A stretch of 64,000 nucleotides of DNA from Planctomycetaceae bacterium (GTDB taxonomy: Bacteria; Planctomycetota; Planctomycetia; Planctomycetales; Planctomycetaceae), in the NCBI GenBank assembly GCA_947476295.1, contig CANJQC010000008.1:1-64000 (forward strand), written 5' to 3'. Below are positions 1-64,000 of this stretch, in pieces. Under the pieces are notes generated by a model, which saw nothing but the letters and a program-made list of their open reading frames with translations, was not told the DNA's origin and ran no database searches. Each line of letters opens with the position of its first letter. Within the stretch, counting starts at the first letter, position 1. The position numbers and the translations under genes were made by a program.

Positions 1-1
1 G

Positions 2-445
2 CCAGTCGTGTGGCGGATTGCAACGCTGGTCAGTCGATTTGGTGCCACCATCTCCCGCCGAGAATGCTTTGAGTTCGAAACGAAGTTCCGCGAACACCTC
101 GAAGAAATGGGACGGATCATCGTTCAGGGGAAGCTGAATTCACTCTCGTCGCTATCGTTTAACCGGCCGCAAATTGTGTTCTACGAAGGCAATGCGTATT
201 CCTACAAACGTCTGTCGCCCACTCGCAACTTGTGCCACGAGAGGGCACTGGACGGTAGTGTCCTGAGTCGCCAGTTGAGCGACGCTGTCTAGGCTGACTA
301 CGTTCGCACAAGCAGCAAGTCGGCTCGCTACAAACCCAACAAAAAAGACAAACCATCCGCTCAGAATCCCATCGTCATTAAAGCCAACGCCAAACAAAAA
401 CAAGCATTCAGCCAACTCAATTTCTCACCCTACATTTTTCCTTAA
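2..445 (+). pseudogene. decayed transposase-like N-terminal region with in-frame stop
   Basis: An open frame enters from the left edge and encodes a stretch containing SRRECFEFETKFREHLEEMG, followed by IVFYEGNAY and SPTRNL. This resembles the N-terminal region of ISKra4-type transposases, in which a helical segment precedes a short strand-rich part and a ...TPT(R/L)NL... motif. A TAG at 290-292 stops it, yet the same frame stays open for 50 more codons (ADYVRTSSKS...NFSPYIFP) to TAA at 443-445. The catalytic DDE part is absent. The family assignment is from remembered similarity only. A different host gene with a nonsense mutation is possible. Confidence 0.4.
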
Positions 446-525
446 CGGCGTTGCCCGTTGGAGTTGAGTGCGCATGGAAAAGATGTAGGTAATGACAAGG
501 CATACGGGGGTTGGAGTCTCAGGTG

Positions 526-671
526 CTTCACTCAAGCAAGGCTAAAGTCCACGTGCTCAATGATGCGGCTGCCATCGACTCGCTGGCGGCTCCGGAACAG
601 ACTGGTACTTCAGTGCTCTGGATGACGTCATCACGGATCTGTTTGCGGATGAGACAATTGATCTACTGTGA
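526..671 (+). pseudogene. 3' scrap of a large extracellular protein, frameshifted
   Basis: Two frames join into a plausible C-terminus: LNDAAAIDSLA in one frame continues as GGSGTDWYFSALDDVI, then TDLFADETIDLL and TGA (669-671), in another. The form GGSG-DW-F followed by an acidic end is what I recall at the C-terminus of very large planctomycete cadherin/calcium-binding-repeat surface proteins. Only about 45 codons remain and a frameshift separates the halves, so this is a decayed end. It overlaps the stop of the converging oxidoreductase gene by 9 bases. Family assignment is an inference. Confidence 0.35.
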
Positions 672-1352
672 AGCGGCCCAATCCGGATCGTCACGGTAGC
701 GTTGTGCTTTCCATGGATCGCCGACATTGTGATAGCCAGCACGTTCCCAGTAGCCGGGAATGTTGCGATCGGTCAGCTCGATTTGATTCACCCACTTGGC
801 ACTCTTCCATGCAAAGAGTCTGGGTACAACCAGACGTACGGGTCCACCGTGATCCGCATCGATCGGCTGACCGTCGTGAGTGACGGCCAGTACCACATCA
901 TCATCCAGCAATGCTGCCAGCGGAACGTTGGTTGTCCAGCCGTTGTCGTGAGCACCGATGAGTGCAAACATCGCGGTCGGCTGAACGCCCGCCTGATTCA
1001 AGAGTTGCCGAACCGAAACGCCGTCCCACAGATTGCCGAGTCGTGACCATGTCGTCACGCAATGAAAGTCGGCAAAGACCTGAATCCGGGGCAGCTGCCG
1101 AAACTGTTCCAGCGTAAATTCCAGCGGTTCACTTACGAGTCCGCAGATTCTCAATGACCATTGTGCGACGTCGATCTCAGGGACAATCGTCGCGTGCAGC
1201 ACAGGCCATTTGCGAGTTCGATGCTGGCCTTCCGGCAGACGTTCCTCGCGGCGTGTGTCTTCGGAGACAATGACGCCGGCCGCAACATCGTTCGGGGAGG
1301 GAACGTTGCCGGGCTGATATTTGGGATCGGTATCTGGGCTGTAGAGTGACAT
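663..1352 (-). CDS. sulfite-oxidase-like molybdopterin oxidoreductase
   Basis: A 229-residue protein with the oxidoreductase molybdopterin-binding fold of the sulfite oxidase/MsrP superfamily. The sequence QVFADFHCVTTWSRLGNLWDGV carries the cysteine expected to ligate molybdenum (residue ~98). The later GGPVRLVVPRLFAWKSAKWV and the closing NIPGYWERAGYHNVGDPW are family hallmarks. There is no Tat signal, no heme domain and no C-terminal dimerisation domain, so it belongs to the short soluble branch often annotated as sulfite oxidase-like. The substrate cannot be deduced and no MsrQ-like partner is adjacent. The gene stands alone and converges on the decayed scrap to its left. Confidence 0.85.
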   Translation of the reverse strand: MSLYSPDTDPKYQPGNVPSPNDVAAGVIVSEDTRREERLPEGQHRTRKWPVLHATIVPEIDVAQWSLRICGLVSEPLEFTLEQFRQLPRIQVFADFHCVTTWSRLGNLWDGVSVRQLLNQAGVQPTAMFALIGAHDNGWTTNVPLAALLDDDVVLAVTHDGQPIDADHGGPVRLVVPRLFAWKSAKWVNQIELTDRNIPGYWERAGYHNVGDPWKAQRYRDDPDWAASQ

Positions 1353-1446
1353 CGGTTAAAACCTGCGAGTTTTGCCAGGGCTGGAAGCCCGGCACATCGT
1401 CTGCCGGTGGCGCGAACCTAATGGCACTTGGTTTAGAATTTGTCAG

Positions 1447-2571
1447 TCAGGTGGTTTTGGATTTCGTTTTCGTTTTTTGAATTGGTTTGACTTTGGTCTT
1501 TAAATGTCCCGAGCGTTTTGCACTTGCTTTAACGGCACCCGTTCTCTTCTTTGCGGATTTGGTTGAGGCTTTCGCCCGACTCTTACCTGATCTGGACTTC
1601 GTAACGCGGGATTCAGCGACAGACGATTTTGCCGACACGGTCGGCTTCCCGGTCTTCTTCCCCGAAGCCGTTTTTCCAGCAGCGGTCGCGGCGACGCCCT
1701 TGACGATGGCTTTCACGACGGCCGGAGGAACCTTGGCATTCGCCCCTGTCCTTCGAGCTTTCGCTTTCGGCGGCGTTTCGGCAACGGCCGGAGCTGCAGG
1801 CATTTTCTTTGAAGTCCGTTTCTTCTTCGAAGACTTTGACGAGTCACCGACGATGTTGTCCAGTTCAATTCCGAAGATGGCTCCAAGATCCTGTGAGTCC
1901 AGTCCCCCGCTGCCACTGCTGAGTTCACGGTTCAGATTACCGGCCGCGATCGCCTGAGACACCAATTCCTGATGATCCACGCCACGGAGCAGAAACAACA
2001 GTTCCGGTTGATTGTCGAGTCGTGCGCCAACACCATACATCACTGCCGCTAGATGCTTGCAGCACGACGAGTAGTCCGGGCAACTGCACGACATCCGGAT
2101 CTCGCGAGGCGACGGGAAGAGTCCCGTCTTCTGATCGGTCAGTTGTTTCATGACCCCGTCTGACAACCTGCCCGACAACAAATCCAGCAGCGAGTCGATC
2201 GATTCACTGCATTCTGATCGGATGGCCTTCCACCGATTTTTGTCAAGCTCCGAAATATCGATCTTCACTGTGTAAGGCATTGATCCAGCGACGACGGCTT
2301 CGATTTTTTTGGGTTTAATGATGAGATCGACGACGGAGCCGTTGCGCACATACGTCGCGCCGCGTGGCAGACGGTTGGAATAGTCCTGATACGCCGTCAG
2401 GTTATCACACCATGCCTTGCCCCAGAACGTTTTCGCAATCGCACGTCCCTGGATAGATACTGGTTCTCGTTCACGCTTCTGCTTCTTTGCAAGCTGCACT
2501 GCGTGTCGAACGGCCTTGTTGAGTTTATCCCCAACGGACACATAAGGTGCCCATTGTTGTCCCCAACTCAT
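1447..2571 (-). CDS. SWIM zinc-finger protein with histone H1-like lysine/alanine tail
   Basis: A 374-residue protein. Residues ~1-215 resemble the SWIM-domain proteins that usually accompany SNF2 helicases: FWGKAWCDNL near the N-terminus, then the zinc motif C-S-C-P-D-(5)-C-K-H at about 160-171. From about residue 235 the protein becomes a basic low-complexity tail of Lys, Ala, Ser, Thr and Arg (KKKRTSKK, KRSGHLKTKVKPIQKTKTK), much like eukaryotic H1 or bacterial histone-like tails. DNA or RNA binding is a reasonable inference. No SNF2 helicase is adjacent in the window, which is unusual for the family. The start follows the common MSWGQQWAPYVSVGDK opening. Confidence 0.8.
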   Translation of the reverse strand: MSWGQQWAPYVSVGDKLNKAVRHAVQLAKKQKREREPVSIQGRAIAKTFWGKAWCDNLTAYQDYSNRLPRGATYVRNGSVVDLIIKPKKIEAVVAGSMPYTVKIDISELDKNRWKAIRSECSESIDSLLDLLSGRLSDGVMKQLTDQKTGLFPSPREIRMSCSCPDYSSCCKHLAAVMYGVGARLDNQPELLFLLRGVDHQELVSQAIAAGNLNRELSSGSGGLDSQDLGAIFGIELDNIVGDSSKSSKKKRTSKKMPAAPAVAETPPKAKARRTGANAKVPPAVVKAIVKGVAATAAGKTASGKKTGKPTVSAKSSVAESRVTKSRSGKSRAKASTKSAKKRTGAVKASAKRSGHLKTKVKPIQKTKTKSKTT

Positions 2572-2735
2572 TTGGAATCCCTTCTCGAGCGGTGCAGTTC
2601 AACGACGTAACTCTGTCCGTCATTGTTGATCAAACGAGCCGCGTCGTCAATTGACCGTTTGGGAACACCCAACGCATTTCCGTCTGTACCGGCAATTCAT
2701 GAATCAGCAATTTTGTATCTGATCCAGCCACAACG

Positions 2736-5273
2736 TCACTCCTGCACCCTCCCGCGAAAACTTTCGACATCCAGCGCGCCGGCTGGCGACACATGGACCG
2801 TCACGCAGCCTTCGATGCAGGTGTGCATAACGGATGCAGAGCTAAATATCCCGGCAAGATGATTTCGACTGCGATCATTGCGCGCACTCACGATCAAATA
2901 GGCCGGCCGGACAATTGCTGCAAGAGCCGAGTTGTTGGAGTTTGGACTGCCATGATGCGGGCTCATTAGGACATCGCACGGCGGCAGTTTCGGCAGCAGT
3001 TGCAGTTGGCCAAGTCCTTCAAGGTCGCCCGGAAGACAGATGCGGCGATTGCAATATTCCAGAATCGCCGTGACACTGACTTCATTGTCCGACAGCCCTG
3101 ACGCTGGTTTCGTGTCGGCCTTCAGAAAAGAAATGTGCAGATCGTTGCCTAGAACAGAATCACCGCTGCTCAGAATCGTGACGGGCACGTTCAGTGTGAA
3201 GATGGCATCCAGCACTTTTTGCACGGTCGGTAATTCCGTTCGGACGAATTCATTCGTCAATAGAACGTGTCCGACCGGCATGCGTTCCATTAGACTGGCG
3301 ACGGCGTTGTAATGATCCAGATCGGGATGAGAAATCACTATCGCGTCAATCATGCGATAGCCGCGATTCCAGAGAAACCGGCAGACGGTATCTGCAGTCC
3401 GTTCTCCACGATGCATGGCACCTGCATCAAACAGCAGCACGCGATTGTCCGGAGTCTGGACGACGACCGCGTTTCCATGTCCGACCGATAACACACTGCA
3501 TGTCAGTCCGCCATGCACCGGCACCTGGCAGATCGTGCGAAACACTAGGATCACGTAAATCAGCAGACTGCTGCGAAGACACCAGCGAACGATCGGGTGT
3601 CGAGCTATCACGGATATCGCAAGCAAACCGTAGTAGACTGGAACAAACCATGCCGGAAGATCAGGAATCATTACAAAGCCCGTGCGAACATCTGCCGACA
3701 GCGATACGCCGATTTGCAGGGCCGACAGCATCCAGTCAAACGGTGCCACCGCGAGCGAAGCCGCGGGCGGCACGAGCAGCCCCACAGAAGTCGAAACATA
3801 TCCGCTGATCAGCGTGACGGTTGTGAGTGGTATGAGCAGGATGTTAACAACCATTCCAACAAGCGACACGACATGAAACTGAGTTGCCACGATCGGTGCA
3901 GTCAGCACGGCGATGGCCAGCATCCGCTGGTAATTCAGGCGCAGCCATTCCCAAAAGCGTCCCTGTATTTCCCGCAACCGGTCCTGCCATGTGACGGCAT
4001 CCGGCGGAGCCGCTCCCTCTTCCGGAGGCGGGGCGGTTTCCGATACCCAGCCCAGCGCGCCTACAGCCAGAAACGAGAGCCATGCGCCAATATCAAACGC
4101 TATCGAAGGGTCCAGCACGATCAGCAGAATGGCCGTCGCACCGATTAAAGATCCCATGCGGATATCACGGTACAAAGTTTGGCCCAGAATATAGAGCAGA
4201 ATAAAGCACGTCGAGCGCAAGACGGATGGTTGCAGGTCGGTCAGGAACGCATAGAGCACGCAGACTAGGCCAGCCAGCAGCAGTGAACTCGTTCGTGACA
4301 CAAGCAGCAGGTTCTGAATACGGACGAGAAACACAAACAGAATACCAACATGCAGCCCGGAAATTGCGAGCAGGTGCATTGTACCGCTGGCGATAAAGTC
4401 ACGTTCCACATCCGGCGTCAGATGACCGCGATTTCCCAACAGCAACGCTTCTGCCGTCGCGCGGTTCTTTGAAGTCAGGTTGTCGCGCAGCAGAAGCACG
4501 GTCTGCTGACGAAACGCATTGAACCAGCGTTTCAGATTCCAGACACTTGCGGGCTGAATCACGTTCGCCGCTGCAGGATGCCGTGCAAATGCCATCGCCG
4601 ATATGCCCTGTCGCTGCATGTAACGGGCAAAATCAAACTCACCTGGATTCTGCGTCGGTTCCGAAAGTTCGATTTGTCCCGTCAGTTGAATACGATCACC
4701 CCAGGACAATTGCTCCGTCGCATCGCCGTCGATCAGCACACGGAGGAGTCCACGCGCGCGGACCACTTCTTCGCCGCGCAGCAGGGCTGTTGTATGCAAC
4801 AACAGCAGAGTACGAGGCGACTCAGTCTGGCCGGTCATGCTTCCCGAATCCGCAGGCATATTCAGCGCCGGGATGTTTGCGACATCACCTGTGATGCGCA
4901 GCGCGGGATCGTCGCGGAATTCGGCAGAAGCTGCCAGCAGCGCAATGTCCTGACCTTCATCGACGCGACTGCGAACGGTCCACAGCACAATACCGACGGA
5001 AATCATCGCGATGAGCAACGCGGTCATTTCCAGTCGTATTCGTTCACCGCGATGCAGAATCGTCGCACCCAGCACCGACAGGAACGTCACTGAAACGGCA
5101 ACGACCGTCGGCACCGGAAACTCGTGGGCTGCACAGACGTCGGCAAGTCGGACACCGGCAATCAGCATGGCCGCGCAGATGAGTGAACGCGGCACCGCAG
5201 GAATCTTCCAGAATCCAGTCAATACACGTCCGGTTTCAAAAGACGGTTTGGGATTCTGCAATGCGTACCTCAC
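2736..5273 (-). CDS. comEC: ComEC/Rec2 DNA-uptake channel
   Basis: An 845-residue inner-membrane protein expected to form the channel that takes single-stranded DNA into the cytoplasm during natural transformation. An N-terminal membrane and OB-like region (DUF4131 type) leads to the Competence domain with many membrane helices; its [21 protein letters not shown] and [10 protein letters not shown] are diagnostic. The C-terminal metallo-beta-lactamase-like domain has [11 protein letters not shown] (HxDxDH) and a later [12 protein letters not shown]. All three usual parts are present and full length. The start overlaps the nrdR stop by four bases (ATGA), so the two are probably co-transcribed and translationally coupled. 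Confidence 0.93.
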
Positions 5274-5734
5274 ATCTCACGACGGCGACCGTCCAAAATC
5301 GGCTGAAGCTCATCAACAAAATCGTGGACGTCTTGGAACTCACGATACACCGAAGCAAATCGCACAAACGCGACTTTGTCCAGATCCCGCAAAGCACTGA
5401 ATACCAGCTCACCAATACGCCGTGACGGGACTTCACGCTCGCCGTCTTCGTAAAGCGCAGCTTCTACGTCGCCAACCAGCAGGTCAATCTGTTCCGGACT
5501 GACAGGGCGTTTGTAGCACGCCACTTCGACGCCGCGGCGGATTTTTTCGCGATCGAATGGCACGCGCGTCCCATCTTTCTTAATGACTCGAATCGGCGAC
5601 TCTTCGATCTTTTCGTAGGTCGTGAATCGACGTTCGCAGCTGAGACATTCACGGCGGCGGCGTATCGAAAAGTCCTGACTGTTGCGGGAGTCAATGACTT
5701 TAGTTTCGTCATGTTTACAAAAGGGACACCGCAC
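5270..5734 (-). CDS. nrdR: transcriptional repressor NrdR
   Basis: A 154-residue ATP-cone repressor of ribonucleotide reductase genes. The GTG start gives [18 protein letters not shown], with the zinc-ribbon CxxC pair (CPFC and CLSC) followed by the ATP-cone ([17 protein letters not shown]). Family members are about 150 residues and begin at this RCPFC. The frame is open for 60 more codons upstream, but that extension is unlike NrdR, so I chose GTG at 5734, which has AGGA 8 bases upstream. The stop overlaps the comEC start. No NrdR box or reductase gene was seen in the window. Confidence 0.92.
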
Positions 5735-6133
5735 TCGATCGATCCTGAACAGAATTGACTTCGGACAATCTGTACAGCATGCACAGCATTCCGAATGGTC
5801 GCCACATTCTATCCAAACAGGACCGGGGACTTGCAACCAATCGCACGTTCGGCCTGTTTTTTGGTTCGGGAAGCTTTTTTTTTCGGCCCAGAAGCTGGTC
5901 TGGACACAAATCACAGGTTTCGGCAGACTTCGCCGCTCTCATGTGTCTATTTCAGTGTTTTGCATTTTGGCGTACGAGCGGTCCTCAACCGTTGTGATTC
6001 GCCAAAGTCTGCCTGTGTCGGCCTTTCGGCACTTTGCAGATTCCCATCCAAAGATCTCACCTCGCAGCATTCTTAATCCCTTCTGCTGCAAGTCTCGTCC
6101 TCCCCCCTTCCTCCAAATCGCTGGTTACCTGTC

Positions 6134-8005
6134 ATGACGCGACTGGCCATTGCCGTCTGCTGTTACGCAGTCATCTTCGCAGCGTCGCTGTTTTGCGCAT
6201 TGCTGCTGCGTTTTGACTTTGTGTTGACCGATTATGCCATAAGCGTGTTTCGGGACAGTGTGCTCATTCTGGTGCTGCTGAAAATTGCGGTCGTGCTGTT
6301 TTCACGCGACTGGCGACGGCGAATGCGGTATTCCACAATTTACGACATCGCCTGGTCAGCCGGGATCTGCCTTGCCTGCGGAGTTCTGGTCTCGGCTCTG
6401 CAGATCGCTCATGAAACCATGCCGCAGATTCCACGCAGTGTTATTGCGATGGATACGTTGATTTCTGCAGGAGCCATCGCGTCGGCTCGGATCATGGCTC
6501 AGGCACTCCGCACGTTGCGGAACACGAAACGAAACCTCAATGCTTCCCGAACCTTGATTTATGCGCATGGATCTGAAGCGGCGGCAATGACGACATCGAT
6601 TCAGACGAGTTCCTCCAGACTGCGTGTTGTCGGAATTGTGTCGCCGAGAAACCTGATACCGAATTCAGTGATCGCAGGCGTACCGGTGTATGACGGTTCG
6701 CAGGGACTTGAATCCATTATCAATCACACCCGGGCAGAAGTGGTGCTGATGCCATCGCGCTTGTCGGGTCGTGAAGTGCGGGAAGTGAGCGAAGTCTGCC
6801 TGAAACAGGGAGTCAACGCCCATCTGGTTCCGTCGATTGATGAGATTCCATCAGGCCGATTTGAACTTAAGATGCGGGAAGTTACGATCGACGACCTGCT
6901 CCGCCGCGAACCCAATCAGCTCGACATGGCCGGAATCCGCACGGTCCTGCGTAATCGCGTGGTGATAGTGACAGGAGCCTCGGGAAGTATCGGATCAGAA
7001 GTCTGCCGCCAGTTGCTGGATTTTGGCCCGCGAAAAATTATCCTGCTGGACCAGTCCGAATTCGGAATCTTCCAGATAGAACAAGTGTTTCTTGCGCTGC
7101 GAAAAGACCCCGCGCGAAGTCTGCCGCAACTGGAATTCGTTGTCGAAGACATCACTGACAAAGAAGCCATGACACGGATCTTTATGCTGCATCGACCGGC
7201 TGTCGTGTTTCATGCTGCCGCCTACAAGCATGTGCCGCTGATGGAAAGCAATCCGCAGGCCGCCGTTCGAAACAATGTCTTCGGGACGCAGGTTCTGGTC
7301 GATGTTGCCGATCGCTTCTCCGTCGAACGATTCGTCATGATCTCGACAGATAAAGCCGTGCGACCGACAAACGTGATGGGCGCGACAAAGCTGATCGCGG
7401 AGCAGTATCTGCACTCCGTGGCGACTCGTTCAAAAACGCGGTTCATCACCGTTCGCTTCGGCAACGTGCTGAATTCGGCAGGTAGCGTAGTCCCGACGTT
7501 TCGCAGGCAGATCGAAGAAGGCGGTCCGGTCACCGTCACAGATCCCGAAATGCTGCGGTACTTTATGACGATCCCGGAAGCCGTGCAGCTGGTCCTGCAG
7601 TCCAGTGCGGTTGGTGAGGGCGGTGACGTGCTGATCCTAGACATGGGCGAACCGGTTCGCATCGTCGATCTTGCCAAAGACATGATTCGTCTTTCCGGCC
7701 AGCGATATCCTGAGGACATCGATATCGTGTTCACAGGTCTGAGACCAGGTGAAAAACTTTACGAAGAACTGTTCTACGAAACTGAACAGAACGCCGTTCG
7801 TGTCCACGAAAAAATCTTCAGAGCCCCGCGGGAATCCGAGATAATATCAACGATGATGAATGAGGAGTTGCGGCAACTGACCGAACATCTGAATTCCAGC
7901 CGCGAAGAACTGCGCGAAGTCCTGTGGCAGGTCACCTCCCGAATCGTGGAACGCAGTTCGGCACAGCCAGTGGAGTCCGCAGCATTCCGTCGCAGCGCTG
8001 CATAG
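6134..8005 (+). CDS. membrane-bound nucleotide-sugar 4,6-dehydratase (FlaA1/CapD/PglF family)
   Basis: A 623-residue polysaccharide biosynthesis protein. The first ~110 residues form four predicted membrane helices. A CoA-binding-like linker follows (VVGIVSPRNL, GVPVYDG), then the Rossmann short-chain dehydrogenase domain with IVTGASGSIGSEVCRQLL near residue 277. STDKAVRPTNVMGATK carries the SDR region with the catalytic Lys, and RFGNVLNSAGSVVPTF and GLRPGEKLYEELFY are family signatures. By homology it would convert UDP-GlcNAc or a related UDP-sugar to a 4-keto-6-deoxy intermediate for surface glycans. It stands alone. The DegT aminotransferase at 21.8 kb and the flippase fusion at 14.1 kb could act in the same pathway. 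Confidence 0.9.
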   Translation: MTRLAIAVCCYAVIFAASLFCALLLRFDFVLTDYAISVFRDSVLILVLLKIAVVLFSRDWRRRMRYSTIYDIAWSAGICLACGVLVSALQIAHETMPQIPRSVIAMDTLISAGAIASARIMAQALRTLRNTKRNLNASRTLIYAHGSEAAAMTTSIQTSSSRLRVVGIVSPRNLIPNSVIAGVPVYDGSQGLESIINHTRAEVVLMPSRLSGREVREVSEVCLKQGVNAHLVPSIDEIPSGRFELKMREVTIDDLLRREPNQLDMAGIRTVLRNRVVIVTGASGSIGSEVCRQLLDFGPRKIILLDQSEFGIFQIEQVFLALRKDPARSLPQLEFVVEDITDKEAMTRIFMLHRPAVVFHAAAYKHVPLMESNPQAAVRNNVFGTQVLVDVADRFSVERFVMISTDKAVRPTNVMGATKLIAEQYLHSVATRSKTRFITVRFGNVLNSAGSVVPTFRRQIEEGGPVTVTDPEMLRYFMTIPEAVQLVLQSSAVGEGGDVLILDMGEPVRIVDLAKDMIRLSGQRYPEDIDIVFTGLRPGEKLYEELFYETEQNAVRVHEKIFRAPRESEIISTMMNEELRQLTEHLNSSREELREVLWQVTSRIVERSSAQPVESAAFRRSAA

Positions 8006-8018
8006 CCGGACATCGCCA

Positions 8019-9260
8019 CTACTTCTGCAGCAGCACGTTCACGCCCTTCTTGTTCGACAGCACGATGTCCGGTTTCCTGTCGTCGTTCATATCGTGGATT
8101 TCGAACTGCGTGCCCACACCTGTACCAACACCTGCCGATATGTAGTGCGGCGTGATTTTCGGAGTCTGCCCTTTTTGCCGCACCACTTCGTACCAGCACA
8201 TTACCACCGGGTCATGGGCACCGGGGTCAGCGCCATTGTGGGCGAAAAAGCGTTTTCCGGTGACGTAGTCCAACTGTCTGTCGCCGTTGATATCGACCGC
8301 TTCCACCGCATGCGTCTGTGAAAACGACTTGTCGATTTCGTGCAGCGTCCACGGGCCGTCCCCGGTATTCTCAACCCACCAGACACCATACTCATGTGCC
8401 GATGCAATGAACAGATCCATGTCGCCGTCGCTGTCGAGATCATCAGCGTTGATATTCGACACAGCAGGCATCGGTGATTCGCCGTCAGCGGTTTTGACCC
8501 GAATCGGATGGAAGGCCCACGTCTTGCCGTTCAGGATGTCGCCCGGATTCTGCCACCAGCCGTGGCCAATCAAGACGTCGCGGTGTCCATCGCCATTCAT
8601 GTCACCGGCACCCAAGCCGTGGTAATACTTGAACGTGCCGTTCTCATTCGGGTTACCCGGGGTACTCACCGCATGGAATGCGAATTTTGCGCCAGACTTG
8701 TCGGGGGCGGGGATGACGTTGAAACCCATCTGAGCCTCCGGCTGCGATCCAATAATAATCTCGCGAATTCCGTCACCATTCAGATCTTCGAACTCCGGCG
8801 ACTCATTGCAGGCACTGGACCAGATGACATGTTCTTTCCAATGCGTTTCTTCACCGACACCCGGATTCTGATACCAATGAAAAGGCTCACCGGGGAACCC
8901 GATGAGCACCACATCCGGCAACCCATCACCATTTATGTCGTGCGCAAAGTTGGCAAAGCTGTTGCTGTAGCCAACACCCGCGACGAATTCTCCCGGCATC
9001 CGGATCTCATGAATCTTCCACTCCATGCCATCGATGTGCTGTTTAGAACCTGCCTTTGGCGCTTCGTACCAGACATCGCCTGCAATAACGTCGGGCGCTC
9101 CGTCGTTGTTCACATCGGCAGCCGCAACACCTTCCGAACGAAATCGTTCGTCCAATTTAATTCGTACCCAGTTGCTATCATCATCTGCACTCAGCACGGG
9201 CAGCGCAATGAGCATCAGGATTGCTGCCGCAGAGTAATTCAGTCTAGTGGTCATCGACAA
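8019..9260 (-). CDS. secreted FG-GAP/VCBS repeat protein
   Basis: A 413-residue exported protein. A signal peptide (AAAILMLIALPVLSADDD) is followed by repeated calcium-binding beta-propeller units of the FG-GAP/VCBS type, with loops such as DVNNDGAPDVIAGD, DINGDGLPDVVLIG, DLNGDGIREIIIG, DMNGDGHRDVLIG, DLDSDGDMDLFIA, DINGDRQLDYV and DMNDDRKPDIVLS, seven in all, which fits one complete propeller. Proteins of this kind are abundant in planctomycetes and usually of unknown ligand. It converges on the dehydratase gene with only 13 bases between stops and is monocistronic. Confidence 0.88.
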   Translation of the reverse strand: MSMTTRLNYSAAAILMLIALPVLSADDDSNWVRIKLDERFRSEGVAAADVNNDGAPDVIAGDVWYEAPKAGSKQHIDGMEWKIHEIRMPGEFVAGVGYSNSFANFAHDINGDGLPDVVLIGFPGEPFHWYQNPGVGEETHWKEHVIWSSACNESPEFEDLNGDGIREIIIGSQPEAQMGFNVIPAPDKSGAKFAFHAVSTPGNPNENGTFKYYHGLGAGDMNGDGHRDVLIGHGWWQNPGDILNGKTWAFHPIRVKTADGESPMPAVSNINADDLDSDGDMDLFIASAHEYGVWWVENTGDGPWTLHEIDKSFSQTHAVEAVDINGDRQLDYVTGKRFFAHNGADPGAHDPVVMCWYEVVRQKGQTPKITPHYISAGVGTGVGTQFEIHDMNDDRKPDIVLSNKKGVNVLLQK

Positions 9261-9679
9261 CTTTCTCTAGCGCTTCGTCGTCCGTTTTTAAATCTGTGGG
9301 AACCGACTACGGGCAACTCGTATTGCCAAAGATCGGCTGTCGTATCTCATCAGACTACCCGACTCGCCCCCGGCAGGTCAACGAATCGAGCGATCATTGC
9401 GCAATGTCGATTTCTCCGCGGTAGATTCGTTCCGGAAATCTGCCCCAACCTGTCGTCAAGAGATCCAGGATTTCCTGTAAAACTGCCGTCCGACATTCTC
9501 AATGCCAGAAAATCGACGTCTGAAACAACCAATTAGCTCCTGTTTTGACGAACAGACTGGCATTTTTTTGAGTCGGCGGCTATCCTCCTGCGTTCAAATT
9601 TGAATTCGCGAATGGGTCGGAATCACGTTTTCCGGCGTTTGTGCGGTTTTCAACTCGTTTATGACACAGTTTCTCCGCT
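9261..9679. other. gene-free divergent intergenic region
   Basis: This 419-base gap lies between the divergent VCBS protein and rpsT genes, so it must hold both promoters. No frame looks like a conserved protein and I could not assign promoter boxes with confidence. A T-rich stretch (CATTTTTTTGAG) sits about 110 bases upstream of rpsT. Confidence 0.5.
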
Positions 9680-9952
9680 ATGCCTAATTCAGCGTCCGCC
9701 GAAAAATCACTCCGCAGGTCCAACGTTCGACGTGACCGGAATCGCCAGCAGCGCGGTTCACTTCGCACGCGACTGAAAAAGTTCCGCGCGTTCCTTGCGG
9801 AAAAGCCGACGCAGGAAGCGGCTGACAAAGAGTTCAGCCTCGTCGTCAAGGCACTCGATCAGGCGGCTGCCAAGAAACTACTCCACAAAAATGCTGCCTC
9901 ACGCACCAAGTCACGCCTCGCAGCACTCAAGCGGAAGACTTTCGTTGGCTGA
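9680..9952 (+). CDS. rpsT: 30S ribosomal protein S20
   Basis: A 90-residue basic protein of the small ribosomal subunit that binds 16S rRNA. It has the S20 pattern: MPNSASAEKSLRRS at the start, a central AFLAEKPTQEAADKEFSLVVKALDQAA, and the conserved end LLHKNAASRTKSRLAALKRK. Length fits the family (85-90). It is transcribed alone and followed by a clear hairpin terminator about 60 bases after the stop. Confidence 0.95.
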   Translation: MPNSASAEKSLRRSNVRRDRNRQQRGSLRTRLKKFRAFLAEKPTQEAADKEFSLVVKALDQAAAKKLLHKNAASRTKSRLAALKRKTFVG

Positions 9953-10013
9953 AGTCTGGCTTCGATGTTGAAGCCGGGCAGAGTTCGCACGCTGAGATCA
10001 CACAAAAATATCC

Positions 10014-10046
10014 AAAGCCGTCGTTCGTTCAGAGCGGCGGCTTTTT
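10014..10046 (+). terminator. Rho-independent terminator after rpsT
   Basis: AAAGCCGTCG pairs with CGGCGGCTTT (one G-T wobble) around an 11-base loop, followed by a short T run. It lies downstream of rpsT and ahead of the acyl-CoA ligase gene. Confidence 0.75.
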
Positions 10047-10099
10047 GTATGGTATGAACTTCCCTGCGTGCAGATTTTCAGGTTCCCGCGGAGAGAAAA

Positions 10100-11836
10100 A
10101 TGACCTGTGACATTCGGGAAACGCTTCAGGCGTATTCACTCGAACGCTACGAGACAGAATTTGCAGATCGACATTTGCTGCACGGTATCGTCGCCAAGTG
10201 GGCCCGGGAAGCGCCCGAGCGGATTGCCTTGGTCGATTTCGACTCGGGCCGCAAGTTTACCTACCGCCAGCTGGATGATGTGACGACAGCATTGTCGCTC
10301 AAGCTTCTGGAGGTCGGATATCGGCCTGGTGACTTTCTGGCCACGATGCTGCCATTGTTGCCCGAACATATTTTCTTGGAGTACGCATGCTTCAAAATAG
10401 GTGTCGTCCACGCACCGCTTGATCTGCGGCTGAAAGCTGCTGAGGTTATCCGGTCATTGCAGCTGATTAACGCGAGAGGATTCGCGCATCTGGGCCAGAT
10501 TCCTGCCGCCGACTTTCGTGAACTGGCTCGCGTCGTGCAGTCCCTATGCCCCTTTGTGAAACACTACCTTCAATTCTCTGCCCCGGATGAAACGATCGAA
10601 GGTGCAACTTCGTTCGCGACATTCGCAGCTGATGCGCAATTGCTGGCGGCCGACAGCGACTCTGAATTGTGGATACAATTCAAGGAAATCACACAGGCAA
10701 TCAAGCCGACACACGGCGCACAGGTCATCTACACCACTGGTTCGACCGGGCTGCCAAAACCGGCCTTGCTTTCTCATCGCAATATCACCGCACAGAACAT
10801 GTGTCTTGCTGCTGGTTTCGGTTTGTTTGATTCACCTAACATGCTCGTGAATCTGCCGCCATCACACGTCGGTTGTCAAGCCGAGCAACTGATGACCACG
10901 TTTTTCTCAGGCAAAACGGCTGTGATCCTGCACGTCTTTGACGCGGAAAAAACATTGCAGGCAATTCAGGAATATAAGATTGACTGCTTTGGTCAAATAC
11001 CCGCCATGTTCAACATGCAGTATCGATTGCCGAATTTTAATGATTATGATCTGTCGTCCGTACAGCGAGTCCTGTACGGAGGACAACAGGTCAGTAATGA
11101 GTTCATTCGGCAACTGTACGAAAACTTTCCTGCTGTGGGGACTGGGTTGGGCCTGACAGAAATGGCCGGATTTGTGACGTATACCGGCATGACAGACAAT
11201 ATTGAACAGCTTTCGAATACCATCGGCTGGTGGGCACCAATTACTCCGCTCACTATTCGCAAGCCGATGAACGAAGACGGTTCTGCTGGTGCGGAACTTC
11301 CCGACGGGGAAGCGGGCGAAATCTGTTTCAGCGGTCCACAAGTGTTTATCGACTACGTCAATAACCCGGAAGCGTATCGCAAAACTGTTTCGACCGACGG
11401 AATCTGCTACACGGGCGATCTGGGCTGCGTCACCGAACGCGGACTGTCGTTTGCAGGACGTTCGAAACTGGTGATCAAACCTAAGGGCTACCAAGTCCAT
11501 CCGGCCCAGATCGAAAGTCATTTTGCCGAACTGAACGAACATGTGGCGGTCTGCGGTGCCGTTGGAGCGACGCACGACCTTTTCATTGAAGGCGTCGTTC
11601 TGTTTATCGAGCTCAAACCTAACGCGAATCTGACTCGCGAACAACTGGATGTCCACGCGAAAGGCATCGCGGGTTACATGCGGCCGTCGCACTATGTCAT
11701 GCTGGAAGCCGGTGGTTTTCCACTGAACCGCGTTGCAAAGACGGACTATGTTCGACTAAGTGAGCTCGCGAAACAGGAAGTCGATATCTTGCGCAGTCAG
11801 GGCGGCTGGGACGTCAATCCATCTTCAGCATCATGA
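10100..11836 (+). CDS. AMP-dependent acyl-CoA synthetase/ligase
   Basis: A 578-residue class I adenylate-forming enzyme (acyl-CoA synthetase superfamily) that activates a carboxylate as acyl-AMP and normally transfers it to CoA. The P-loop-like A3 motif is YTTGSTGLPKPALLSHRN (residues ~214-231), the A5 region is GTGLGLTEMAG, the A7 motif is YTGDLG, and the C-terminal catalytic lysine lies in PLNRVAKTDY. The acyl substrate is unknown. The next gene, a MaoC-like hydratase, starts 12 bases after the stop, which points to an operon handling a CoA or carrier-bound acyl intermediate. Confidence 0.87.
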   Translation: MTCDIRETLQAYSLERYETEFADRHLLHGIVAKWAREAPERIALVDFDSGRKFTYRQLDDVTTALSLKLLEVGYRPGDFLATMLPLLPEHIFLEYACFKIGVVHAPLDLRLKAAEVIRSLQLINARGFAHLGQIPAADFRELARVVQSLCPFVKHYLQFSAPDETIEGATSFATFAADAQLLAADSDSELWIQFKEITQAIKPTHGAQVIYTTGSTGLPKPALLSHRNITAQNMCLAAGFGLFDSPNMLVNLPPSHVGCQAEQLMTTFFSGKTAVILHVFDAEKTLQAIQEYKIDCFGQIPAMFNMQYRLPNFNDYDLSSVQRVLYGGQQVSNEFIRQLYENFPAVGTGLGLTEMAGFVTYTGMTDNIEQLSNTIGWWAPITPLTIRKPMNEDGSAGAELPDGEAGEICFSGPQVFIDYVNNPEAYRKTVSTDGICYTGDLGCVTERGLSFAGRSKLVIKPKGYQVHPAQIESHFAELNEHVAVCGAVGATHDLFIEGVVLFIELKPNANLTREQLDVHAKGIAGYMRPSHYVMLEAGGFPLNRVAKTDYVRLSELAKQEVDILRSQGGWDVNPSSAS

Positions 11837-11848
11837 GGCAGACGTTAA

Positions 11849-12340
11849 GTGAAGCCACTTGAAACTATCAAGACCTTCTACGGTGAAGAAGCAAGAACAT
11901 CGGATTGGTTTCTTGTTGAACAATCGATGATTGACAAATTCGGCGAAGCCACCGGTGACTCCGATTGGATACACACCGACCCGGAACGAGCCAAACGCGA
12001 CAGCCCGTTTGGCGGAACGATCGCCTTCGGATTCTGGACGGTTTCGATGATGACATACTTCGGTCGTCAGATCATGAAACAGGACTACCCCGGTGACGCT
12101 TTATACGGATTAAACTACGGATTTGACCGTGTGCGTCTGATGACACCAGTCCCGGTCGGAAAGCGGATTCGCTGCCATATACGATTGATCAATGTCGAAG
12201 AACGCGGAGCCGACAGGTATCTGGTCAAATCCGAATACCAAATCGAAGTCGAAGGCAACAGCAAGCCGGCGATGATCGCCGAGTGGCTGTTCATGCTGGT
12301 ATTCCCTGAAGACAAAAGAATGCGAGAGTCAGAATCATGA
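11849..12340 (+). CDS. MaoC-like hydratase/dehydratase
   Basis: A 163-residue single hot-dog-fold protein. The motif FGEATGDSDWIHTDPERA is the MaoC active-site loop (Asp and His acting on a 2-enoyl-CoA), and SPFGGTIAFGFWTVSM continues the conserved core. GTG start. It follows the acyl-CoA ligase gene by 12 bases and its stop overlaps the ATG of the next, decayed, gene (ATGA), so the three were one transcriptional unit. The specific acyl substrate cannot be assigned. Confidence 0.85.
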   Translation: MKPLETIKTFYGEEARTSDWFLVEQSMIDKFGEATGDSDWIHTDPERAKRDSPFGGTIAFGFWTVSMMTYFGRQIMKQDYPGDALYGLNYGFDRVRLMTPVPVGKRIRCHIRLINVEERGADRYLVKSEYQIEVEGNSKPAMIAEWLFMLVFPEDKRMRESES

Positions 12341-12925
12341 CGATCAAAGAGTGGATCACCGTGGTGGCGACTGTGATCGTCATGTCAGTCGTCGGAAGCG
12401 ATCGTACAATTGCCGAGGAACCTATCAATGTCGGAGCAGCCAGGCAGCTTTTCGTCGATGAACTGTTCTTTGCAACGTCAAGCGGCGTCTCACTGAAGAT
12501 TCAACCTCCTCAAAAAAAGGGTGAGACAATTCTGAAGTCAGAACATCCGTGGGAAAGTGCGACGGTCAATTGGTTCAGTGTACGGCAGAGTCGATGGTCA
12601 GGTGGGTCGATCCGCAAGTAATGACTTTGCTCATTTCGATACCTTGAAACCCGTTTTGCCGTCCAACGACAAGGATCCACAAAACAGCAGCCTCTATAAC
12701 TCCGCCGCAATGAAATACCCGTTTGCAGAGAACATCTATTTCATGTTCCCGAGCCTGTACCAACGCATCCCGGATACTCTCGATATACGGCTGGCAGTCA
12801 GCCGAGATGGCATTCACTGGTCTCGTCCGGACCAGGAGACGCCATGGATCGCGCTGGGAGAGACGGGTGAATTCGACGCAGGTTCGTTGTACATGGGCCA
12901 AGGAATCCTCCCCGTTAGCTTTTGA
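12337..12925 (+). pseudogene. decayed secreted glycoside-hydrolase-like protein
   Basis: The first frame (12337-12621) begins with a signal peptide and AARQLFVDELFFATSSGV, then ILKSEHPWES, the usual N-terminus of planctomycete exported proteins resembling five-bladed-propeller glycosidases (QLFxDD...HPWE). The frame is lost near residue 85. A second frame (from about 12590 to 12925) continues with family-like text: SASNDFAHFDTLKPVLPSNDKD, DTLDIRLAVSRDGIHWSRP, EFDAGSLYMGQGILPVSF, then stops. About 250 C-terminal residues that homologues carry are absent and a palindromic repeat follows at once. Frameshift or internal deletion plus 3' truncation explains this. Family naming is by remembered similarity. 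Confidence 0.6.
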
Positions 12926-12933
12926 AGTTGCGC

Positions 12934-13025
12934 ATTTCAGGCCCGGAGGGCCGACATATCCAATGCCGGCGGCGTGAGCCACCGGAAACGAATATTCGTG
13001 TGAATTGAGGCCTGAAAGGCCGACA
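12934..13025. repeat. REP-like GGCC-palindrome repeat
   Basis: Two related units, TCAGGCCCGGAGGGCCGACA and AGGCCTGAAAGGCCGACA, flank a GCCGGCGGCGTGAGCCACCGG segment. Each contains small inverted repeats. Similar wording (AGGGCCTTCAGGGCCGAC) recurs near 14043. This fits dispersed palindromic repeats found between planctomycete genes. It begins immediately after the truncated gene end, so it may mark the deletion junction. Confidence 0.5.
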
Positions 13026-13066
13026 CAACAAATCTGTTTCAGTTTGCAGAGCAGAGTTCACAAACC

Positions 13067-13894
13067 ATGCCCGAGCCTTCCTGCCCGATTGTCTGCACTT
13101 TTGAAAGCCGTCGTGCGGACGACATGTGCTCTTTGATCGTACGCCACGGTGGACAACCGTTGTCCGCACCGTCGATGCGTGAGATACCGATCGAAAACAA
13201 TCCGGTCGCGATTCAGTTTGTCCTGGATGCGATAGCCGGAAAATTTCCGTTCGTGATTCTGCTGACGGGCGGCGGGACTGAAGCCTTGTTCGAAGTCGCT
13301 CGATCACAGGACCAGTACGAGCAACTCATCGAGGCATTCAGGCACATTTCGCTCATCATTCGAGGGCCTAAGCCAGCGGCCGTGCTAAGCAAAGTGGGGC
13401 TCAAATACGCGGTCCGCGCCCCGGAACCGAACACCTGGCGTGAGCTCGTTGACGCCATTGACCAATCCGGAATTGCCGTCAATGGTCTGGCCGTCGCCGT
13501 GCAGGAATATGGACTGCCCAACACGCGACTGTACGCGGAACTTCGAACGCGGGGGGCTATTGTGACGCCCGTGCCTGTCTACCGCTGGGCTTTGCCGACA
13601 GACACCACACCATTAGAAAACGCTCTGACAGAAATCGCCGCCGGCAACGTCGATATTCTGCTGTTTACGAGCGCCAATCAGGTGAGTAATGTGCTGACGG
13701 TCGCTGAAGAGTTCGGCTGTCTGCCCGGCTTCCGTGCAGCGATGAAAAATCGTACTCAAGTTGCATCCATCGGGCCGACTTGTTCTGAAGCACTCACGGA
13801 CAACAGTTTCCCCGTCCACTTCGAAGCGTCTCCGCCCAAAATGGGACAACTCGTCCGCGGTGCGATTGAAGCATGGCACCGCGTCAACAGGTGA
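13067..13894 (+). CDS. hemD: uroporphyrinogen-III synthase
   Basis: A 275-residue protein matching the HemD family, which closes and rearranges hydroxymethylbilane to uroporphyrinogen III in heme and corrinoid synthesis. Two Rossmann-like halves are visible: ESRRADDMCSLIVRHGGQPLSAPSM near the N-terminus, and in the second half VPVYRWALP followed by DILLFTSANQVSNVL and VASIGPTCSEAL, the last two being the most conserved HemD segments. No other heme gene is adjacent. HemD sequences diverge strongly, so the call rests on the pattern and the IGPTCSEAL motif. Confidence 0.85.
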   Translation: MPEPSCPIVCTFESRRADDMCSLIVRHGGQPLSAPSMREIPIENNPVAIQFVLDAIAGKFPFVILLTGGGTEALFEVARSQDQYEQLIEAFRHISLIIRGPKPAAVLSKVGLKYAVRAPEPNTWRELVDAIDQSGIAVNGLAVAVQEYGLPNTRLYAELRTRGAIVTPVPVYRWALPTDTTPLENALTEIAAGNVDILLFTSANQVSNVLTVAEEFGCLPGFRAAMKNRTQVASIGPTCSEALTDNSFPVHFEASPPKMGQLVRGAIEAWHRVNR

Positions 13895-14126
13895 TAGACC
13901 GCTGAAGTGCCTCTAATGCGAATATTCTGCAAAGTCGGTGCAATCGACAGACTGTGCGGGTGATGTTCATTGGATTCCCGTTGCCAATCTGCAACCTGCG
14001 TGACTGAGGAACACCGTGACGTAGCTTTGCAACGTAAGCACGAGGGCCTTCAGGGCCGACGTGTCGGTCAGGAATCTGAAAACAGACGAGGGCATCGACG
14101 CCACTTCACTGCATTGAACTTCATTC

Positions 14127-16298
14127 ATGAAGCCGCTCCGGGATCTTCTGAAACACTCCTCGATCTACGCCGTCGGTCAGATTCTGAGCCGCCTGGTGTC
14201 AGTCCTGCTGCTGCCGTTGTATACCAACTGTCTGACCCCCGCTGACTATGGCGTTGTCGGGATCCTCGATACGACGGCTGCAATTTTGGCATTGATGATC
14301 GGCGGTGGAATGGTCACTGCGGTGACGCGGTTTCACTTTGAACGACCGTCTGAAGAAGATCACGATCGAACGTGGTGGACCGGTCTGACATGGGTTACGT
14401 TTGCCTCCGTTGTCGTGCTGACACCTTTGTGGCTGGGCCGACAGACGCTCGTCAGCGTCACTCTGCCTCACAGCATTTCCAACGGCGAATGGTTGTACAC
14501 GCTCACGCTGGCAACCATCCTAGTTCAGTTGATCGGCGGGCTTGTTGATGGTTACCTGCGCGTCCTGAAATGGTCGGGCGTGTTTGTCATGATCTCACTG
14601 GGCCGCCTGCTGCTCAACGTCATTCTGAACGTCTGGTTTCTGGTCGGACTGAAGTACGGCGTGGAAGGATTGTTGTTAGGCAATCTACTTGCATCCTGTG
14701 TACATACGTCGGTTCTGCTGAGCGTCTTTGTCTGCACGCGCGGGCCATATCAATGCAGCTTTTCACTTGCGAAAAAACTGCTTTGCTTCAGCGCGCCGCT
14801 GATGGTCACCGCGTTTCTTGCCTTGCTGATGCACGAAGCGAATCGTTATATTCTGCTGTACCTTGTGAGTGACAGCGATCTGGGTATCTACGCCTTCGCG
14901 CATAAGATCGGATTTGCAGTCAACACGCTGTGCCTGCTCCCGTTTTCATCGATCTGGCAAATTGCGATTTACGACATCTATCGCCAGAAAAACAGCGATG
15001 AAGTGTTTACTCAAGTCTTCGGATGGTTCGTTTCCTGCTTGGGAATCGTGCTGCTTGGAGCTGCTCTGACGGTCCATCCGGTCCTGCCACTTCTAACCCC
15101 CGATGCCTTTGGACCGGCAGTTGAACTCATCGCCGTAATGCTGCTGGCACTGTTTGTCTATGGCCTTCATATTCAGTTTGAAGTGCCGGCACTCCTGGCG
15201 AAACGAACAGGGCTGCTCGTGCCTGGCAGCCTCGCGGGTGTGATCACGAATCTGACATTCAACTCTCTGCTTGTTCCTCACTTCGGACTGTGGGGTGCGG
15301 CATGGTCCAGCGTGGCCACGTACTCCGCCTATTCGATTACGACGCTGTTTCTGTGTCGCAAAGTGCGTCCGCTGGCGTATCCGTGGCGACAGAGTCTGGC
15401 CACTGCGGTTGGCTTATGCGCGAGTTATATCATCGTCCGATTCTATCTGTTTCCGCACCTAGGATTTATCGGTCAACTCCTAGCATCAACTGCGTGTTGT
15501 GGAATCTGGGCAATTCTGCTGCTGGGAAAAGATGGCATCCACTGGTGGCAATCGCGGCATCGGCGTACCGAATCACAAATGCGGCCTGAGAATCCTCATA
15601 CGGAAATGAGCGCGTCCAGCAAAGGCGGATTTCGTACGCTGGCCAGGAGTCTTCTGCGGTTGATCTGCCTGGTGACCATGCTGCCGTTGATCCTGTGCTA
15701 TCGTCTCCACGCAATCGTGCTGGGGAGCGATCGTGCGTTTTCCGGCTGGTCACAGTTGTTAAGTCTGATGCCGGGGCTGATCGGCGTGAATCTGCGTAAC
15801 GCTTTCTTCCGCTTTACGATGAAACAATGTTCGGTCGAATGTCGTATCGGATTCGGCACGATCTTTTCTAATCCGGATGTCTCCGTGGGCTCGGGAGTCT
15901 ACATCGGGAACTATTGCTCGATCGGTGAAGTCATGATCGAAAAAGACGTACTGATCGCGTCGCACGTATCGATCATGAACGGCTGTCATCAGCACGGAAC
16001 AGCTCTGTTGGACGTGCCGATGCGCGACCAGGCCGGTCGTTATGAGCCTGTCACCATTGGGCAGGATACGTGGCTCGGTGAACGAGCGATCGTGACGGCC
16101 AGCGTCGGCAAACACTGCATCATCGGCGCGGGATCACTGGTCCTGTACCCGGTGCCGGATTATTGCGTCGCGGTCGGTGTTCCTGCCCGAATTCTGCGAG
16201 ACCGACGATCCGAACTGCGCTCACGGGATCAAGCCGGCTACGTCCTCGACCGCGTCGATACGGCGCTGACAGGCTTGCAGCAGATCGTGAACGACTAA
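14127..16298 (+). CDS. Wzx-type polysaccharide flippase fused to hexapeptide-repeat acyltransferase
   Basis: A 723-residue two-domain protein. Residues ~1-470 form a 12-14 helix MATE/MOP-superfamily flippase (opening LLKHSSIYAVGQILSRLVSVLLLPLYTNCLTPADYGVVG) that would flip lipid-linked glycan units. A membrane-proximal linker (~510-570, with FRTLARSLLRLICLVTMLPL) leads to a left-handed beta-helix domain (~575-700): VSVGSGVYIGNYCSIGE, VLIASHVSIMNGCHQHG, VTIGQDTWLGERAIVTA, IIGAGSLVL, VAVGVPARI. That domain is typical of sugar O/N-acyltransferases. No frame break separates the halves, so the fusion is genuine on this sequence. A role in modifying and exporting a surface glycan is inferred. Confidence 0.88.
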   Translation: MKPLRDLLKHSSIYAVGQILSRLVSVLLLPLYTNCLTPADYGVVGILDTTAAILALMIGGGMVTAVTRFHFERPSEEDHDRTWWTGLTWVTFASVVVLTPLWLGRQTLVSVTLPHSISNGEWLYTLTLATILVQLIGGLVDGYLRVLKWSGVFVMISLGRLLLNVILNVWFLVGLKYGVEGLLLGNLLASCVHTSVLLSVFVCTRGPYQCSFSLAKKLLCFSAPLMVTAFLALLMHEANRYILLYLVSDSDLGIYAFAHKIGFAVNTLCLLPFSSIWQIAIYDIYRQKNSDEVFTQVFGWFVSCLGIVLLGAALTVHPVLPLLTPDAFGPAVELIAVMLLALFVYGLHIQFEVPALLAKRTGLLVPGSLAGVITNLTFNSLLVPHFGLWGAAWSSVATYSAYSITTLFLCRKVRPLAYPWRQSLATAVGLCASYIIVRFYLFPHLGFIGQLLASTACCGIWAILLLGKDGIHWWQSRHRRTESQMRPENPHTEMSASSKGGFRTLARSLLRLICLVTMLPLILCYRLHAIVLGSDRAFSGWSQLLSLMPGLIGVNLRNAFFRFTMKQCSVECRIGFGTIFSNPDVSVGSGVYIGNYCSIGEVMIEKDVLIASHVSIMNGCHQHGTALLDVPMRDQAGRYEPVTIGQDTWLGERAIVTASVGKHCIIGAGSLVLYPVPDYCVAVGVPARILRDRRSELRSRDQAGYVLDRVDTALTGLQQIVND

Positions 16299-16372
16299 CA
16301 GTTCGCGAGAATCTCAGCGCCGTGTCCCCGATCCGGACTGCACTCAGCACCGACATTTGACTATCCTCGCGC

Positions 16373-16454
16373 CTTTGGAAAAGGGGTCAGGAACCGATAG
16401 CCAAATGGCCCGCAGGGTGCTGCGCACTATCGGTTCCTGACCCCTTTTCCAAAG
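16373..16454. repeat. 28-bp perfect inverted repeat (REP/MITE-like)
   Basis: Arms 16373-16400 and 16427-16454 are exact reverse complements over 28 bases (CTTTGGAAAAGGGGTCAGG.. / ..CCTGACCCCTTTTCCAAAG) around a 26-base loop. As RNA it would form a very long hairpin. No transposase frame lies inside, so it is a non-autonomous palindromic element. The GGGGTCAGGAACCG wording is what I associate with palindromes mobilised by REP-associated tyrosine transposases; that link is from memory. Confidence 0.8.
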
Positions 16455-16482
16455 CCTCTTCTTTTCCCCCAGAGACGGAACG

Positions 16483-17994
16483 ATGGAAATTAAGTTCTAC
16501 AACACTCTCACCAACACAACCGAAATATTCCAGCCGGTCGAATCGGACTGCGTGCGAATGTACAGCTGCGGGCCGACGGTCTACGACTTTGCACACATTG
16601 GAAACTTCCGCTCGTTCCTGTTCGCGGACGTGATTCGTCGCACGCTCGAGTTCTTTGGCCACAAAGTTCATCACGTCATGAACATCACCGACGTTGGTCA
16701 CATGACCGACGACGCCAATGCCGACGGCGGTGGTGAAGACAAGATGCAGGCCGCTGCACGGCGTGTGAAAGACGACAAAAAATCCGGAAAAGTTCCGGAA
16801 GGAGCCGTACAGAATCCCGACGATCCCTATCAGATTGCAAAATTCTATACCGACGCCTTTCTGCAGGACGCGCAAACTCTGGGTATCAAAGTCGCGTTTG
16901 AATCGGACAACATTCTGCACGCAACTCAACATATAGGCGCGATGCAGGAAATGATCGCGCTGTTGATCGCAAACGGCCACGCTTATGTCGGGCCGGACGC
17001 CGTCGTGTACTACAGCGTCGAAAGTTTTCCGAGCTACGGCAGGCTGAGCGGTAATACGCTCGACCGACTCCTCACAGGTGCCGGAGGACGCATCAGCGAT
17101 GAGAACCAGGCCAACAAGCGACACCCTGCGGATTTCATGCTCTGGAAGGCCGACAGTTCACACATCATGAAATGGGATTCTCCGTGGGGCATGGGTTATC
17201 CCGGCTGGCATATTGAATGTTCGTGCATGGCTCGCAAACGTCTGGGTCGCGACGTAATTGATATTCACACGGGCGGCGAAGACCTCATCTTTCCTCATCA
17301 CGAATGTGAGATCGCTCAAACGTGCGGTGCCACTGGCAAGGACACGTTCGCCAGATTCTGGATGCATGCGCGCTTCCTGATGGTGGAAGGCGAAAAGATG
17401 TCAAAGAGCAAAGGAAATTTCTGGACCGTGCGTGACGTGCTGGAAGGTCGCGCGACGGGAACTCAGGTGCATCCTGCCGTGCTCCGACTGGAACTCATTA
17501 AGTCGCATTACCGAGCCAACATGAACTTCACAAAGAAGGGTCTGCTGGATTCCGCCGGTGCCGTAAAACGCCTCACCGATTTTCGGACAAAGCTGGAAGC
17601 GGCTTGTGGCGGCAAGGCAGAAAATGTGGATTTGTCATACCCGATCCTGAAGGAATTCGCAGAAGCACTGGCAGACGATCTGAACGTCGCCGGCGCACTG
17701 GGCGCTATCCTGCCGTGGGCATCTTCCACTCCGTCTGATCCGGCCGCTGCTCTGGGTGCGCTCGATCGCATCAACGATGTGCTGAGCATCGCTCCGCTGG
17801 GATCAACGTCGTCCGGAGCCGTCCAAGTCTCCGGCGAACGCGCCGCGATCGAAGACCTGTGTCACCAACTGGATGAGGCCCGCAAGCGGAAAGATTTCAC
17901 AGCCGCCGACGGCCTGCGCGCGGAGATTCAAAAACAGGGCTATGACGTAAAGACATCGCCGAACGGAACGATTGCAGAAAAGCGACTGGCGTAA
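16483..17994 (+). CDS. cysS: cysteinyl-tRNA synthetase
   Basis: A 503-residue class I aminoacyl-tRNA synthetase that charges tRNA-Cys. Visible landmarks are C29 in [15 protein letters not shown] (zinc ligand plus HIGH-type motif), [20 protein letters not shown] and [15 protein letters not shown] (remaining zinc ligands Cys, His, Glu), and EKMSKSKGN (KMSKS). The C-terminus ends in the usual helical anticodon-binding region ([24 protein letters not shown]). An insert of about 20 residues ([18 protein letters not shown]) sits after the ITDVGH region, a mild lineage feature. The ATG lies about 30 bases after the inverted repeat. Confidence 0.96.
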
Positions 17995-18022
17995 GTGCGA
18001 CATTGTTCAGCGTATAATCGAT

Positions 18023-18679
18023 ATGCAGCGAATTCCAGAACCGGAACTGATGACCGATGACGCCCAATGCCAGGCGTATGCGTCGGCCGATTTTGCTGCG
18101 TCCAATCAGGCGTTTGTTGAAGTCGCCCGGGGACTGATCCCGGCAAATGCAACGACAGTACTGGATCTGGGATGCGGGCCGGGTGATGTGATGATTCGCC
18201 TAGCACGAGCATGCCCGTCGCTGAAGATTACGGCGGTCGATGGTTCACCTGCCATGATTCATTTGGCTTCTGCGGCCATTGGAGATTGCGGTCTTTCGAG
18301 AACTATCAAGGCATTGCAGGGTTATGTGCCAGGGTTGCCGTTGAATGCCGGCCATTTCGATGTCGTGTTGTCCAAAGACTTCCTGCATCACCTGCCGGAC
18401 CCGATGGTATTGTGGCATGAAGTTCGGCGACTCATCAAGCCTGGCGGGCTCATCTGCGTCATGGATCTGCAGCGTCCGGATTCCCCTGAGGCCGCTCAGA
18501 AAATTGTTGAAGCCGTTGCTGGCAATGAAGCGGGGGTTCTGAGGATCGACTTCTACAATTCGTTGCTCGCCGCGTTTACGCCTGAGGAAATCCGTGAGCA
18601 GTTGAAAGCCGCAACACTGAATCTGGATGTCACGATTTCCGGCGACCGGCACATGATGATGACGGGTTACGCACTATAG
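18023..18679 (+). CDS. class I SAM-dependent methyltransferase
   Basis: A 218-residue methyltransferase (Methyltransf_11/25 type). Motif I is TVLDLGCGPGDVMIRLA, the acidic post-I residue is in ITAVDGSPAM, and later motifs are FDVVLSKDFLHHLPDPMVLWHEVRRLIKPGG. The substrate is unknown. The frame is open further upstream, but MQRIPEPELMTDDAQCQAY is the natural start and matches the family opening. It begins 29 bases after the cysS stop, so co-transcription is likely. Confidence 0.85.
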   Translation: MQRIPEPELMTDDAQCQAYASADFAASNQAFVEVARGLIPANATTVLDLGCGPGDVMIRLARACPSLKITAVDGSPAMIHLASAAIGDCGLSRTIKALQGYVPGLPLNAGHFDVVLSKDFLHHLPDPMVLWHEVRRLIKPGGLICVMDLQRPDSPEAAQKIVEAVAGNEAGVLRIDFYNSLLAAFTPEEIREQLKAATLNLDVTISGDRHMMMTGYAL

Positions 18680-18712
18680 ACCACGGTCGGCCAGTTTTTG
18701 AACATGCGCAGC

Positions 18713-18794
18713 TTGTAGGGTGTGACAAGCGCCAGCGCAGGCACACCATGACTGTGAATCGGTGTGCCTGCGCGTTGCTTGTCACACCCTACAA
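18713..18794. repeat. long imperfect inverted repeat (TTGTAGGGTGTGACAAGC type)
   Basis: TTGTAGGGTGTGACAAGC on the left is mirrored by GCTTGTCACACCCTACAA on the right, with inner arms GCGCAGGCACACC and GGTGTGCCTGCGC around ATGACTGTGAATC. There is a small mismatch between outer and inner parts. The whole unit is about 82 bases with no coding capacity. It is a REP/MITE-like hairpin between the methyltransferase and the sigma/kinase remnant. Confidence 0.75.
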
Positions 18795-18921
18795 ATTTAC
18801 AAACCGGCCAGCCGTGCATTGTAGGCACGGACATGGATGTCTACAGAAATCTTTTGAAACTTTTCCGGCCAGGCGTGAGAATCGGCGAACCCACAGTACT
18901 CAACAGGCAAAGGAACCGTTC

Positions 18922-19350
18922 ATGTCGCCTCTTGAAACCCGACAAAGCCTGATCGTCAGGCTGAAAAGCGAGCAAAATGAACTCGCCTGGCGGGATTTTG
19001 TGTGTGCGTACGAAGGATTTCTCAATCAACTGGCCCGAAGACAGGGCGTTCCCGAGCGGCATGTTCCCGATGTTACGCAGCAAATACTGCTCATGATCGC
19101 ACGGTCGATCGACGGCTGGAAAGACGACGGCAATGATGGCTCAACACTCAAGCCCAGCGACTTCATCGTCGATTTCCTGCAGCCGGCACAGAATAAAGAA
19201 TCACTCGGACGACTTGGCAACATAGACATCCGGCAGTTTATTGGTCAGGGAGCCTATGGAATCGTGCTCAAGGGATTTCAGGAGGAGCTGAATCATCAAC
19301 CATGTACAAGATCAAGGCTTCGTCTCGGCGGAGCGAGACGGCTACATTAG
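18922..19350 (+). pseudogene. collapsed ECF sigma factor / Ser-Thr kinase chimera
   Basis: The 142-codon frame starts as a planctomycete-type ECF sigma factor: TRQSLIVRLKSEQNELAWRD, VCAYEGFLNQLARRQGVP and DVTQQILLMIARSIDGWKDD cover region 2. At about residue 73 it switches to the N-terminus of a Pkn-type kinase: FIVDFLQPAQNKESLGRLGN then the Gly-rich loop FIGQGAYGIVLKGFQEELN. It then ends in unrelated residues. Sigma region 4 and the kinase catalytic core (Lys, HRD, DFG) are missing. In-frame deletion of a sigma-kinase gene pair, followed by loss of the 3' end, explains it. A functional mini-protein is unlikely but not excluded. RBS AGGAACC precedes the ATG. Confidence 0.65.
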
Positions 19351-19381
19351 TCCCTTCCATAATTCGTCAGGAGGCACAGAA

Positions 19382-19471
19382 ATGAACATTGGCATCATCA
19401 AACCGAGCATCGCCGTATGGCTGTTCCTGGCAACAAGTTCGCTTCAAGCGTGGCAGAAAGGAAATTCCTAA
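19382..19471 (+). pseudogene. orphan signal-peptide stub
   Basis: A 29-codon frame with a good ribosome site (CAGGAGGCACAGAA then ATG) encodes a signal-peptide-like sequence, IAVWLFLATSSLQAWQK, and stops. A preceding 27-codon frame (19302-19385, MYKIKASSRRSET...) overlaps its start. These look like leftovers of a secreted protein gene whose body was deleted, in line with the collapsed gene just upstream. A genuine small secreted peptide is possible but I see no support beyond the RBS. Confidence 0.35.
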
Positions 19472-21195
19472 CCACGCGTCGATTCATCGGACCCGGAGAA
19501 TTCCGGCTTCAGCACGCGGATGTCAATGCTGTCATCGGGTGTTGGCCGAAGCGACAAACGCAGGCCATCGACTTCGATCTCCTGCACGCGATACGTCCGC
19601 CCATCATCGCGGGGGCGGCTGGTACCAAACAAAGGAAACCTTCCAGAGCCACGCTGATCACTCGCCGCATCGTCATCAGGTTCATCCTGCATGAGGACAA
19701 CGCGTATCGCCGGAGTTGCCGGATACTGCAACGTCATGCGCAGTGTCTTTCCCAGTTCTCCATCGGTGCGGGAATTCAGCGACGGTGTGAAACTCACTTC
19801 CTGACCATCTTCAACCGAGCGATGTCCGGCGTACTGAAACGTACGACTGCCATCGGAAATCGTTGTCTCGGCATCGTTGAGTTTCCAGCCACGCGCCGCT
19901 GCGACGGAAATCGCGTTCGTCCGACCGGAGGTTCGTGGGACTGCAGTCAGGGTTGATGCCAAATACGTGCTGGCCCGTGCCGGAATCTCTTCCGGCCCCA
20001 GCAGCTTGGCGCACAGCAGCAAACCAGGGATCGGAATCCGACGTACCATCTGCTCATCGTCCAGCAGTGACTTCAGCTTCTCTTTGTCTGCCGAATGAAA
20101 ATACAACGACACCAGCGCGACGGTGCTTTGTTCTGTTTCAAGCTGCTCGTCCATGTTGCACAGAATCAGATCTTCCGCATCGCGATACTCTTCATGCCGG
20201 CCCAGCACCCATGCACAGACGAGATTCGATTCCCAGTTCCGAGTCGAATAGTCAAAAGCCCGGGCGGCGGTTCGCGGTGCCTCCGGATCGTGCTGGCTTT
20301 CCTGAATCAGCGCCAGATTCGCCATGCTGCTGGCGAGCATATCGTCCTGACGAAAGTGGCCGCGACCGATTTCCGTGAGACGTTGAAATGTCTTTGCCGC
20401 ATCTTCCGTTTTGCCAAGTTGCTGCTGAGTCCGCGCGACGTAGTACCAGTACGGCGGATAACATTCCATAAAGCGTTCTAGTCGGGCCAGCATCCGCAGA
20501 CGCCGGTCGGGATCCTGCTCCTCCAGAGTATCGGACAACTGATCCAAATCTTGGTCCCGCAGCAGCCACCGGTCCGGGATCTCGTTTTTCCGACTGAGCT
20601 TCCAGAAGCTGTCCAGAAACGTCGATGATCTCGACATCAGTGTTGTAAACTGAGTCTTCTCTACTTGCCAGATGTCGGCATCGCGTTTGATCTGTGTCGA
20701 TCGGTAGTCCCACCAACTGTTCGCACCAGACTGGATGACAGACCCCAACTGACCCGTGGCCGCCTGCGCGCCGATGACGAAAAAGTCGGTGCCCATTTTT
20801 CGCTGCACTCCTCGACTGAATTGTTCACCGATTACTATCCGCTCGCGATCACTGATTTCGACCTGCCCGATTTCGTCGAGGATGGATCGATAAAGCGTAA
20901 TCACTTCCGGATCGTCGATCTGGTTCAGGTCCAGATTGTTCAGAATCCGCTGCTGCTCCTCCACCAACACTTTCTTGGACGGTGCGCGACGAATCCGGTG
21001 CAGCGCAGCGCGGCAATAGTTCAGCGTTACGGCCGTGTTGCGACGACTGACTTCCGTCGCTGGCGTCACGGGTAAATTTGGAACAGTCGCGGTGGTTCCT
21101 GAATTTGGAACAGTCAGAGCGGTTCCCTGCGCAATCGCCGAAGAAATCGGGATGACCGTAAGCAGGATCGCACAGCAAAGATGAAAGCGCTTCAT
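19468..21195 (-). CDS. secreted protein with TPR-like helical repeats, function unknown
   Basis: A 575-residue protein. The start MKRFHLCCAILLTVIPISSAIAQG gives a clean signal peptide; the open frame extends 52 codons upstream but that part has no signal. The middle contains helical repeat units (MLARLERFMECYPPYWYYVARTQQQLGKTEDAAKTFQRL and SMANLALIQESQHDPEAPRTAARAFDYSTRNW), compatible with degenerate TPRs. The C-terminal quarter is strand-rich (FQYAGHRSVEDGQEVSFTPSLN and RTYRVQEIEVDGLRLSLRPT). I do not recognise a named family. Its 3' end overlaps the orphan stub on the other strand by four bases. Confidence 0.75.
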   Translation of the reverse strand: MKRFHLCCAILLTVIPISSAIAQGTALTVPNSGTTATVPNLPVTPATEVSRRNTAVTLNYCRAALHRIRRAPSKKVLVEEQQRILNNLDLNQIDDPEVITLYRSILDEIGQVEISDRERIVIGEQFSRGVQRKMGTDFFVIGAQAATGQLGSVIQSGANSWWDYRSTQIKRDADIWQVEKTQFTTLMSRSSTFLDSFWKLSRKNEIPDRWLLRDQDLDQLSDTLEEQDPDRRLRMLARLERFMECYPPYWYYVARTQQQLGKTEDAAKTFQRLTEIGRGHFRQDDMLASSMANLALIQESQHDPEAPRTAARAFDYSTRNWESNLVCAWVLGRHEEYRDAEDLILCNMDEQLETEQSTVALVSLYFHSADKEKLKSLLDDEQMVRRIPIPGLLLCAKLLGPEEIPARASTYLASTLTAVPRTSGRTNAISVAAARGWKLNDAETTISDGSRTFQYAGHRSVEDGQEVSFTPSLNSRTDGELGKTLRMTLQYPATPAIRVVLMQDEPDDDAASDQRGSGRFPLFGTSRPRDDGRTYRVQEIEVDGLRLSLRPTPDDSIDIRVLKPEFSGSDESTRG

Positions 21196-21351
21196 GGTAT
21201 TGGTCACTGATCGTGAGATGTCCTCTGCGAACTGGCCGACGACGGTCTTCGTCGATTGGTCAAAACCCTGACCAGAAACCAAGCTCTCGTTCGCAACACA
21301 ACTTCCCAAACCAGCCACGTAGCTCATCCATGAACTGCGCAAGCCGAACAT

Positions 21352-21794
21352 TCCCCATCATTTCGTCCGCCGCCGCGAAGACAACAGGTAATCTCGTTCA
21401 TCAGAAACTTCGCGCAACGAACGCTACGTTTGTACTCACCAGGAAAGCATGGAAACATGCAGAATCTGCCGAAAGCTTAACACCCAATACGCCCCATACT
21501 GCGTATTTTCCATTTCATGCTCTTCGGTGGATGTGTCTCGGCAGGCCGTGCGGTGTTAGCCCGATTGCATTCACATTGATCCCTAACTCACCAATCCGAA
21601 GCGTCAGCGAAGGCTTTCCCGGTGAACGCAAACAGCCTATGCCCCCCTCACGGACGCTTCGGGTTACAAAGTGAGTGCGCTCTTGCGGTTCGCATCCCTC
21701 ACGGATCCGCATTCCTCTGGCAACTATTGCGGAAAACCGCTAGACAGCAGCTTGGTTTTTCAATAATTCCGGCGCAATGACATGGAGGTCACCT
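21352..21794. other. gene-free divergent intergenic region with one repeat
   Basis: This stretch separates divergent genes and must hold promoters in both directions. Apart from the REP-like unit at 21596-21662 and the RBS GGAGG at 21784-21788, I see no gene. The short frame on the minus strand (21515-21712) is a by-product of the repeat. Confidence 0.5.
21596..21662. repeat. REP-like repeat with CCGAAGCGTC/GACGCTTCGG arms
   Basis: CCGAAGCGTC (21596-21605) is exactly inverted as GACGCTTCGG (21653-21662), flanking GGCTTTCCCGGTGAACGC. Translating such units gives the spurious small proteins containing SVREGG..CLRSPGKPSLTLR that litter planctomycete annotation, so this is a dispersed repeat and not a gene. 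Confidence 0.55.
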
Positions 21795-22967
21795 GTGCGC
21801 AGCTCATTTCTGTCATTTTCACTTCCGCTCATTGGGCAGGAAGAGATCAACGAGGTCGTTGAGGCCCTGAAATCGGGCTGGCTAACATCAGGGCCTCGAA
21901 CAAAACAGTTTGAGCAGGATTTTCGCGATTCCGTTCAGGCCCCCGCAGCGCTTGCGCTGAATTCCTGCACTGCCGGACTGCATGTTGCTTTGAAAGTGCT
22001 GAACGTAGGCCCTGGCGACGAAGTCATTACGACACCGATGACCTTTGCGGCCTCCGTCAACGTCATCGAACACGTCGGTGCAACGCCGGTGCTTGTTGAT
22101 GTCGAACCGGACACGCTCAATATCCAGCCGGACGCCGTCGAACGGGCCATTACGCAGAATACCAAGGCCATTATCGCCGTCCACTACGCTGGCCATCCGG
22201 TGGAACTCAACGCGCTGCGGGCAATCGCCGAACAGTATCATCTGCATCTGATCGAAGACGCTGCGCATGCGGTCGGAGCAAGTTTTGAAGGCCAGCCGAT
22301 CGGTTCCGGATCGAACTTGACGGCCTTCAGCTTTTACGCAACCAAGAACCTGACCACTGGCGAAGGCGGGATGCTCACGGGTGATCCTGATTTGCTCGAT
22401 CACGCGCGTATCGTCAGTCTCCACGGAATGAATCGTGAGGCATGGAGTCGCTATTCCGCCGGCGGCAAGTGGGCCTACGACATCGTCGAACCGGGTTTCA
22501 AGTACAACATGACCGACATCCAGGCCGCGCTCGGCTTGCAGCAGTTGAAACGCTTCGATCGCATGCAGGAGCGCCGTCGTGAGATCGTCCAGACATACAA
22601 CTCAGCCTTCGGCCACAGTGGTGCATTTCTGACGCCAACCACGCGCGAGCATGTGACAAATGCATGGCACCTGTATGTGCTGCGTCTGCGGTCATCTGAA
22701 CTCACAATCGGTCGGGACCAGTTCATTCAGGAAATGACAGCGCGTAATATCGGCACGTCCGTGCACTTCATCCCGATCCACATGCATTCGTTTTACCGAA
22801 ACAAATACAACTACGTTCCGGACGATTTCCCGGTGGCTCATGCCGCGTTCCAACAAATGCTGAGCCTGCCGCTGTCGCCGTCCATGTCGCACCAGGACGT
22901 CGCTGACGTGATTGATGCCGTCCTGGACATTCGAGCCACATTCGGCCGTCGCCGGGCGGCAGCGTAG
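21795..22967 (+). CDS. DegT/DnrJ/EryC1/StrS aminotransferase
   Basis: A 390-residue PLP-dependent sugar aminotransferase. I chose GTG at 21795 because GGAGG lies six bases upstream; an ATG at 21777 would bury that site. Family motifs are FSLPLIGQEEINEVVEALKSGWLTSGPRT at the start, ALNSCTAGLHVALKVLNVGPGDEVITTPMTF, AVHYAGHPVELNAL, LIEDAAHAVGASF, and FSFYATKNLTTGEGGM with the PLP lysine (ATKN). It probably aminates a 4-keto or 3-keto nucleotide sugar, such as a product of the dehydratase at 6.1 kb. The nearest relatives in type are the ArnB/PseC/WecE group. Confidence 0.88.
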   Translation: MRSSFLSFSLPLIGQEEINEVVEALKSGWLTSGPRTKQFEQDFRDSVQAPAALALNSCTAGLHVALKVLNVGPGDEVITTPMTFAASVNVIEHVGATPVLVDVEPDTLNIQPDAVERAITQNTKAIIAVHYAGHPVELNALRAIAEQYHLHLIEDAAHAVGASFEGQPIGSGSNLTAFSFYATKNLTTGEGGMLTGDPDLLDHARIVSLHGMNREAWSRYSAGGKWAYDIVEPGFKYNMTDIQAALGLQQLKRFDRMQERRREIVQTYNSAFGHSGAFLTPTTREHVTNAWHLYVLRLRSSELTIGRDQFIQEMTARNIGTSVHFIPIHMHSFYRNKYNYVPDDFPVAHAAFQQMLSLPLSPSMSHQDVADVIDAVLDIRATFGRRRAAA

Positions 22968-23010
22968 GTATGCCGTTGGCATTATGCCGCATGCAGTTAG
23001 CATTGGCTCT

Positions 23011-23093
23011 TTTAACCGCGTGCCCAGCGGGCCGCGCGAGCAGCGTCCTGCGGGATCGATTCCCACGCGCGGGGCGTTGTCCACGCGGTTAAA
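23011..23093. repeat. inverted repeat with TTTAACCGCGTG/CACGCGGTTAAA ends
   Basis: The 12-base ends are perfect reverse complements; the inside is GC-rich with CCAGCGGGCCGCGCGAGCAGC. It sits between the aminotransferase and thiG stops. It could act as a bidirectional transcription barrier but lacks a T run of terminator type, so I class it as a palindromic repeat. Confidence 0.65.
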
Positions 23094-23107
23094 CGAATCT
23101 GCTATCT

Positions 23108-23941
23108 TCACCCCAGCGATCGACTGATCACACCTTCCGTCGGGCTTGAGGCGGTAGCGTAGAGTTTCCGAGGAATCCGACCGGACAGCACCGCATGGCG
23201 ACCGGCTTCGCAGGCTTGCTTCATCGCGACAGCCATTCGTAACGGGTCGCGGGCACTGGCAATGGCTGTGTTCAGCAAAACTCCGTCGCAGCCGAGTTCC
23301 ATCGCGAATGCCACGTCGCTCGCAGTGCCGACGCCGGCATCGATGATCACGGGATAGTCCGGATCATTCTCCTTCAGATATTCAAGGCAGATGCGGATAT
23401 TGTTGGGATTCAGGACACCCTGACCGCTGCCGATCGGACTTCCCGCCGGCATGACGGATGTGGCTCCGGCGGATTTGAGTCGTCGTGCGGTGATCGGATC
23501 GTCGGACGTGTAGCAGAGTACCTGAAATCCGTCATCGACCAGTTGCTTGCAGGCTTCAACCGTGGCAACCGGATCCGGCAGCAGCGTGCGCGTATCAGCC
23601 AGCACCTCCAGTTTCACCCAATCCGCGCCAGGGTTTTCCAGTCCTCGCAGAATTTCACGACCGAGGCGCGCGACGCGGATGGCGTCTTCCGTGTTGAAGC
23701 AACCAGCGGTGTTCGGCAGAATCGTGTATCGTTTGAGATCAATGAACTCAAGGATGTTGCGACCGGCGGAATCAATCAGGCGCTCACGACGCACGGCGAC
23801 CGTGATCACGTCCGAACCACTGGCTTCTAGGCACTCCTGCATTAGTTCAAACGTGGTATATTTTCCCGTGCCGACGATCAGACGGGAATTCAGAGTATGA
23901 GTTCCCAGAACAAGCGGCTTGTCAGGAGGCAGTGCAGTCAT
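23108..23941 (-). CDS. thiG: thiazole synthase
   Basis: A 277-residue TIM-barrel enzyme that builds the thiazole phosphate of thiamine from DXP, dehydroglycine and ThiS thiocarboxylate. Diagnostic segments are [68 protein letters not shown] (Schiff-base lysine), [28 protein letters not shown], and [31 protein letters not shown]. It follows thiS by 40 bases in the same direction. Confidence 0.96.
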
Positions 23942-23981
23942 TTTCTTTGAGTACTTTCATCGTTGGTATTACGGCCCACTT

Positions 23982-24182
23982 TCAACCTCCACCCACAAGC
24001 GTTACGACTTCGATCGTATCACCCGGCTGTAATCGGCAATCCGAATGCTCCTCGCGCGGGACGACACAGTGGTTGCGTTCCACCGCACAATAGCGATTTT
24101 CGATCTTAAGATCATTGAGCAGATCGGCAATCGTCCACGACGCTTCGATCGTGCGCGGTTCACCGTTGAGCTGAATTTCCAT
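23982..24182 (-). CDS. thiS: sulfur carrier protein ThiS
   Basis: A 66-residue ubiquitin-like protein. The C-terminal VTLVGGG supplies the Gly-Gly that is adenylated and thiocarboxylated to donate sulfur to ThiG. Start MEIQLNGEPRTIE matches the family; an ATG seven codons upstream is in frame but adds MPRKPSH. It is the first gene of thiS-thiG. I looked for a TPP riboswitch upstream (24183-24474) and found no CTGAGA/ACCTGATC-type THI box. Confidence 0.93.
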   Translation of the reverse strand: MEIQLNGEPRTIEASWTIADLLNDLKIENRYCAVERNHCVVPREEHSDCRLQPGDTIEVVTLVGGG

Positions 24183-24474
24183 GTGCGAAGGTTTCCGAGG
24201 CAATTTTTGCTGGTCTGCGGCGAGAGCCGAACCGCAAATTGTATCGGGACGGCGCGAGATGTGAATCCGCTGGAAGGATGGTTTTTCCGCAGGGCGACAG
24301 GCTTGTCCTGCTTATCTCCGTGCCTCAGGCAAAAGTCCATACCCCCTCAAACGCGAAGAATTGCGCTTACGGGGAAATTCGGGAAACGTTACATTCCGTC
24401 TCGCCGCAAATCAGGATTTTTTGCGGAATTTGCGGCGATCGTGCGACTTTCAAAGCGTACCAACGGACTGTGAC

Positions 24475-25011
24475 ATGAAATTCAAACAAGTCATTCTTGC
24501 CGGCACAGCACTCGGATTGATGAGTTCGTTTACCGGGTGTTCAACACCAATCAAGCCACGCGCTAAACCAGAAACCACATCTATGGACACGTCAGCGTCA
24601 AACGGCCCTGTGCTTTACACAGACCGAGATTCGCTCCAAAGTGGCACCGGCGTCATGGATGATGACGCTTCTTTGGAATTTACCACCACCGGATCGGGCT
24701 TGAAATACCGTGTGCTGCGACATTCCGACGACCGGAAGCCGACTGCCAGTAATACTGTCACGGTCAACTACCGAGGATGGCTCGACAACGGGCGTGAGTT
24801 TGACAGTTCTTACAAGCGCGGCGAACCAATTTCGTTTCCTCTGCAAGGCGTTGTTGCCGGCTGGACCGAAGGTATGCAACTGGTCGGCAACGGCGGCATG
24901 ATTGAACTTTGGATTCCGTCAGAGCTCGGCTACGGCGCGGCAGGCTCACCGCCTTCGGTGCCTCCCAACGCAGCGCTGCATTTCGTCGTTGAGTTGCTGG
25001 CTGTGAAGTAA
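24475..25011 (+). CDS. FKBP-type peptidyl-prolyl isomerase, lipoprotein
   Basis: A 178-residue exported protein. Its N-terminus is a lipoprotein-type signal (LMSSFTGC, with the Cys as likely lipidation site). After a linker comes one FKBP domain: TVTVNYRGWLDNGREFDSSYKRGEPISFPLQGVVAGWTEGM, QLVGNGGMIELWIPSELGYGAAG, and IPPNAALHFVVELL-like VPPNAALHFVVELLAVK. It would accelerate proline isomerisation of exported proteins. The frame is open 38 codons upstream; I chose the ATG that yields the signal. Confidence 0.9.
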   Translation: MKFKQVILAGTALGLMSSFTGCSTPIKPRAKPETTSMDTSASNGPVLYTDRDSLQSGTGVMDDDASLEFTTTGSGLKYRVLRHSDDRKPTASNTVTVNYRGWLDNGREFDSSYKRGEPISFPLQGVVAGWTEGMQLVGNGGMIELWIPSELGYGAAGSPPSVPPNAALHFVVELLAVK

Positions 25012-25023
25012 GTGCCTGTACGA

Positions 25024-25139
25024 TGGACATTCATGTCCGTCGTGCGACCACGGGATATTGTCAAGGTGAAATGCGAGACAACGCTATAATCGTGGGACAA
25101 GGCAACACTGTCTGGCGAAGTCACGGACAAGAATGTCCA
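25024..25139. repeat. inverted pair of GGACATTCATGTCC-type repeats
   Basis: TGGACATTCATGTCC (25024-25038) and GGACAAGAATGTCCA (25125-25139) face each other across 86 bases between two converging genes. Each arm is itself nearly palindromic. The left arm recurs exactly at 37021-37035, with TGTAC a few bases before it in both places, and its inverse recurs at 37087-37101. I read this as a dispersed non-coding repeat element. Confidence 0.6.
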
Positions 25140-25172
25140 TGCTGGAAGAGTCGATAATCGCCAGAAAATGTC

Positions 25173-25877
25173 TCATTCATCAACGCCCTGGTTGTCTTCT
25201 TCCAGTTGTCGGATATATTCAATCGCTTCCTCCGGCGAACACACCACACGGCCCGGCAGTCGGCCTTCGCGGTCGCAGGCGGCAAGTGTGTCGAGGGCTT
25301 CATTGTCTTCGGAATTTGTCAGTCGTCGCTTCGCTCGAACGCCCGCCGTTCCATTGTGAACGCGCTGCGCCAGTCCGTGATTTTCGATGAGCCACCGTGT
25401 TCGCTCGGAGATGTAACCATTCAGCACGGCAAGTCCCGCAGTAATGTGGTCCATCGGATCGATACCCTTGCCGACGTCGTGCAGCAGTGCGGCGAGCAGC
25501 AATTCTTCGTCCCATGGGAATTTTTCGCGAGCCAATTCGAAAACCTGCAGACTGTGGTAGAGCACGTCGCCTTCCGGATGATGATCGCGGGCCTGACGAA
25601 CTCGATCCAGCGGCAGCAGCAGTGACAGAAAATAGTGATAACGCCGATTTTCGACGTTTGGATCAGCGTCGGCTTTGATTTCGCCATCGGCCGCTACAAG
25701 CTGCTGCAGCGACTGGCGAATTTCAAAGTCTGTCGGCAGGGCTTCCGGCGGAATGTAGCTCCGCGTGAACGCTCTTGCCGCGCGCCATTTCGCCTGCGTG
25801 TAGTTGGTTTCTCGTCGAGCACTCAGCAGTCGAGCGGCTTCAAAGCAGATTTCGCGACGCAGCCGGTCCAGTTCCAT
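25173..25877 (-). CDS. HD-domain phosphohydrolase-like protein
   Basis: A 234-residue protein with an HD-superfamily core: HHPEGDVLYHSLQVFELARE provides the first His, LLAALLHDVGKGIDP the HD pair, and GLAVLNGYISERTRWLIENHG downstream helices, a layout like tRNA-nucleotidyltransferase-associated or phosphatase HD domains. Substrate unknown. ATG at 25877 is preferred to a GTG three codons upstream. It follows the metal-transporter permeases by 76 bases in the same direction and may belong to that operon, though I see no functional link. Confidence 0.78.
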   Translation of the reverse strand: MELDRLRREICFEAARLLSARRETNYTQAKWRAARAFTRSYIPPEALPTDFEIRQSLQQLVAADGEIKADADPNVENRRYHYFLSLLLPLDRVRQARDHHPEGDVLYHSLQVFELAREKFPWDEELLLAALLHDVGKGIDPMDHITAGLAVLNGYISERTRWLIENHGLAQRVHNGTAGVRAKRRLTNSEDNEALDTLAACDREGRLPGRVVCSPEEAIEYIRQLEEDNQGVDE

Positions 25878-25953
25878 GAGGATCACTTATTCTCGGTTTA
25901 CGAAACATTCCCGCCGACCACACCACGAGCGTTGCCAGCACAAAGACACTCCT

Positions 25954-27279
25954 TCAGTCCATATGTTCCGAGGGAATTCGGCTTCCGTGCGGATCGGTTG
26001 ACGGCGCGGCAGTCACCTCATCCAGACGATCACGGAGATCACGGCTGGTGAAATGTTCCAGTTTTTCCGCCTGACCGTGAATTCGATCCACCGCGACACC
26101 TCCTTCCGACACGAGATATTGTTCCCACAAACGATGCGAACGGACTAGGACCGATCCCAAGTCCCGCCCGGCATCCGTCAGACGATATCCGGATTCTGTC
26201 CGAATCACCTGGCCCTTGCGAACGTTTCGGTTCATCAGCCATGCCCCCAGCCACGGGCGAGACAACAGCACCGAACTGAGTTTCTGCGACGAGACGGCAC
26301 AATCACGGGACCGCTCGTCCATTCTGTACAATAACGCTATCAGGTCTTCGGACAGAATTCGCTGGGCCAGCTTCTGTCTGCGCACGATCCGCACGATCAC
26401 GCCGTTCCGAGGCGAAACCAACGATGCAGCGAAGAAGAACATCCCGGCGCAGAGCGCCGTCATTCCTGACGTGCTGGTACTCTGATATCCAAACAAATGT
26501 GGCACCAGTACTGCCGACAGATGTCCGCACGCAGCCGACAGCATCGCGATTACGGTGGCGCAAGAGATCATCATCCCCAGACGTTCTGTGAGCAAGAAAG
26601 CTGTCGCGGGTGGCACAACAAACATGGCCACGACCAGAATGTTACCCGCCGTTTCGAAGCTGGCAACGGCCGTCACAGCCACAATCACCATCAACAGATA
26701 ATGCATCAACCTCGCGCTGAATCCGACACTCGTTGATAACCCAGGATCAAAGGCGCTGAGTTTCAATTCTTTGAAGAACAGGACAACGAACAGCAGATTG
26801 ACAATCGTGACGGACCCCAGCACGATCACCACTCGAGGAATCGGTTCGCCAGCCACATCAACCGTATCCAGCGGCGTCATTTCAATCGCGCCGTACAGCA
26901 CGCAGCCAGGATCAAGATCGACATGATCTGCCGCCTGCACAATCATGACGAGACCGATCGCAAACAACGTCGTAAACACGACACCCATCGACGCACCTTC
27001 ATCGACGTCGCCGAAGTTGCGAATCCATTCAGTAAACAGCGCGGTCAGAATTCCGACAATCACCGCGCCGAGAAACATAGGCAAACTGGATCGGCTTTCG
27101 CTGACGAAAAACGCCACGGCCAGGCCCGGCAGGATCGCATGACTGATGGCGTCCCCAAGCAGACTCATACGCCGCAGCAGCAGAAAATTTCCTGGCAACG
27201 ATGCGGCGACGGCACACAGCATCCCGGCAAGCACAATCCAGCCGTCATAGTCCCATGACCAGTTTTCAAGGCCGCTCAT
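25954..27279 (-). CDS. metal ABC transporter permease with C-terminal DtxR-like regulator domain (second permease)
   Basis: A 441-residue protein. Residues ~1-285 are an ABC-3 family permease for Mn/Zn/Fe (LLRRMSLLGDAISHAILPGLAVAFF, SMGVVFTTLFAIGLVMI, FETAGNILVVAMFVVPPATAFLLT). Residues ~300-430 are soluble: a winged-helix-like part (LIALLYRMDERSRD...LMNRNVRKGQVIRTESGYRLTDAGRDLG) and a DtxR metal-binding/dimerisation-like part (RSHRLWEQYLVSEGGVAVDRIHGQAEKLEHFTSRDLRDRL). HRLWE-YL and the EK-EH(F/V) helix are DtxR/MntR hallmarks. Its start overlaps the upstream permease stop (ATGA). Fusion of this kind is known in chlamydial YtgCR. Substrate metal is not decidable. Confidence 0.88.
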   Translation of the reverse strand: MSGLENWSWDYDGWIVLAGMLCAVAASLPGNFLLLRRMSLLGDAISHAILPGLAVAFFVSESRSSLPMFLGAVIVGILTALFTEWIRNFGDVDEGASMGVVFTTLFAIGLVMIVQAADHVDLDPGCVLYGAIEMTPLDTVDVAGEPIPRVVIVLGSVTIVNLLFVVLFFKELKLSAFDPGLSTSVGFSARLMHYLLMVIVAVTAVASFETAGNILVVAMFVVPPATAFLLTERLGMMISCATVIAMLSAACGHLSAVLVPHLFGYQSTSTSGMTALCAGMFFFAASLVSPRNGVIVRIVRRQKLAQRILSEDLIALLYRMDERSRDCAVSSQKLSSVLLSRPWLGAWLMNRNVRKGQVIRTESGYRLTDAGRDLGSVLVRSHRLWEQYLVSEGGVAVDRIHGQAEKLEHFTSRDLRDRLDEVTAAPSTDPHGSRIPSEHMD

Positions 27280-28808
27280 GGCATCCGGCCTTTCTCAACA
27301 GGCGGTGGCGAAGTGTCCCCGGACACGGCTTGCTGCCCGGCAGCTCGCTGCCCTGCGGAGGATTCCAGCGGATGCGGGCTAGCAACAACGCCACCTGAAG
27401 TGCGTTGCTGTTCCAGCAGTTGTTCCAATTGAGCAATGAGTTCCGGTTCCAGCACATGTTCAATGGCGTCTGCCGCCTGATCCACGCGTCCCGGTGCGAC
27501 GTCAGCCTGAGTGATCAGGTACAATTCCCACAGACGATGCTCATGCGCCAGCCGCGATGCTTCAACCACGCCAGCTTCCGTCAGCGACAGACCCGCGTCG
27601 TCGTTGCGCACGAGTAATCCGTTGTGGCGACAGCGTTCGATCTGCCGCAGCAGTCGGAACGACGACCACGTCCGCATCCTCAGCAGTTGCAAATACGGCA
27701 CGCTGATTCCCGCAGATCCAGCCGCCGATTCGCGTGCTTCCAGCAGTTCGTACATTCCACGCAGAAGATGCTGCCGATCGACCGATCGATTCAGTTCCCA
27801 GCGCCGCGCGATGCGTACCAGAACACCTCGTGAGCGCCCAAAGAGCAGGCTGAAGAAAAACAAACTGCTGCACACGATCACGATCATGGCACCGGACGGC
27901 AGGTTCGGAAACACGGCACTCATTGCAGATCCTGCGAGTCCGCCGATGCCACCAATGCCGGACGAAATCAGCATCATGCGTTTCAGGTCATGTGTCCAGA
28001 ACCGCGCGGCGGCGGCGGGAATCACCAGCAACGCAATCATCAGCACCAAACCAACGGCCTGTAGCCCAATGATCGTCACGACAACAACAAGTGCCATTAT
28101 CAGCAGATCCAGGATCAGCACCGGATAACCGCGCGACCCAGCGAAGCCCTCGTCGAAGCACAGCAGGGTGAGTTCCTTAAACAGCAATGCGATGATGATC
28201 ACGGAAAGCAAGCCGGCAACTGCGATGAGTTGCGCATCGCTCGCTATCATCGAAGCCGTCTTGCCGTAGATAAACGATTCGAGTCCCGCCGCATGGCCTG
28301 ACGGAACCTGCTGTACGATCGTCAAAATGGCAATCCCCGCACCGAAGAAAACGCTGAGTACGATCCCCAGCGCCGCGTCTTCCTTCAGGCGTGTCAGATT
28401 GCGAATGTACAGAATTGCCGCGACGCCCACAATGCCGCTCAAGGCCGCACCTGTCAGCAGGACCGGCAACGATTTTCCATTAAGTCCCAGGTACGGCGCC
28501 AGCAGAAACGCCAGCCCCACGCCTGGCAGCGTCGCATGACTCAGGGCATCGCCCATCAACGCGCGGCGGCGGAGCAGCGTAAAACTTCCCACCAAACCCG
28601 CAGCCATGCCCAGCAATCCGGTCCCCGTCATCACGACGCGCGTATTGTAATCCTGAAGCTGGAGCACTCGTTTCCATTGTTCCCAATCCGGCCATGCGAT
28701 CGACCGATTGGTGAGGGATTCTGCAACGGCAAGTAACGGCGCGTGTAATTTGATATCTGAGATTTGAACTCCGTCGGTGAACACAGTCAGGAGAAGCAAC
28801 ACACTCAC
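27276..28808 (-). CDS. metal ABC transporter permease with C-terminal DtxR-like regulator domain (first permease)
   Basis: A 510-residue protein with GTG start overlapping the ATPase stop (GTGA). An N-terminal ~50-residue extension precedes ABC-3 permease helices ([65 protein letters not shown]). The cytoplasmic tail (~345-470) has a winged-helix-like segment ([12 protein letters not shown]...[37 protein letters not shown]) and a DtxR-like dimer/metal segment ([44 protein letters not shown]). A Gly/Ser/Pro-rich end follows. It is the YtgC-like partner; both permeases of this operon carry the regulator domain. Confidence 0.9.
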
Positions 28809-29689
28809 AGTGTTCGCTCCCGCCGGCGCATGGCTTCGGTGGCCTCGTCAAGCAGCGTCAACCGACCGCCGTAGGTGCGTTCAAGATTTTCGCGAGTGAA
28901 CACTTCCTTCGTCGGACCGCTGGCTACGACGCGCATGTTGAGCAGGACAACCGAATCAAAATACTCCGGCACAGTCGGCAGGTCATGGTGAATAACGAGC
29001 GCCGTTTTTCCGGCCTTCCGCATTTCGCGCAGGATCTCCACTATGGCTTTTTCCGTCGCTGCATCGACTGCCGCAAACGGTTCATCCATCAGATATAAAT
29101 CCGCATCCTGCACCAGCGCGCGAGCCAGAAACGTGCGCTGCTGCTGACCCCCGGAAAGCTGGCTGATCTGTCGATTGGCAAGTTCACTGATGCCGACTTG
29201 CTCCAAAGCCCGCCGCGCGATCTCGCGATGCTTGCTAAGGACCGGCATACACCAACCAATTTTCCCATACAGCCCCATCGTGACAACATCGAGCACACTG
29301 ATGGGGAAATCCCAATCGACACTCTCTCGCTGCGGTACGTAGCCGACTCGATGACGACTTTGTCGGTACGACTGTCCAAAAATCTCGACACGTCCCGACG
29401 CTTTCGGCACCAGATCCATAATCGCCTTCAGAAGCGTGCTCTTTCCGGCTCCGTTCGGTCCGACAACGCCGACAAGTTGCCCCGGCTGCACTTGAAGATC
29501 GACATCCCAGATCACGGGCTTACGATGCCATGCCACGGTCAGATCGCTCACGGAAAGCGGCAAAGTTACGTTCACGACTACTCCTCGACCGTCGCCAGCA
29601 CTTTGATCGGCTTCGCGGTACCGGACAATTGGGTCAGCCGCCTGAATTGTACCATCCCCGACGGGGCTGGCATCTGTTCCGGTCATCAT
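28805..29689 (-). CDS. metal ABC transporter ATPase (Mn/Zn/Fe type)
   Basis: A 294-residue ATPase that powers the two permeases downstream. Walker A is [15 protein letters not shown], the Q-loop [13 protein letters not shown] has the QR-VDWxFP wording typical of MntB/ZnuC-type transporters, the signature is LSGGQQQR, Walker B is [13 protein letters not shown], and the H-loop is LVIHHD. About 48 N-terminal residues precede the ABC core, so an internal start is possible. First gene of an overlapping operon (ATPase, permease, permease). No periplasmic binding protein gene is adjacent. A palindrome overlaps the start codon. Confidence 0.92.
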
Positions 29690-29707
29690 GTAGCCTTGGC
29701 TACATGA
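29686..29707. promoter_or_regulatory. perfect palindrome at the metal-transporter start, candidate operator
   Basis: The sequence T-CATGTAGCC-TT-GGCTACATG-A has 10-base perfect arms around a 2-base centre and covers the ATG of the ATPase gene. It resembles the layout of MntR-type boxes (ATAGC...GCTAT). A DtxR/MntR-type repressor is the natural candidate, including the domains fused to the permeases. The symmetry is seen directly; the binding protein is inferred. Confidence 0.5.
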
Positions 29708-30079
29708 CAGCTATGGCAGTCTATCGCCGCCCAAATCGTGGTCAAGCGGAAGACTGATACGACCGCAATGTCTCACGAATCGGAAGCATTCCGCGTATTT
29801 TCATCGACACGCGCGGCCTTGGCATACTTCGCTCATCGTACCACGCATTTTTTTATCGCTGAAAAATCCTCACATCCCATGCTGCTGTCGTACTTTAACC
29901 AGACGAGATGTGCGGTACGGTGAGGGCTAGATCGCTCGACCACATCCGGACCGGGGGACCTCCTTTGCCACTATGGCTGAAGCATGCATCCCGAAAACGG
30001 GGCTCGTAGATGAGCCCCGTTTTTTTCGTTACAGTAAAACATTGCTGTTCAATATTGACACCTCAAAGAACCCGGTTTC
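29708..30079. other. gene-free leader region of purU with orphan terminator
   Basis: No protein-like frame is present. The right half (about 29890-30027) looks structured: CGTACTTTAACC...GGTACGG, GGGCTAGATCGCTCGACC and GGACCGGGGGACC can each form short helices, and a strong terminator follows. It may be a cis-regulatory leader of purU or an independent small RNA on the plus strand. Confidence 0.4.
29994..30027 (+). terminator. strong Rho-independent terminator upstream of purU
   Basis: AAAACGGGGCTC and GAGCCCCGTTTT form a perfect 12-base stem with a 6-base loop, followed by seven T. No plus-strand gene precedes it for 290 bases, and purU starts 53 bases after it. It therefore terminates an uncharted RNA or acts as an attenuator. 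Confidence 0.85.
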
Positions 30080-30943
30080 ATGCAAGTCACAATCACTGCC
30101 GTCGGCCCCGACAATAAAGGTCTCGCCGATCCGATTATTCACTACGTCACGGGGGCCGGAGCGAACATCTTTGAAATTCAGATGTACGACCGCGATTCGG
30201 AACAGCTCTTCGCGATGCTGATGCGAATCGACTGGCCAACCGCAGGCGTACCGGTCGCCACGCTCCGAAAGCACCTTCAGGAGATTGCCCAGCTTCGCGG
30301 GCTGCAGATTCGCGCTTGGTCACGGGATGAACATGATCGTCCGCCACGTCTGGCGATCTGCACGACGTTTCGCCCTGAACCTCCGTTGGCAATTCTACAG
30401 GCGATCCGTGACGGGCGGCTTAAGGCAGAAGCCGCCGTGATGATCGGCAACCGCAATGCCTGTCGCAGCGTCGCCGATCAGTTTGACGTTCCATTCGTGA
30501 ACATCGGAGACAGTGCCGGCAATCCGGACTACGCTCAACTGGCACAGGTCATAGATGAGCAGCAGATCGACTACGTCGTGCTGGCCCGCTACATGCGTGT
30601 ACTGCCGGCGGAGGTGTGCTGGAAATTTGCGGGCGGACGGATCATCAATCTGCATCACGGACTGTTGCCGCCGTTTCCCGGTTTCCGGCCTTATGAGGAT
30701 GCTTTCCAGCACCACATGCTGTGCTTTGGGGCCACTGTGCATTTCATCGTTCCCGAACTTGACGCCGGAAACCAGATTATCTTTCAGAGTGCCTTCAGTG
30801 TGCTGCCAGGAACACCATTGGCTGATATCAAGCGAGTAGGCGAATCGGACCATGAACCGAACTGCATCGTCGAAGGCATCCGCCGGGTCGTCGATCGGGA
30901 AGTGGAGCTACATTTTCACAGAGTGGTGCGAAAACCGTCCTAA
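30080..30943 (+). CDS. purU: formyltetrahydrofolate deformylase
   Basis: A 287-residue enzyme that hydrolyses 10-formyl-THF to formate and THF. An N-terminal ACT domain (ITAVGPDNKGLADPIIHYVTGAGANIFEIQMY) leads to the formyltransferase-like domain: AVMIGNRNACRSVADQFDVPF, YVVLARYMRVLP, IINLHHGLLPPFPGFRPYEDAF with the catalytic Asn and His, and GATVHFIVPELDAGNQII with the catalytic Asp. Length agrees with PurU (280-290). The terminator 53 bases upstream suggests leader control. Confidence 0.93.
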   Translation: MQVTITAVGPDNKGLADPIIHYVTGAGANIFEIQMYDRDSEQLFAMLMRIDWPTAGVPVATLRKHLQEIAQLRGLQIRAWSRDEHDRPPRLAICTTFRPEPPLAILQAIRDGRLKAEAAVMIGNRNACRSVADQFDVPFVNIGDSAGNPDYAQLAQVIDEQQIDYVVLARYMRVLPAEVCWKFAGGRIINLHHGLLPPFPGFRPYEDAFQHHMLCFGATVHFIVPELDAGNQIIFQSAFSVLPGTPLADIKRVGESDHEPNCIVEGIRRVVDREVELHFHRVVRKPS

Positions 30944-31119
30944 AACGTCTGAAAAACAGCCGTTCTGACGATTTTCTGACAATCCCGCAGAATTCGGGAA
31001 CCGTCGCAGCAGGGTGATCGTCCAACAACAGTTTCCCCGCCTCCCACGTCGCGCCGATGACTCGGTCAGCTCGAAAGGGGCCTAAAACCGCTGCCTTCCT
31101 GCCAGATCGTTGAAGACCG

Positions 31120-32223
31120 ATGAACCCCGCCCAAGAGCCGGATTCCCTCCAGCCTACCGCAACAGAACGCACGCTGTTCCTATTGTCTCGCCAGTTCGAT
31201 GGCGACCTGACGTCGGAAGAATCAGCAGCGCTTCTTGTGTTGCAGCAGAACAATTCTCATCAGGCATATCTCGCAGCCATCGCAAACCTGCGCAGCCAGT
31301 TGCAGGCATTGCCGGTCAAGCCTGTTTCAGAGTCATTTGCGACGTCTGTGCGGGACGCTATCCACCGTGAATCCACAATAGCACCTGCCGTCTCGTCGCC
31401 CGAGCGGCCTCGTGGCCGCTTCATGCGCCGGATTGTTGCCGTTTCCGTCACCGCCTGCGCTGCGGCTCTGATGCTCTTTTTGCGACCGTTTGACGTTGAT
31501 CGGGATGCTCAGATTACTCGATCAACCGGCAGTCCCGCAGCAAAAAAGGCTATGGCAATTTCCACGAACGCCGCCGCTGTCGGTACAGATGCAGATGCGG
31601 CAGCAACTCGTCGTGAAGCCGCTGAGCACCAAGAAGCAGTCACTCGGCAGGAAGAATTGCGACCGTTCCTCGAAAACGACGACTGGCGAATCGTGGTCGT
31701 GAAAGTTAATTCGAAAGACCGTGAAGAAGTGATGCGGGACATCGAAGCACTCGTGGCAAAGAACGGCATGGATATCCGACCGATTAATGGCGGCGTGGAT
31801 TATGATGCACGGTTTAGCGTTCTGTTGACATCGACCGGTATCGATGACAGGGCCTTCATTGAAAGTGTCATTCCGCAGACCGACGCGCAGTCCGCAGACT
31901 GGGATGCTCAATCAGTCGCTGAATCAACCCGTGAAAGTCTCATCCGCCGCCTTCAGGAATCCATGAAAATTCCCACGCACTCCGAACTGCACTTTGGTCA
32001 GGTGTACGTGACTCTGCCGAAACCCGCAGATCCGGCTGTCGTTGCTGATCTTCCCCTGCTCGCAAAGAACAGCGTCATCGACAATGCCGTATTCCCCCCG
32101 GCAACTGCGGAAAAAGCAAATGAGCAACCGACGCGAATCGCCCCCGCTTCGCAAGCCCCGACCCCGAAAATACCGGTCCTCGTCGTCTTCGAATTCACAG
32201 ACGCTGTCATCAACCGCATTTAG
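31120..32223 (+). CDS. anti-sigma-factor-like single-pass membrane protein
   Basis: A 367-residue protein. Residues ~10-65 resemble the short zinc-less anti-sigma helical domain common in planctomycetes (LFLLSRQFDGDLTSEESAALL). A single membrane helix follows (IVAVSVTACAAALMLFL, ~104-120), then a periplasmic part with an Ala/Glu/Arg helix and a folded region (WRIVVVKVNSKDREEVMRDIEALVAKNGMDIRP). A sigma factor is not adjacent, which weakens the functional call. The segment WRIVVV...KNGM is common to a group of uncharacterised planctomycete membrane proteins. Confidence 0.65.
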   Translation: MNPAQEPDSLQPTATERTLFLLSRQFDGDLTSEESAALLVLQQNNSHQAYLAAIANLRSQLQALPVKPVSESFATSVRDAIHRESTIAPAVSSPERPRGRFMRRIVAVSVTACAAALMLFLRPFDVDRDAQITRSTGSPAAKKAMAISTNAAAVGTDADAAATRREAAEHQEAVTRQEELRPFLENDDWRIVVVKVNSKDREEVMRDIEALVAKNGMDIRPINGGVDYDARFSVLLTSTGIDDRAFIESVIPQTDAQSADWDAQSVAESTRESLIRRLQESMKIPTHSELHFGQVYVTLPKPADPAVVADLPLLAKNSVIDNAVFPPATAEKANEQPTRIAPASQAPTPKIPVLVVFEFTDAVINRI

Positions 32224-32294
32224 TGGATCGCGGGCACTATCCACCGCGCCCACGCCTTTGGCACTGGGGACAATTGGCACTGGGGACAGACGTC

Positions 32295-33317
32295 CTATCG
32301 GTTTTTCCGCCGCCGATCAGATGCCTTTTTTGCTGCGTCCGAACGCGGAATGCGGAGATCATTCTGGAGGACTTTGTCGAGACGCTTGCTGAACTTCATG
32401 AAGTTCGTAATTTCTGCAGGAAGCGGCGAACTGAATCGCATAGGTTCACCGGTAATTGGGTGCGCGAATCCCAGCGTTGATGCGTGCAGCGCGAAGCGTT
32501 TGTGAGCCCACGGGATATTTTCCCACAGATCCGTTCGATAGCGATTATCCCCAAGCACGGGATGCTGGGCCTCAGCAAAATGCACTCGGATTTGATTGCG
32601 TCGTCCGGTCTCCAGTTGCACGGTCACATGAGTCGTATCGGGCAGTCGTTCCGCGACCTGGTAATGAGTGACCGCGAGTTGGCCATCGTCTTCGTCGTCC
32701 GTTGAATACCGCGTCAGGTTTTTTCCTGTCGCAAGGAAGCTGCGGAATTCACCGCTATCCTGAGAGACATTTCCAGCAACCAGTGCGTCGTACTGTCGTT
32801 CCGGTTTTCGCTGCCGAAACTGATTCTGCATCAGTCTGGCGTCTTCCTTTGTTTTGCCGAACATCAGCAGTCCGGACACGCCACGATCCAGCCGATGAAC
32901 CACAAACGCACCGCGACCACGTCCTTCATGTTTTACATGTTCGTTCACGCGATACAGCAGGGTATGTGGTTCGCGCCCGTCTGTCGGGACCGTGAGCAGG
33001 TCCGCCGACTTTTCGACAACGACAACATGGCGGTCCTCAAATACAATCGAGAAACCACGATGCTGTTGCTGCTGCGGACGACGTCGCGGCGAATAGCGGC
33101 GATTTTCTTCGAACCGCACATGCACCTGATCGCCGATACTCAAACTGCGACCGGGATTGGTTTCGACCTGGCCGTTGAGCGACACGCAATCGTAGTCAAA
33201 CAAACCCGTGACATGCGAACGAGATCCACCGGCAAGTTCCTGCACGCAGCGATCGATCCGCCCGTTAATCAACACGGACGACGGCTCGATCACAAGTTCA
33301 CGATTCAGGAATGGCAC
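32295..33317 (-). CDS. RluD-family RNA pseudouridine synthase
   Basis: A pseudouridine synthase of the RsuA/RluA superfamily, 340 residues from the chosen start. An S4-like N-terminal part (SHVTGLFDYDCVSLNGQVETNPGRSLSIGDQVHVRF) precedes the catalytic domain: IVFEDRHVVVVEKSADLLTVPT, FVVHRLDRGVSGLLMFGKT with the catalytic Asp, LETGRRNQIRVHFAEAQHPVLGDNRY, and RFALHASTLGFAHP. The frame is open to 33581, but that stretch runs into a dispersed repeat and lacks family similarity; GTG at 33317 is my best guess and the true start is uncertain. Target RNA unknown; the basic C-terminus (AAKKASDRRRKNR) would aid RNA binding. Confidence 0.85.
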   Translation of the reverse strand: MPFLNRELVIEPSSVLINGRIDRCVQELAGGSRSHVTGLFDYDCVSLNGQVETNPGRSLSIGDQVHVRFEENRRYSPRRRPQQQQHRGFSIVFEDRHVVVVEKSADLLTVPTDGREPHTLLYRVNEHVKHEGRGRGAFVVHRLDRGVSGLLMFGKTKEDARLMQNQFRQRKPERQYDALVAGNVSQDSGEFRSFLATGKNLTRYSTDDEDDGQLAVTHYQVAERLPDTTHVTVQLETGRRNQIRVHFAEAQHPVLGDNRYRTDLWENIPWAHKRFALHASTLGFAHPITGEPMRFSSPLPAEITNFMKFSKRLDKVLQNDLRIPRSDAAKKASDRRRKNR

Positions 33318-34013
33318 AGGGACACTCGAATTACAGTCGTTTGAACTGAAAACGCGCAGAATATCCCGTCGGACGATCAATCGCGAGCAGCGTGTCAGCA
33401 AATCCCGCAGACAGTGAAAAACCGCTGATTGACGAGGAGGAACGGCAATGGCGGCATGCGTCAGCCCGCCGGTACAAAAACGAGGCACCTTTGGGCTCAC
33501 GCCGCTCCGCTCGCCGGAATCACTTCTGGCCGCGCGAAGAATAAATGTTTGCTGGCGGTCGGCTGTCAAAACTCTATCCACGAGGATCCGTGTTCTGGAA
33601 GCAAGTTCGATTCAGACTGCCGGGATTGCCTCAACGCTCAGAGTTCGGCAAAAAATGCCGACGACGTAGTGGCTGAACTATGCAAAAAGTGACGTTCTTC
33701 TGATTTCTTTGGAATGCAGCAAAGTTTTGTGCGGATTCCTTTAGAACACATGTTGACACTACCGCCCAACCGGCGATATCACTCGGCCTCTCAACCCGGA
33801 TTCGATTCCTGAATCCAAAACATCCCTTCTGTTCTCCTCCCTCTCCCTTCTACCTTCCGGAACTCATTCGGAAGTCAGAGCACGTTCGCTGTCGCTGAAT
33901 GGGTCGCCTTTTGACTCTCATCAAAAGTCGAGCTGCTCAATTCCACGAATTGTGCGTCCCTCCTCTCGTCTCCCCTCTCAGACTCTCCACTCAGCTCTCA
34001 GATTGAGGAAATC
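33318..34013. other. gene-free divergent intergenic region with dispersed repeat
   Basis: Between divergent genes this region holds one copy of an 86-base dispersed repeat (33451-33536) and about 470 bases with no protein-like frame. The last 200 bases are pyrimidine-rich (TTCTCCTCCCTCTCCCTTCT and further CTCTC runs) just ahead of the NtrC-like gene, a likely untranslated leader. Confidence 0.5.
33451..33536 (+). repeat. 86-base dispersed repeat, copy A
   Basis: This unit, beginning GCGGCATGCGTCAGC and ending TTCTGGCCGCGCG, matches 55015-55100 at about 85% with no gaps by eye. Shared cores are GGGCTCACGCCGCTCCGCTC and the ends GCGGCATGCGTCAGC and TTCTGGCCGCG. It has no coding sense and small internal inverted repeats (GCGAGCGG / CCGCTCGC in copy B). 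Confidence 0.75.
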
Positions 34014-35513
34014 ATGAACGAGTTCCCAGACGGTGCTCATCATGAGCCGCATATTCTGCGGTTCCCCCAGCCCGTACAAGCCGCGCCTTCCGAAACTAAA
34101 TCGACTCCACCGGAAACGGAATCGACCACACGCACTGTGCTGGTCTTTTCACCACGTCCTGGTGCCCGCCAATTGCTTGCAGACGATGTCCGCAAGCGTG
34201 GTATGCTGGTCTGCGAGACCGACAGCCCGGATGCGATGTTGTTTCACTTGAGTCGACAGGAATTCTGCTGTTGCATCATTGATGATGCAGACACAGTGTC
34301 CCGGATTCAGGAGGTGAACGCTGCCATTCGAAATCATTCGAAGGCCGCTCAAGTCATCTGCATTGTCGGTGAAGACTCCCGCTGGGGTCGTGAGACAGTG
34401 CCGACGTTCGAATGCGAAGTCCTTGAACGCCCTTATTCAGCATCGCGATTCGGAGCAGCTCTGCTAAACGCTCTCCGACGCGGCGAACTGATCCGCGAAA
34501 ACGAGAAACTGCGACGTCAGTTGCTCAACCGCAACCTGATGGACCTGGTCGGCAGCACGCCAGCCATGCAGTCTCTGCGAGAATCTATTCGCATCGCAGC
34601 CGACGATGACCGCACGGTCCTTGTACGCGGAGAACCAGGCAGCGGAACAACACTGATTGCCGAAGGTCTGCATCGCTGCAGCCGCCGGTCAACGAAGCCA
34701 TTCCTGCGGATTGACTGCAGTCTGCACTCCGTCGAAACTCTGGAACATCAGCTCTTCGGCGACAACGCTGCGGAAGGATTTCCTGGCTATCTGATGATGG
34801 CCGACGGCGGATCCATTCTGCTGGACAATGTGGATACGGTTGCACTGCCATTCCAGAAACGACTGGCTCAGTTGCTGGAACAGCGAGCGACATCCATTCT
34901 GAAAGGAAGCCCGGAAGGTCCCAACATTCGGTTCATCGCGGCAACGCATGGTGACCTGAATCGACTGGCCATGGAAGGCCGGTTTCGGGACGACCTGCTG
35001 CAACACTTAAGCGGGATCACGCTGCAATCGCCACCGCTGCGAGTTCGCGGCAACGATGTTCCGCTCCTGGTGGAACACTTCATCAGCCAGATCTCGCTGA
35101 AGGAAGGTCGTCCGCCACGACAGATCAGCGCGGAAGCCGTACAGGTGCTGGAAAGTCATCCCTGGCCCGGCAACGTGCGTGAGCTTCAGAACGTGATCGA
35201 ACGCTGTTGCACTGTCGATGTGACAGAAATCATCGGTCCTGACGATCTGCGACCTTGGCTGCAGAACGATGCGATCAATGACGGAGCGGAATGCGTCGGC
35301 ATGACGCTGGCCGAAATGGAACGCAAGCTGATCGAATCAACGTTTGCTCGTTGCAATGGCAACCGCGAAAAGACAGCTCAAATTCTGCAGATAGGCCTGC
35401 GAACTCTGTCCGGAAAACTCAGAGAATACGGCTACCCGCCACGTGGCGGCCCCGGTTCAAACATCAAACGAATGATCGCCGGAAGCATCGGCGAACAACG
35501 CAAGGCAGCTTGA
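34014..35513 (+). CDS. NtrC-family response regulator with degenerate AAA+ domain
   Basis: A 499-residue protein: receiver-like domain (~40-155, IIDDAD near the phospho-acceptor site, but LERP where LxKP is usual), AAA+ domain (~175-405) and a Fis-type HTH (~450-480, NREKTAQILQIGLRTLSGKLREYGYPP). The AAA+ part opens LVGSTPAMQSLRESIRIAADDDRTVLVRG and ends HPWPGNVRELQNVIERCC as in sigma-54 activators. Key residues are altered: Walker A is GEPGSGTT (no lysine), Walker B is GSILLDN (no DE), and the GAFTGA loop is replaced by NAAEGFPG after QLFGD. It probably binds DNA but should not remodel sigma-54 holoenzyme. It stands alone and ends at a strong terminator. Confidence 0.85.
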   Translation: MNEFPDGAHHEPHILRFPQPVQAAPSETKSTPPETESTTRTVLVFSPRPGARQLLADDVRKRGMLVCETDSPDAMLFHLSRQEFCCCIIDDADTVSRIQEVNAAIRNHSKAAQVICIVGEDSRWGRETVPTFECEVLERPYSASRFGAALLNALRRGELIRENEKLRRQLLNRNLMDLVGSTPAMQSLRESIRIAADDDRTVLVRGEPGSGTTLIAEGLHRCSRRSTKPFLRIDCSLHSVETLEHQLFGDNAAEGFPGYLMMADGGSILLDNVDTVALPFQKRLAQLLEQRATSILKGSPEGPNIRFIAATHGDLNRLAMEGRFRDDLLQHLSGITLQSPPLRVRGNDVPLLVEHFISQISLKEGRPPRQISAEAVQVLESHPWPGNVRELQNVIERCCTVDVTEIIGPDDLRPWLQNDAINDGAECVGMTLAEMERKLIESTFARCNGNREKTAQILQIGLRTLSGKLREYGYPPRGGPGSNIKRMIAGSIGEQRKAA

Positions 35514-35547
35514 TCGACACAACGAAAAGGACCTCTCCCTCCTCCCG

Positions 35548-35583
35548 AAAAGAGCGAGCTTTCCCCCGGAAGCTCGCTCTTTT
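35548..35583. terminator. bidirectional terminator between NtrC-like gene and argG
   Basis: AAAAGAGCGAGCTT and AAGCTCGCTCTTTT form a perfect 14-base stem around TCCCCCGG, with A and T runs on either side. It lies between converging genes and can serve both. Confidence 0.9.
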
Positions 35584-35638
35584 CTTGCGCCCCGATGGGG
35601 ACAAACGAATAAGGTCCGAACTCGCCCTGAACCGTTAC

Positions 35639-36865
35639 CTAATACTGCCTCGGCCGCACGCTGCCCTGCACGCGAACTGGCAGGCCCATGATTCGCAGGA
35701 AACCTTCTGCATCTGTCTGGTCGTACGAGCCACCGCTTTCCATGCTGGCGATGTCCGCTTTGTAAAGACTGAAGGGCGACGTGCGACTGCTGACGCGGAC
35801 GTTACCTTTGTACAGAGTCAGCCTGATGTCGCCGGTAACTGGCTTCTGTGTCTCACGAATAAATGCCATCAGCGCGTCCATTTTCGCACAGTACCAGAAA
35901 CCGTAGTAAACCATTTCCGCGACCTGCGGACTGAGTGAATCTCGCAGGTGTGTCAGGTCGCGGTCGAGCGTCAGTTGCTCCAGACCCTGATGAGCCGCAT
36001 ACAACAGAGTCATGCCAGGCGATTCGTAGACCCCGCGACTCTTCATTCCGACAAAGCGGTTTTCCACGATGTCGATGCGACCGCAGCCGTTGCGTCCACC
36101 GATCACATTCAATTCTTCAACCAGCGCCGCTGCGCTCAGCGTCTTGCCGTTGACGGCGATTGGCACACCGGATTGAAATGATATTGTGACGCTTTCTTCT
36201 TTGTCCGGTGCTTCCTGCGGAGACACCGTCATGCCGAAGTCGATCACGCTTTGGCCATCCACTGTTGGATCTTCCAGATCGCCCGCCTCGTAGCTGATAT
36301 GCAGACAGTTTTCATCACTGGAATACGGCTTCCTCGCAGTTGCCTTCACCGGAATTTTTTTTTGCTCGCAGTAGGCCAGCATCTCCGTGCGGCCAGGAAA
36401 CAGGTCGCGAAACTTCTTGATTCGCCATGGAGCGATAATATGAATCCCCGGTTCCAGTGCTTCGGCCGCCAGTTGGAAACGACATTGATCGTTTCCTTTG
36501 CCGGTCGCTCCGTGAACAAAGGCCTCAGCTCCGACTTCGCGACCACGTTGCAGGCAGGCTTTGGCTATCAATGGCCGGGCAATACTGGTGCCCAACAAAT
36601 AAATGTTTTCGTACCGCGCCTGCCATTGCAGGACTGGGAACGCAAAGTCCCGACACAGTTCTTCGCGGACATCGACCAGTTCCGCCGACTTTGCGCCGAT
36701 ATCACGGGCCTTCTGCATGATGGCCACGCGGTCTTCACAGGGCTGGCCAAGGTCCACATAAAGGCAGTGAACGTCGTAGCCTTCATCCTGCAACCATCCC
36801 ACCAGAACCGACGTATCCAGTCCACCGCTGTACGCCAGAACCACTGATTTTCCCACGTGAGCCAT
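35639..36865 (-). CDS. argG: argininosuccinate synthase
   Basis: A 408-residue enzyme joining citrulline and aspartate with ATP in arginine synthesis. The N-terminal PP-loop is VVLAYSGGLDTSVLVGWL; other family blocks are YLLGTSIARPLIAKACL, FVHGATGKGNDQCRFQ, IIAPWR, NCLHISYEAGDLEDP, GGRNGCGRIDIVENRFVGMKSRGVYESPG and the C-terminal GEGFLRIMGLP-like DAEGFLRIMGLPVRV. Full length. No other arg gene is adjacent; the shared terminator lies 55 bases beyond the stop. Confidence 0.95.
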   Translation of the reverse strand: MAHVGKSVVLAYSGGLDTSVLVGWLQDEGYDVHCLYVDLGQPCEDRVAIMQKARDIGAKSAELVDVREELCRDFAFPVLQWQARYENIYLLGTSIARPLIAKACLQRGREVGAEAFVHGATGKGNDQCRFQLAAEALEPGIHIIAPWRIKKFRDLFPGRTEMLAYCEQKKIPVKATARKPYSSDENCLHISYEAGDLEDPTVDGQSVIDFGMTVSPQEAPDKEESVTISFQSGVPIAVNGKTLSAAALVEELNVIGGRNGCGRIDIVENRFVGMKSRGVYESPGMTLLYAAHQGLEQLTLDRDLTHLRDSLSPQVAEMVYYGFWYCAKMDALMAFIRETQKPVTGDIRLTLYKGNVRVSSRTSPFSLYKADIASMESGGSYDQTDAEGFLRIMGLPVRVQGSVRPRQY

Positions 36866-37020
36866 CTCCCGAATTCAAACATTTCGAGCAAAACATCTGT
36901 TCGACGGAAATGGTAACGCGGTCTCGCCGTGTCGCCACCGATTCTGGGCAATTTCTGACTAATCGTAGGGCGAGACCAGCGGCGATCAGCCGGGCCGGGC
37001 CACCATGAGAATTTGTACCT

Positions 37021-37102
37021 TGGACATTCATGTCCGAGATCTTGCCAAACGAACCGCCGCTGGCAGGGTGCTGATTGGCCATGCGATGGACATGAATGTC
37101 CA
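37021..37102. repeat. second inverted pair of GGACATTCATGTCC repeats
   Basis: TGGACATTCATGTCC at 37021 and TGGACATGAATGTCCA at 37087 are inverted across about 50 bases, between the argG start and the bioA stop. The left arm is identical to the one at 25024. The right arm's inversion is exact over 14 bases. Confidence 0.65.
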
Positions 37103-37108
37103 TGTCTA

Positions 37109-38494
37109 CTATGGAACATCCATTGTCGCTTCGCCAATACTTTCTATCGCCACGCCACACAGTCGATCAACAAGGTCCACCGGCATCGCCGGGGCCGGCA
37201 TCAGCACGACCACGTCGCCCAGCGGCCGCAGGATCACGCCACGTTTGCGGGCGGCGAGCGTTACCTGGTGTCCGAGTCTCAGTTTGGCGTCATACGGAAT
37301 CAGCCCGTCGCGATCTCGCACGAGTTCGATGCCGATCATCAGGCCCTTTTTACGAACTTCGCCGACATGCGGGTGATCTCGCAGAACCGCGAGACGCTCG
37401 TCGATGCGCATCGACGTGACCTGAATGTTCTCCAGCACGCGGTTGTCTTCAAACAACTGCAGCGATGCCATCGCCGCAGCGCAGCCCAGAGCGTTGCCAG
37501 TATACGTATGACCGTGAAAGAATGTACGTCCTTCGGATGGATCACCAAGGAATGCTGAATAGATGCGATTTGTGGTGAGCGTCGCTGCTACTGGTAAATA
37601 GCCTCCGGAGATGCCTTTCGCCAGACACAGAAAATCAGGACTCACACTTTCCTGCTCACACGCAAACAGCGTCCCCGTGCGACCGAATCCGACGGCCACT
37701 TCATCGGCAATCAATGGGATGTCATATTCGGTACACAACTGCCGCACATGCCGCAGAAAGCCTGGCGGATGCACCAGAATCCCCGCCGCGCCCTGGACGA
37801 TCGGTTCCATCACGACTCCGACAATTCGCGATTGATGCGCACGAATCAAGCGCCCCACTTCTTCAAAACAAAACGCCAGCCATGATTCCCTGGTGTGATC
37901 TGTCGGGACACGGGTCGCAACCGGCGATGGCGTGGTGAGCGTCGCAAACAGCAGATGCTTGTAGCAGCGATGAAACAAATCAATGCCACCAACGCTGACC
38001 GTTCCCAGAGTATCGCCGTGATACGCATTGCCGACGCAAAGAAACGTATCGCGGTCTTCCGGCCCCTCCGGCTTCTGGCGATGATACTGGTACGCCATTT
38101 TCAAGGCGACTTCGACCGCCGTCGCTCCGCTGTCCGAAAAAAAAACCTTCGTTAATCCTTCCGGAGCTCGCTCAACCAGAGCACGAGCCAGACGAATCGA
38201 CGGTTCACTTGCCAATCCCAGCAGCGTGCTGTGAGACACTTTCAGCAGTTGTTCTGACACTGCACTATCAATCGCCGGAACCGCATGACCGTGAACATTG
38301 CACCACAACGATGAAATACCATCCAGATAGCGGCGACCGTCGGCATCAATCAAATCAAACCGTTCGCCCCGCACAATAATCGGCGCACGTTCGTCGATCC
38401 ATCCCAACATTGGCGTAAACGGATGCCAGACGTGATCGTTGTCCCACTGGCGAAGAACGTCGGTGGGCACTTGTCCAAATTCCGGGGCGGTCAT
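37109..38494 (-). CDS. bioA: adenosylmethionine-8-amino-7-oxononanoate aminotransferase
   Basis: A 461-residue class III PLP aminotransferase that uses SAM to convert KAPA to DAPA in biotin synthesis. Opening [16 protein letters not shown] is the BioA signature, followed by [75 protein letters not shown], the PLP lysine in [17 protein letters not shown], and [17 protein letters not shown]. Slightly longer than the E. coli enzyme (429). No other bio gene is in the window. Confidence 0.94.
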
Positions 38495-38762
38495 AGTTCA
38501 ATAAGCTCTCGTAGCGTGACTCTCTGGTTCCGAGCGACTTGCTTTCTATGAGATCGCTTCGCAGACTGAACTGCAGCTACGGAGTGTTACTCCGATTGTG
38601 CTTGTCCGCTTTTTAACGGCACCGCCCGAAACGAATTCTGATCACTGAATGTCCCTGATTGACATGCTGCCGTCAAACTTGAAAGTCCGTAATCGCGGAA
38701 CGTGTGGGATGATTGCCGCAACGGAAAGTCATTTCGAGGCCCGAAGCAGCATTCAAGACGAA

Positions 38763-39836
38763 TCATTGTTTGGCAGGAAGTTCATCAAGTTCGCGTTGCA
38801 ATTGAGCGGCTTCTGCCACGCGGCCGGATTCTTTGAGGGCAGTGATGGCCTCTTTGGTGCAGGCGGTGGTGGTTGGTGGGTCGAGCGGGGCGACGAGGGG
38901 CATCCAGAGCAGACTGATGCTGGCGTTATCGTAGTCATGGATGGCGAGGAGGGCGCGGCCGATGACGAATTCCGGGCCGGAGCGTTGCCGCCTGTCAAAG
39001 TCGCGTACGCGCTGCTTCCAGAGGGCCGTTTCCGATGCTCGAATGTTTTCCGGATGCAGCAGGCGCATTCGCCATAACTGCGCCTCCGCCTGTTGCTGGA
39101 GTGCGGCCCGCGGGCCGGTTTTCAAAGTCTGCAGAACACCAACTGCGAACATTTCGTGCTCAGGATTCTGCAACAGGGCCGATGCGGCAACTAGCTGCCT
39201 GAGCAAAGACGGTGACTTCATATCTTCCGGCTTAACGCTGATGCGGTGTTTTGATGTCAGGCGTTCGTCCCAGACCAGCGGCAGCATGTTGAGATGCCGT
39301 GTGTTGGGATCCTTCTCGTAGATTTTTTCGACGACTTCTGTACATTCTTCATACATGCCGGCGGCGCGCAGGGCCTCTGCTAGTGACGCTTGGATTTCTC
39401 GCACGACCCATTGTCGCGGTTCAGTCGATTCGGCTACTTTCAGTGAGGCAACTGCCAGTAACCATTCGCGGTTTTGCATCTGCCGGAGTCCGTCTTCGAA
39501 CGACGCCGATTTGCCGAACTTTATGGACTCTATGTCGCGGAGATTGAAGACTTCGACCGCGTTGCCGCCGCGACGGAGGACTACGGAATGGCCGGCCAGA
39601 TCTTCGACGACGCCGGGTATCGTTCGTGTCCGCTGCGAATCACCGTCATGAATGACGATCTGATCGGTCGTTGCGAAGGGCAGGATCAACGGCGTTTCCT
39701 GCGCGGATGATACCCATGAAAAGATGGTCAACACTGCAAGGCTGACGCCAGCGTACGGACTTCGTGAGCGGCTAGCCGCTAGCCGCCGGTGTCTGTTCCC
39801 CCAACTTTCTTCAGGAGCGATCGGATACTTCGACAT
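38763..39836 (-). CDS. secreted planctomycete protein with helical repeats, function unknown
   Basis: A 357-residue protein. A hydrophobic export segment (AGVSLAVLTIFSWVSSAQ) lies about 30 residues in. It is followed by a strand-rich section (DQIVIHDGDSQRTRTIPGVVEDLAGHSVVLRRGGNAVEVFNLRDIESIKFG) that recurs in uncharacterised planctomycete proteins, then TPR-like helices (LAVASLKVAESTEPRQWVVREIQASLAEALRAAGMYEECTEVVEKI). The leader region before the hydrophobic segment contains the palindrome GCGGCTAGCCGCTAGCCGC, a REP-like unit inside the frame, so the true start could differ. ATG 39836 is the last ATG before the export signal. Confidence 0.7.
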   Translation of the reverse strand: MSKYPIAPEESWGNRHRRLAASRSRSPYAGVSLAVLTIFSWVSSAQETPLILPFATTDQIVIHDGDSQRTRTIPGVVEDLAGHSVVLRRGGNAVEVFNLRDIESIKFGKSASFEDGLRQMQNREWLLAVASLKVAESTEPRQWVVREIQASLAEALRAAGMYEECTEVVEKIYEKDPNTRHLNMLPLVWDERLTSKHRISVKPEDMKSPSLLRQLVAASALLQNPEHEMFAVGVLQTLKTGPRAALQQQAEAQLWRMRLLHPENIRASETALWKQRVRDFDRRQRSGPEFVIGRALLAIHDYDNASISLLWMPLVAPLDPPTTTACTKEAITALKESGRVAEAAQLQRELDELPAKQ

Positions 39837-40067
39837 AGCTTTGGACGGATCTGGTTCGAGCGAATCACCACCGCTCACTGTATTCAATTCTGCGTCGTAA
39901 TCCCAGCCCACATTGTTCAGCACAAAGTCGCGCGGTTGCTTTATTAGAGAGCTATAGCCCGCTTCATTGCTGGTACAGCGGAGTCTATAGACTTTGCGCG
40001 GCCACTCGCTAATAGGTTTAACCCTATGCCCCAGGCGAGGAAGTCCATTGAAAGCGACTTCGCTAAT

Positions 40068-42158
40068 TCATTTTCGGGCCTTGGGGGTTTCCACCTTTGT
40101 GTTTTCGGCGTTGGCTGTTGATTCAGCATCCGGTGACGGGATGGATTCCAGTTTTTTTCCCTTCAGCAATGCGTCGATGGCGAAGTCGAGATTGGCTGTC
40201 GTGATCCCGCCTTCCACGATACCCTGCTTGTTCACTAGGAACATCGTTGGAACTGATACGATGCCGTAGCCAAAGTCACCGGGCTGCATACCGTTTTCTT
40301 TCGGTACCTCTCTCAGACTCTGCCACGTTATTCCGTGCTGTTTCAGGTAAGCGCCCAGAGCACTCTGATCGCTGTCCATATTCACGCCCAGAATTTCAAA
40401 ACCGTCCTTGTTGTACTTGTCATACGCGGCTTTAATGGCTGGTAGATCGGCAGTAAACGGCTGAGCGTATGATGCCCAAAACACGACCAGCAGTACTTTG
40501 CCCTCATATTGCTCGGACGACAGATCTTTCTGATACAGCGTCTTGCCGGAAAGCTGCAGTTTACTGCCCGTCAGTTTCAGGCGATGCAGGGCTCCCTTAG
40601 CCTTCACGCCGCCTTCTGTCTTTGAATAATTCTTCGCCAACTGTTCGTACCATGCTTTAGCATCGTCCAGACGTCCCATCAGTTCGTAGCTAATCGCCAG
40701 TTGCACGACAGCATCCGGAGCATCTTCTGATTGTGGCCATTTGCGGGCGAATCCTTCCAGTTGTTCGAACCACCATTTTTGCGTCAACTCTCGCGCTTTA
40801 CGGCCTTCTGCTTCGGCCTTTGTTTTGTCGTCTTCCTTAAGACGCACGGCATACTCGGCCATCAGACGGCGATAGTATACGTAGCCCAGCAGGGCCTCGT
40901 TGCTCTTAACCGCTTCCTGAAGCGATACGAGTCGCGGCAATCCTTCGGGATACTGTCCTGACTGCGTCGCCGTTGAGAGACTGTCCGTAAACTGCTGAAT
41001 CCACTGCTGACGGTCTTCATCATTCTTTGCCGCAGCTACCAGTTTTTCGCTCAGGTTTGCCCGGGCGACATTATAGTCGGCAAATGCCTGCGGAGGGGCT
41101 TCTAGTTTCGGACTCCCTTCATCTATCTTCTGCAGTTCTGCGAGCAGTTTCTGCATTTCATCCGACATTTCCCCGGCTCCGCCACCCTCAGATCTGCCTA
41201 TGTTCTCGCCAACCGACGGCTGCATCAGCACGCCACCGACCGATACTACTGACTGACCTGTTGTATCTACCGCTGTCGGTATCTGAGCCAGTTTCCAGAC
41301 ATCACCTATCTGAACCATTTCCCCTACGGATATCAGTTCATGTTTTTCACCGTTCTGCACGATCGCCATCGCGTTTTCATAGACCGTTATGTCTTTGCCC
41401 CCACCCAGATCTTCACCCAGAATCATGCCAGGGAGTGGTGGATCAAAGCGTACCCAGATGCTGTTCTTATTGAGCACCTTCGAATTTGCTAGTGACGCCT
41501 GTACTTTCTTCGGAACATCACTCACTGCGTCCTGCAGCTTCTTTCTCATCTCAGCCGTCAGTCGCAGGGACTGGATATCAGCTTCGTTCAGCAGCACAGT
41601 ATTCAGTCGTGCCGGATCACCACTGGTCATGGCCTCGACTGCGATGCGCGCGGCCTCCTGAGCAGACAGTATTTTCCAACTGTCGATGCGACCGTCTTCA
41701 TTTTCGTCCTGACCCCAGCGCGTACCGCCCCAATTCATCCACCGGTACTGATCGGCAAGCATATTCTTCTTGGTTTGAACGTTACCGTTGGTATCGATTT
41801 CACGATAAACCTCCAGCCCCATATGATAGTAACGAAACATATCCGGTACGCTGTCGCCGTTGGAATCTGTGAAGCGACGCTGCACCTGACCTGCCGCGTT
41901 GGTAATGACGTAGCTGCCTTTTTCCAGTGTCACACTGCACTTAGCCATTTCCCCTGCGTCCGGAGTATCGTATTCGACGTCCTTCTGCGAAGGTTTGTAT
42001 CGCTTGAGCAATTGTTCCGCGGTGGGTTTTTGCCCTTGTGCTTCTGCTTTTATGGCCGGCAATAACCCACAAGACACCGCCCCCAGAATCATCAACGCCC
42101 ATCGAAAACCTGCCCTCGACTGGCCGCTACTCTGAGCCTGATTGCCTATGACCGCCAT
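40068..42158 (-). CDS. secreted protein with TlpA-like redoxin domain lacking the CXXC
   Basis: A 696-residue exported protein. After the signal (FRWALMILGAVSCGLLPAIKAEAQG) come calcium-loop-like repeats (DSNGDSVPD, DTNGN, DENEDGRID), a long alpha-helical part with a TPR-like stretch (APDAVVQLAISYELMGRLDDAKAWYEQLAKNYSKTEGG), and a C-terminal thioredoxin fold of the TlpA/ResA type (EGKVLLVVFWASYAQPFTADLPAIKAAY, FEILGVNMD, GIVSVPTMFLVNKQGIV). Where TlpA has WCxxC, this has SYAQPF, so no redox cysteines remain. ATG 42158 is the start giving the shortest leader before the signal; 42224 or 42362 are alternatives. Confidence 0.8.
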   Translation of the reverse strand: MAVIGNQAQSSGQSRAGFRWALMILGAVSCGLLPAIKAEAQGQKPTAEQLLKRYKPSQKDVEYDTPDAGEMAKCSVTLEKGSYVITNAAGQVQRRFTDSNGDSVPDMFRYYHMGLEVYREIDTNGNVQTKKNMLADQYRWMNWGGTRWGQDENEDGRIDSWKILSAQEAARIAVEAMTSGDPARLNTVLLNEADIQSLRLTAEMRKKLQDAVSDVPKKVQASLANSKVLNKNSIWVRFDPPLPGMILGEDLGGGKDITVYENAMAIVQNGEKHELISVGEMVQIGDVWKLAQIPTAVDTTGQSVVSVGGVLMQPSVGENIGRSEGGGAGEMSDEMQKLLAELQKIDEGSPKLEAPPQAFADYNVARANLSEKLVAAAKNDEDRQQWIQQFTDSLSTATQSGQYPEGLPRLVSLQEAVKSNEALLGYVYYRRLMAEYAVRLKEDDKTKAEAEGRKARELTQKWWFEQLEGFARKWPQSEDAPDAVVQLAISYELMGRLDDAKAWYEQLAKNYSKTEGGVKAKGALHRLKLTGSKLQLSGKTLYQKDLSSEQYEGKVLLVVFWASYAQPFTADLPAIKAAYDKYNKDGFEILGVNMDSDQSALGAYLKQHGITWQSLREVPKENGMQPGDFGYGIVSVPTMFLVNKQGIVEGGITTANLDFAIDALLKGKKLESIPSPDAESTANAENTKVETPKARK

Positions 42159-42405
42159 GTCCTGTCCCCCCAAGCTACTTTCCTTTAAGCCGCTAGCGAG
42201 TTGACGAGAGGTCGTTATTTGCATCCCTGCTACTCCGTCCACTAGAAAAATCTGATTGAATTGGTGCCGCGTTCCGTTTAAAAAGCCTTCAGCATGCTTT
42301 CTGCGGCCATAACTGCCGAAGTGTAGACGATTCCCCGGGTGCACGTCACCCCCGGTTTTCACTGCGTTCTTCCGCTAGTCTGTCGCTAGTCTGTCGCTTC
42401 TATCT

Positions 42406-43149
42406 TTAAAGCAGGCTCGTCAGCAGCAGCCGCAGTTTACGCATCTCTCGAAGACGTTCTTCGCCTTCCATCGTACGCGGCAGCAGATCCACACTCAGCG
42501 ACCGTTGATAGCCTGTTTGTCGCAGCATCTGCACGATATGGTTGTAATCCACCTCACCCAGCCCGCCGAGCACCTGCAGTTCCGTCGGCGACGTATCGCG
42601 AAGATGCAGATGAAGGGCGTCAGGAAAAATTAAATCGAAATTCACCTGACTTCCCTGGCTGCATATGTAATAACTTGGATCCAGCGTGATTCCTAGACCT
42701 TTTACGGATTGGCAGAGTTCCACTGCCGTATGCGGGTCTTCCGTCAGTGTTCCTGATTTCGTCAGTATCGACAGTCGGATCGCTTCGTGATGACATATCG
42801 CATATCGCTCGCGAAGCCGGTCTATCTCCGTATTGAACGGTGTCCCTTTAGGAGACGCCAAAATCGTTATCTGCACTATTCGTTGCAGCTTCGCAAACTT
42901 CACAATCCCTTTAAACGTTGCTATATCGACTTCGCTCTCCAGGAATATCGCGTTAGGTGTCAACCGACTTGCTTCTCGCATCAAACCCGCACAACCGTCT
43001 GGATCACCGGCTACTCTGGATGGTCGCAGTTGGTCAAAGTCTTCGTTCAGCCATATTTCGACCTTGTCGAATCCCAGTTCCTGAATCTGTAAGCAGGCTG
43101 CCGGGAACGCAAAATCCCATAGACTTCGCGTTGAGGCGGCTATATGCAC
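42406..43149 (-). CDS. sugar phosphate isomerase/epimerase (TIM-barrel, AP endonuclease 2 family)
   Basis: A 247-residue xylose-isomerase-like TIM barrel. MHIAASTRSLWDFAFPAACLQIQELGFDKVEIWL is the family opening; later ICHHEAIRLSILTKSGTLTEDPHTAVELCQSVKGLGITLDPSYY and DALHLHLRDTSPTELQVLGGLGEVDYNHIVQMLRQTGYQRSLSVDL carry the metal-ligand type Asp, His and Glu/Asp positions. Substrate unknown. It follows the TlpA-like gene's start region in the same direction with a 247-base gap. Confidence 0.8.
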   Translation of the reverse strand: MHIAASTRSLWDFAFPAACLQIQELGFDKVEIWLNEDFDQLRPSRVAGDPDGCAGLMREASRLTPNAIFLESEVDIATFKGIVKFAKLQRIVQITILASPKGTPFNTEIDRLRERYAICHHEAIRLSILTKSGTLTEDPHTAVELCQSVKGLGITLDPSYYICSQGSQVNFDLIFPDALHLHLRDTSPTELQVLGGLGEVDYNHIVQMLRQTGYQRSLSVDLLPRTMEGEERLREMRKLRLLLTSLL

Positions 43150-43482
43150 TTTTACACTCCTTATTTATTTTTAAACCCTTATTTCACTTGTTGTTACGGC
43201 GAATATCTCTATTCGCCGCGTTCGACTCCTTATGCCGCTGGACTGTATTCCCGACACCCTGTTTCCGCAAGACCGCTCAGCCTTCCTGGTCGAACTCGGG
43301 ACGATTTGTACTGATTTTGCACGATTCAACGATTCGTCTGCCGATAACGAATAGTAACGCTATTTTCATTGCTGCGGCTTGGTGCCGTTTCGGACTCCTC
43401 GTCCCGGATATGGAAATTGCTTCGGGTCTTCGGCTACTCTATTGCTGAGGATAGTTGCTGATAAAGAAAAGGAGTCGATACC
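43150..43482. other. gene-free divergent region with a small hairpin
   Basis: Between divergent genes. A perfect hairpin CGGCGAATA-TCTC-TATTCGCCG occupies 43197-43218, about 50 bases upstream of the isomerase start, in an AT-rich stretch. It could be part of that gene's leader or an operator; nothing else stands out. Confidence 0.4.
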
Positions 43483-43866
43483 TTGCGATATTTTAATATG
43501 GCTGTGCTGCTTTCGGGGGCGATAGGTTTTTTTGTTACCGGCTGCGCTTCTTCCTCCCCAACGATGCGAGCCCAAAGCCCGCAGGATGGGTACGGTTCGT
43601 GGAGCGACGGCCCTGTCATGGACGACGGTTGTCCGATGTGTCAGTCGGGTATGGGTCACGGGCAAGGCCAAGCCTGCCCACCATATCGACAAGGCCACGA
43701 CTGCCAGGGTGCTGGCTGCAATCTGCCGTGCCATCCTGTGCATCGCAACTTCCACACCTATCAGGCTCCCGAGAATCTTATGTATCCACCAGAAAATGCG
43801 GCACCTGCGCAGGTTCAGTACCCGTACTACACCTTTCGAGGGCCAACGGACTTCTTTATGAAGTAA
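43483..43866 (+). CDS. Cys-rich planctomycete lipoprotein, function unknown
   Basis: A 127-residue protein from a TTG start (AAGGAG lies 9 bases upstream). Signal GAIGFFVTGCASSS contains a lipobox with Cys at 21. A short Cys/Gly/His-rich body (DDGCPMCQSGMGHGQGQACPPYRQGHDCQGAGCNLPCHPVH) could bind metal. The end ENLMYPPENAAPAQVQYPYYTFRGPTDFFMK is a motif I recognise from many small planctomycete lipoproteins of unknown role. Monocistronic with a terminator 35 bases downstream. Confidence 0.8.
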   Translation: MRYFNMAVLLSGAIGFFVTGCASSSPTMRAQSPQDGYGSWSDGPVMDDGCPMCQSGMGHGQGQACPPYRQGHDCQGAGCNLPCHPVHRNFHTYQAPENLMYPPENAAPAQVQYPYYTFRGPTDFFMK

Positions 43867-44237
43867 AGAAGTGTTCAATGTAACGGCGAAATATAAGACG
43901 AGCCCCTTTGAATAACATCAAAGGGGCTTTATTTGCGTTTTAGGCGAGCGATTCAAGAAGGAATTTAAAGAAAGTAGAAGTGGTAGAAGATAGCGAGAAG
44001 ATTGTTGATAACTGACCAAAGAACAGAATAAGACCGCCAAAAAAACAGAGAAGAATTACACACGATCAATGTTAAAACATGAGCGGGAACAAGAGGGAAA
44101 GGAAAGGGAAGACGGAGAAAAGAGAAGGAAGTACCAACAAAAAAACAAACAAAGGAAAAACGACAGGCGACAAACAAAGACTTTACACAGAGGGGAGAAG
44201 GAGTACATCAACAGGTTATCAACAATATCAGCGGCGA
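43867..44237. other. gene-free, purine-rich low-GC island
   Basis: After the terminator, about 43945-44215 has a plus strand of nearly unbroken A/G text (GAAAGTAGAAGTGGTAGAAGA; GGGAAAGGAAAGGGAAGACGG; AAAAAACAAACAAAGGAAAA). GC is far below that of the neighbours. Frames in it encode low-complexity KR/E or FSL strings and are not genes. Confidence 0.6.
43901..43934 (+). terminator. terminator after the Cys-rich lipoprotein gene
   Basis: AGCCCCTTTGA pairs perfectly with TCAAAGGGGCT around a 6-base loop, followed by TTATTT. Confidence 0.85.
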
Positions 44238-45344
44238 TCATTCGCTGTCGATGTACTCAGTTTGAATAGCGGTATAAGGAAGATGCTTCTTAAGCTCAGC
44301 GACAGCGGAGTTGGTGGAACCAAGAGCAGTGCGAGTGATTTTAAGATCCTTCAGTGTCGAGAGATGGAACAAGGCAGGTGCTCCGGCGGCAGTAATCTGA
44401 GTAGATCCGAGATGCAGGAACGTGAGAGCCTTCATGTTTTGAAGCAGAGGCAACCCAGCGTCTGACAGCTTAGTGTTGTCCAAATTCAGCCATAGTAATT
44501 TCGTGAGAGGAGCCAGCAACAAGGCACCATCGTCGGAAATCTGAACGCGCCAAAGATTAAGTTTCTTTAGTCCAGGCAGCTTTGCAAGATGAGCCATTCC
44601 GGCATTCGTGATCAGAGAGTCTTCGCTCAAATCCAGTTCTTCAAGCGAGGAACAAGTAGAAAGTGTCTCCAGAGAGGCATCACTCACTTGGTTTCTGGCA
44701 AGGCGTAACTTCTTCAGTTGATGAAAACCAGCGATCAGTTTACTCGAATTATCATCGACTATGGTGCCGGCGACATAGAGCTCTTCAAGGTCTTTAAGAC
44801 CTGTCAACGCAGCTAAACCGTCCGAGCCGACAAAGGTGAGTTCGTCGAGCGCAAGAACTTTCAGCGATAAGCAGGACGCCAGTGCCTTGACACCTTCATC
44901 ACCGATGCTGGTTTCCCCGTTCTTCCCATTAAGACGCAGAGCCCTCAAACCAGTGAACAGAGCGATCACGGTGGTGGCTTTATCGGACAATTGACAGCCG
45001 CGAAGATCCAGATTGACCAACAGCGGCGACACTCTTTCCAGCACCGGCAACGACTGGTCGCTGAAGGACGAATCAGCGAGATTAAGGACTCGGAGGGACC
45101 TTAAATCAGGAAGAAATCCCAGCGTTTCAGCGGTCAGGGTGAGATTGTGTAGATCTATATCGGTTACAGAACCGCTGTCATCGGTCTTTATCATAGCCCC
45201 CGCCGACAGCAAGGCCGTGATCGCAACCGCTTCAGTCCGGCTTACAGCGGGCACCATATTCTTTGACACAGAATCGCCGGAGCAACCGGCGAATGACGCA
45301 ATAAGGACCAGACAAAACGAAAAGCGGACGGCAGACACAGGCAA
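44238..45344 (-). CDS. leucine-rich-repeat lipoprotein
   Basis: A 368-residue lipoprotein: signal VRFSFCLVLIASFAGC with the lipobox Cys at 21, followed by about ten LRR units of the ribonuclease-inhibitor/internalin-like cysteine-poor type, for example LRSLRVLNLADSSFSDQSLPVL, LLVNLDLRGCQLSDKATTVI, LKKLRLARNQVSDASLETL, LEELDLSEDSLITNAGMAHL, LKKLNLWRVQISDDGALLL, LLWLNLDNTKLSDAGLPLL, LTFLHLGSTQITAAGAPAL. Such proteins are numerous in planctomycetes and probably mediate protein binding at the cell surface or periplasm. Ligand unknown. Confidence 0.9.
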   Translation of the reverse strand: MPVSAVRFSFCLVLIASFAGCSGDSVSKNMVPAVSRTEAVAITALLSAGAMIKTDDSGSVTDIDLHNLTLTAETLGFLPDLRSLRVLNLADSSFSDQSLPVLERVSPLLVNLDLRGCQLSDKATTVIALFTGLRALRLNGKNGETSIGDEGVKALASCLSLKVLALDELTFVGSDGLAALTGLKDLEELYVAGTIVDDNSSKLIAGFHQLKKLRLARNQVSDASLETLSTCSSLEELDLSEDSLITNAGMAHLAKLPGLKKLNLWRVQISDDGALLLAPLTKLLWLNLDNTKLSDAGLPLLQNMKALTFLHLGSTQITAAGAPALFHLSTLKDLKITRTALGSTNSAVAELKKHLPYTAIQTEYIDSE

Positions 45345-45401
45345 ACTCCGGTGAGACAGTCAGAGGGCGTATATCACCGATGATAACGGCAGGTCGGTCA
45401 C

Positions 45402-48400
45402 TTATTCAATGATTGTGATGTGATCGTCTGACGCAGAGTCCTTCACCAGGGGGGATTCGACAACCGTGGAGTTCGTTGATTTTAGCACCGGACCGTTCGA
45501 AGCGTCCGTCGCAAACAACAGATCAAGCGGATAGCGTGTGTGGATCCTGATGGCCGAGTATCGACGATACAGTTCGCTTATCATCGCTATAGCCGACGTG
45601 AGGGTGACCCATTTAAGCATAGGTGAGTCGATAACGCCCCAGGCATTTGCAATTCCAAGGAGCACAGTCATCGTGATCAGCACAGCCGCAAACGCCGTAC
45701 GGCCGGTGAAGCGATGACGTTCCACCCTGGTGGCGTGCGAAGCCAGGGCGTTCTGAACTGACAGCGCGGACAGTGTACGGAAAGAATCCATGTTTTGCTT
45801 CAGTTTCTGCAGAACCATTTTTTGCCGAGGGTGAATGGGTTGTTCCTCGACCACAGCAGCGACGGCATCGAACTCCCCGGTCGGATCAGACATCTTCAAA
45901 GCCTCGCTATCGTCCAGATTCACGTTATTGGCAAGCAAGTATTGCTCGATGAACGATTTCACTTTAGGAGCGGACTTTACAGGAGTTTCTCTGGCAGGCT
46001 TCGCAGCTGGGGCCGCCGGCGGTTCTCGCTTCTTATCAGCAGCCGTCAATTCACCCGGCAATGCATAGCCAGCAGACTTGCGGCAGCGTGACAGCAGTTG
46101 TTCCATATAGTTGCGAACAAAATCATCAGAATTCTCTTCCCGAGCCGGTTCATGGAGAGGTTCGACAGCGGGCACCGAAGCCGTCGCCATAAGTTGGGCC
46201 ACGTTTGAACCAAAGCGAAACGCGACGGCCTTGTTTGTCCCCGTTGGCTCGGACAAATCCAGGCACTCGGCTTGCGGCACAGGAGTAACGCTCCTCGCAG
46301 CAGACTTACGCATTCCGAACAGTCCGGGTAGCACCGACGGCAAATCTGTCGCAGGACCGTGTGCCGAGAACGTAGATACCGAATGGTCGCGATCATAGTC
46401 CAGATCAGCATCATGAGAAACCTGGCGATAGGGCTCCAGCTCACCAGCGGCTGACGAATCGGCATGTAGATCCCGAGCGGAAGATGCAGCATGCTCTGCA
46501 GGTAACGTTAGCTGGCGGGTGGCCGCCTGAATTTCGGCACGAGCCAGTTCCAGTTGTTGACGCGCTTCCAGCAATTGACGCCGCTGGGATTCCAGATCGC
46601 CTTCGGATTGTTCAATCTTTCTCGCTCGTTCACGGATTTCTTCATCGCGTCGGTCCAGCAGTTCCGCCCGTTGATCCAGTTCCCGTGAGTGCTGTTCAAA
46701 CGACTCGGCGTTCCCGGTATCACCACCAGCCAGGTGCATAGGTGGCACTGTGACTGCCGGCAGCGAGTACTCAGCAAGCTTCGCGTTTAGTTCGTCACGC
46801 TCCAGGACAGATTTCGCAAGTTCCGCACGCAACGATTCCGACAGCTCTTTCACTTGCAACAGCTTCGATTCGCTTAGCTGCAGATAGCGACGATGTTCTT
46901 CAACGGCCTGACGAGCCTGCTCTAGGCGTTGCTCATGCAGCACCGATTCGCTCTTCAAGCGATTGGCATCGTCGATGTCCTGACCGGCGTCCTGCAGTGC
47001 GTCTTGCAGCTCACGCACATCTGACAACAGTGACTCACGTTCAGACAGCATCGACGCGCGCTCATTGTCAGCGGCGGTAAAAGACAGTAGCAATTCGTCT
47101 AATTGCTGCCGGACAGATAACAGCTCAGCATCTCGCTCGATGGTGGCAAAGTTTGCACCATCAGCAGGCTGCTCGCAGCGAATTGACTCGCGGTGGGCGT
47201 GTCGATCACTCTTGAACTGTTGAACGCATCGATGGACGTCAGCCGCGCGGCTATCGATTTCTGATTCATGGTGTCTCAGCTCTGCTGCGTGCAGATCGAG
47301 CACCGCGAATCGGCTTCGCAAGTCATCCAACTGTCGCGAGACCAGCACTTCACGCTCGCCGACTCCCGATTCGCGGCTGGCCAGATCCTGACGCAGTTGA
47401 GACAGTGCGCAGCGTTCGCTGACCAGAATCTCGTTGGCACCTTGCAAGGTGGCTCGTTCTGATTCTGCGGCCTGCACGATCGAGGCGACAGACCTCAGCG
47501 TTGCGGCAAGTCGCTCTTCCGCAGCGACAGTTTCAGCTGTCCGGCAATCCAGTTCTTCCCGTTCCGCCCGAATCGCTGCCGCCTGCCCCTCCAGCATTTC
47601 AGCGTCCACGACAGGTGTTGCAGGTTCTACAGCCACCGCCTGAGACGCTCGTTGTTCGCGTCGATACGTTTTCAACTTAAGCAGGCGTGCAGAAACCTCG
47701 TTTGCTCGTGATTCGATTTCCGACTGCCATTCCTGAAGTGCCAACTGTCGGGCTTCGGTCGATAGCTGTAGCTGTGGCAGTTCCGTTTCGTGCTTTGAAA
47801 GTTCATGCTGAGCCTGCTCAACAGCGGCGATCGATCGTGAATTCTGTTCCGCTGCGTCTGCCAACAGTCGCAGCTGATCCGCAAGAGTTTTATGTTGGCG
47901 GTCCACTTCCTCGGATCGCAGGACAATTTCGCGTTCCTGTGCGGCGAAGCGTTCCAGCTTCAACACCAATTCGTTCCATTGAGCCGTGATCTGCGACGAA
48001 CGATCCTCAATCGCGGCCAGTCGCGTTTCGGCAAAGCGTTCTCGTTCTCGAACGATTTGTGTAAGATCGTCAAGCTGCTGCTGACGCATCGTCAGCAGTC
48101 GCTGATGCTCTTCCAGTTCTTTCTGCAACGAAGTCTGAAGAAGAGGTGTATCCTGAACCGGAGGAGCGAATGAAATCGAAGGTCGAACGACAGGCTCTGG
48201 CAGAAGTGAAGGTACCTCCTGAAACTCCAGACGATATGAAACCGGGCCGAGGGAGACCACGTCGCCTTCGGTGAGTTGGTTCACGCCGCTCACAGGCAGA
48301 TCGTTGATCCAGACGCGACCATCAAGGCAGTTGACCGAGAATGCCCCAGCCTGGCGGGTGAAGCAGCAATGAGCCGCCACCGCACCCGAGAATCCCAGAC

Positions 48401-48545
48401 TGAACTCACTTGCCGCACCGGATCCGCAGCGGTACGTCCCGTCGGCCAGCGCGCGAAATGATTCGTGATGAGCGCCATACAATGGCGTCAGTACGGGAGT
48501 TCGACTGAAGGACGTTTGAGCGGACCGTGTCGTAGCAACCGACAT
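45402..48545 (-). CDS. FHA-like, long coiled-coil membrane protein
   Basis: A 1,047-residue protein. An FHA-like domain occupies residues ~25-115 (YRCGSGAASEFSLGF..AVAAHCCFTRQAGAFSVNCLDGRVWINDLPVSGVNQLTEGDVVSLGPVSYRLEF): the S-x-H/HC core and N of WIND are recognisable although the first Arg-Ser pair is weak. About 550 residues of heptad-rich coiled coil follow (dense E/Q/R/L), then a disordered linker, and a C-terminal part with two membrane helices (GRTAFAAVLITMTVLLGIANAWGVI; MLKWVTLTSAIAMISELYR). ATG 48545 is chosen; the frame extends 23 codons upstream. A scaffold that docks phospho-Thr partners at the membrane is an inference. Confidence 0.8.
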   Translation of the reverse strand: MSVATTRSAQTSFSRTPVLTPLYGAHHESFRALADGTYRCGSGAASEFSLGFSGAVAAHCCFTRQAGAFSVNCLDGRVWINDLPVSGVNQLTEGDVVSLGPVSYRLEFQEVPSLLPEPVVRPSISFAPPVQDTPLLQTSLQKELEEHQRLLTMRQQQLDDLTQIVRERERFAETRLAAIEDRSSQITAQWNELVLKLERFAAQEREIVLRSEEVDRQHKTLADQLRLLADAAEQNSRSIAAVEQAQHELSKHETELPQLQLSTEARQLALQEWQSEIESRANEVSARLLKLKTYRREQRASQAVAVEPATPVVDAEMLEGQAAAIRAEREELDCRTAETVAAEERLAATLRSVASIVQAAESERATLQGANEILVSERCALSQLRQDLASRESGVGEREVLVSRQLDDLRSRFAVLDLHAAELRHHESEIDSRAADVHRCVQQFKSDRHAHRESIRCEQPADGANFATIERDAELLSVRQQLDELLLSFTAADNERASMLSERESLLSDVRELQDALQDAGQDIDDANRLKSESVLHEQRLEQARQAVEEHRRYLQLSESKLLQVKELSESLRAELAKSVLERDELNAKLAEYSLPAVTVPPMHLAGGDTGNAESFEQHSRELDQRAELLDRRDEEIRERARKIEQSEGDLESQRRQLLEARQQLELARAEIQAATRQLTLPAEHAASSARDLHADSSAAGELEPYRQVSHDADLDYDRDHSVSTFSAHGPATDLPSVLPGLFGMRKSAARSVTPVPQAECLDLSEPTGTNKAVAFRFGSNVAQLMATASVPAVEPLHEPAREENSDDFVRNYMEQLLSRCRKSAGYALPGELTAADKKREPPAAPAAKPARETPVKSAPKVKSFIEQYLLANNVNLDDSEALKMSDPTGEFDAVAAVVEEQPIHPRQKMVLQKLKQNMDSFRTLSALSVQNALASHATRVERHRFTGRTAFAAVLITMTVLLGIANAWGVIDSPMLKWVTLTSAIAMISELYRRYSAIRIHTRYPLDLLFATDASNGPVLKSTNSTVVESPLVKDSASDDHITIIE

Positions 48546-49173
48546 GACGTTCTCCGACGAGCTTCTGACTTCTGTGCTTAGGCAGGCCCGCTGTCCTCCG
48601 TCAGGAAAACGCACGATGCAACTTCAACACGTACACGGTCTGACTCCTCAGCAACGGTCGTATCGATTCTGCGGCCCGGTAAAAAAATCGGTAATTTCTG
48701 CAGTCTATGAATGATTTAGCTCATAAAGAACCTTCCGGACGTAACGACATGCTGCCGGAACTCAACACGCCTGATAAACTAGCCAATGTTGTCGAACGGT
48801 TCCGGTTCTAAGGATCACGCAGCTGAGTGAGCAGTTGAACGAATTTCCGGCAACTCATACTCATCCGCAGGATTTATGCTGGTCGAGTTCGAATGATCCG
48901 CGAATGATGGCTGTGCGTGGGTTGGCAGATTCCCCAACGAAGACGATACTGCCGACTGGATGACGAAATGCAGCCAAGGTCGAGGATTGATGCGCCGCAT
49001 TCGGGCCAGCCAATTGAGTGTAGTGAGTGGCGAGCTATGATCAGACAGAGCGGCTTTCTGGAGTTCCGACGGCCCGGGACATTTTGGCAGTTCCTGCCTG
49101 CCGGGCAGGGAAGTGTTTGAGTTTGCATCGCGGCGCCGACGGAGAAGTGTGCAGCCATGCCCAACATCAGGTT
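48546..49173. other. gene-free divergent intergenic region
   Basis: About 630 bases between the FHA protein and the VanZ-like gene. Short frames on both strands have no family character. An A-run (GGTAAAAAAATCGG) lies about 130 bases upstream of the FHA gene start. I see nothing else. Confidence 0.5.
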
Positions 49174-49602
49174 GTGACAGTGCTCAACGAAGTTTCAACG
49201 TTTTCCACGCGCCGTATATGGAATTCCGCCCATCTGCTGTTTTGCATGATTCAAGTGGCGGCCGTGTCTTGGTCGCTGCTGACACCGGACCCGTTTGCAC
49301 TCGTGCGTGACACGTCATTGGACTGGATAGAGAACGCAGGCGACCTGCTGATGCATGCCGTTGTATTTACAGTACTGTCCGCCACGGTATTCAGTCTCTG
49401 TCTGGCAATCGTTGGCGAAATTCCGGCAGGCGCCGTCTTCGCGATGCTGGGATACTGCCTCACGGTAGAAGGGCTTCAAGAGTTTGTGCCCGGTCGAACC
49501 TGCGACCCGCGCGACGCCATCGCGAACGTCGCCGGCTTCGCCCTCGGCTTCGCCTTCGTCCGCGTTTTCATACTGCTGCGTCCTGCTCCGGCCAAAGCAT
49601 AA
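49174..49602 (+). CDS. VanZ-like membrane protein
   Basis: A 142-residue protein with four predicted membrane helices and the VanZ-like pattern: a polar Asp in the first loop, then NAGDLLMHAVVFTVLSATVF, LGYCLTVEGLQEFVPGRTCDPRDAIANVAGFALG. EGLQ..(V)PGR..D..D...N..G is the family's conserved core. GTG at 49174 (or 49180) gives a natural N-terminus; the frame is open upstream from 49027 without membrane character. Role unknown; VanZ-like proteins are often linked to cell envelope or glycolipid systems. Confidence 0.8.
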   Translation: MTVLNEVSTFSTRRIWNSAHLLFCMIQVAAVSWSLLTPDPFALVRDTSLDWIENAGDLLMHAVVFTVLSATVFSLCLAIVGEIPAGAVFAMLGYCLTVEGLQEFVPGRTCDPRDAIANVAGFALGFAFVRVFILLRPAPAKA

Positions 49603-49637
49603 CGCGACCATAAATAACGCGACCATAAATGACGCGA
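49600..49637 (+). repeat. 15-base tandem repeat overlapping the VanZ-like stop codon
   Basis: TAACGCGACCATAAA occurs twice in direct succession and a third, partial unit (TGACGCGA) follows. The first unit supplies the TAA stop of the VanZ-like gene. Confidence 0.8.
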
Positions 49638-49793
49638 GCGACTAGGTTCGGTTGGGTCGTACTCCGTGTCAGGCCTGTCGCGTAGGGTTTCATGCCAAAG
49701 GCATAACAGTGAAGGCCCAGGGAGCATGCGAAACGTAGAGTGCGGCGATGCCGGGTACCAGTTGGCGTAGCATTGGTCGAACCATCGATTTTG

Positions 49794-49846
49794 AACCACG
49801 AAGACAGGAAGAAGGCCAATCAGTTCTTTGTGTCTTCGGGGCTCCT
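49794..49846. repeat. degenerate CCACGAAGACA palindrome
   Basis: ACCACGAAGACAGGAAGAA is mirrored imperfectly by TTCTTTGTGTCTTCGGGGC. This CACGAAGACACGAAG-type hairpin is a common non-coding repeat in planctomycete genomes as I recall. It ends just before the small ORF at 49852. Confidence 0.5.
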
Positions 49847-49851
49847 CAATA

Positions 49852-50001
49852 ATGAAGAGTGATCGCATGGTTGTTGAGGGTCGCCTGATGCGTTTTGGCG
49901 AAACACCGAATGGCAGTTTTGTGTTAATCACCTTTGAATGGATTGAAAACGACTTGACCGTATATCCGGTCACTGCATTCGAAACGAGAAGGGAATCGTA
50001 A
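49852..50001 (+). CDS. small ORF coupled to the XRE gene, possibly a truncated toxin-like protein
   Basis: A 49-residue frame (MKSDRMVVEGRLMRFGETPN.. FEWIENDLTVYPVTAFETRRE) whose TAA overlaps the ATG of the XRE gene by one base. The WIEND-TVYPVTAFE pattern resembles the C-terminal strand of small toxin-like proteins that precede XRE antitoxins. The N-terminal two thirds of such a toxin would be missing, replaced by a palindromic repeat, so this may be a 5'-truncated remnant. The coupling to the next gene is a fact of the sequence; the toxin idea is an inference. Confidence 0.45.
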   Translation: MKSDRMVVEGRLMRFGETPNGSFVLITFEWIENDLTVYPVTAFETRRES

Positions 50002-50366
50002 TGGCCGAGAAATCAGGGCCTCGTAGGCGTGCTCCGACGGCGGCGGAAACCGAACGCATTCGCAAGGCGATAGCGGAAGAATCACGTCCGGAAGTGATGG
50101 CCGCGAATCGTGCGATGGGGCAGCGATTGCTCGCGCAAAAGCAGCAGGCCGCGACCGCCGCTGCCGAAGTGCAGGCTCAATTGCTGGCCGAAAAGGAGCG
50201 GCAACAGTTGTCTCTGTCCGAGCTGCAGGAGCGGGCCGGAATTGGTCGCAGCAACCTGTCGCGACTGTGGAACCAGACAGACCCGAAAGTGACTTTGGAA
50301 ACAGTGGATCGCATCGCCGCCGCGCAGCATAGCAAGCTGCGCGTCACACTGGAGTCAACACCGTGA
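50001..50366 (+). CDS. XRE-family HTH protein, probable antitoxin-like regulator
   Basis: A 121-residue protein. The N-terminal half is a charged helix (AETERIRKAIAEESRPEVMAANRAMGQRLLAQKQQAATAAAEVQAQLLAEKERQQ). Residues ~70-118 are a HTH_XRE domain (LSLSELQERAGIGRSNLSRLWNQTDPKVTLETVDRIAAAQHSKLRVTLE), like HigA/antitoxin regulators of small TA modules. It overlaps the small ORF upstream by one base and would be expected to bind its own promoter. Confidence 0.8.
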   Translation: MAEKSGPRRRAPTAAETERIRKAIAEESRPEVMAANRAMGQRLLAQKQQAATAAAEVQAQLLAEKERQQLSLSELQERAGIGRSNLSRLWNQTDPKVTLETVDRIAAAQHSKLRVTLESTP

Positions 50367-50600
50367 CTCGTCGCCACGCGATTTGCAATAGCCTCAAAGG
50401 CTACTAAGTCCGTTCAGACGACATCAAAGTGCCAGTCACCAGGGAACAACCTTTCAGAGTCGGCATGTCGGACGAAGGTTTTCTGCCGCTTATTCGCACC
50501 CACGGCTTGCCAAAATGCAGGATGAAGTATTTTACTATATTGTGTCGCTGTCGTAGACTACAGAGTTCAGTCTTTGATTTTCTGAACAAGGAATTCTTCA

Positions 50601-50915
50601 ATGTCGATAATCAGCAGCAGCCACATCTGGATTGATGATCGTAACATGGCGTGGATTGACCAGACGAATGTTAAAGTGATTGAAATTGCCCTGGAGCGTC
50701 TGGCACACGGGTCAAGCGTTGAAGAGATCGTCGATCAGCACAACGGATTACTGACATTTGCTCAGGTCCATGCGGCACTCGCGCACTACTACGATCTCCA
50801 GAGTGAATTTGACACGGAGATCGATCGTCAATTGAGTGTGGCCGACGAATTGAGAACCGATTCACTTTGCAGTCCGGGTCGATTGAAGCTGCGAGCAATG
50901 GGTCGCCTACAGTGA
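50601..50915 (+). CDS. DUF433 protein (antitoxin-like)
   Basis: A 104-residue protein of the DUF433 family: IDDRNMAWIDQTNVKVIEIALERLAHGSSVEEIVDQHNGLLTFAQVHAALAHYYDLQSEFDTEID. The family has a winged-helix-like fold and is regularly the first gene of a pair with DUF5615, proposed as a toxin-antitoxin unit. The stop overlaps the GTG of the DUF5615 gene (GTGA). Confidence 0.85.
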   Translation: MSIISSSHIWIDDRNMAWIDQTNVKVIEIALERLAHGSSVEEIVDQHNGLLTFAQVHAALAHYYDLQSEFDTEIDRQLSVADELRTDSLCSPGRLKLRAMGRLQ

Positions 50916-51259
50916 CCATCGCGTTTTACATGGATGTTCACGTTCGACGGGCAATTTCAGACGGGCTGAAACGCGCTGGTGTTGATGTACTCACGGCTCA
51001 GGACGATGGTGGAGCCCGATTGTCAGACCCCGATCTTCTGGATCGAGCCACAATCCTCGGTCGAGTCCTGTTTTCACAGGATGACGATTTGTTGCGCGAA
51101 GCCACAGAGCGACAGGCATCGAGGAGGTTATTTTCGGGCGTCGTGTACGCTCATCAACTTCGAATCACTGTTGGTCAGGCAATCCGTGACCTGCAACTCA
51201 TTGCAGAAGTTTATGAGGCCAGTGATATTGCCGAGCGAATTGAATATCTCCCGCTTTGA
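50912..51259 (+). CDS. DUF5615 PIN-like protein (toxin-like)
   Basis: A 115-residue protein from a GTG that overlaps the DUF433 stop. DUF5615 members have a Mut7-C/PIN-like fold. Here MDVHVRRAISDGLKRAGVDVLTAQDDG and RVLFSQDDDLLREATERQ supply the acidic positions that line the putative nuclease site (D at 8, and the D-D-D cluster near 64-66). Toxin activity is a family-level proposal and not established here. Confidence 0.82.
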   Translation: MTIAFYMDVHVRRAISDGLKRAGVDVLTAQDDGGARLSDPDLLDRATILGRVLFSQDDDLLREATERQASRRLFSGVVYAHQLRITVGQAIRDLQLIAEVYEASDIAERIEYLPL

Positions 51260-51954
51260 TTGCCGCAGTTGCGTCGTGTCGGTCCAGCATTTGGCTTACC
51301 CAAAAAGCAAATTATTGGCGAAAGTTTAGCACTACGGTGCATTCAACGGGTGGCGACGTGGCGGTAGTAGCCGCCTCTTGCCCGCCCGCCGGGGGACTGA
51401 ATCGTTAGCCAGCCGCCTCGAAACCACTGGAACAGCACTCTTCGAAGAAGAAGATGCCGAGATTCACCTGACGATCACCGGTGGTCCCAAAACTTTCGCT
51501 TTTCCCGTTCAAATACGCTTGGAACCTGACAGCCCCTATTGGCCGGGGCTCTGGCGTGATCTTTCGGCCACGCACCCCGGATTTGTCCCTGACTGACCCC
51601 AACAAAGAACTCAATCGGTCTTTGGACGGCGGTGGCATCGTCGTGGTGGCTTCTTCTCACTTTGCCTGATTGTAGAAGCGCGAGGCATTCAATGGAGGCG
51701 ATCGGGAAGAGCAGGGACTCCGCGAACGCTTTGAACGATGCTGCGATACATCGTTCACGGCGGTGCCTGAAACCGGCAGCCTTCCAATTGCCGATAGGCA
51801 AGTAACGAGGCCGACGCCTTTGAGTTTCTCCCGTGACAATTCGTCTTCAAGACAAATCGCATTTTTGTCACCACAAAATGCACGGTAGCACTGAACGTCG
51901 GGGTCGATAAGAATACGGGGCTTCCTCTTCGTTACCGTTAAGCCGGATCGCCTG
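51260..51954. other. gene-poor stretch, possible remnants
   Basis: No confident gene. A plus-strand frame at 51378-51596 (72 codons, containing PKTFAFPVQIRLEPDSPYWPGLWRDLS) and a minus-strand frame at 51657-51986 (containing PRILIDPDVQCYRAFCGDKNA and ELSREKLKGVGLVTCLSAIG) have some protein-like character but no family I recognise, and both overlap disordered text. They may be decayed genes. Confidence 0.4.
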
Positions 51955-53670
51955 ATGCTCACTCTTGTTTCCTTCCTGTTTTTCACGGTCCTTGTCGCTG
52001 TCGTTTCCTGGTGGAAGACACACGACGACCGTCAGGACACGGCTGACGGCTATTTCCTGGCTGGCCGGAGTCTGGTCTGGCCGGTGATAGGAGGATCGTT
52101 GCTGCTCACGAATATCTCCACAGAACAGCTCGTCGGCATCAACGGGGGCGGTTACCAGCACGGTATGTTGCTAATGACCTGGGAGGTATGGTCATCTCTT
52201 TCCATAGTTGCCATGGCCGTCATTTTTCTGCCGAGGTATCTGAAAAGTGGAATCACGACAATTCCGGAATTCCTCGAAATCCGCTTTGATCGCACCGTAC
52301 GATTACTGACATCACTGATATCCGTGATTCTGATTGTTCTGATCCTGTTGCCGTTCATTTTGTTCTCGGGTGCCGAGTTCATGATACCGGTGTTTGCAGT
52401 CCAGGAGTTCATGGGAGACAACTCCACCGTGAACATGCTGGTTGTCTGCTCGCTTCTGGCTCTGGTTGGTGGCGGCTATGCCGTTTTCGGTGGTCTCAAG
52501 GCTGTCGCTGTATCGGACACGGTCAACGGGGTGGGTCTGGCGATAGGCGGTTTAATGATCCCGATTTTTGGGCTGAGCTTTGCCGGACATGGCGATATCT
52601 GGCAAGGATTATCGACAATCATCGAACAGCAGCCGGAACGGATGGCTCCGATGGGCGACTCGGATGCCAATATTCCCTGGCATACACTGTTTACAGGCGT
52701 GACGCTGTTGACGACGTGCTATTGGTGTACGAACCAGGGAATCGTGCAGCGCACGTTCGCCGCGAAGAATCTGGCGGAAGGACAAAAGGGAACTTTGTTT
52801 GCCGCCGTCATGAAGCTCGTTGGGCCACTGTATCTGGTGCTGCCGGGAATCATTGCCTGGCACGTTGTCAGCAGCGGAAACTACGATCTAGGTGAGAACC
52901 CGATTCCCAGAGACGCCAACGGCGCCTACGGATTTCTCGTCAATCTTGTGCTGCCGGACTGGGCCACCGGTTTCTTTGCGGCAACGATTTTTGGAGCCAT
53001 CCTAAGTTCATTCAACAGCTTTCTGAACAGTGGAAGCACACTGTTCGCAGTCGATATTTATCAGGGGCTGCTGAATCGCAAGGCAACGGACCAGCAGGCG
53101 GTGCGAGCAGGACGGATCTTTGCTGTGGTGGTCATACCGCTGAGTGTGGGTCTGGTGTTGTTCTTCAAGTCTTACGGCAAAGCAGGACTGTTCGACTTGT
53201 TGATTCAGTATGTGTCAGTCACCAATATTCCGATGATTTCCATCATGGTGGTGGCGCTAATCAGCAAACGGACCCCGGCCATTGGCGTCGTTGTAGCTTT
53301 GATTGCAGGAATGGCATTTCAACTGTATTTCGGGATTCTGAACGCGGGCAAGCTGGGCGTTACTGTTGGCAATGAATTCTACGGCAGGGAGATGCACGGT
53401 CTGCATGTGGCCGGTGTCAACTTTGCACTGCTGATGCTGATCCTGCTTGCATTTCGAATATTAATGCCTCAACCGGAGCCCTTTGAACAGAAATATTCCG
53501 GGGACGTAGACATCACACCGTGGAAACTGGCCAAACCTGTCGGGCTCGGAATCACGCTTGTGGTCGTCGCGATCTATCTGAGCATGTGGAGTCGTTTTGG
53601 ACTGACGCCCGGCAAAAAGGTCGCTGCCGACTATGAGGTCTTGTACCCACCTTCTTCAGAGGCAGAATGA
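51955..53670 (+). CDS. sodium:solute symporter (SSS family)
   Basis: A 571-residue membrane protein with about 14 helices. SSS-family pattern: DTADGYFLAGRSLVWPVIGGSLLLTNISTEQLVGINGGGYQHGM at the N-terminus, YAVFGGLKAVAVSDTVNGVGLAIGG (the GGLxAV...D signature), WCTNQGIVQRTFAAKN and FFAATIFGAILSSFNSFLNSGSTLFAVDIYQ. It couples Na+ entry to uptake of a solute, by resemblance a sugar or related compound (SGLT branch). Gene stands alone; a short 54-base gap separates it from the converging DUF6263 gene. Confidence 0.88.
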   Translation: MLTLVSFLFFTVLVAVVSWWKTHDDRQDTADGYFLAGRSLVWPVIGGSLLLTNISTEQLVGINGGGYQHGMLLMTWEVWSSLSIVAMAVIFLPRYLKSGITTIPEFLEIRFDRTVRLLTSLISVILIVLILLPFILFSGAEFMIPVFAVQEFMGDNSTVNMLVVCSLLALVGGGYAVFGGLKAVAVSDTVNGVGLAIGGLMIPIFGLSFAGHGDIWQGLSTIIEQQPERMAPMGDSDANIPWHTLFTGVTLLTTCYWCTNQGIVQRTFAAKNLAEGQKGTLFAAVMKLVGPLYLVLPGIIAWHVVSSGNYDLGENPIPRDANGAYGFLVNLVLPDWATGFFAATIFGAILSSFNSFLNSGSTLFAVDIYQGLLNRKATDQQAVRAGRIFAVVVIPLSVGLVLFFKSYGKAGLFDLLIQYVSVTNIPMISIMVVALISKRTPAIGVVVALIAGMAFQLYFGILNAGKLGVTVGNEFYGREMHGLHVAGVNFALLMLILLAFRILMPQPEPFEQKYSGDVDITPWKLAKPVGLGITLVVVAIYLSMWSRFGLTPGKKVAADYEVLYPPSSEAE

Positions 53671-53724
53671 ACCAAGACTCTCCAGACTGACCGACGACCG
53701 GATCACGAGAAACTCGCAGACGTG

Positions 53725-54741
53725 TTAGTTTGCTGCATTGTCCGTCGCAGTGTCGTCCAGCAGTTCCTCGGTACTGTTTCCGTGGCAGAGGACGACGCTG
53801 TTGGGGCCGATGGCATTGAGTACGGTTTCGTCGTAGCGGATATCGCGTTTGAGCATCAGGCCGCGATCGATGTCGAGCGTCAGCGTTCCCTTGGGTGTGG
53901 CTTTGATCAGTTGGGAACGCATTGTGGGGCTTTTCTCTGCAGCTTCTACGGACGATCGGAATGAGATCATCGCGATACCGTTCTCGACTGATTCAAGGCG
54001 GAACGTGCGAAGCAGGTTGATCTGGCGACTGATCTCTTCTGTTACGCGCACGTTAACGGGGATCATTTCTCGCCAGGTATCACCGACAGCAACCGGGTTC
54101 TCCGGCAGCGGCATCAGGAACGTCACGGCGTCTGAATTGCGGGAAGTTGGAGCCAGCGGATTTGCAAAGGCTTCTGGTGTCGTCGTGGCGACGGCTTGTT
54201 GAACGTCGCCGGTCGCCGGGCTGGACGATTTTTTTCCGACCGTGACGTTTCCTGCTCGCGCGACAGCTTTCTCAGCTGGTACATAGCTCTCTGCCGAATA
54301 AGATTCCTGCAGCGCACTGCCAAGGCTGGAGATCCAGAATCGTGGTGCGCTGCCTTTAAGTAGTCGAGCTGTATTGCGAAACACAGGAGGAACTTCGTCA
54401 GGCTTCATGGTGGTGTCGAACTCGACCGGTTCAAACTGATTTGTCTGCACCTTCATACCCACAAATTCATACTGCATCGTAAGTCGTGCGGCACCAGCGT
54501 CATCAACGGATGTCACGGTGAAGATGCGTCGCTGTTCAATTCCGGTGACATCGACTTTGCGATTTTCTCCCTCCATGGCGTCCAGCGTGACGCTCTCGGT
54601 ATTCCTGTAGCGCAGTTTCTGATCGGGAGCAAACTTGTATCGCAGTGTCCATGTCGGAGATTGAACAGCGTCGTCGGGCAAACATGTTGCGGGGAGCGAT
54701 GCGGCCAACAAGACAACAGCCAGCAATAATTGAATGGGCAT
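53725..54741 (-). CDS. secreted DUF6263-like protein
   Basis: A 338-residue exported protein. Signal MPIQLLLAVVLLAASLPATCLPD, then WTLRYKFAPDQKLRYRNTESVTLDAMEGENRKVDVTGIEQRRIFTVTSVDDAGAARLTMQYEFVGM, the beta-rich N-terminal pattern of the DUF6263 group. The C-terminal half repeats the same style (PVAVGDTWREMIPVNV, GTLTLDIDRGLMLKRDIRYDETV). Function unknown. Confidence 0.75.
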   Translation of the reverse strand: MPIQLLLAVVLLAASLPATCLPDDAVQSPTWTLRYKFAPDQKLRYRNTESVTLDAMEGENRKVDVTGIEQRRIFTVTSVDDAGAARLTMQYEFVGMKVQTNQFEPVEFDTTMKPDEVPPVFRNTARLLKGSAPRFWISSLGSALQESYSAESYVPAEKAVARAGNVTVGKKSSSPATGDVQQAVATTTPEAFANPLAPTSRNSDAVTFLMPLPENPVAVGDTWREMIPVNVRVTEEISRQINLLRTFRLESVENGIAMISFRSSVEAAEKSPTMRSQLIKATPKGTLTLDIDRGLMLKRDIRYDETVLNAIGPNSVVLCHGNSTEELLDDTATDNAAN

Positions 54742-55154
54742 CTTCCATGATCCTTAAGAGCAGACAGCGAAATCTAAGTGGCGAGTGCAGTGCAGGAACG
54801 TGCAACGCTGCGCCGGGCAACTGCTTCGAAGCATATCACGTCGCTTGAGGAATCTCGCTGGTTTTCCAGGCTCCCGAAACAATTCGTTTCACTGGCACCA
54901 CGCTTGTCGGCAGAATCTGCCGAGGGAAGCAGCATCGTTTCGTGATCTGTCAGCGGCACGGCGTTGGTCGCCCGTGGTGTTATGTCACGCGGTCATGAGT
55001 GAGAGAATTGGCGAGCGGCATGCGTCAGCTTGCCGGCACAAAAACAAGGCACCGGAGGGCTCACGCCGCTCCGCTCGCCAGACTCATTTCTGGCCGCGTG
55101 GAGTATACCTTGCGCGGTCGCCAACTCGCCTGTCGGAATTGCAGGCTTCGAACG
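54742..55154. other. gene-free region containing dispersed repeat copy B
   Basis: Apart from the 86-base repeat at 55015-55100, I see no gene here. The region lies upstream of the DUF6263 gene and downstream of the DUF1501 gene, both on the minus strand. Confidence 0.5.
55015..55100 (+). repeat. 86-base dispersed repeat, copy B
   Basis: Same orientation and length as 33451-33536. In this copy the outer text GGCGAGCGG (just before the unit) is inverted as CCGCTCGCC, giving a longer hairpin. Confidence 0.75.
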
Positions 55155-56567
55155 CTATAACAACACCGGTCGGATAATTTCACCGCGACTGATCGGTAGT
55201 GGGCGACCAAAAGTGTCTGTGATTGTGGCATCGGGATCGAGGCCAAGGCAGTGGAAGATGGTCGCTGTGAGATCCTGCGGTGACACTTTCCCTTCATGAG
55301 GATACCCACCGATCGCGTCGGAAGATCCATGCACAACTCCGCCCTGAATACCGCCGCCAGCCAACGCGACTGAGAACACATGCCCCCAGTGATCGCGGCC
55401 TCCGGCGCTGTTCATGCGCGGCGAGCGACCGAACTCGGACATCACTACGATTAGCGTCTCCTGCAGCAGTCCGTGCGCCTCAAGATCTTCGATCAGTGCC
55501 GACAATGCCTGGTCCGCAGGAGGACACAAGGCGGTTTTCAGGCGATGGGATTCCATCGTATGACTGTCCCAGCACGGTGCATTCGTCGGTTCATCCGGAC
55601 CGCGAAACCAGTTCACCTGAACCAGCGAAACACCGGCTTCGACAAGTCGACGACTCATCAGCACGCTTTGCCCAAACTGACTTCGCCCGTAACGGTCGCG
55701 CACGATGTCCGGTTCCTGTCCAAGTTGAAACGCCCGTCGCGCAGCGCTGGAACTGAGCACATCAAATGCTTTCTCAGTGAGGTTGCCGTAAGCGTTCAGT
55801 GTTGCGCGATCGTCCGTCCCCAGCAGGTGTGTGTTGATGTGTTTGAGCAGCGAGCGGCGTTCCTGCAGACGCTGTTCTGTGATGTCACTGCTGAGACTAA
55901 ACTCATCGATTCGAAATGCGGGGTTGGCAGGCTGACAGTTTAACAGCCAAGGCTCGACGGCCTGTCCCAGAAATCCCGCGTCCTGTCCCGGCCAGACACT
56001 GCCATCCGTGTTGAAGATTCGATGTGGCAGACGGATTGAAGCCGGTAACTGACCTCGCGCGGGGATGAGTTTGCGAACTGTCGCGCCGAGGTTTGGATAG
56101 TCGTTAGGAAATCCAGGATTCACATTTTCCGCGTTCATCGGAGCATGTGGCTGACCGGTGAGCATATAGTAGCCACTTGACGAGTGCGCATTGTCGCCGG
56201 TTGACATGGCTCGCAGAATCGCCAATTTGTCCGTGAGCAGTGCTGTGCGGGGCCACAGTTCGCAGAGATCAATCCCCGGTACCACGCTGCGAATCGGAGC
56301 AAACTCACCACGCACTTCGACTGGAGCCAGTGGCTTCGGATCGAATGTTGAATGCTGCGGCGGTCCGCCCATCAGAAACAGTACGATGCACGATTTTGCT
56401 TTGCCGAAAGCTGAAGACGCGACGCTGCCACCATTTGCCCCCAGTGTTCTCTGCTGTTGCAGCAGAGGCAACGAGAGTCCAAGCGCACTCAGGCCACCGG
56501 CGCGCAAAACCTCCCGGCGAAGTATTCCATCGCACAATCGCGTGGGCTGTAGCTGAAGGCTCAGCAT
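55155..56567 (-). CDS. DUF1501 exported protein
   Basis: A 470-residue planctomycete protein. The N-terminus CDGILRREVLRAGGLSALGLSLPLLLQ-type (RREVLRAGGLSALGLSLP) is a twin-arginine-like export signal. Body motifs are KSCIVLFLMGGPPQHSTFDPKP, VRGEFAPIRSVVPGIDLCELWPRTA, AILRAMSTGDNAHSSSGYYMLTGQPH, GVSLVQVNWF, WDSHTMESHRLK, and the alkaline-phosphatase-like end VVMSEFGRSPRMNSAGGRDHWGHVFSVALAGGGI. DUF1501 genes usually accompany a DUF1549/DUF1553 cytochrome-like gene; none is adjacent here. Start at the ATG giving the Tat-like signal; the frame extends 32 codons upstream. Confidence 0.92.
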   Translation of the reverse strand: MLSLQLQPTRLCDGILRREVLRAGGLSALGLSLPLLQQQRTLGANGGSVASSAFGKAKSCIVLFLMGGPPQHSTFDPKPLAPVEVRGEFAPIRSVVPGIDLCELWPRTALLTDKLAILRAMSTGDNAHSSSGYYMLTGQPHAPMNAENVNPGFPNDYPNLGATVRKLIPARGQLPASIRLPHRIFNTDGSVWPGQDAGFLGQAVEPWLLNCQPANPAFRIDEFSLSSDITEQRLQERRSLLKHINTHLLGTDDRATLNAYGNLTEKAFDVLSSSAARRAFQLGQEPDIVRDRYGRSQFGQSVLMSRRLVEAGVSLVQVNWFRGPDEPTNAPCWDSHTMESHRLKTALCPPADQALSALIEDLEAHGLLQETLIVVMSEFGRSPRMNSAGGRDHWGHVFSVALAGGGIQGGVVHGSSDAIGGYPHEGKVSPQDLTATIFHCLGLDPDATITDTFGRPLPISRGEIIRPVLL

Positions 56568-56787
56568 GGCAGGATTCCGGGGATCGCTGAACAACCAGGT
56601 GATAATGACACCGACGTTATAGGATTGGGTAAGCAGCGTACTTCCCATCGCGTGGGATCGCAATCAGAATCGATGGATCGCTTCAGATTGTGCCGTTCGA
56701 GTTGACAGAATCGCTGCCGAATCGAACACTGTGTACTCACGTAAGGTTTTGAATTCCGAATCTGCCCGACTACAAAATGAATGAGGG

Positions 56788-57258
56788 ATGACGGAGATGA
56801 AGACAATCGAGATCTTTGAATCGCAGCCGATGACCAAGCGGTATCACTTTGTGTTCGGTGACGGGCAGACGGAAAAGCGAGCAGTCAAAATCCGAGCACA
56901 TGCTCCGGAGCCGGAAGGCAAGCGTGTGGCTATCTGGAAAGACAACGATCCGACGGACGAATTCGCCCCGAACGTCATGTCCTGCTGAGTCTACAACGAC
57001 GAAGGTCGCGGAGCGTTTCCGACGCTCAAGAGTGAATCCGGAAAACTGAACGGCGAGAAATAGGTTGCTCTGGCAACCAAGATTCCGATAAAAGGCGGTA
57101 ACGTTGTGAACGTCGTATACGACGCGACGGCATTGCGAATGTGGGTGACGTATGCCAAAGGTGAACGCGAAGCCTATTTGCGGCCTTCGGTGTTTCTTGA
57201 TCTGAAAGCATTGGACGCGGATGAGAACGGCACGCCGGATGTAGCGATGGCGAAGTGA
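56788..57258 (+). pseudogene. decayed gene with two in-frame stops
   Basis: One reading frame of 157 codons is interrupted by TGA (56986-56988) and TAG (57061-57063) without frameshift. All three segments have protein-like text: MTKRYHFVFGDGQTEKRAVK and KRVAIWKDNDPTDEFAP; VYNDEGRGAFPTLKSESGKL; GGNVVNVVYDATALRMWVTYAKGEREAYLRPSVFLDL. The last resembles the C-terminal strands (VYDATxxRLWVxYA, FLDL) of C45-type acyl-transferase/peptidase proteins common in planctomycetes, a tentative match. A nearby strong terminator would serve it. I read it as the 3' part of a dying gene. Confidence 0.55.
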
Positions 57259-57358
57259 TGGTTAACTCGATGCCATAGTCTGACGTCCCCGAAAGACAGC
57301 ACGATTCTGTGCGGCCGCTGGGTTGATTAAAGCTATCGGCTAGCCGGCAGATAATCAT

Positions 57359-57391
57359 GCCCCTCAGCAGTTGACTGCTGAGGGGCGTTTT
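57359..57391. terminator. terminator between the decayed gene and the CARDB-like gene
   Basis: GCCCCTCAGCAGT and ACTGCTGAGGGGC form a perfect 13-base stem with a 2-base centre followed by GTTTTAG. It lies between converging frames and may serve both. Confidence 0.85.
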
Positions 57392-57405
57392 AGTTTGGAT
57401 GCACA

Positions 57406-58428
57406 TTACATTTCTGCGTAGCGAAAGAACTCCGTCATCCCAGCGGCAGTCGGTGTTGTCGATTCCAGTTGCAGGTCTTCGAGCTTAATGCCATCCAGCG
57501 GTGAAGCTGGCTCCGTCGGCGACGGAATCGCCGTGTCAGCCGGTGTTGTCAATTCGGGAGCCACCGGCACCACTGCAGGAGCAACAACTTCTGAGACCGG
57601 AAGTGGGGCAAGTGGCAGCAGTTCGCCGCGACGAATGATCCGCACGTTGTTCAGTTCATTCGCTTCCATCAATTCATCGAAGCTGTCGATAGCAGTCACG
57701 ATAGTGTCGAACGGTGCCGTCGGTTGTCCCTGAAATGCGATCGTCATCGCGGACGCGGGAAGTTGCAGCTGAAATTGTGCAACAGCCCCGGCAGGAATCT
57801 GCGTCACCGTGCCGCGCGCAGTCGGACAGTGGGCATGAATCTGTCCCAGGATTTCAACGATGCTGATCTGGAAATTACCAACAGCGACTGCGCTGTTGTT
57901 ACGCACGGTGACTTGAATCACAGGGCCACATCCGGGGCCACCGTCAGTGACCAGATTCACATCGAGCAGTTCAAGATCTCCGAACGGATTCGATGATGGT
58001 GGTCGCGACAGCAGCAGACCGGGAGCCAGTTCGGCTCCGACGGCACCGGACTGTTGTCGCATGCGGTTTCGGATGAGCAGATCGATGACATGCCCGCAGT
58101 GCGATTCCGGGACTCCCAAAATCTGACTGGTGCGAGGATCTGCGAAGGCTGTAGCAGCGACAATCGTCGGTGCCGCAACGACAGTCGTTTGCGTGGCTAC
58201 CGCAGAGCCACTGGCGACGCCTTGCGGAGGCTGCGCCAGCGGCTGGCCTTGCTGAAGTTGTTGCTGCGGCTGCGGTGCTGGTTGTTGCTGTTGACCTTGT
58301 GGTTGCTGTTGCAGCGTTTGAGCGTTTGCGACGCCGATGCCAGCGGCCAGAGCGACCGATGCTGTGAGTGTGAAGCGAGCGACGAGCGTTTGAAAGCGAA
58401 CAGGTCGCCGTGATCTGGATCGAAACAT
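57406..58428 (-). CDS. secreted CARDB-like protein with Gln/Pro-rich linker
   Basis: A 340-residue exported protein. Signal LVARFTLTASVALAAGIGVANAQ; then a Q/P-rich low-complexity linker (about residues 38-72); then a domain with Cys pairs (VPESHCGHVIDLLIRN); then an immunoglobulin-like CARDB-type domain (DLELLDVNLVTDGGPGCGPVIQVTVRNNSAVAVGNFQISIVEILG... FDELMEANELNNVRII). The ending PP-rich tail contains EVVAPAVVPVAPELTTPAD. Probably an envelope or extracellular structural protein. Function unknown. Confidence 0.75.
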   Translation of the reverse strand: MFRSRSRRPVRFQTLVARFTLTASVALAAGIGVANAQTLQQQPQGQQQQPAPQPQQQLQQGQPLAQPPQGVASGSAVATQTTVVAAPTIVAATAFADPRTSQILGVPESHCGHVIDLLIRNRMRQQSGAVGAELAPGLLLSRPPSSNPFGDLELLDVNLVTDGGPGCGPVIQVTVRNNSAVAVGNFQISIVEILGQIHAHCPTARGTVTQIPAGAVAQFQLQLPASAMTIAFQGQPTAPFDTIVTAIDSFDELMEANELNNVRIIRRGELLPLAPLPVSEVVAPAVVPVAPELTTPADTAIPSPTEPASPLDGIKLEDLQLESTTPTAAGMTEFFRYAEM

Positions 58429-58494
58429 GATGGATCTCCTTTGCGAGTTGTAGATGGAAGGGAAATTTTCGTTGAACGGTGTGTGGACATGAAA

Positions 58495-58535
58495 GAAGCC
58501 CGACGCATGTGAAACACATCGCGTCGGGCTTTTGA
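58495..58535 (-). terminator. terminator after the Cys/Tyr-rich protein gene
   Basis: Read on the minus strand, AAGCCCGACGCGATGTGT pairs with ACATGCGTCGGGCTT (one bulge) and is followed by a weak T tract (CTTTC). It lies 110 bases beyond the stop of the gene at 58648. Confidence 0.6.
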
Positions 58536-58647
58536 GGTGGTATCACGTTTCTGTAATGCCGGAAGGTATCGGGGTGGTAGGGTTCGTGGCAATTTTCCGC
58601 GACTCCGTTTCACCATGAGTCTGCGGTGTCTTCACGATCCCGATTGA

Positions 58648-59052
58648 TTAGTAGCAACCCCAGTAGTAGCTGTAGGTCGGCTGGCAGCAGTAGCTTGAGT
58701 AGTACACGGGCCGGGCACAGCAATAGCTTGTGTAGCTGTAGTAAGGCTGGTAGCAGCCGTAGTTGCTGTAGCATGAACCGTAGTACGATCCGTAGCATGA
58801 GTTGTAACCACCGCCCCAGCCGCAGCTGCTGTAACCGCAGTGACGAAAGCAGGCTTCGATGGCGTCGGTCTTCCTGTCGGATCCGGCATCGGCTGCCAAC
58901 TGATCCACATCAACGTCCAGTCCCGCATCCATGATGTTGACATCTGCATCCGCGATGGTTGCGGCATCGATTGTCAGAGCAGCGTCGTCGGCGACAGTGG
59001 TTCCCGCCAGCATCAAAATTGGCACAACAGCAAACATAAGCTTCTTAAACAT
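58648..59052 (-). CDS. small secreted Cys/Tyr/Gly-rich protein
   Basis: A 134-residue protein. Start ATG 59052 has AGGAG seven bases upstream; the ATG at 59058 is too close to it. Signal MFKKLMFAVVPILMLAGTTVADD, an acidic Ala/Asp-rich middle (IDAATIADADVNIMDAGLDVDVDQLAADA), then about 65 residues with dense Cys, Tyr, Ser and Gly in pairs (CGYSSCGWGGGYNSCYGSYY; CCARPVYYSSYCCQPTYSYYW). Such composition suggests a disulfide- or tyrosine-crosslinked structural protein of the envelope. No family recognised. Confidence 0.8.
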   Translation of the reverse strand: MFKKLMFAVVPILMLAGTTVADDAALTIDAATIADADVNIMDAGLDVDVDQLAADAGSDRKTDAIEACFRHCGYSSCGWGGGYNSCYGSYYGSCYSNYGCYQPYYSYTSYCCARPVYYSSYCCQPTYSYYWGCY

Positions 59053-59576
59053 GATCATTCTCCTAGTCCGGTTAAAGTTGAGTTAAGAGAATCGCGAGTC
59101 AACCGGCCACTCACAGTTCTCAGTTCCGTTTGGATGAACTTCGTAGCGAGGGCTGCTAAGGTTTGTTACATCCGTTTTCAGAATTTATGAAAACGCGTCC
59201 CAACCGGTTTTCCGGGAAAAGCAGATGAGAACTCCGCCATGGCTGAAACGCTGACTGCAAATGACGTGCAGGATCCGGAGATAACGTATTATTGAGTTCG
59301 CGGACTGATCCGGTTTGGAGATGGATCACCACTCGAAATCGCTCCAAACACAGGCAAACGGGACGAACGGCTTGTCAGCGAGTTCGAGTAGCGATATGAT
59401 CCGCGTTTCGATTTTTCCGGCCTTTTGTGCGAGCAGAGTTTACTGCCCCTGTTTTCGTGCGCTGGCGATTTGCGTAAGTCTTTGTGTGGCAATGGCTTGC
59501 GTGGAGTAATCGCAGGGCGATTGCCGGAATCCCGAGAAGTCTTGACGCTCCCTTTCCCTAAAAGCATTTGTTCGTC

Positions 59577-61061
59577 GTGTTTGAAACCATTTCACAAAGT
59601 CTGGGTAAAGCCTTCACGGCTTTCCGGGGAACCGGAAAGATAACCGAAGGCAACATCCATGACGGGATGCAGCAGGTCCGCAAGGCTCTGCTTGAGGCCG
59701 ACGTTGCGTATGATGTCGTCACAGATTTCGTCAGGAATGTGACCGAGGAGGCGATTGGCGAGAAGGTTCTGAAGTCGCTGCGTCCAGAAGAGCAAATCGT
59801 CGGGATTGTGCATCAGCATTTGGTCGATCTGATGGGGCCGGTGGATCATTCGCTGGCCATCAAGCGGGGTAGCGTCAGTATTATCATGATGTGCGGTCTG
59901 CAGGGGTCAGGCAAAACGACCACCTGTGGCAAATTGGCTCGTCGTTTGAAGGAAGCCGGGCAGGTTCCGTTTCTGGTCGCGGCAGACTTACAGCGTCCGG
60001 CGGCGATTGAGCAGCTTAAAATAATCGGTGGCCAGGTGGGTTGTCTGGTTTACGCCGAAGACCCAAAGACCAGCAATCCAGTGCAAGTATGTCGCAATGG
60101 GGTCAAGGAAGCCCGGCGAGTCGGCGCGACAGTGGTGATCCTCGACACCGCTGGCCGATTGCACGTCGATGCGGCTTTGATGAAAGAACTACAGCAGATC
60201 GATAGCAGTGTCGCCCCCGACCAAGCGTTGCTGGTCTGTGACGCGATGACCGGTCAGGACGCCGTCAACAGTGCGAAGGCTTTCAACGAAGCGCTGGAAC
60301 TGGACGGCGTGATATTGACCAAGCTGGACGGTGACACACGCGGCGGTGCCGCGTTGAGCGTCAAGGCCGTGACTGGCGTACCGATCAAATTTATCGGGGT
60401 CGGCGAACAGCTCGACCGGCTGGAGGAATTCCATCCTGACCGTATGGCCGGGCGAATTCTGGGCATGGGCGACATGGTGTCGCTATTCGAAAAGGCTCAG
60501 AGGGAATTCGACGAAGAGGACATGCTGCGTCAACAGGAAAAGATGCAGCAGGGCAAGTTCACGCTCGACGATTTCCGCAAACAAATGGGGCAGATCAAAA
60601 AGCTCGGCTCCATGCGGGAGATCATGAAGATGATCCCCGGCATGGGTGGAGTTGTCGATCAATTGGGGGACATGAACCCTGAAGACGACATGCGGCGGAT
60701 TGAGGGCATCATCAACTCGATGACTCTTAAAGAACGTCAGAACCCGGACTTGATCGATCGTGGCCGGCGCAATCGAATTGCGAAAGGCAGCGGAGTTCAG
60801 GCGGCGGACGTAAATAAACTGCTCAAGGACTTTTCCGCGATGGGAAAGGTGATGCAGGGCATGTCCAACATGGGGCTTCGCGACCGAATGAAGGCTGTGA
60901 AAGGTCTTGCAGACGGCGGCTTTATGAATCCGGGTGCGGAGTTCACAGAAAAGAAGATGAGAAGCCAGCGTGGGCCGCTTGATAAGGATGAGGCTCGCGA
61001 CAGGAAGAAGAAACAGAAAAAAGAGGCACAAAAGGCGAAGAAGCGAAATCGTAAGAGATAG
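59577..61061 (+). CDS. ffh: signal recognition particle protein Ffh
   Basis: A 494-residue GTPase that binds 4.5S RNA and signal sequences to target membrane proteins. GTG start ([18 protein letters not shown]) matches the family opening; a TTG three codons earlier is also in frame. N-domain then G-domain: [18 protein letters not shown] (G1), [28 protein letters not shown] (G3), [15 protein letters not shown] (G4). The M-domain is Met-rich ([38 protein letters not shown]). C-terminus lysine-rich. Followed by rpsP 46 bases later; first gene of a translation-related cluster. Confidence 0.96.
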
Positions 61062-61107
61062 TCCCGTCCTGGGTGAGTCATTAGTTTTTGTCAGTTCAGG
61101 AGTACCA

Positions 61108-61455
61108 ATGGCAGTTCGAATTCGAATGAAAAAGATGGGACGCAAGCACCGTGCGTTCTTCCGTATTTGTGTAATGGACTCGCGAGTTCAGCGTGACGGC
61201 AAAGCAATTGAAGAAGTCGGGTTTTATGACCCGATGGTTCCGGACAAAGCCGCCCGCGTCAAGTTGAACATGGAGCGAGTCGATTATTGGATGTCGGTGG
61301 GTGCTCAACCCAGCGAAAAGGTTAACGCTCTGATCCGCAAGGTGAAGATGAACAAGTTCGGCAAAGCCATGGCACCACCTCCGTTGACTGCTCCGAAAGT
61401 CAAAGAGGAAGCTCCGGCAGCAGCGGCTGAGCCTGTGGAAGCTGCTGCGGAATAG
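61108..61455 (+). CDS. rpsP: 30S ribosomal protein S16
   Basis: A 115-residue small-subunit protein. ATG at 61108 with CAGGAG seven bases upstream; MAVRIRMKKMGRKHRAFFRI is the S16 opening, followed by MDSRVQRDGKAIEEVGFYDPM and ERVDYWMSVGAQPSEKVNALI. The C-terminus has a lineage-specific Ala/Pro/Glu extension. trmD follows after one base. Confidence 0.96.
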   Translation: MAVRIRMKKMGRKHRAFFRICVMDSRVQRDGKAIEEVGFYDPMVPDKAARVKLNMERVDYWMSVGAQPSEKVNALIRKVKMNKFGKAMAPPPLTAPKVKEEAPAAAAEPVEAAAE

Positions 61456-61456
61456 T

Positions 61457-62170
61457 ATGATGCGGTTTGATATCCTCACCCTGTTTCCGGAGATGTTCGA
61501 AAGCTATCTCGGACAGGGACACCTGAAACTCGCGATTGAGCGCGGGCTTGTGGATATCCAGCGGCATAATTTTCGGGAGTTCGCTCCCGGAATTCGAAGG
61601 CAGGTAGACGACAGGCCATTTGGTGGTGGTCCGGGGATGTTGCTGATGTGTCAGCCGGTGTTCGACTGTGTCGAAGCCGTGCAGACGCAGGGAAATGCTC
61701 CCGGTCGTTTGTTGATGATGACCCCTCAGGGTCGAAAACTGGATCAGGGAATGGTTGAGGAACTCGCACGGGAGCCTCGACTGCTGTTGCTCTGTGGCAG
61801 ATACGAAGGTTTTGATGACCGGATACGCCAGGGGTTGCAGCCAATTGAGATTTCGGTGGGCGACTTCATCTGCAATGGCGGAGAGGTGCCCGCCATGCTG
61901 ATTATCGACACAGTAATCCGGCTCATACCGGGTGTGCTGGGCGACGAAACCAGCAGTCGATACGATTCGTTCAGCGAGTCAGGTTTGCTGGAACATCCGC
62001 AGTTCACGAGGCCTCGTGAGTTTCGCGGCATGGCAGTGCCGGATGTGCTGATCGGTGGTGATCATAAGAAAATTACTGAGTGGCAGCGGGAACAGAGCCT
62101 GCAGAGGACAGCGGAACGCCGTAGTGATCTGCTGGAGAATTCTGGTACGGAATCCGCTCAGATAGAATAG
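61457..62170 (+). CDS. trmD: tRNA (guanine-N1)-methyltransferase
   Basis: A 237-residue SPOUT enzyme that methylates G37 of tRNA. MRFDILTLFPEMFESYL, RQVDDRPFGGGPGML, LLLLCGRYEGFDDRIRQGL with the knot core, EISVGDFICNGGEVPAMLIID and LIPGVLGDETSS are diagnostic. The start is one base after the rpsP stop. The usual rimM gene between rpsP and trmD is absent in this arrangement. Confidence 0.96.
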   Translation: MMRFDILTLFPEMFESYLGQGHLKLAIERGLVDIQRHNFREFAPGIRRQVDDRPFGGGPGMLLMCQPVFDCVEAVQTQGNAPGRLLMMTPQGRKLDQGMVEELAREPRLLLLCGRYEGFDDRIRQGLQPIEISVGDFICNGGEVPAMLIIDTVIRLIPGVLGDETSSRYDSFSESGLLEHPQFTRPREFRGMAVPDVLIGGDHKKITEWQREQSLQRTAERRSDLLENSGTESAQIE

Positions 62171-62203
62171 TTCTGAAAGTGTGTAAAAAAAAGGGACCCC
62201 GTC

Positions 62204-62590
62204 ATGCGTAATCATCTTTTAGACATCGTCGAAAAATCCAGTCTGCGCGAGCAGAAACTGCAGTTTGCTGTCGGCGATACAGTTGATGTACACACTCGAA
62301 TTCTGGAAGGCACCAAAGAACGCATCCAGATCTTCAGTGGTGTCGTGATCGCTCGCAACGGTGCAGGCACCCGTGAATTGTTCACGGTTCGCCGTATTGT
62401 GCAGGGTGAAGGTGTCGAGCGAAAGTTCCCTGTGAACTCTCCGAAGATCTCTCATATCGAAGTCAAACGCCACGCACGAGTTCGCCGAGCGAAGCTGTTC
62501 TATCTGCGAGAACGCACAGGCAAGGCAACTCGACTGAAAGAACGCAGGGCCAAGCCCTGGGAAGTGCAGGTCAGCGATTCAGGTAAATGA
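62204..62590 (+). CDS. rplS: 50S ribosomal protein L19
   Basis: A 128-residue large-subunit protein at the subunit interface. FAVGDTVDVHTRILEGTKERIQIFSGVVIARNGAGTRELFTVRRI and PVNSPKISHIEVKRHARVRRAKLFYLRERTGKATRLKER are the L19 signatures. GGGACC lies seven bases before ATG. It follows trmD by 33 bases. Confidence 0.96.
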   Translation: MRNHLLDIVEKSSLREQKLQFAVGDTVDVHTRILEGTKERIQIFSGVVIARNGAGTRELFTVRRIVQGEGVERKFPVNSPKISHIEVKRHARVRRAKLFYLRERTGKATRLKERRAKPWEVQVSDSGK

Positions 62591-62761
62591 GTACCCTGAG
62601 GCCCGTTGGCTTCAGTACTCTCTTGCGGATTCCTGCACGCTGCTTCACGACGATAGGCGACAGCCTGAACTTTAGGTTCCAGTGGCTGTAGGGTTTTCGC
62701 TGCGCTGTGTGTTATCATGTCGTGGGCCTCAGAGCGGACAAGATCAGTCGGAGCCCGGGAC

Positions 62762-63157
62762 ATGAAAAATCTGTTTCGCAAACTGCTGGGCGATCGTGGT
62801 GAGCGTGCGGCGGTGAAGTATTTGAAGAAACAGGGTTTTCGCATCATCGCGAAGCAGTACCACAACAGTTATGGCGAAGTGGATATCATTGCAGAAGATG
62901 GCAAAACGTCTGTTTTTGTGGAAGTGAAGACGCGAACATCCACCAAGGACGGTCATCCGTTTGAAGCGGTCGATCTTCGCAAGCAGGAGAAAATCACGCG
63001 AATCGCTCTGGCGTGGCTCAAACAGCACGGTCGATTGGAACAACCAGCACGCTTTGATGTTGTTTCCATTCTGTGGCCGGACGAACTTGGTGAGCCTCAG
63101 ATACAGCATTTTCGAAATGCGTTCGAAGCCACAGGCCGTGGCCAGTTTTTCAGCTGA
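62762..63157 (+). CDS. YraN/UPF0102 nuclease-like protein
   Basis: A 131-residue protein: DRGERAAVKYLKKQGFRIIAKQYHNSYGEVDIIAEDGKTSVFVEVKTRTS is the UPF0102 pattern (G-E-x-D-(I/L)-I and F-V-E-V-K), a restriction-endonuclease-like core with unknown substrate, often near rplS and rnhB. ATG 62762 gives the family start; the frame extends 15 codons upstream. The rnhB gene that often lies between rplS and yraN is not present. Confidence 0.88.
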   Translation: MKNLFRKLLGDRGERAAVKYLKKQGFRIIAKQYHNSYGEVDIIAEDGKTSVFVEVKTRTSTKDGHPFEAVDLRKQEKITRIALAWLKQHGRLEQPARFDVVSILWPDELGEPQIQHFRNAFEATGRGQFFS

Positions 63158-63309
63158 TCCACAGCTTAGCACGTAAGAAAAGTCGCACGCCATCAATGAG
63201 ATGTCGAAACATGTGAGATCCTGTTTTGGCTGAGAATTGTCCTCCCGTTTCGACCTTGCCATGGGCAATCCGCGCACACGGCGGAAAAATATTTCGGGGC
63301 CAGCAGTCT

Positions 63310-64000
63310 CTATTCGTGGCGCAGGGCTTCGATGGGGTCCATGCGGGCGGCAGCGCGGGCGGGGTAGAGTCCGAAGATGACTCCGATGCCCACTGAAATT
63401 CCGAAGGCCAAGGGCAGACTCGTCCAAACAATCTGCGGCGTCAGACTCAGAAACATCTGGCCGACTTCGGAAGTCGCCTGTCCACCTTCAAGCATGAATT
63501 CCTGTGCCAGTAATTTGATGCCTTCGAACGCGAGGGGTGTCAGCAATCCTAGGATAACGCCGATCAGGCCACCGCTTCCGGCCAGCACCATCGTTTCCGT
63601 TAGAAACTGAGCGGTGATATCCCTCTGTTTTGCACCCAGCGCGCGGCGGATACCAATTTCTCGTGTGCGTTCGGTGACGGTCGCCAGCATGATGTTCATG
63701 ATGCCGATGCCACCGACGATCAAACTGATGGCCGCGATTGAACCCAGCACGACGTTGAAAATGACCTTGATCTGTTCTGCCTGTTTCAGCAGCTCTTGAG
63801 GGACGACGACGCTGTACTGATTTGGATTCTTGTGATTCTGAGCAAGGCTCTCGCGAATAACTGCGGCTGTGGGTACGACCTGATCCTTGTCGCTGATCCG
63901 CAGCGTGATCTGGTTCAATTGTACTTCTTCAGCGCTGAATGAGCCGGTTCGGCGATCGACGTCCAGATCTCCCATGCGGACACGCATGGTTTCGAGTGGA
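63310..64000 (-). CDS. MacB-like ABC transporter permease (3' part; runs off the window)
   Basis: Partial gene of at least 230 codons. The C-terminal FtsX-type permease region is clear: [66 protein letters not shown] and [25 protein letters not shown], the MacB family's end. The part before it ([17 protein letters not shown]) continues past 64000, so the start is outside. It probably acts with an ATPase for export of lipoproteins or peptides. Confidence 0.88.

Follow-up and report, generated by a model that had tools for sequence, protein, structure and literature searches.

What function is retained by a protein that has the domain order of a sigma-54 activator but has lost most of the residues with which such activators work? 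The question is raised by a gene in a 64,000-nucleotide stretch of a Planctomycetaceae genome (GenBank assembly GCA_947476295.1, contig CANJQC010000008.1, positions 1 to 64,000; here called the window). The gene has an intact frame with exact bounds at positions 34014-35513 of the forward strand and encodes 499 amino acids comprising a receiver, a degenerate AAA+ domain, a lid, a Fis-type helix-turn-helix (HTH) and a C-terminal tail. The original prediction, made from the sequence alone, read this as the order of a sigma-54 activator, and that reading was borne out by Pfam matches above the cut-offs to Sigma54_activat (1.4e-29; amino acids 178-342, positions 34545-35039), AAA lid and HTH_8 (5e-10), and by alignment of the receiver. 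By its homologous AAA+ core, lid and HTH_8 the protein belongs by descent to the NtrC/Fis domain family, and ZraR, NtrC-family and FleQ structures were matched. The receiver (amino acids 40-160, 34131-34493) is too diverged to be matched by PF00072 in Pfam; it is visible in the alignment and in an AF2 model (pLDDT ~90 for residues 41-80). That model, for which the input was 21 near relatives, was weak overall (mean pLDDT 61, below 50 in the P-loop region) and was left out of the fold search.

The motif losses first proposed from the window sequence all held on alignment with PspF and 16 canonical relatives. The Walker A lysine is a threonine (GEPGSGTT, 34629-34652), the Walker B glutamate an asparagine (LLDN, 34818-34829) and the second arginine a histidine (FRDDLLQHL, 34983-35009), and the GAFTGA loop is deleted and replaced (34758-34787). 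Sensor I has also changed, from AATN to AATH. In the receiver the acidic pair DD is SP, the threonine is a valine and EKP has become ERP, the lysine that had been predicted to be altered being an arginine. The Walker B aspartate, the first arginine and the sensor II arginine are retained; the protein keeps two of six ATPase residues (Walker A K, Walker B DE, sensor I N and two R) and, from the two-component receiver set (acidic pair, phospho-Asp, Thr/Ser and Lys), only Asp90. The HTH was correctly taken to be intact, forming a near-invariant block together with a YPPRGGPGSN extension (amino acids 430-483, 35301-35462). The extension itself (35433-35462, and in relatives) is nearly invariant, resembles an AT-hook core and may contact the minor groove. 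It is followed by a variable linker ending K-A-A (35463-35510), and the last three residues are [RKE][AV]A in 36/36 family members.

These losses recur in each of the 23 near relatives checked (from the same and neighbouring genera, at 77-96% identity), with the same replacements and with every position checked invariant except one P-loop x position; they are therefore fixed and no sequencing accident. Median dN/dS among the 23 was 0.053 for the receiver, 0.044 for the AAA+ domain, 0.101 for the lid and 0.033 for the HTH, compared with 0.33 for the N-terminal and 0.36 for the C-terminal tail, so that orthologues sharing the losses under purifying selection, as had been envisaged, do exist.

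A profile built on the last 60 residues detected the gene in 110 of 150 genomes from the family to which the window belongs, nearly always in single copy; weaker matches in other families of the class were canonical cousins. We compared 36 family members from 35 genera with 16 such outgroups. GAFTGA was absent from all 36 and present in 16/16 outgroups, which also had all six catalytic residues and an intact phosphorylation pocket, whereas family members kept between none and two of the six, in differing combinations, and several have no recognisable P-loop. Constraint is inverted between the two groups: identity in the family is 83% for the HTH block and 35% for the AAA+ domain, against 66% and 73% respectively in the outgroups. 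The family members form one clade in the tree (support 100/99) beside a canonical clade (98/97). Taken together, the single clade, the inverted identity and the shared losses argue for loss of the motor in a single or an early event, after which it was free to diverge while the DNA-binding end stayed frozen. Shortened forms were also seen: a regulator of ~340 amino acids that has no receiver domain (L132, genome G074) and a second copy of 160 amino acids, consisting of an AAA+ remnant and the HTH (L146:5406-5885, reverse strand).

The origin of this protein can be read from its neighbours. In the outgroups and most family genera the gene order is TPR protein, FlgN, [histidine kinase], regulator, FlgB, FlgC, FliE, FliF, FliG, FliH and FliI, with the histidine kinase found in the outgroups only; in the window genus the regulator lies outside the flagellar operon. 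The regulator-flgB gap of the outgroups holds palindromes of the type CGGCA-N5-TGCCG, often in tandem, together with a -24/-12 sigma-54 promoter (TTGGCACG...TTGC in L147 and L157, TTGGCATG...TTGC in L161). Neither palindrome nor sigma-54 promoter was found in the corresponding gap of family members. Against the NCBIfam FlbD equivalog model (cut-off 750) the window protein scored 175.6 bits and a canonical outgroup member 369, other NtrC-type models scoring higher, and this score does not decide the assignment to FlbD. Fusion proteins of FliF and FliG occur beside or near the regulator at L133:4649-6634, L145 and L163, where the remaining operon is reduced.

A palindrome, TCGGCA-AAAAA-TGCCGA (33645-33661), lies in the intergenic region that the regulator shares with a divergent pseudouridine synthase gene (32295-33581, reverse strand), and is predicted from the sequence to be the regulator's own binding site, of the FlbD/ftr type. 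It was present 308-401 bp before the gene start in 21/21 relatives tested, exactly in 13 and with one or two mismatches in the rest; an exact match arose by chance in 0.1% of trials with random 480-bp sequence. Between palindrome and gene sits a conserved sigma-70-type promoter, TTGACA...TATCAC (33753-33782, forward strand), ~100 bp downstream of the site. The motif CGGCA-N5-TGCCG was derived before comparison with the published site of Caulobacter FlbD, CCCGGCAxxxxxTGCCGGG, which it matches; the site of a Desulfovibrio homologue is GGCAxxxxTGCC (PMC3333781). Elsewhere in the window (25954-28808, reverse strand) lie neighbouring genes for two ABC-3 metal permeases, both carrying a fused iron-dependent repressor domain (Fe_dep_repr_C) at the C-terminus.

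Across the window genome there are 71 palindrome sites, compared with 12 for a reversed control, and 32 of 50 sites examined are intergenic at a coding density of 83% (p ~1e-13), by crude gene calls around the sites based on simple codon usage. The raw ratio of motif to control is by itself weak evidence, because the control pattern differs from the motif in word content and is distorted by base composition; the footprints at the regulator's own promoter and at parB were therefore added. At parB the site was exact in 11 of 17 genus members (ParB 59-91% identical to that of the window genome), with changing centres, and several more had near matches; at glmS it was present in most of seven genomes. 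Such FlbD/ftr-type palindromes are present in the sequence of candidate regulated promoters, and the genes near sites include parB, glmS, LptF/LptG, IspF, a BBP7 porin, a glycosyltransferase, a DegT aminotransferase, LysM, MotA/ExbB, TadE, a CAAX protease and DUF6263 proteins. One of the last, a predicted target with a signal-like N-terminus, is encoded in the window itself (53725-54741, reverse strand), with a second palindrome, CGGCAGAATCTGCCG (54908-54922), 173 bp upstream. Between genomes, many of which are drafts, the median ratio of sites to control was 2.40 with the gene and 1.43 without it (p=0.005 at genus level, with kinship ignored), the exceptions being ratios of 1-2 in several gene-bearing genera and above 2 in two genera lacking the gene; in canonical outgroup genomes it was mostly ~0.3-4. 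Another protein could be the one that uses the palindrome.

On this evidence an FlbD-type activator has probably become a DNA-binding regulator of a largely surface-related regulon that is independent of sigma-54 and of ATP. The ancestor would have been a flagellar sigma-54 activator of the flgBC-fliEFGHI operon; at the base of the family, probably Planctomycetaceae, it would have shed its partner kinase, the GAFTGA loop, the ATPase residues and the phosphorylation pocket while retaining its DNA-binding end and the site CGGCA-N5-TGCCG. With the Walker A lysine, GAFTGA, the second arginine and the phosphorylation pocket gone, the protein would not be expected to remodel sigma-54 polymerase; its frozen HTH and the conserved site point to action by DNA occupancy, at sigma-70-type promoters and with neither sigma-54 nor ATP hydrolysis. 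Its targets would be dozens of genes, many of the cell surface, along with parB, glmS and, probably, the regulator gene itself. At the level of sigma-70, repression or competition is the likelier mode, since FlbD binds ftr4 and represses fliF (PMC3930126) and relatives that have no GAFTGA act at sigma-70 promoters (PMC10274813, PMC3162934). That [RKE][AV]A invariably closes the protein, whatever the length of the linker before it, suggests regulated proteolysis, perhaps as a ClpXP substrate, by which the amount of regulator, and with it its activity, might be set. The sequences establish the losses, the purifying selection, membership of one clade, the disappearance of the sigma-54 promoter from the operon, conservation and enrichment of the site and persistence of the gene in the absence of flagellar markers; binding at the predicted sites, the direction of control and proteolysis are inferred. 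A bolder version, that a motor-less FlbD-type protein is a global regulator of cell cycle and cell surface in a role like that of CtrA, acting at many CGGCA-N5-TGCCG sites including those at parB and glmS, its abundance governed by proteolysis via the conserved C-terminal tag, and kept after loss of flagella, is an idea that we consider rather unlikely.

It was also considered that the regulator still controls flagella, now without sigma-54, and that the other palindromes are chance occurrences or belong to another factor. FlbD does repress fliF via ftr4 (PMC3930126), and the regulator remains in the flagellar operon in most family genera; it has, however, left that operon in the window lineage. 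The window genome has a divergent flagellar cluster (L166; G000:C3, ~42.5-49 kb) with the order FlgB-FlgC-FliE-FliF-FliG-FliH-FliI-FliJ, unlike the regulator-linked one, and no palindrome was found there. Further, all 12 family genomes with no FlhA match carry the regulator gene (in one it is cut short by a contig end), and nine of these, which are draft assemblies, also have no FliG match. Conversely, in the flagellated family genera L168, L170, L172 and L178, FlgN adjoins FlgB and there is no regulator gene. Given also that sites are enriched and intergenic genome-wide, a purely flagellar role seems improbable.

A similarly low likelihood is assigned to an activator of sigma-70 promoters that binds ATP and does not hydrolyse it, like NtrC of Rhodobacter capsulatus, which lacks GAFTGA, requires the binding of ATP and acts as an activator at sigma-70 promoters (PMC10274813). 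Strong conservation of the AAA+ domain and receiver in the window genus and the position of the own-gene site ~100 bp upstream of its promoter would fit such an activator, although the protein has lost the Walker A lysine, the sensor I asparagine and one arginine, and in several relatives a P-loop can no longer be recognised.

In addition to a DNA-binding regulator independent of sigma-54, the original prediction offered an anti-activator. The first of these gained support from the near-invariant HTH, the disappearance of the downstream sigma-54 promoter and the sigma-70-type promoter and FlbD-type palindrome at the regulator's own gene; the second found no positive support. If the protein were a dead subunit, poisoning the rings of the genome's working NtrC-family activators or blocking the enhancers they use, retention of the ATPase fold and the presence of rpoN and 14 other strong Sigma54_activat matches in the genome would fit, but the AAA+ domain diverges between genera and the DNA-binding end is fixed, the opposite of what ring poisoning would predict, and we regard this role as very improbable. 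Simple decay, in which the gene is a fossil drifting towards a pseudogene, could account for catalytic motifs that vary between genera and for flagellar operons kept in some family genera that have lost the regulator, but is largely refuted by dN/dS of 0.03-0.05 in receiver, AAA+ and HTH, by frames intact in 35 genera, by the family-wide HTH identity and by the 23 relatives that share the losses instead of retaining the motifs under relaxed selection, and is scarcely credible.

Among characterised systems, FlbD of Caulobacter crescentus and DVU1063 of Desulfovibrio share with the window regulator the REC-AAA+-Fis architecture, an ancestry in a flagellar operon and an atypical receiver, and FlbD acts as both repressor and activator. 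FlbD, however, has GAFTGA and activates sigma-54 promoters, whereas the window regulator has lost its motor and its gene is detachable from flagella. The NtrC proteins of Caulobacter and R. capsulatus are alike in deletion of the GAFTGA loop and in their use of sigma-70 promoters, and that of Caulobacter also affects development and surface polysaccharide; they differ in their nitrogen ancestry and in needing a phosphorylation site and ATP binding or hydrolysis (PMC10274813). VpsR, TyrR, DhaR and HupR are likewise bEBP homologues with no working GAFTGA, the last three being sigma-70 dependent (PMC3162934), although their sensory inputs and sites are different; family-wide erosion with a frozen HTH was not described in the literature searched, which yielded no publication about FlbD in planctomycetes or about a bEBP family with a dead motor.

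The flagellar FlbD-type identity, the family-wide loss and a probable site and regulon that can be read from the genome go beyond what was originally predicted. They provide a well-resolved case of motor loss in an AAA+ activator that has preserved its DNA-binding end and its site and whose regulon has apparently broadened. The passage from sigma-54 activator to ordinary transcription factor is testable, since a canonical sister clade can be set beside the eroded one and there are species that have or lack the gene, or flagella. The predicted regulon, with parB, glmS, LptF/LptG, a glycosyltransferase, TadE and a porin, would offer an entry into a phylum in which little is known about gene regulation.
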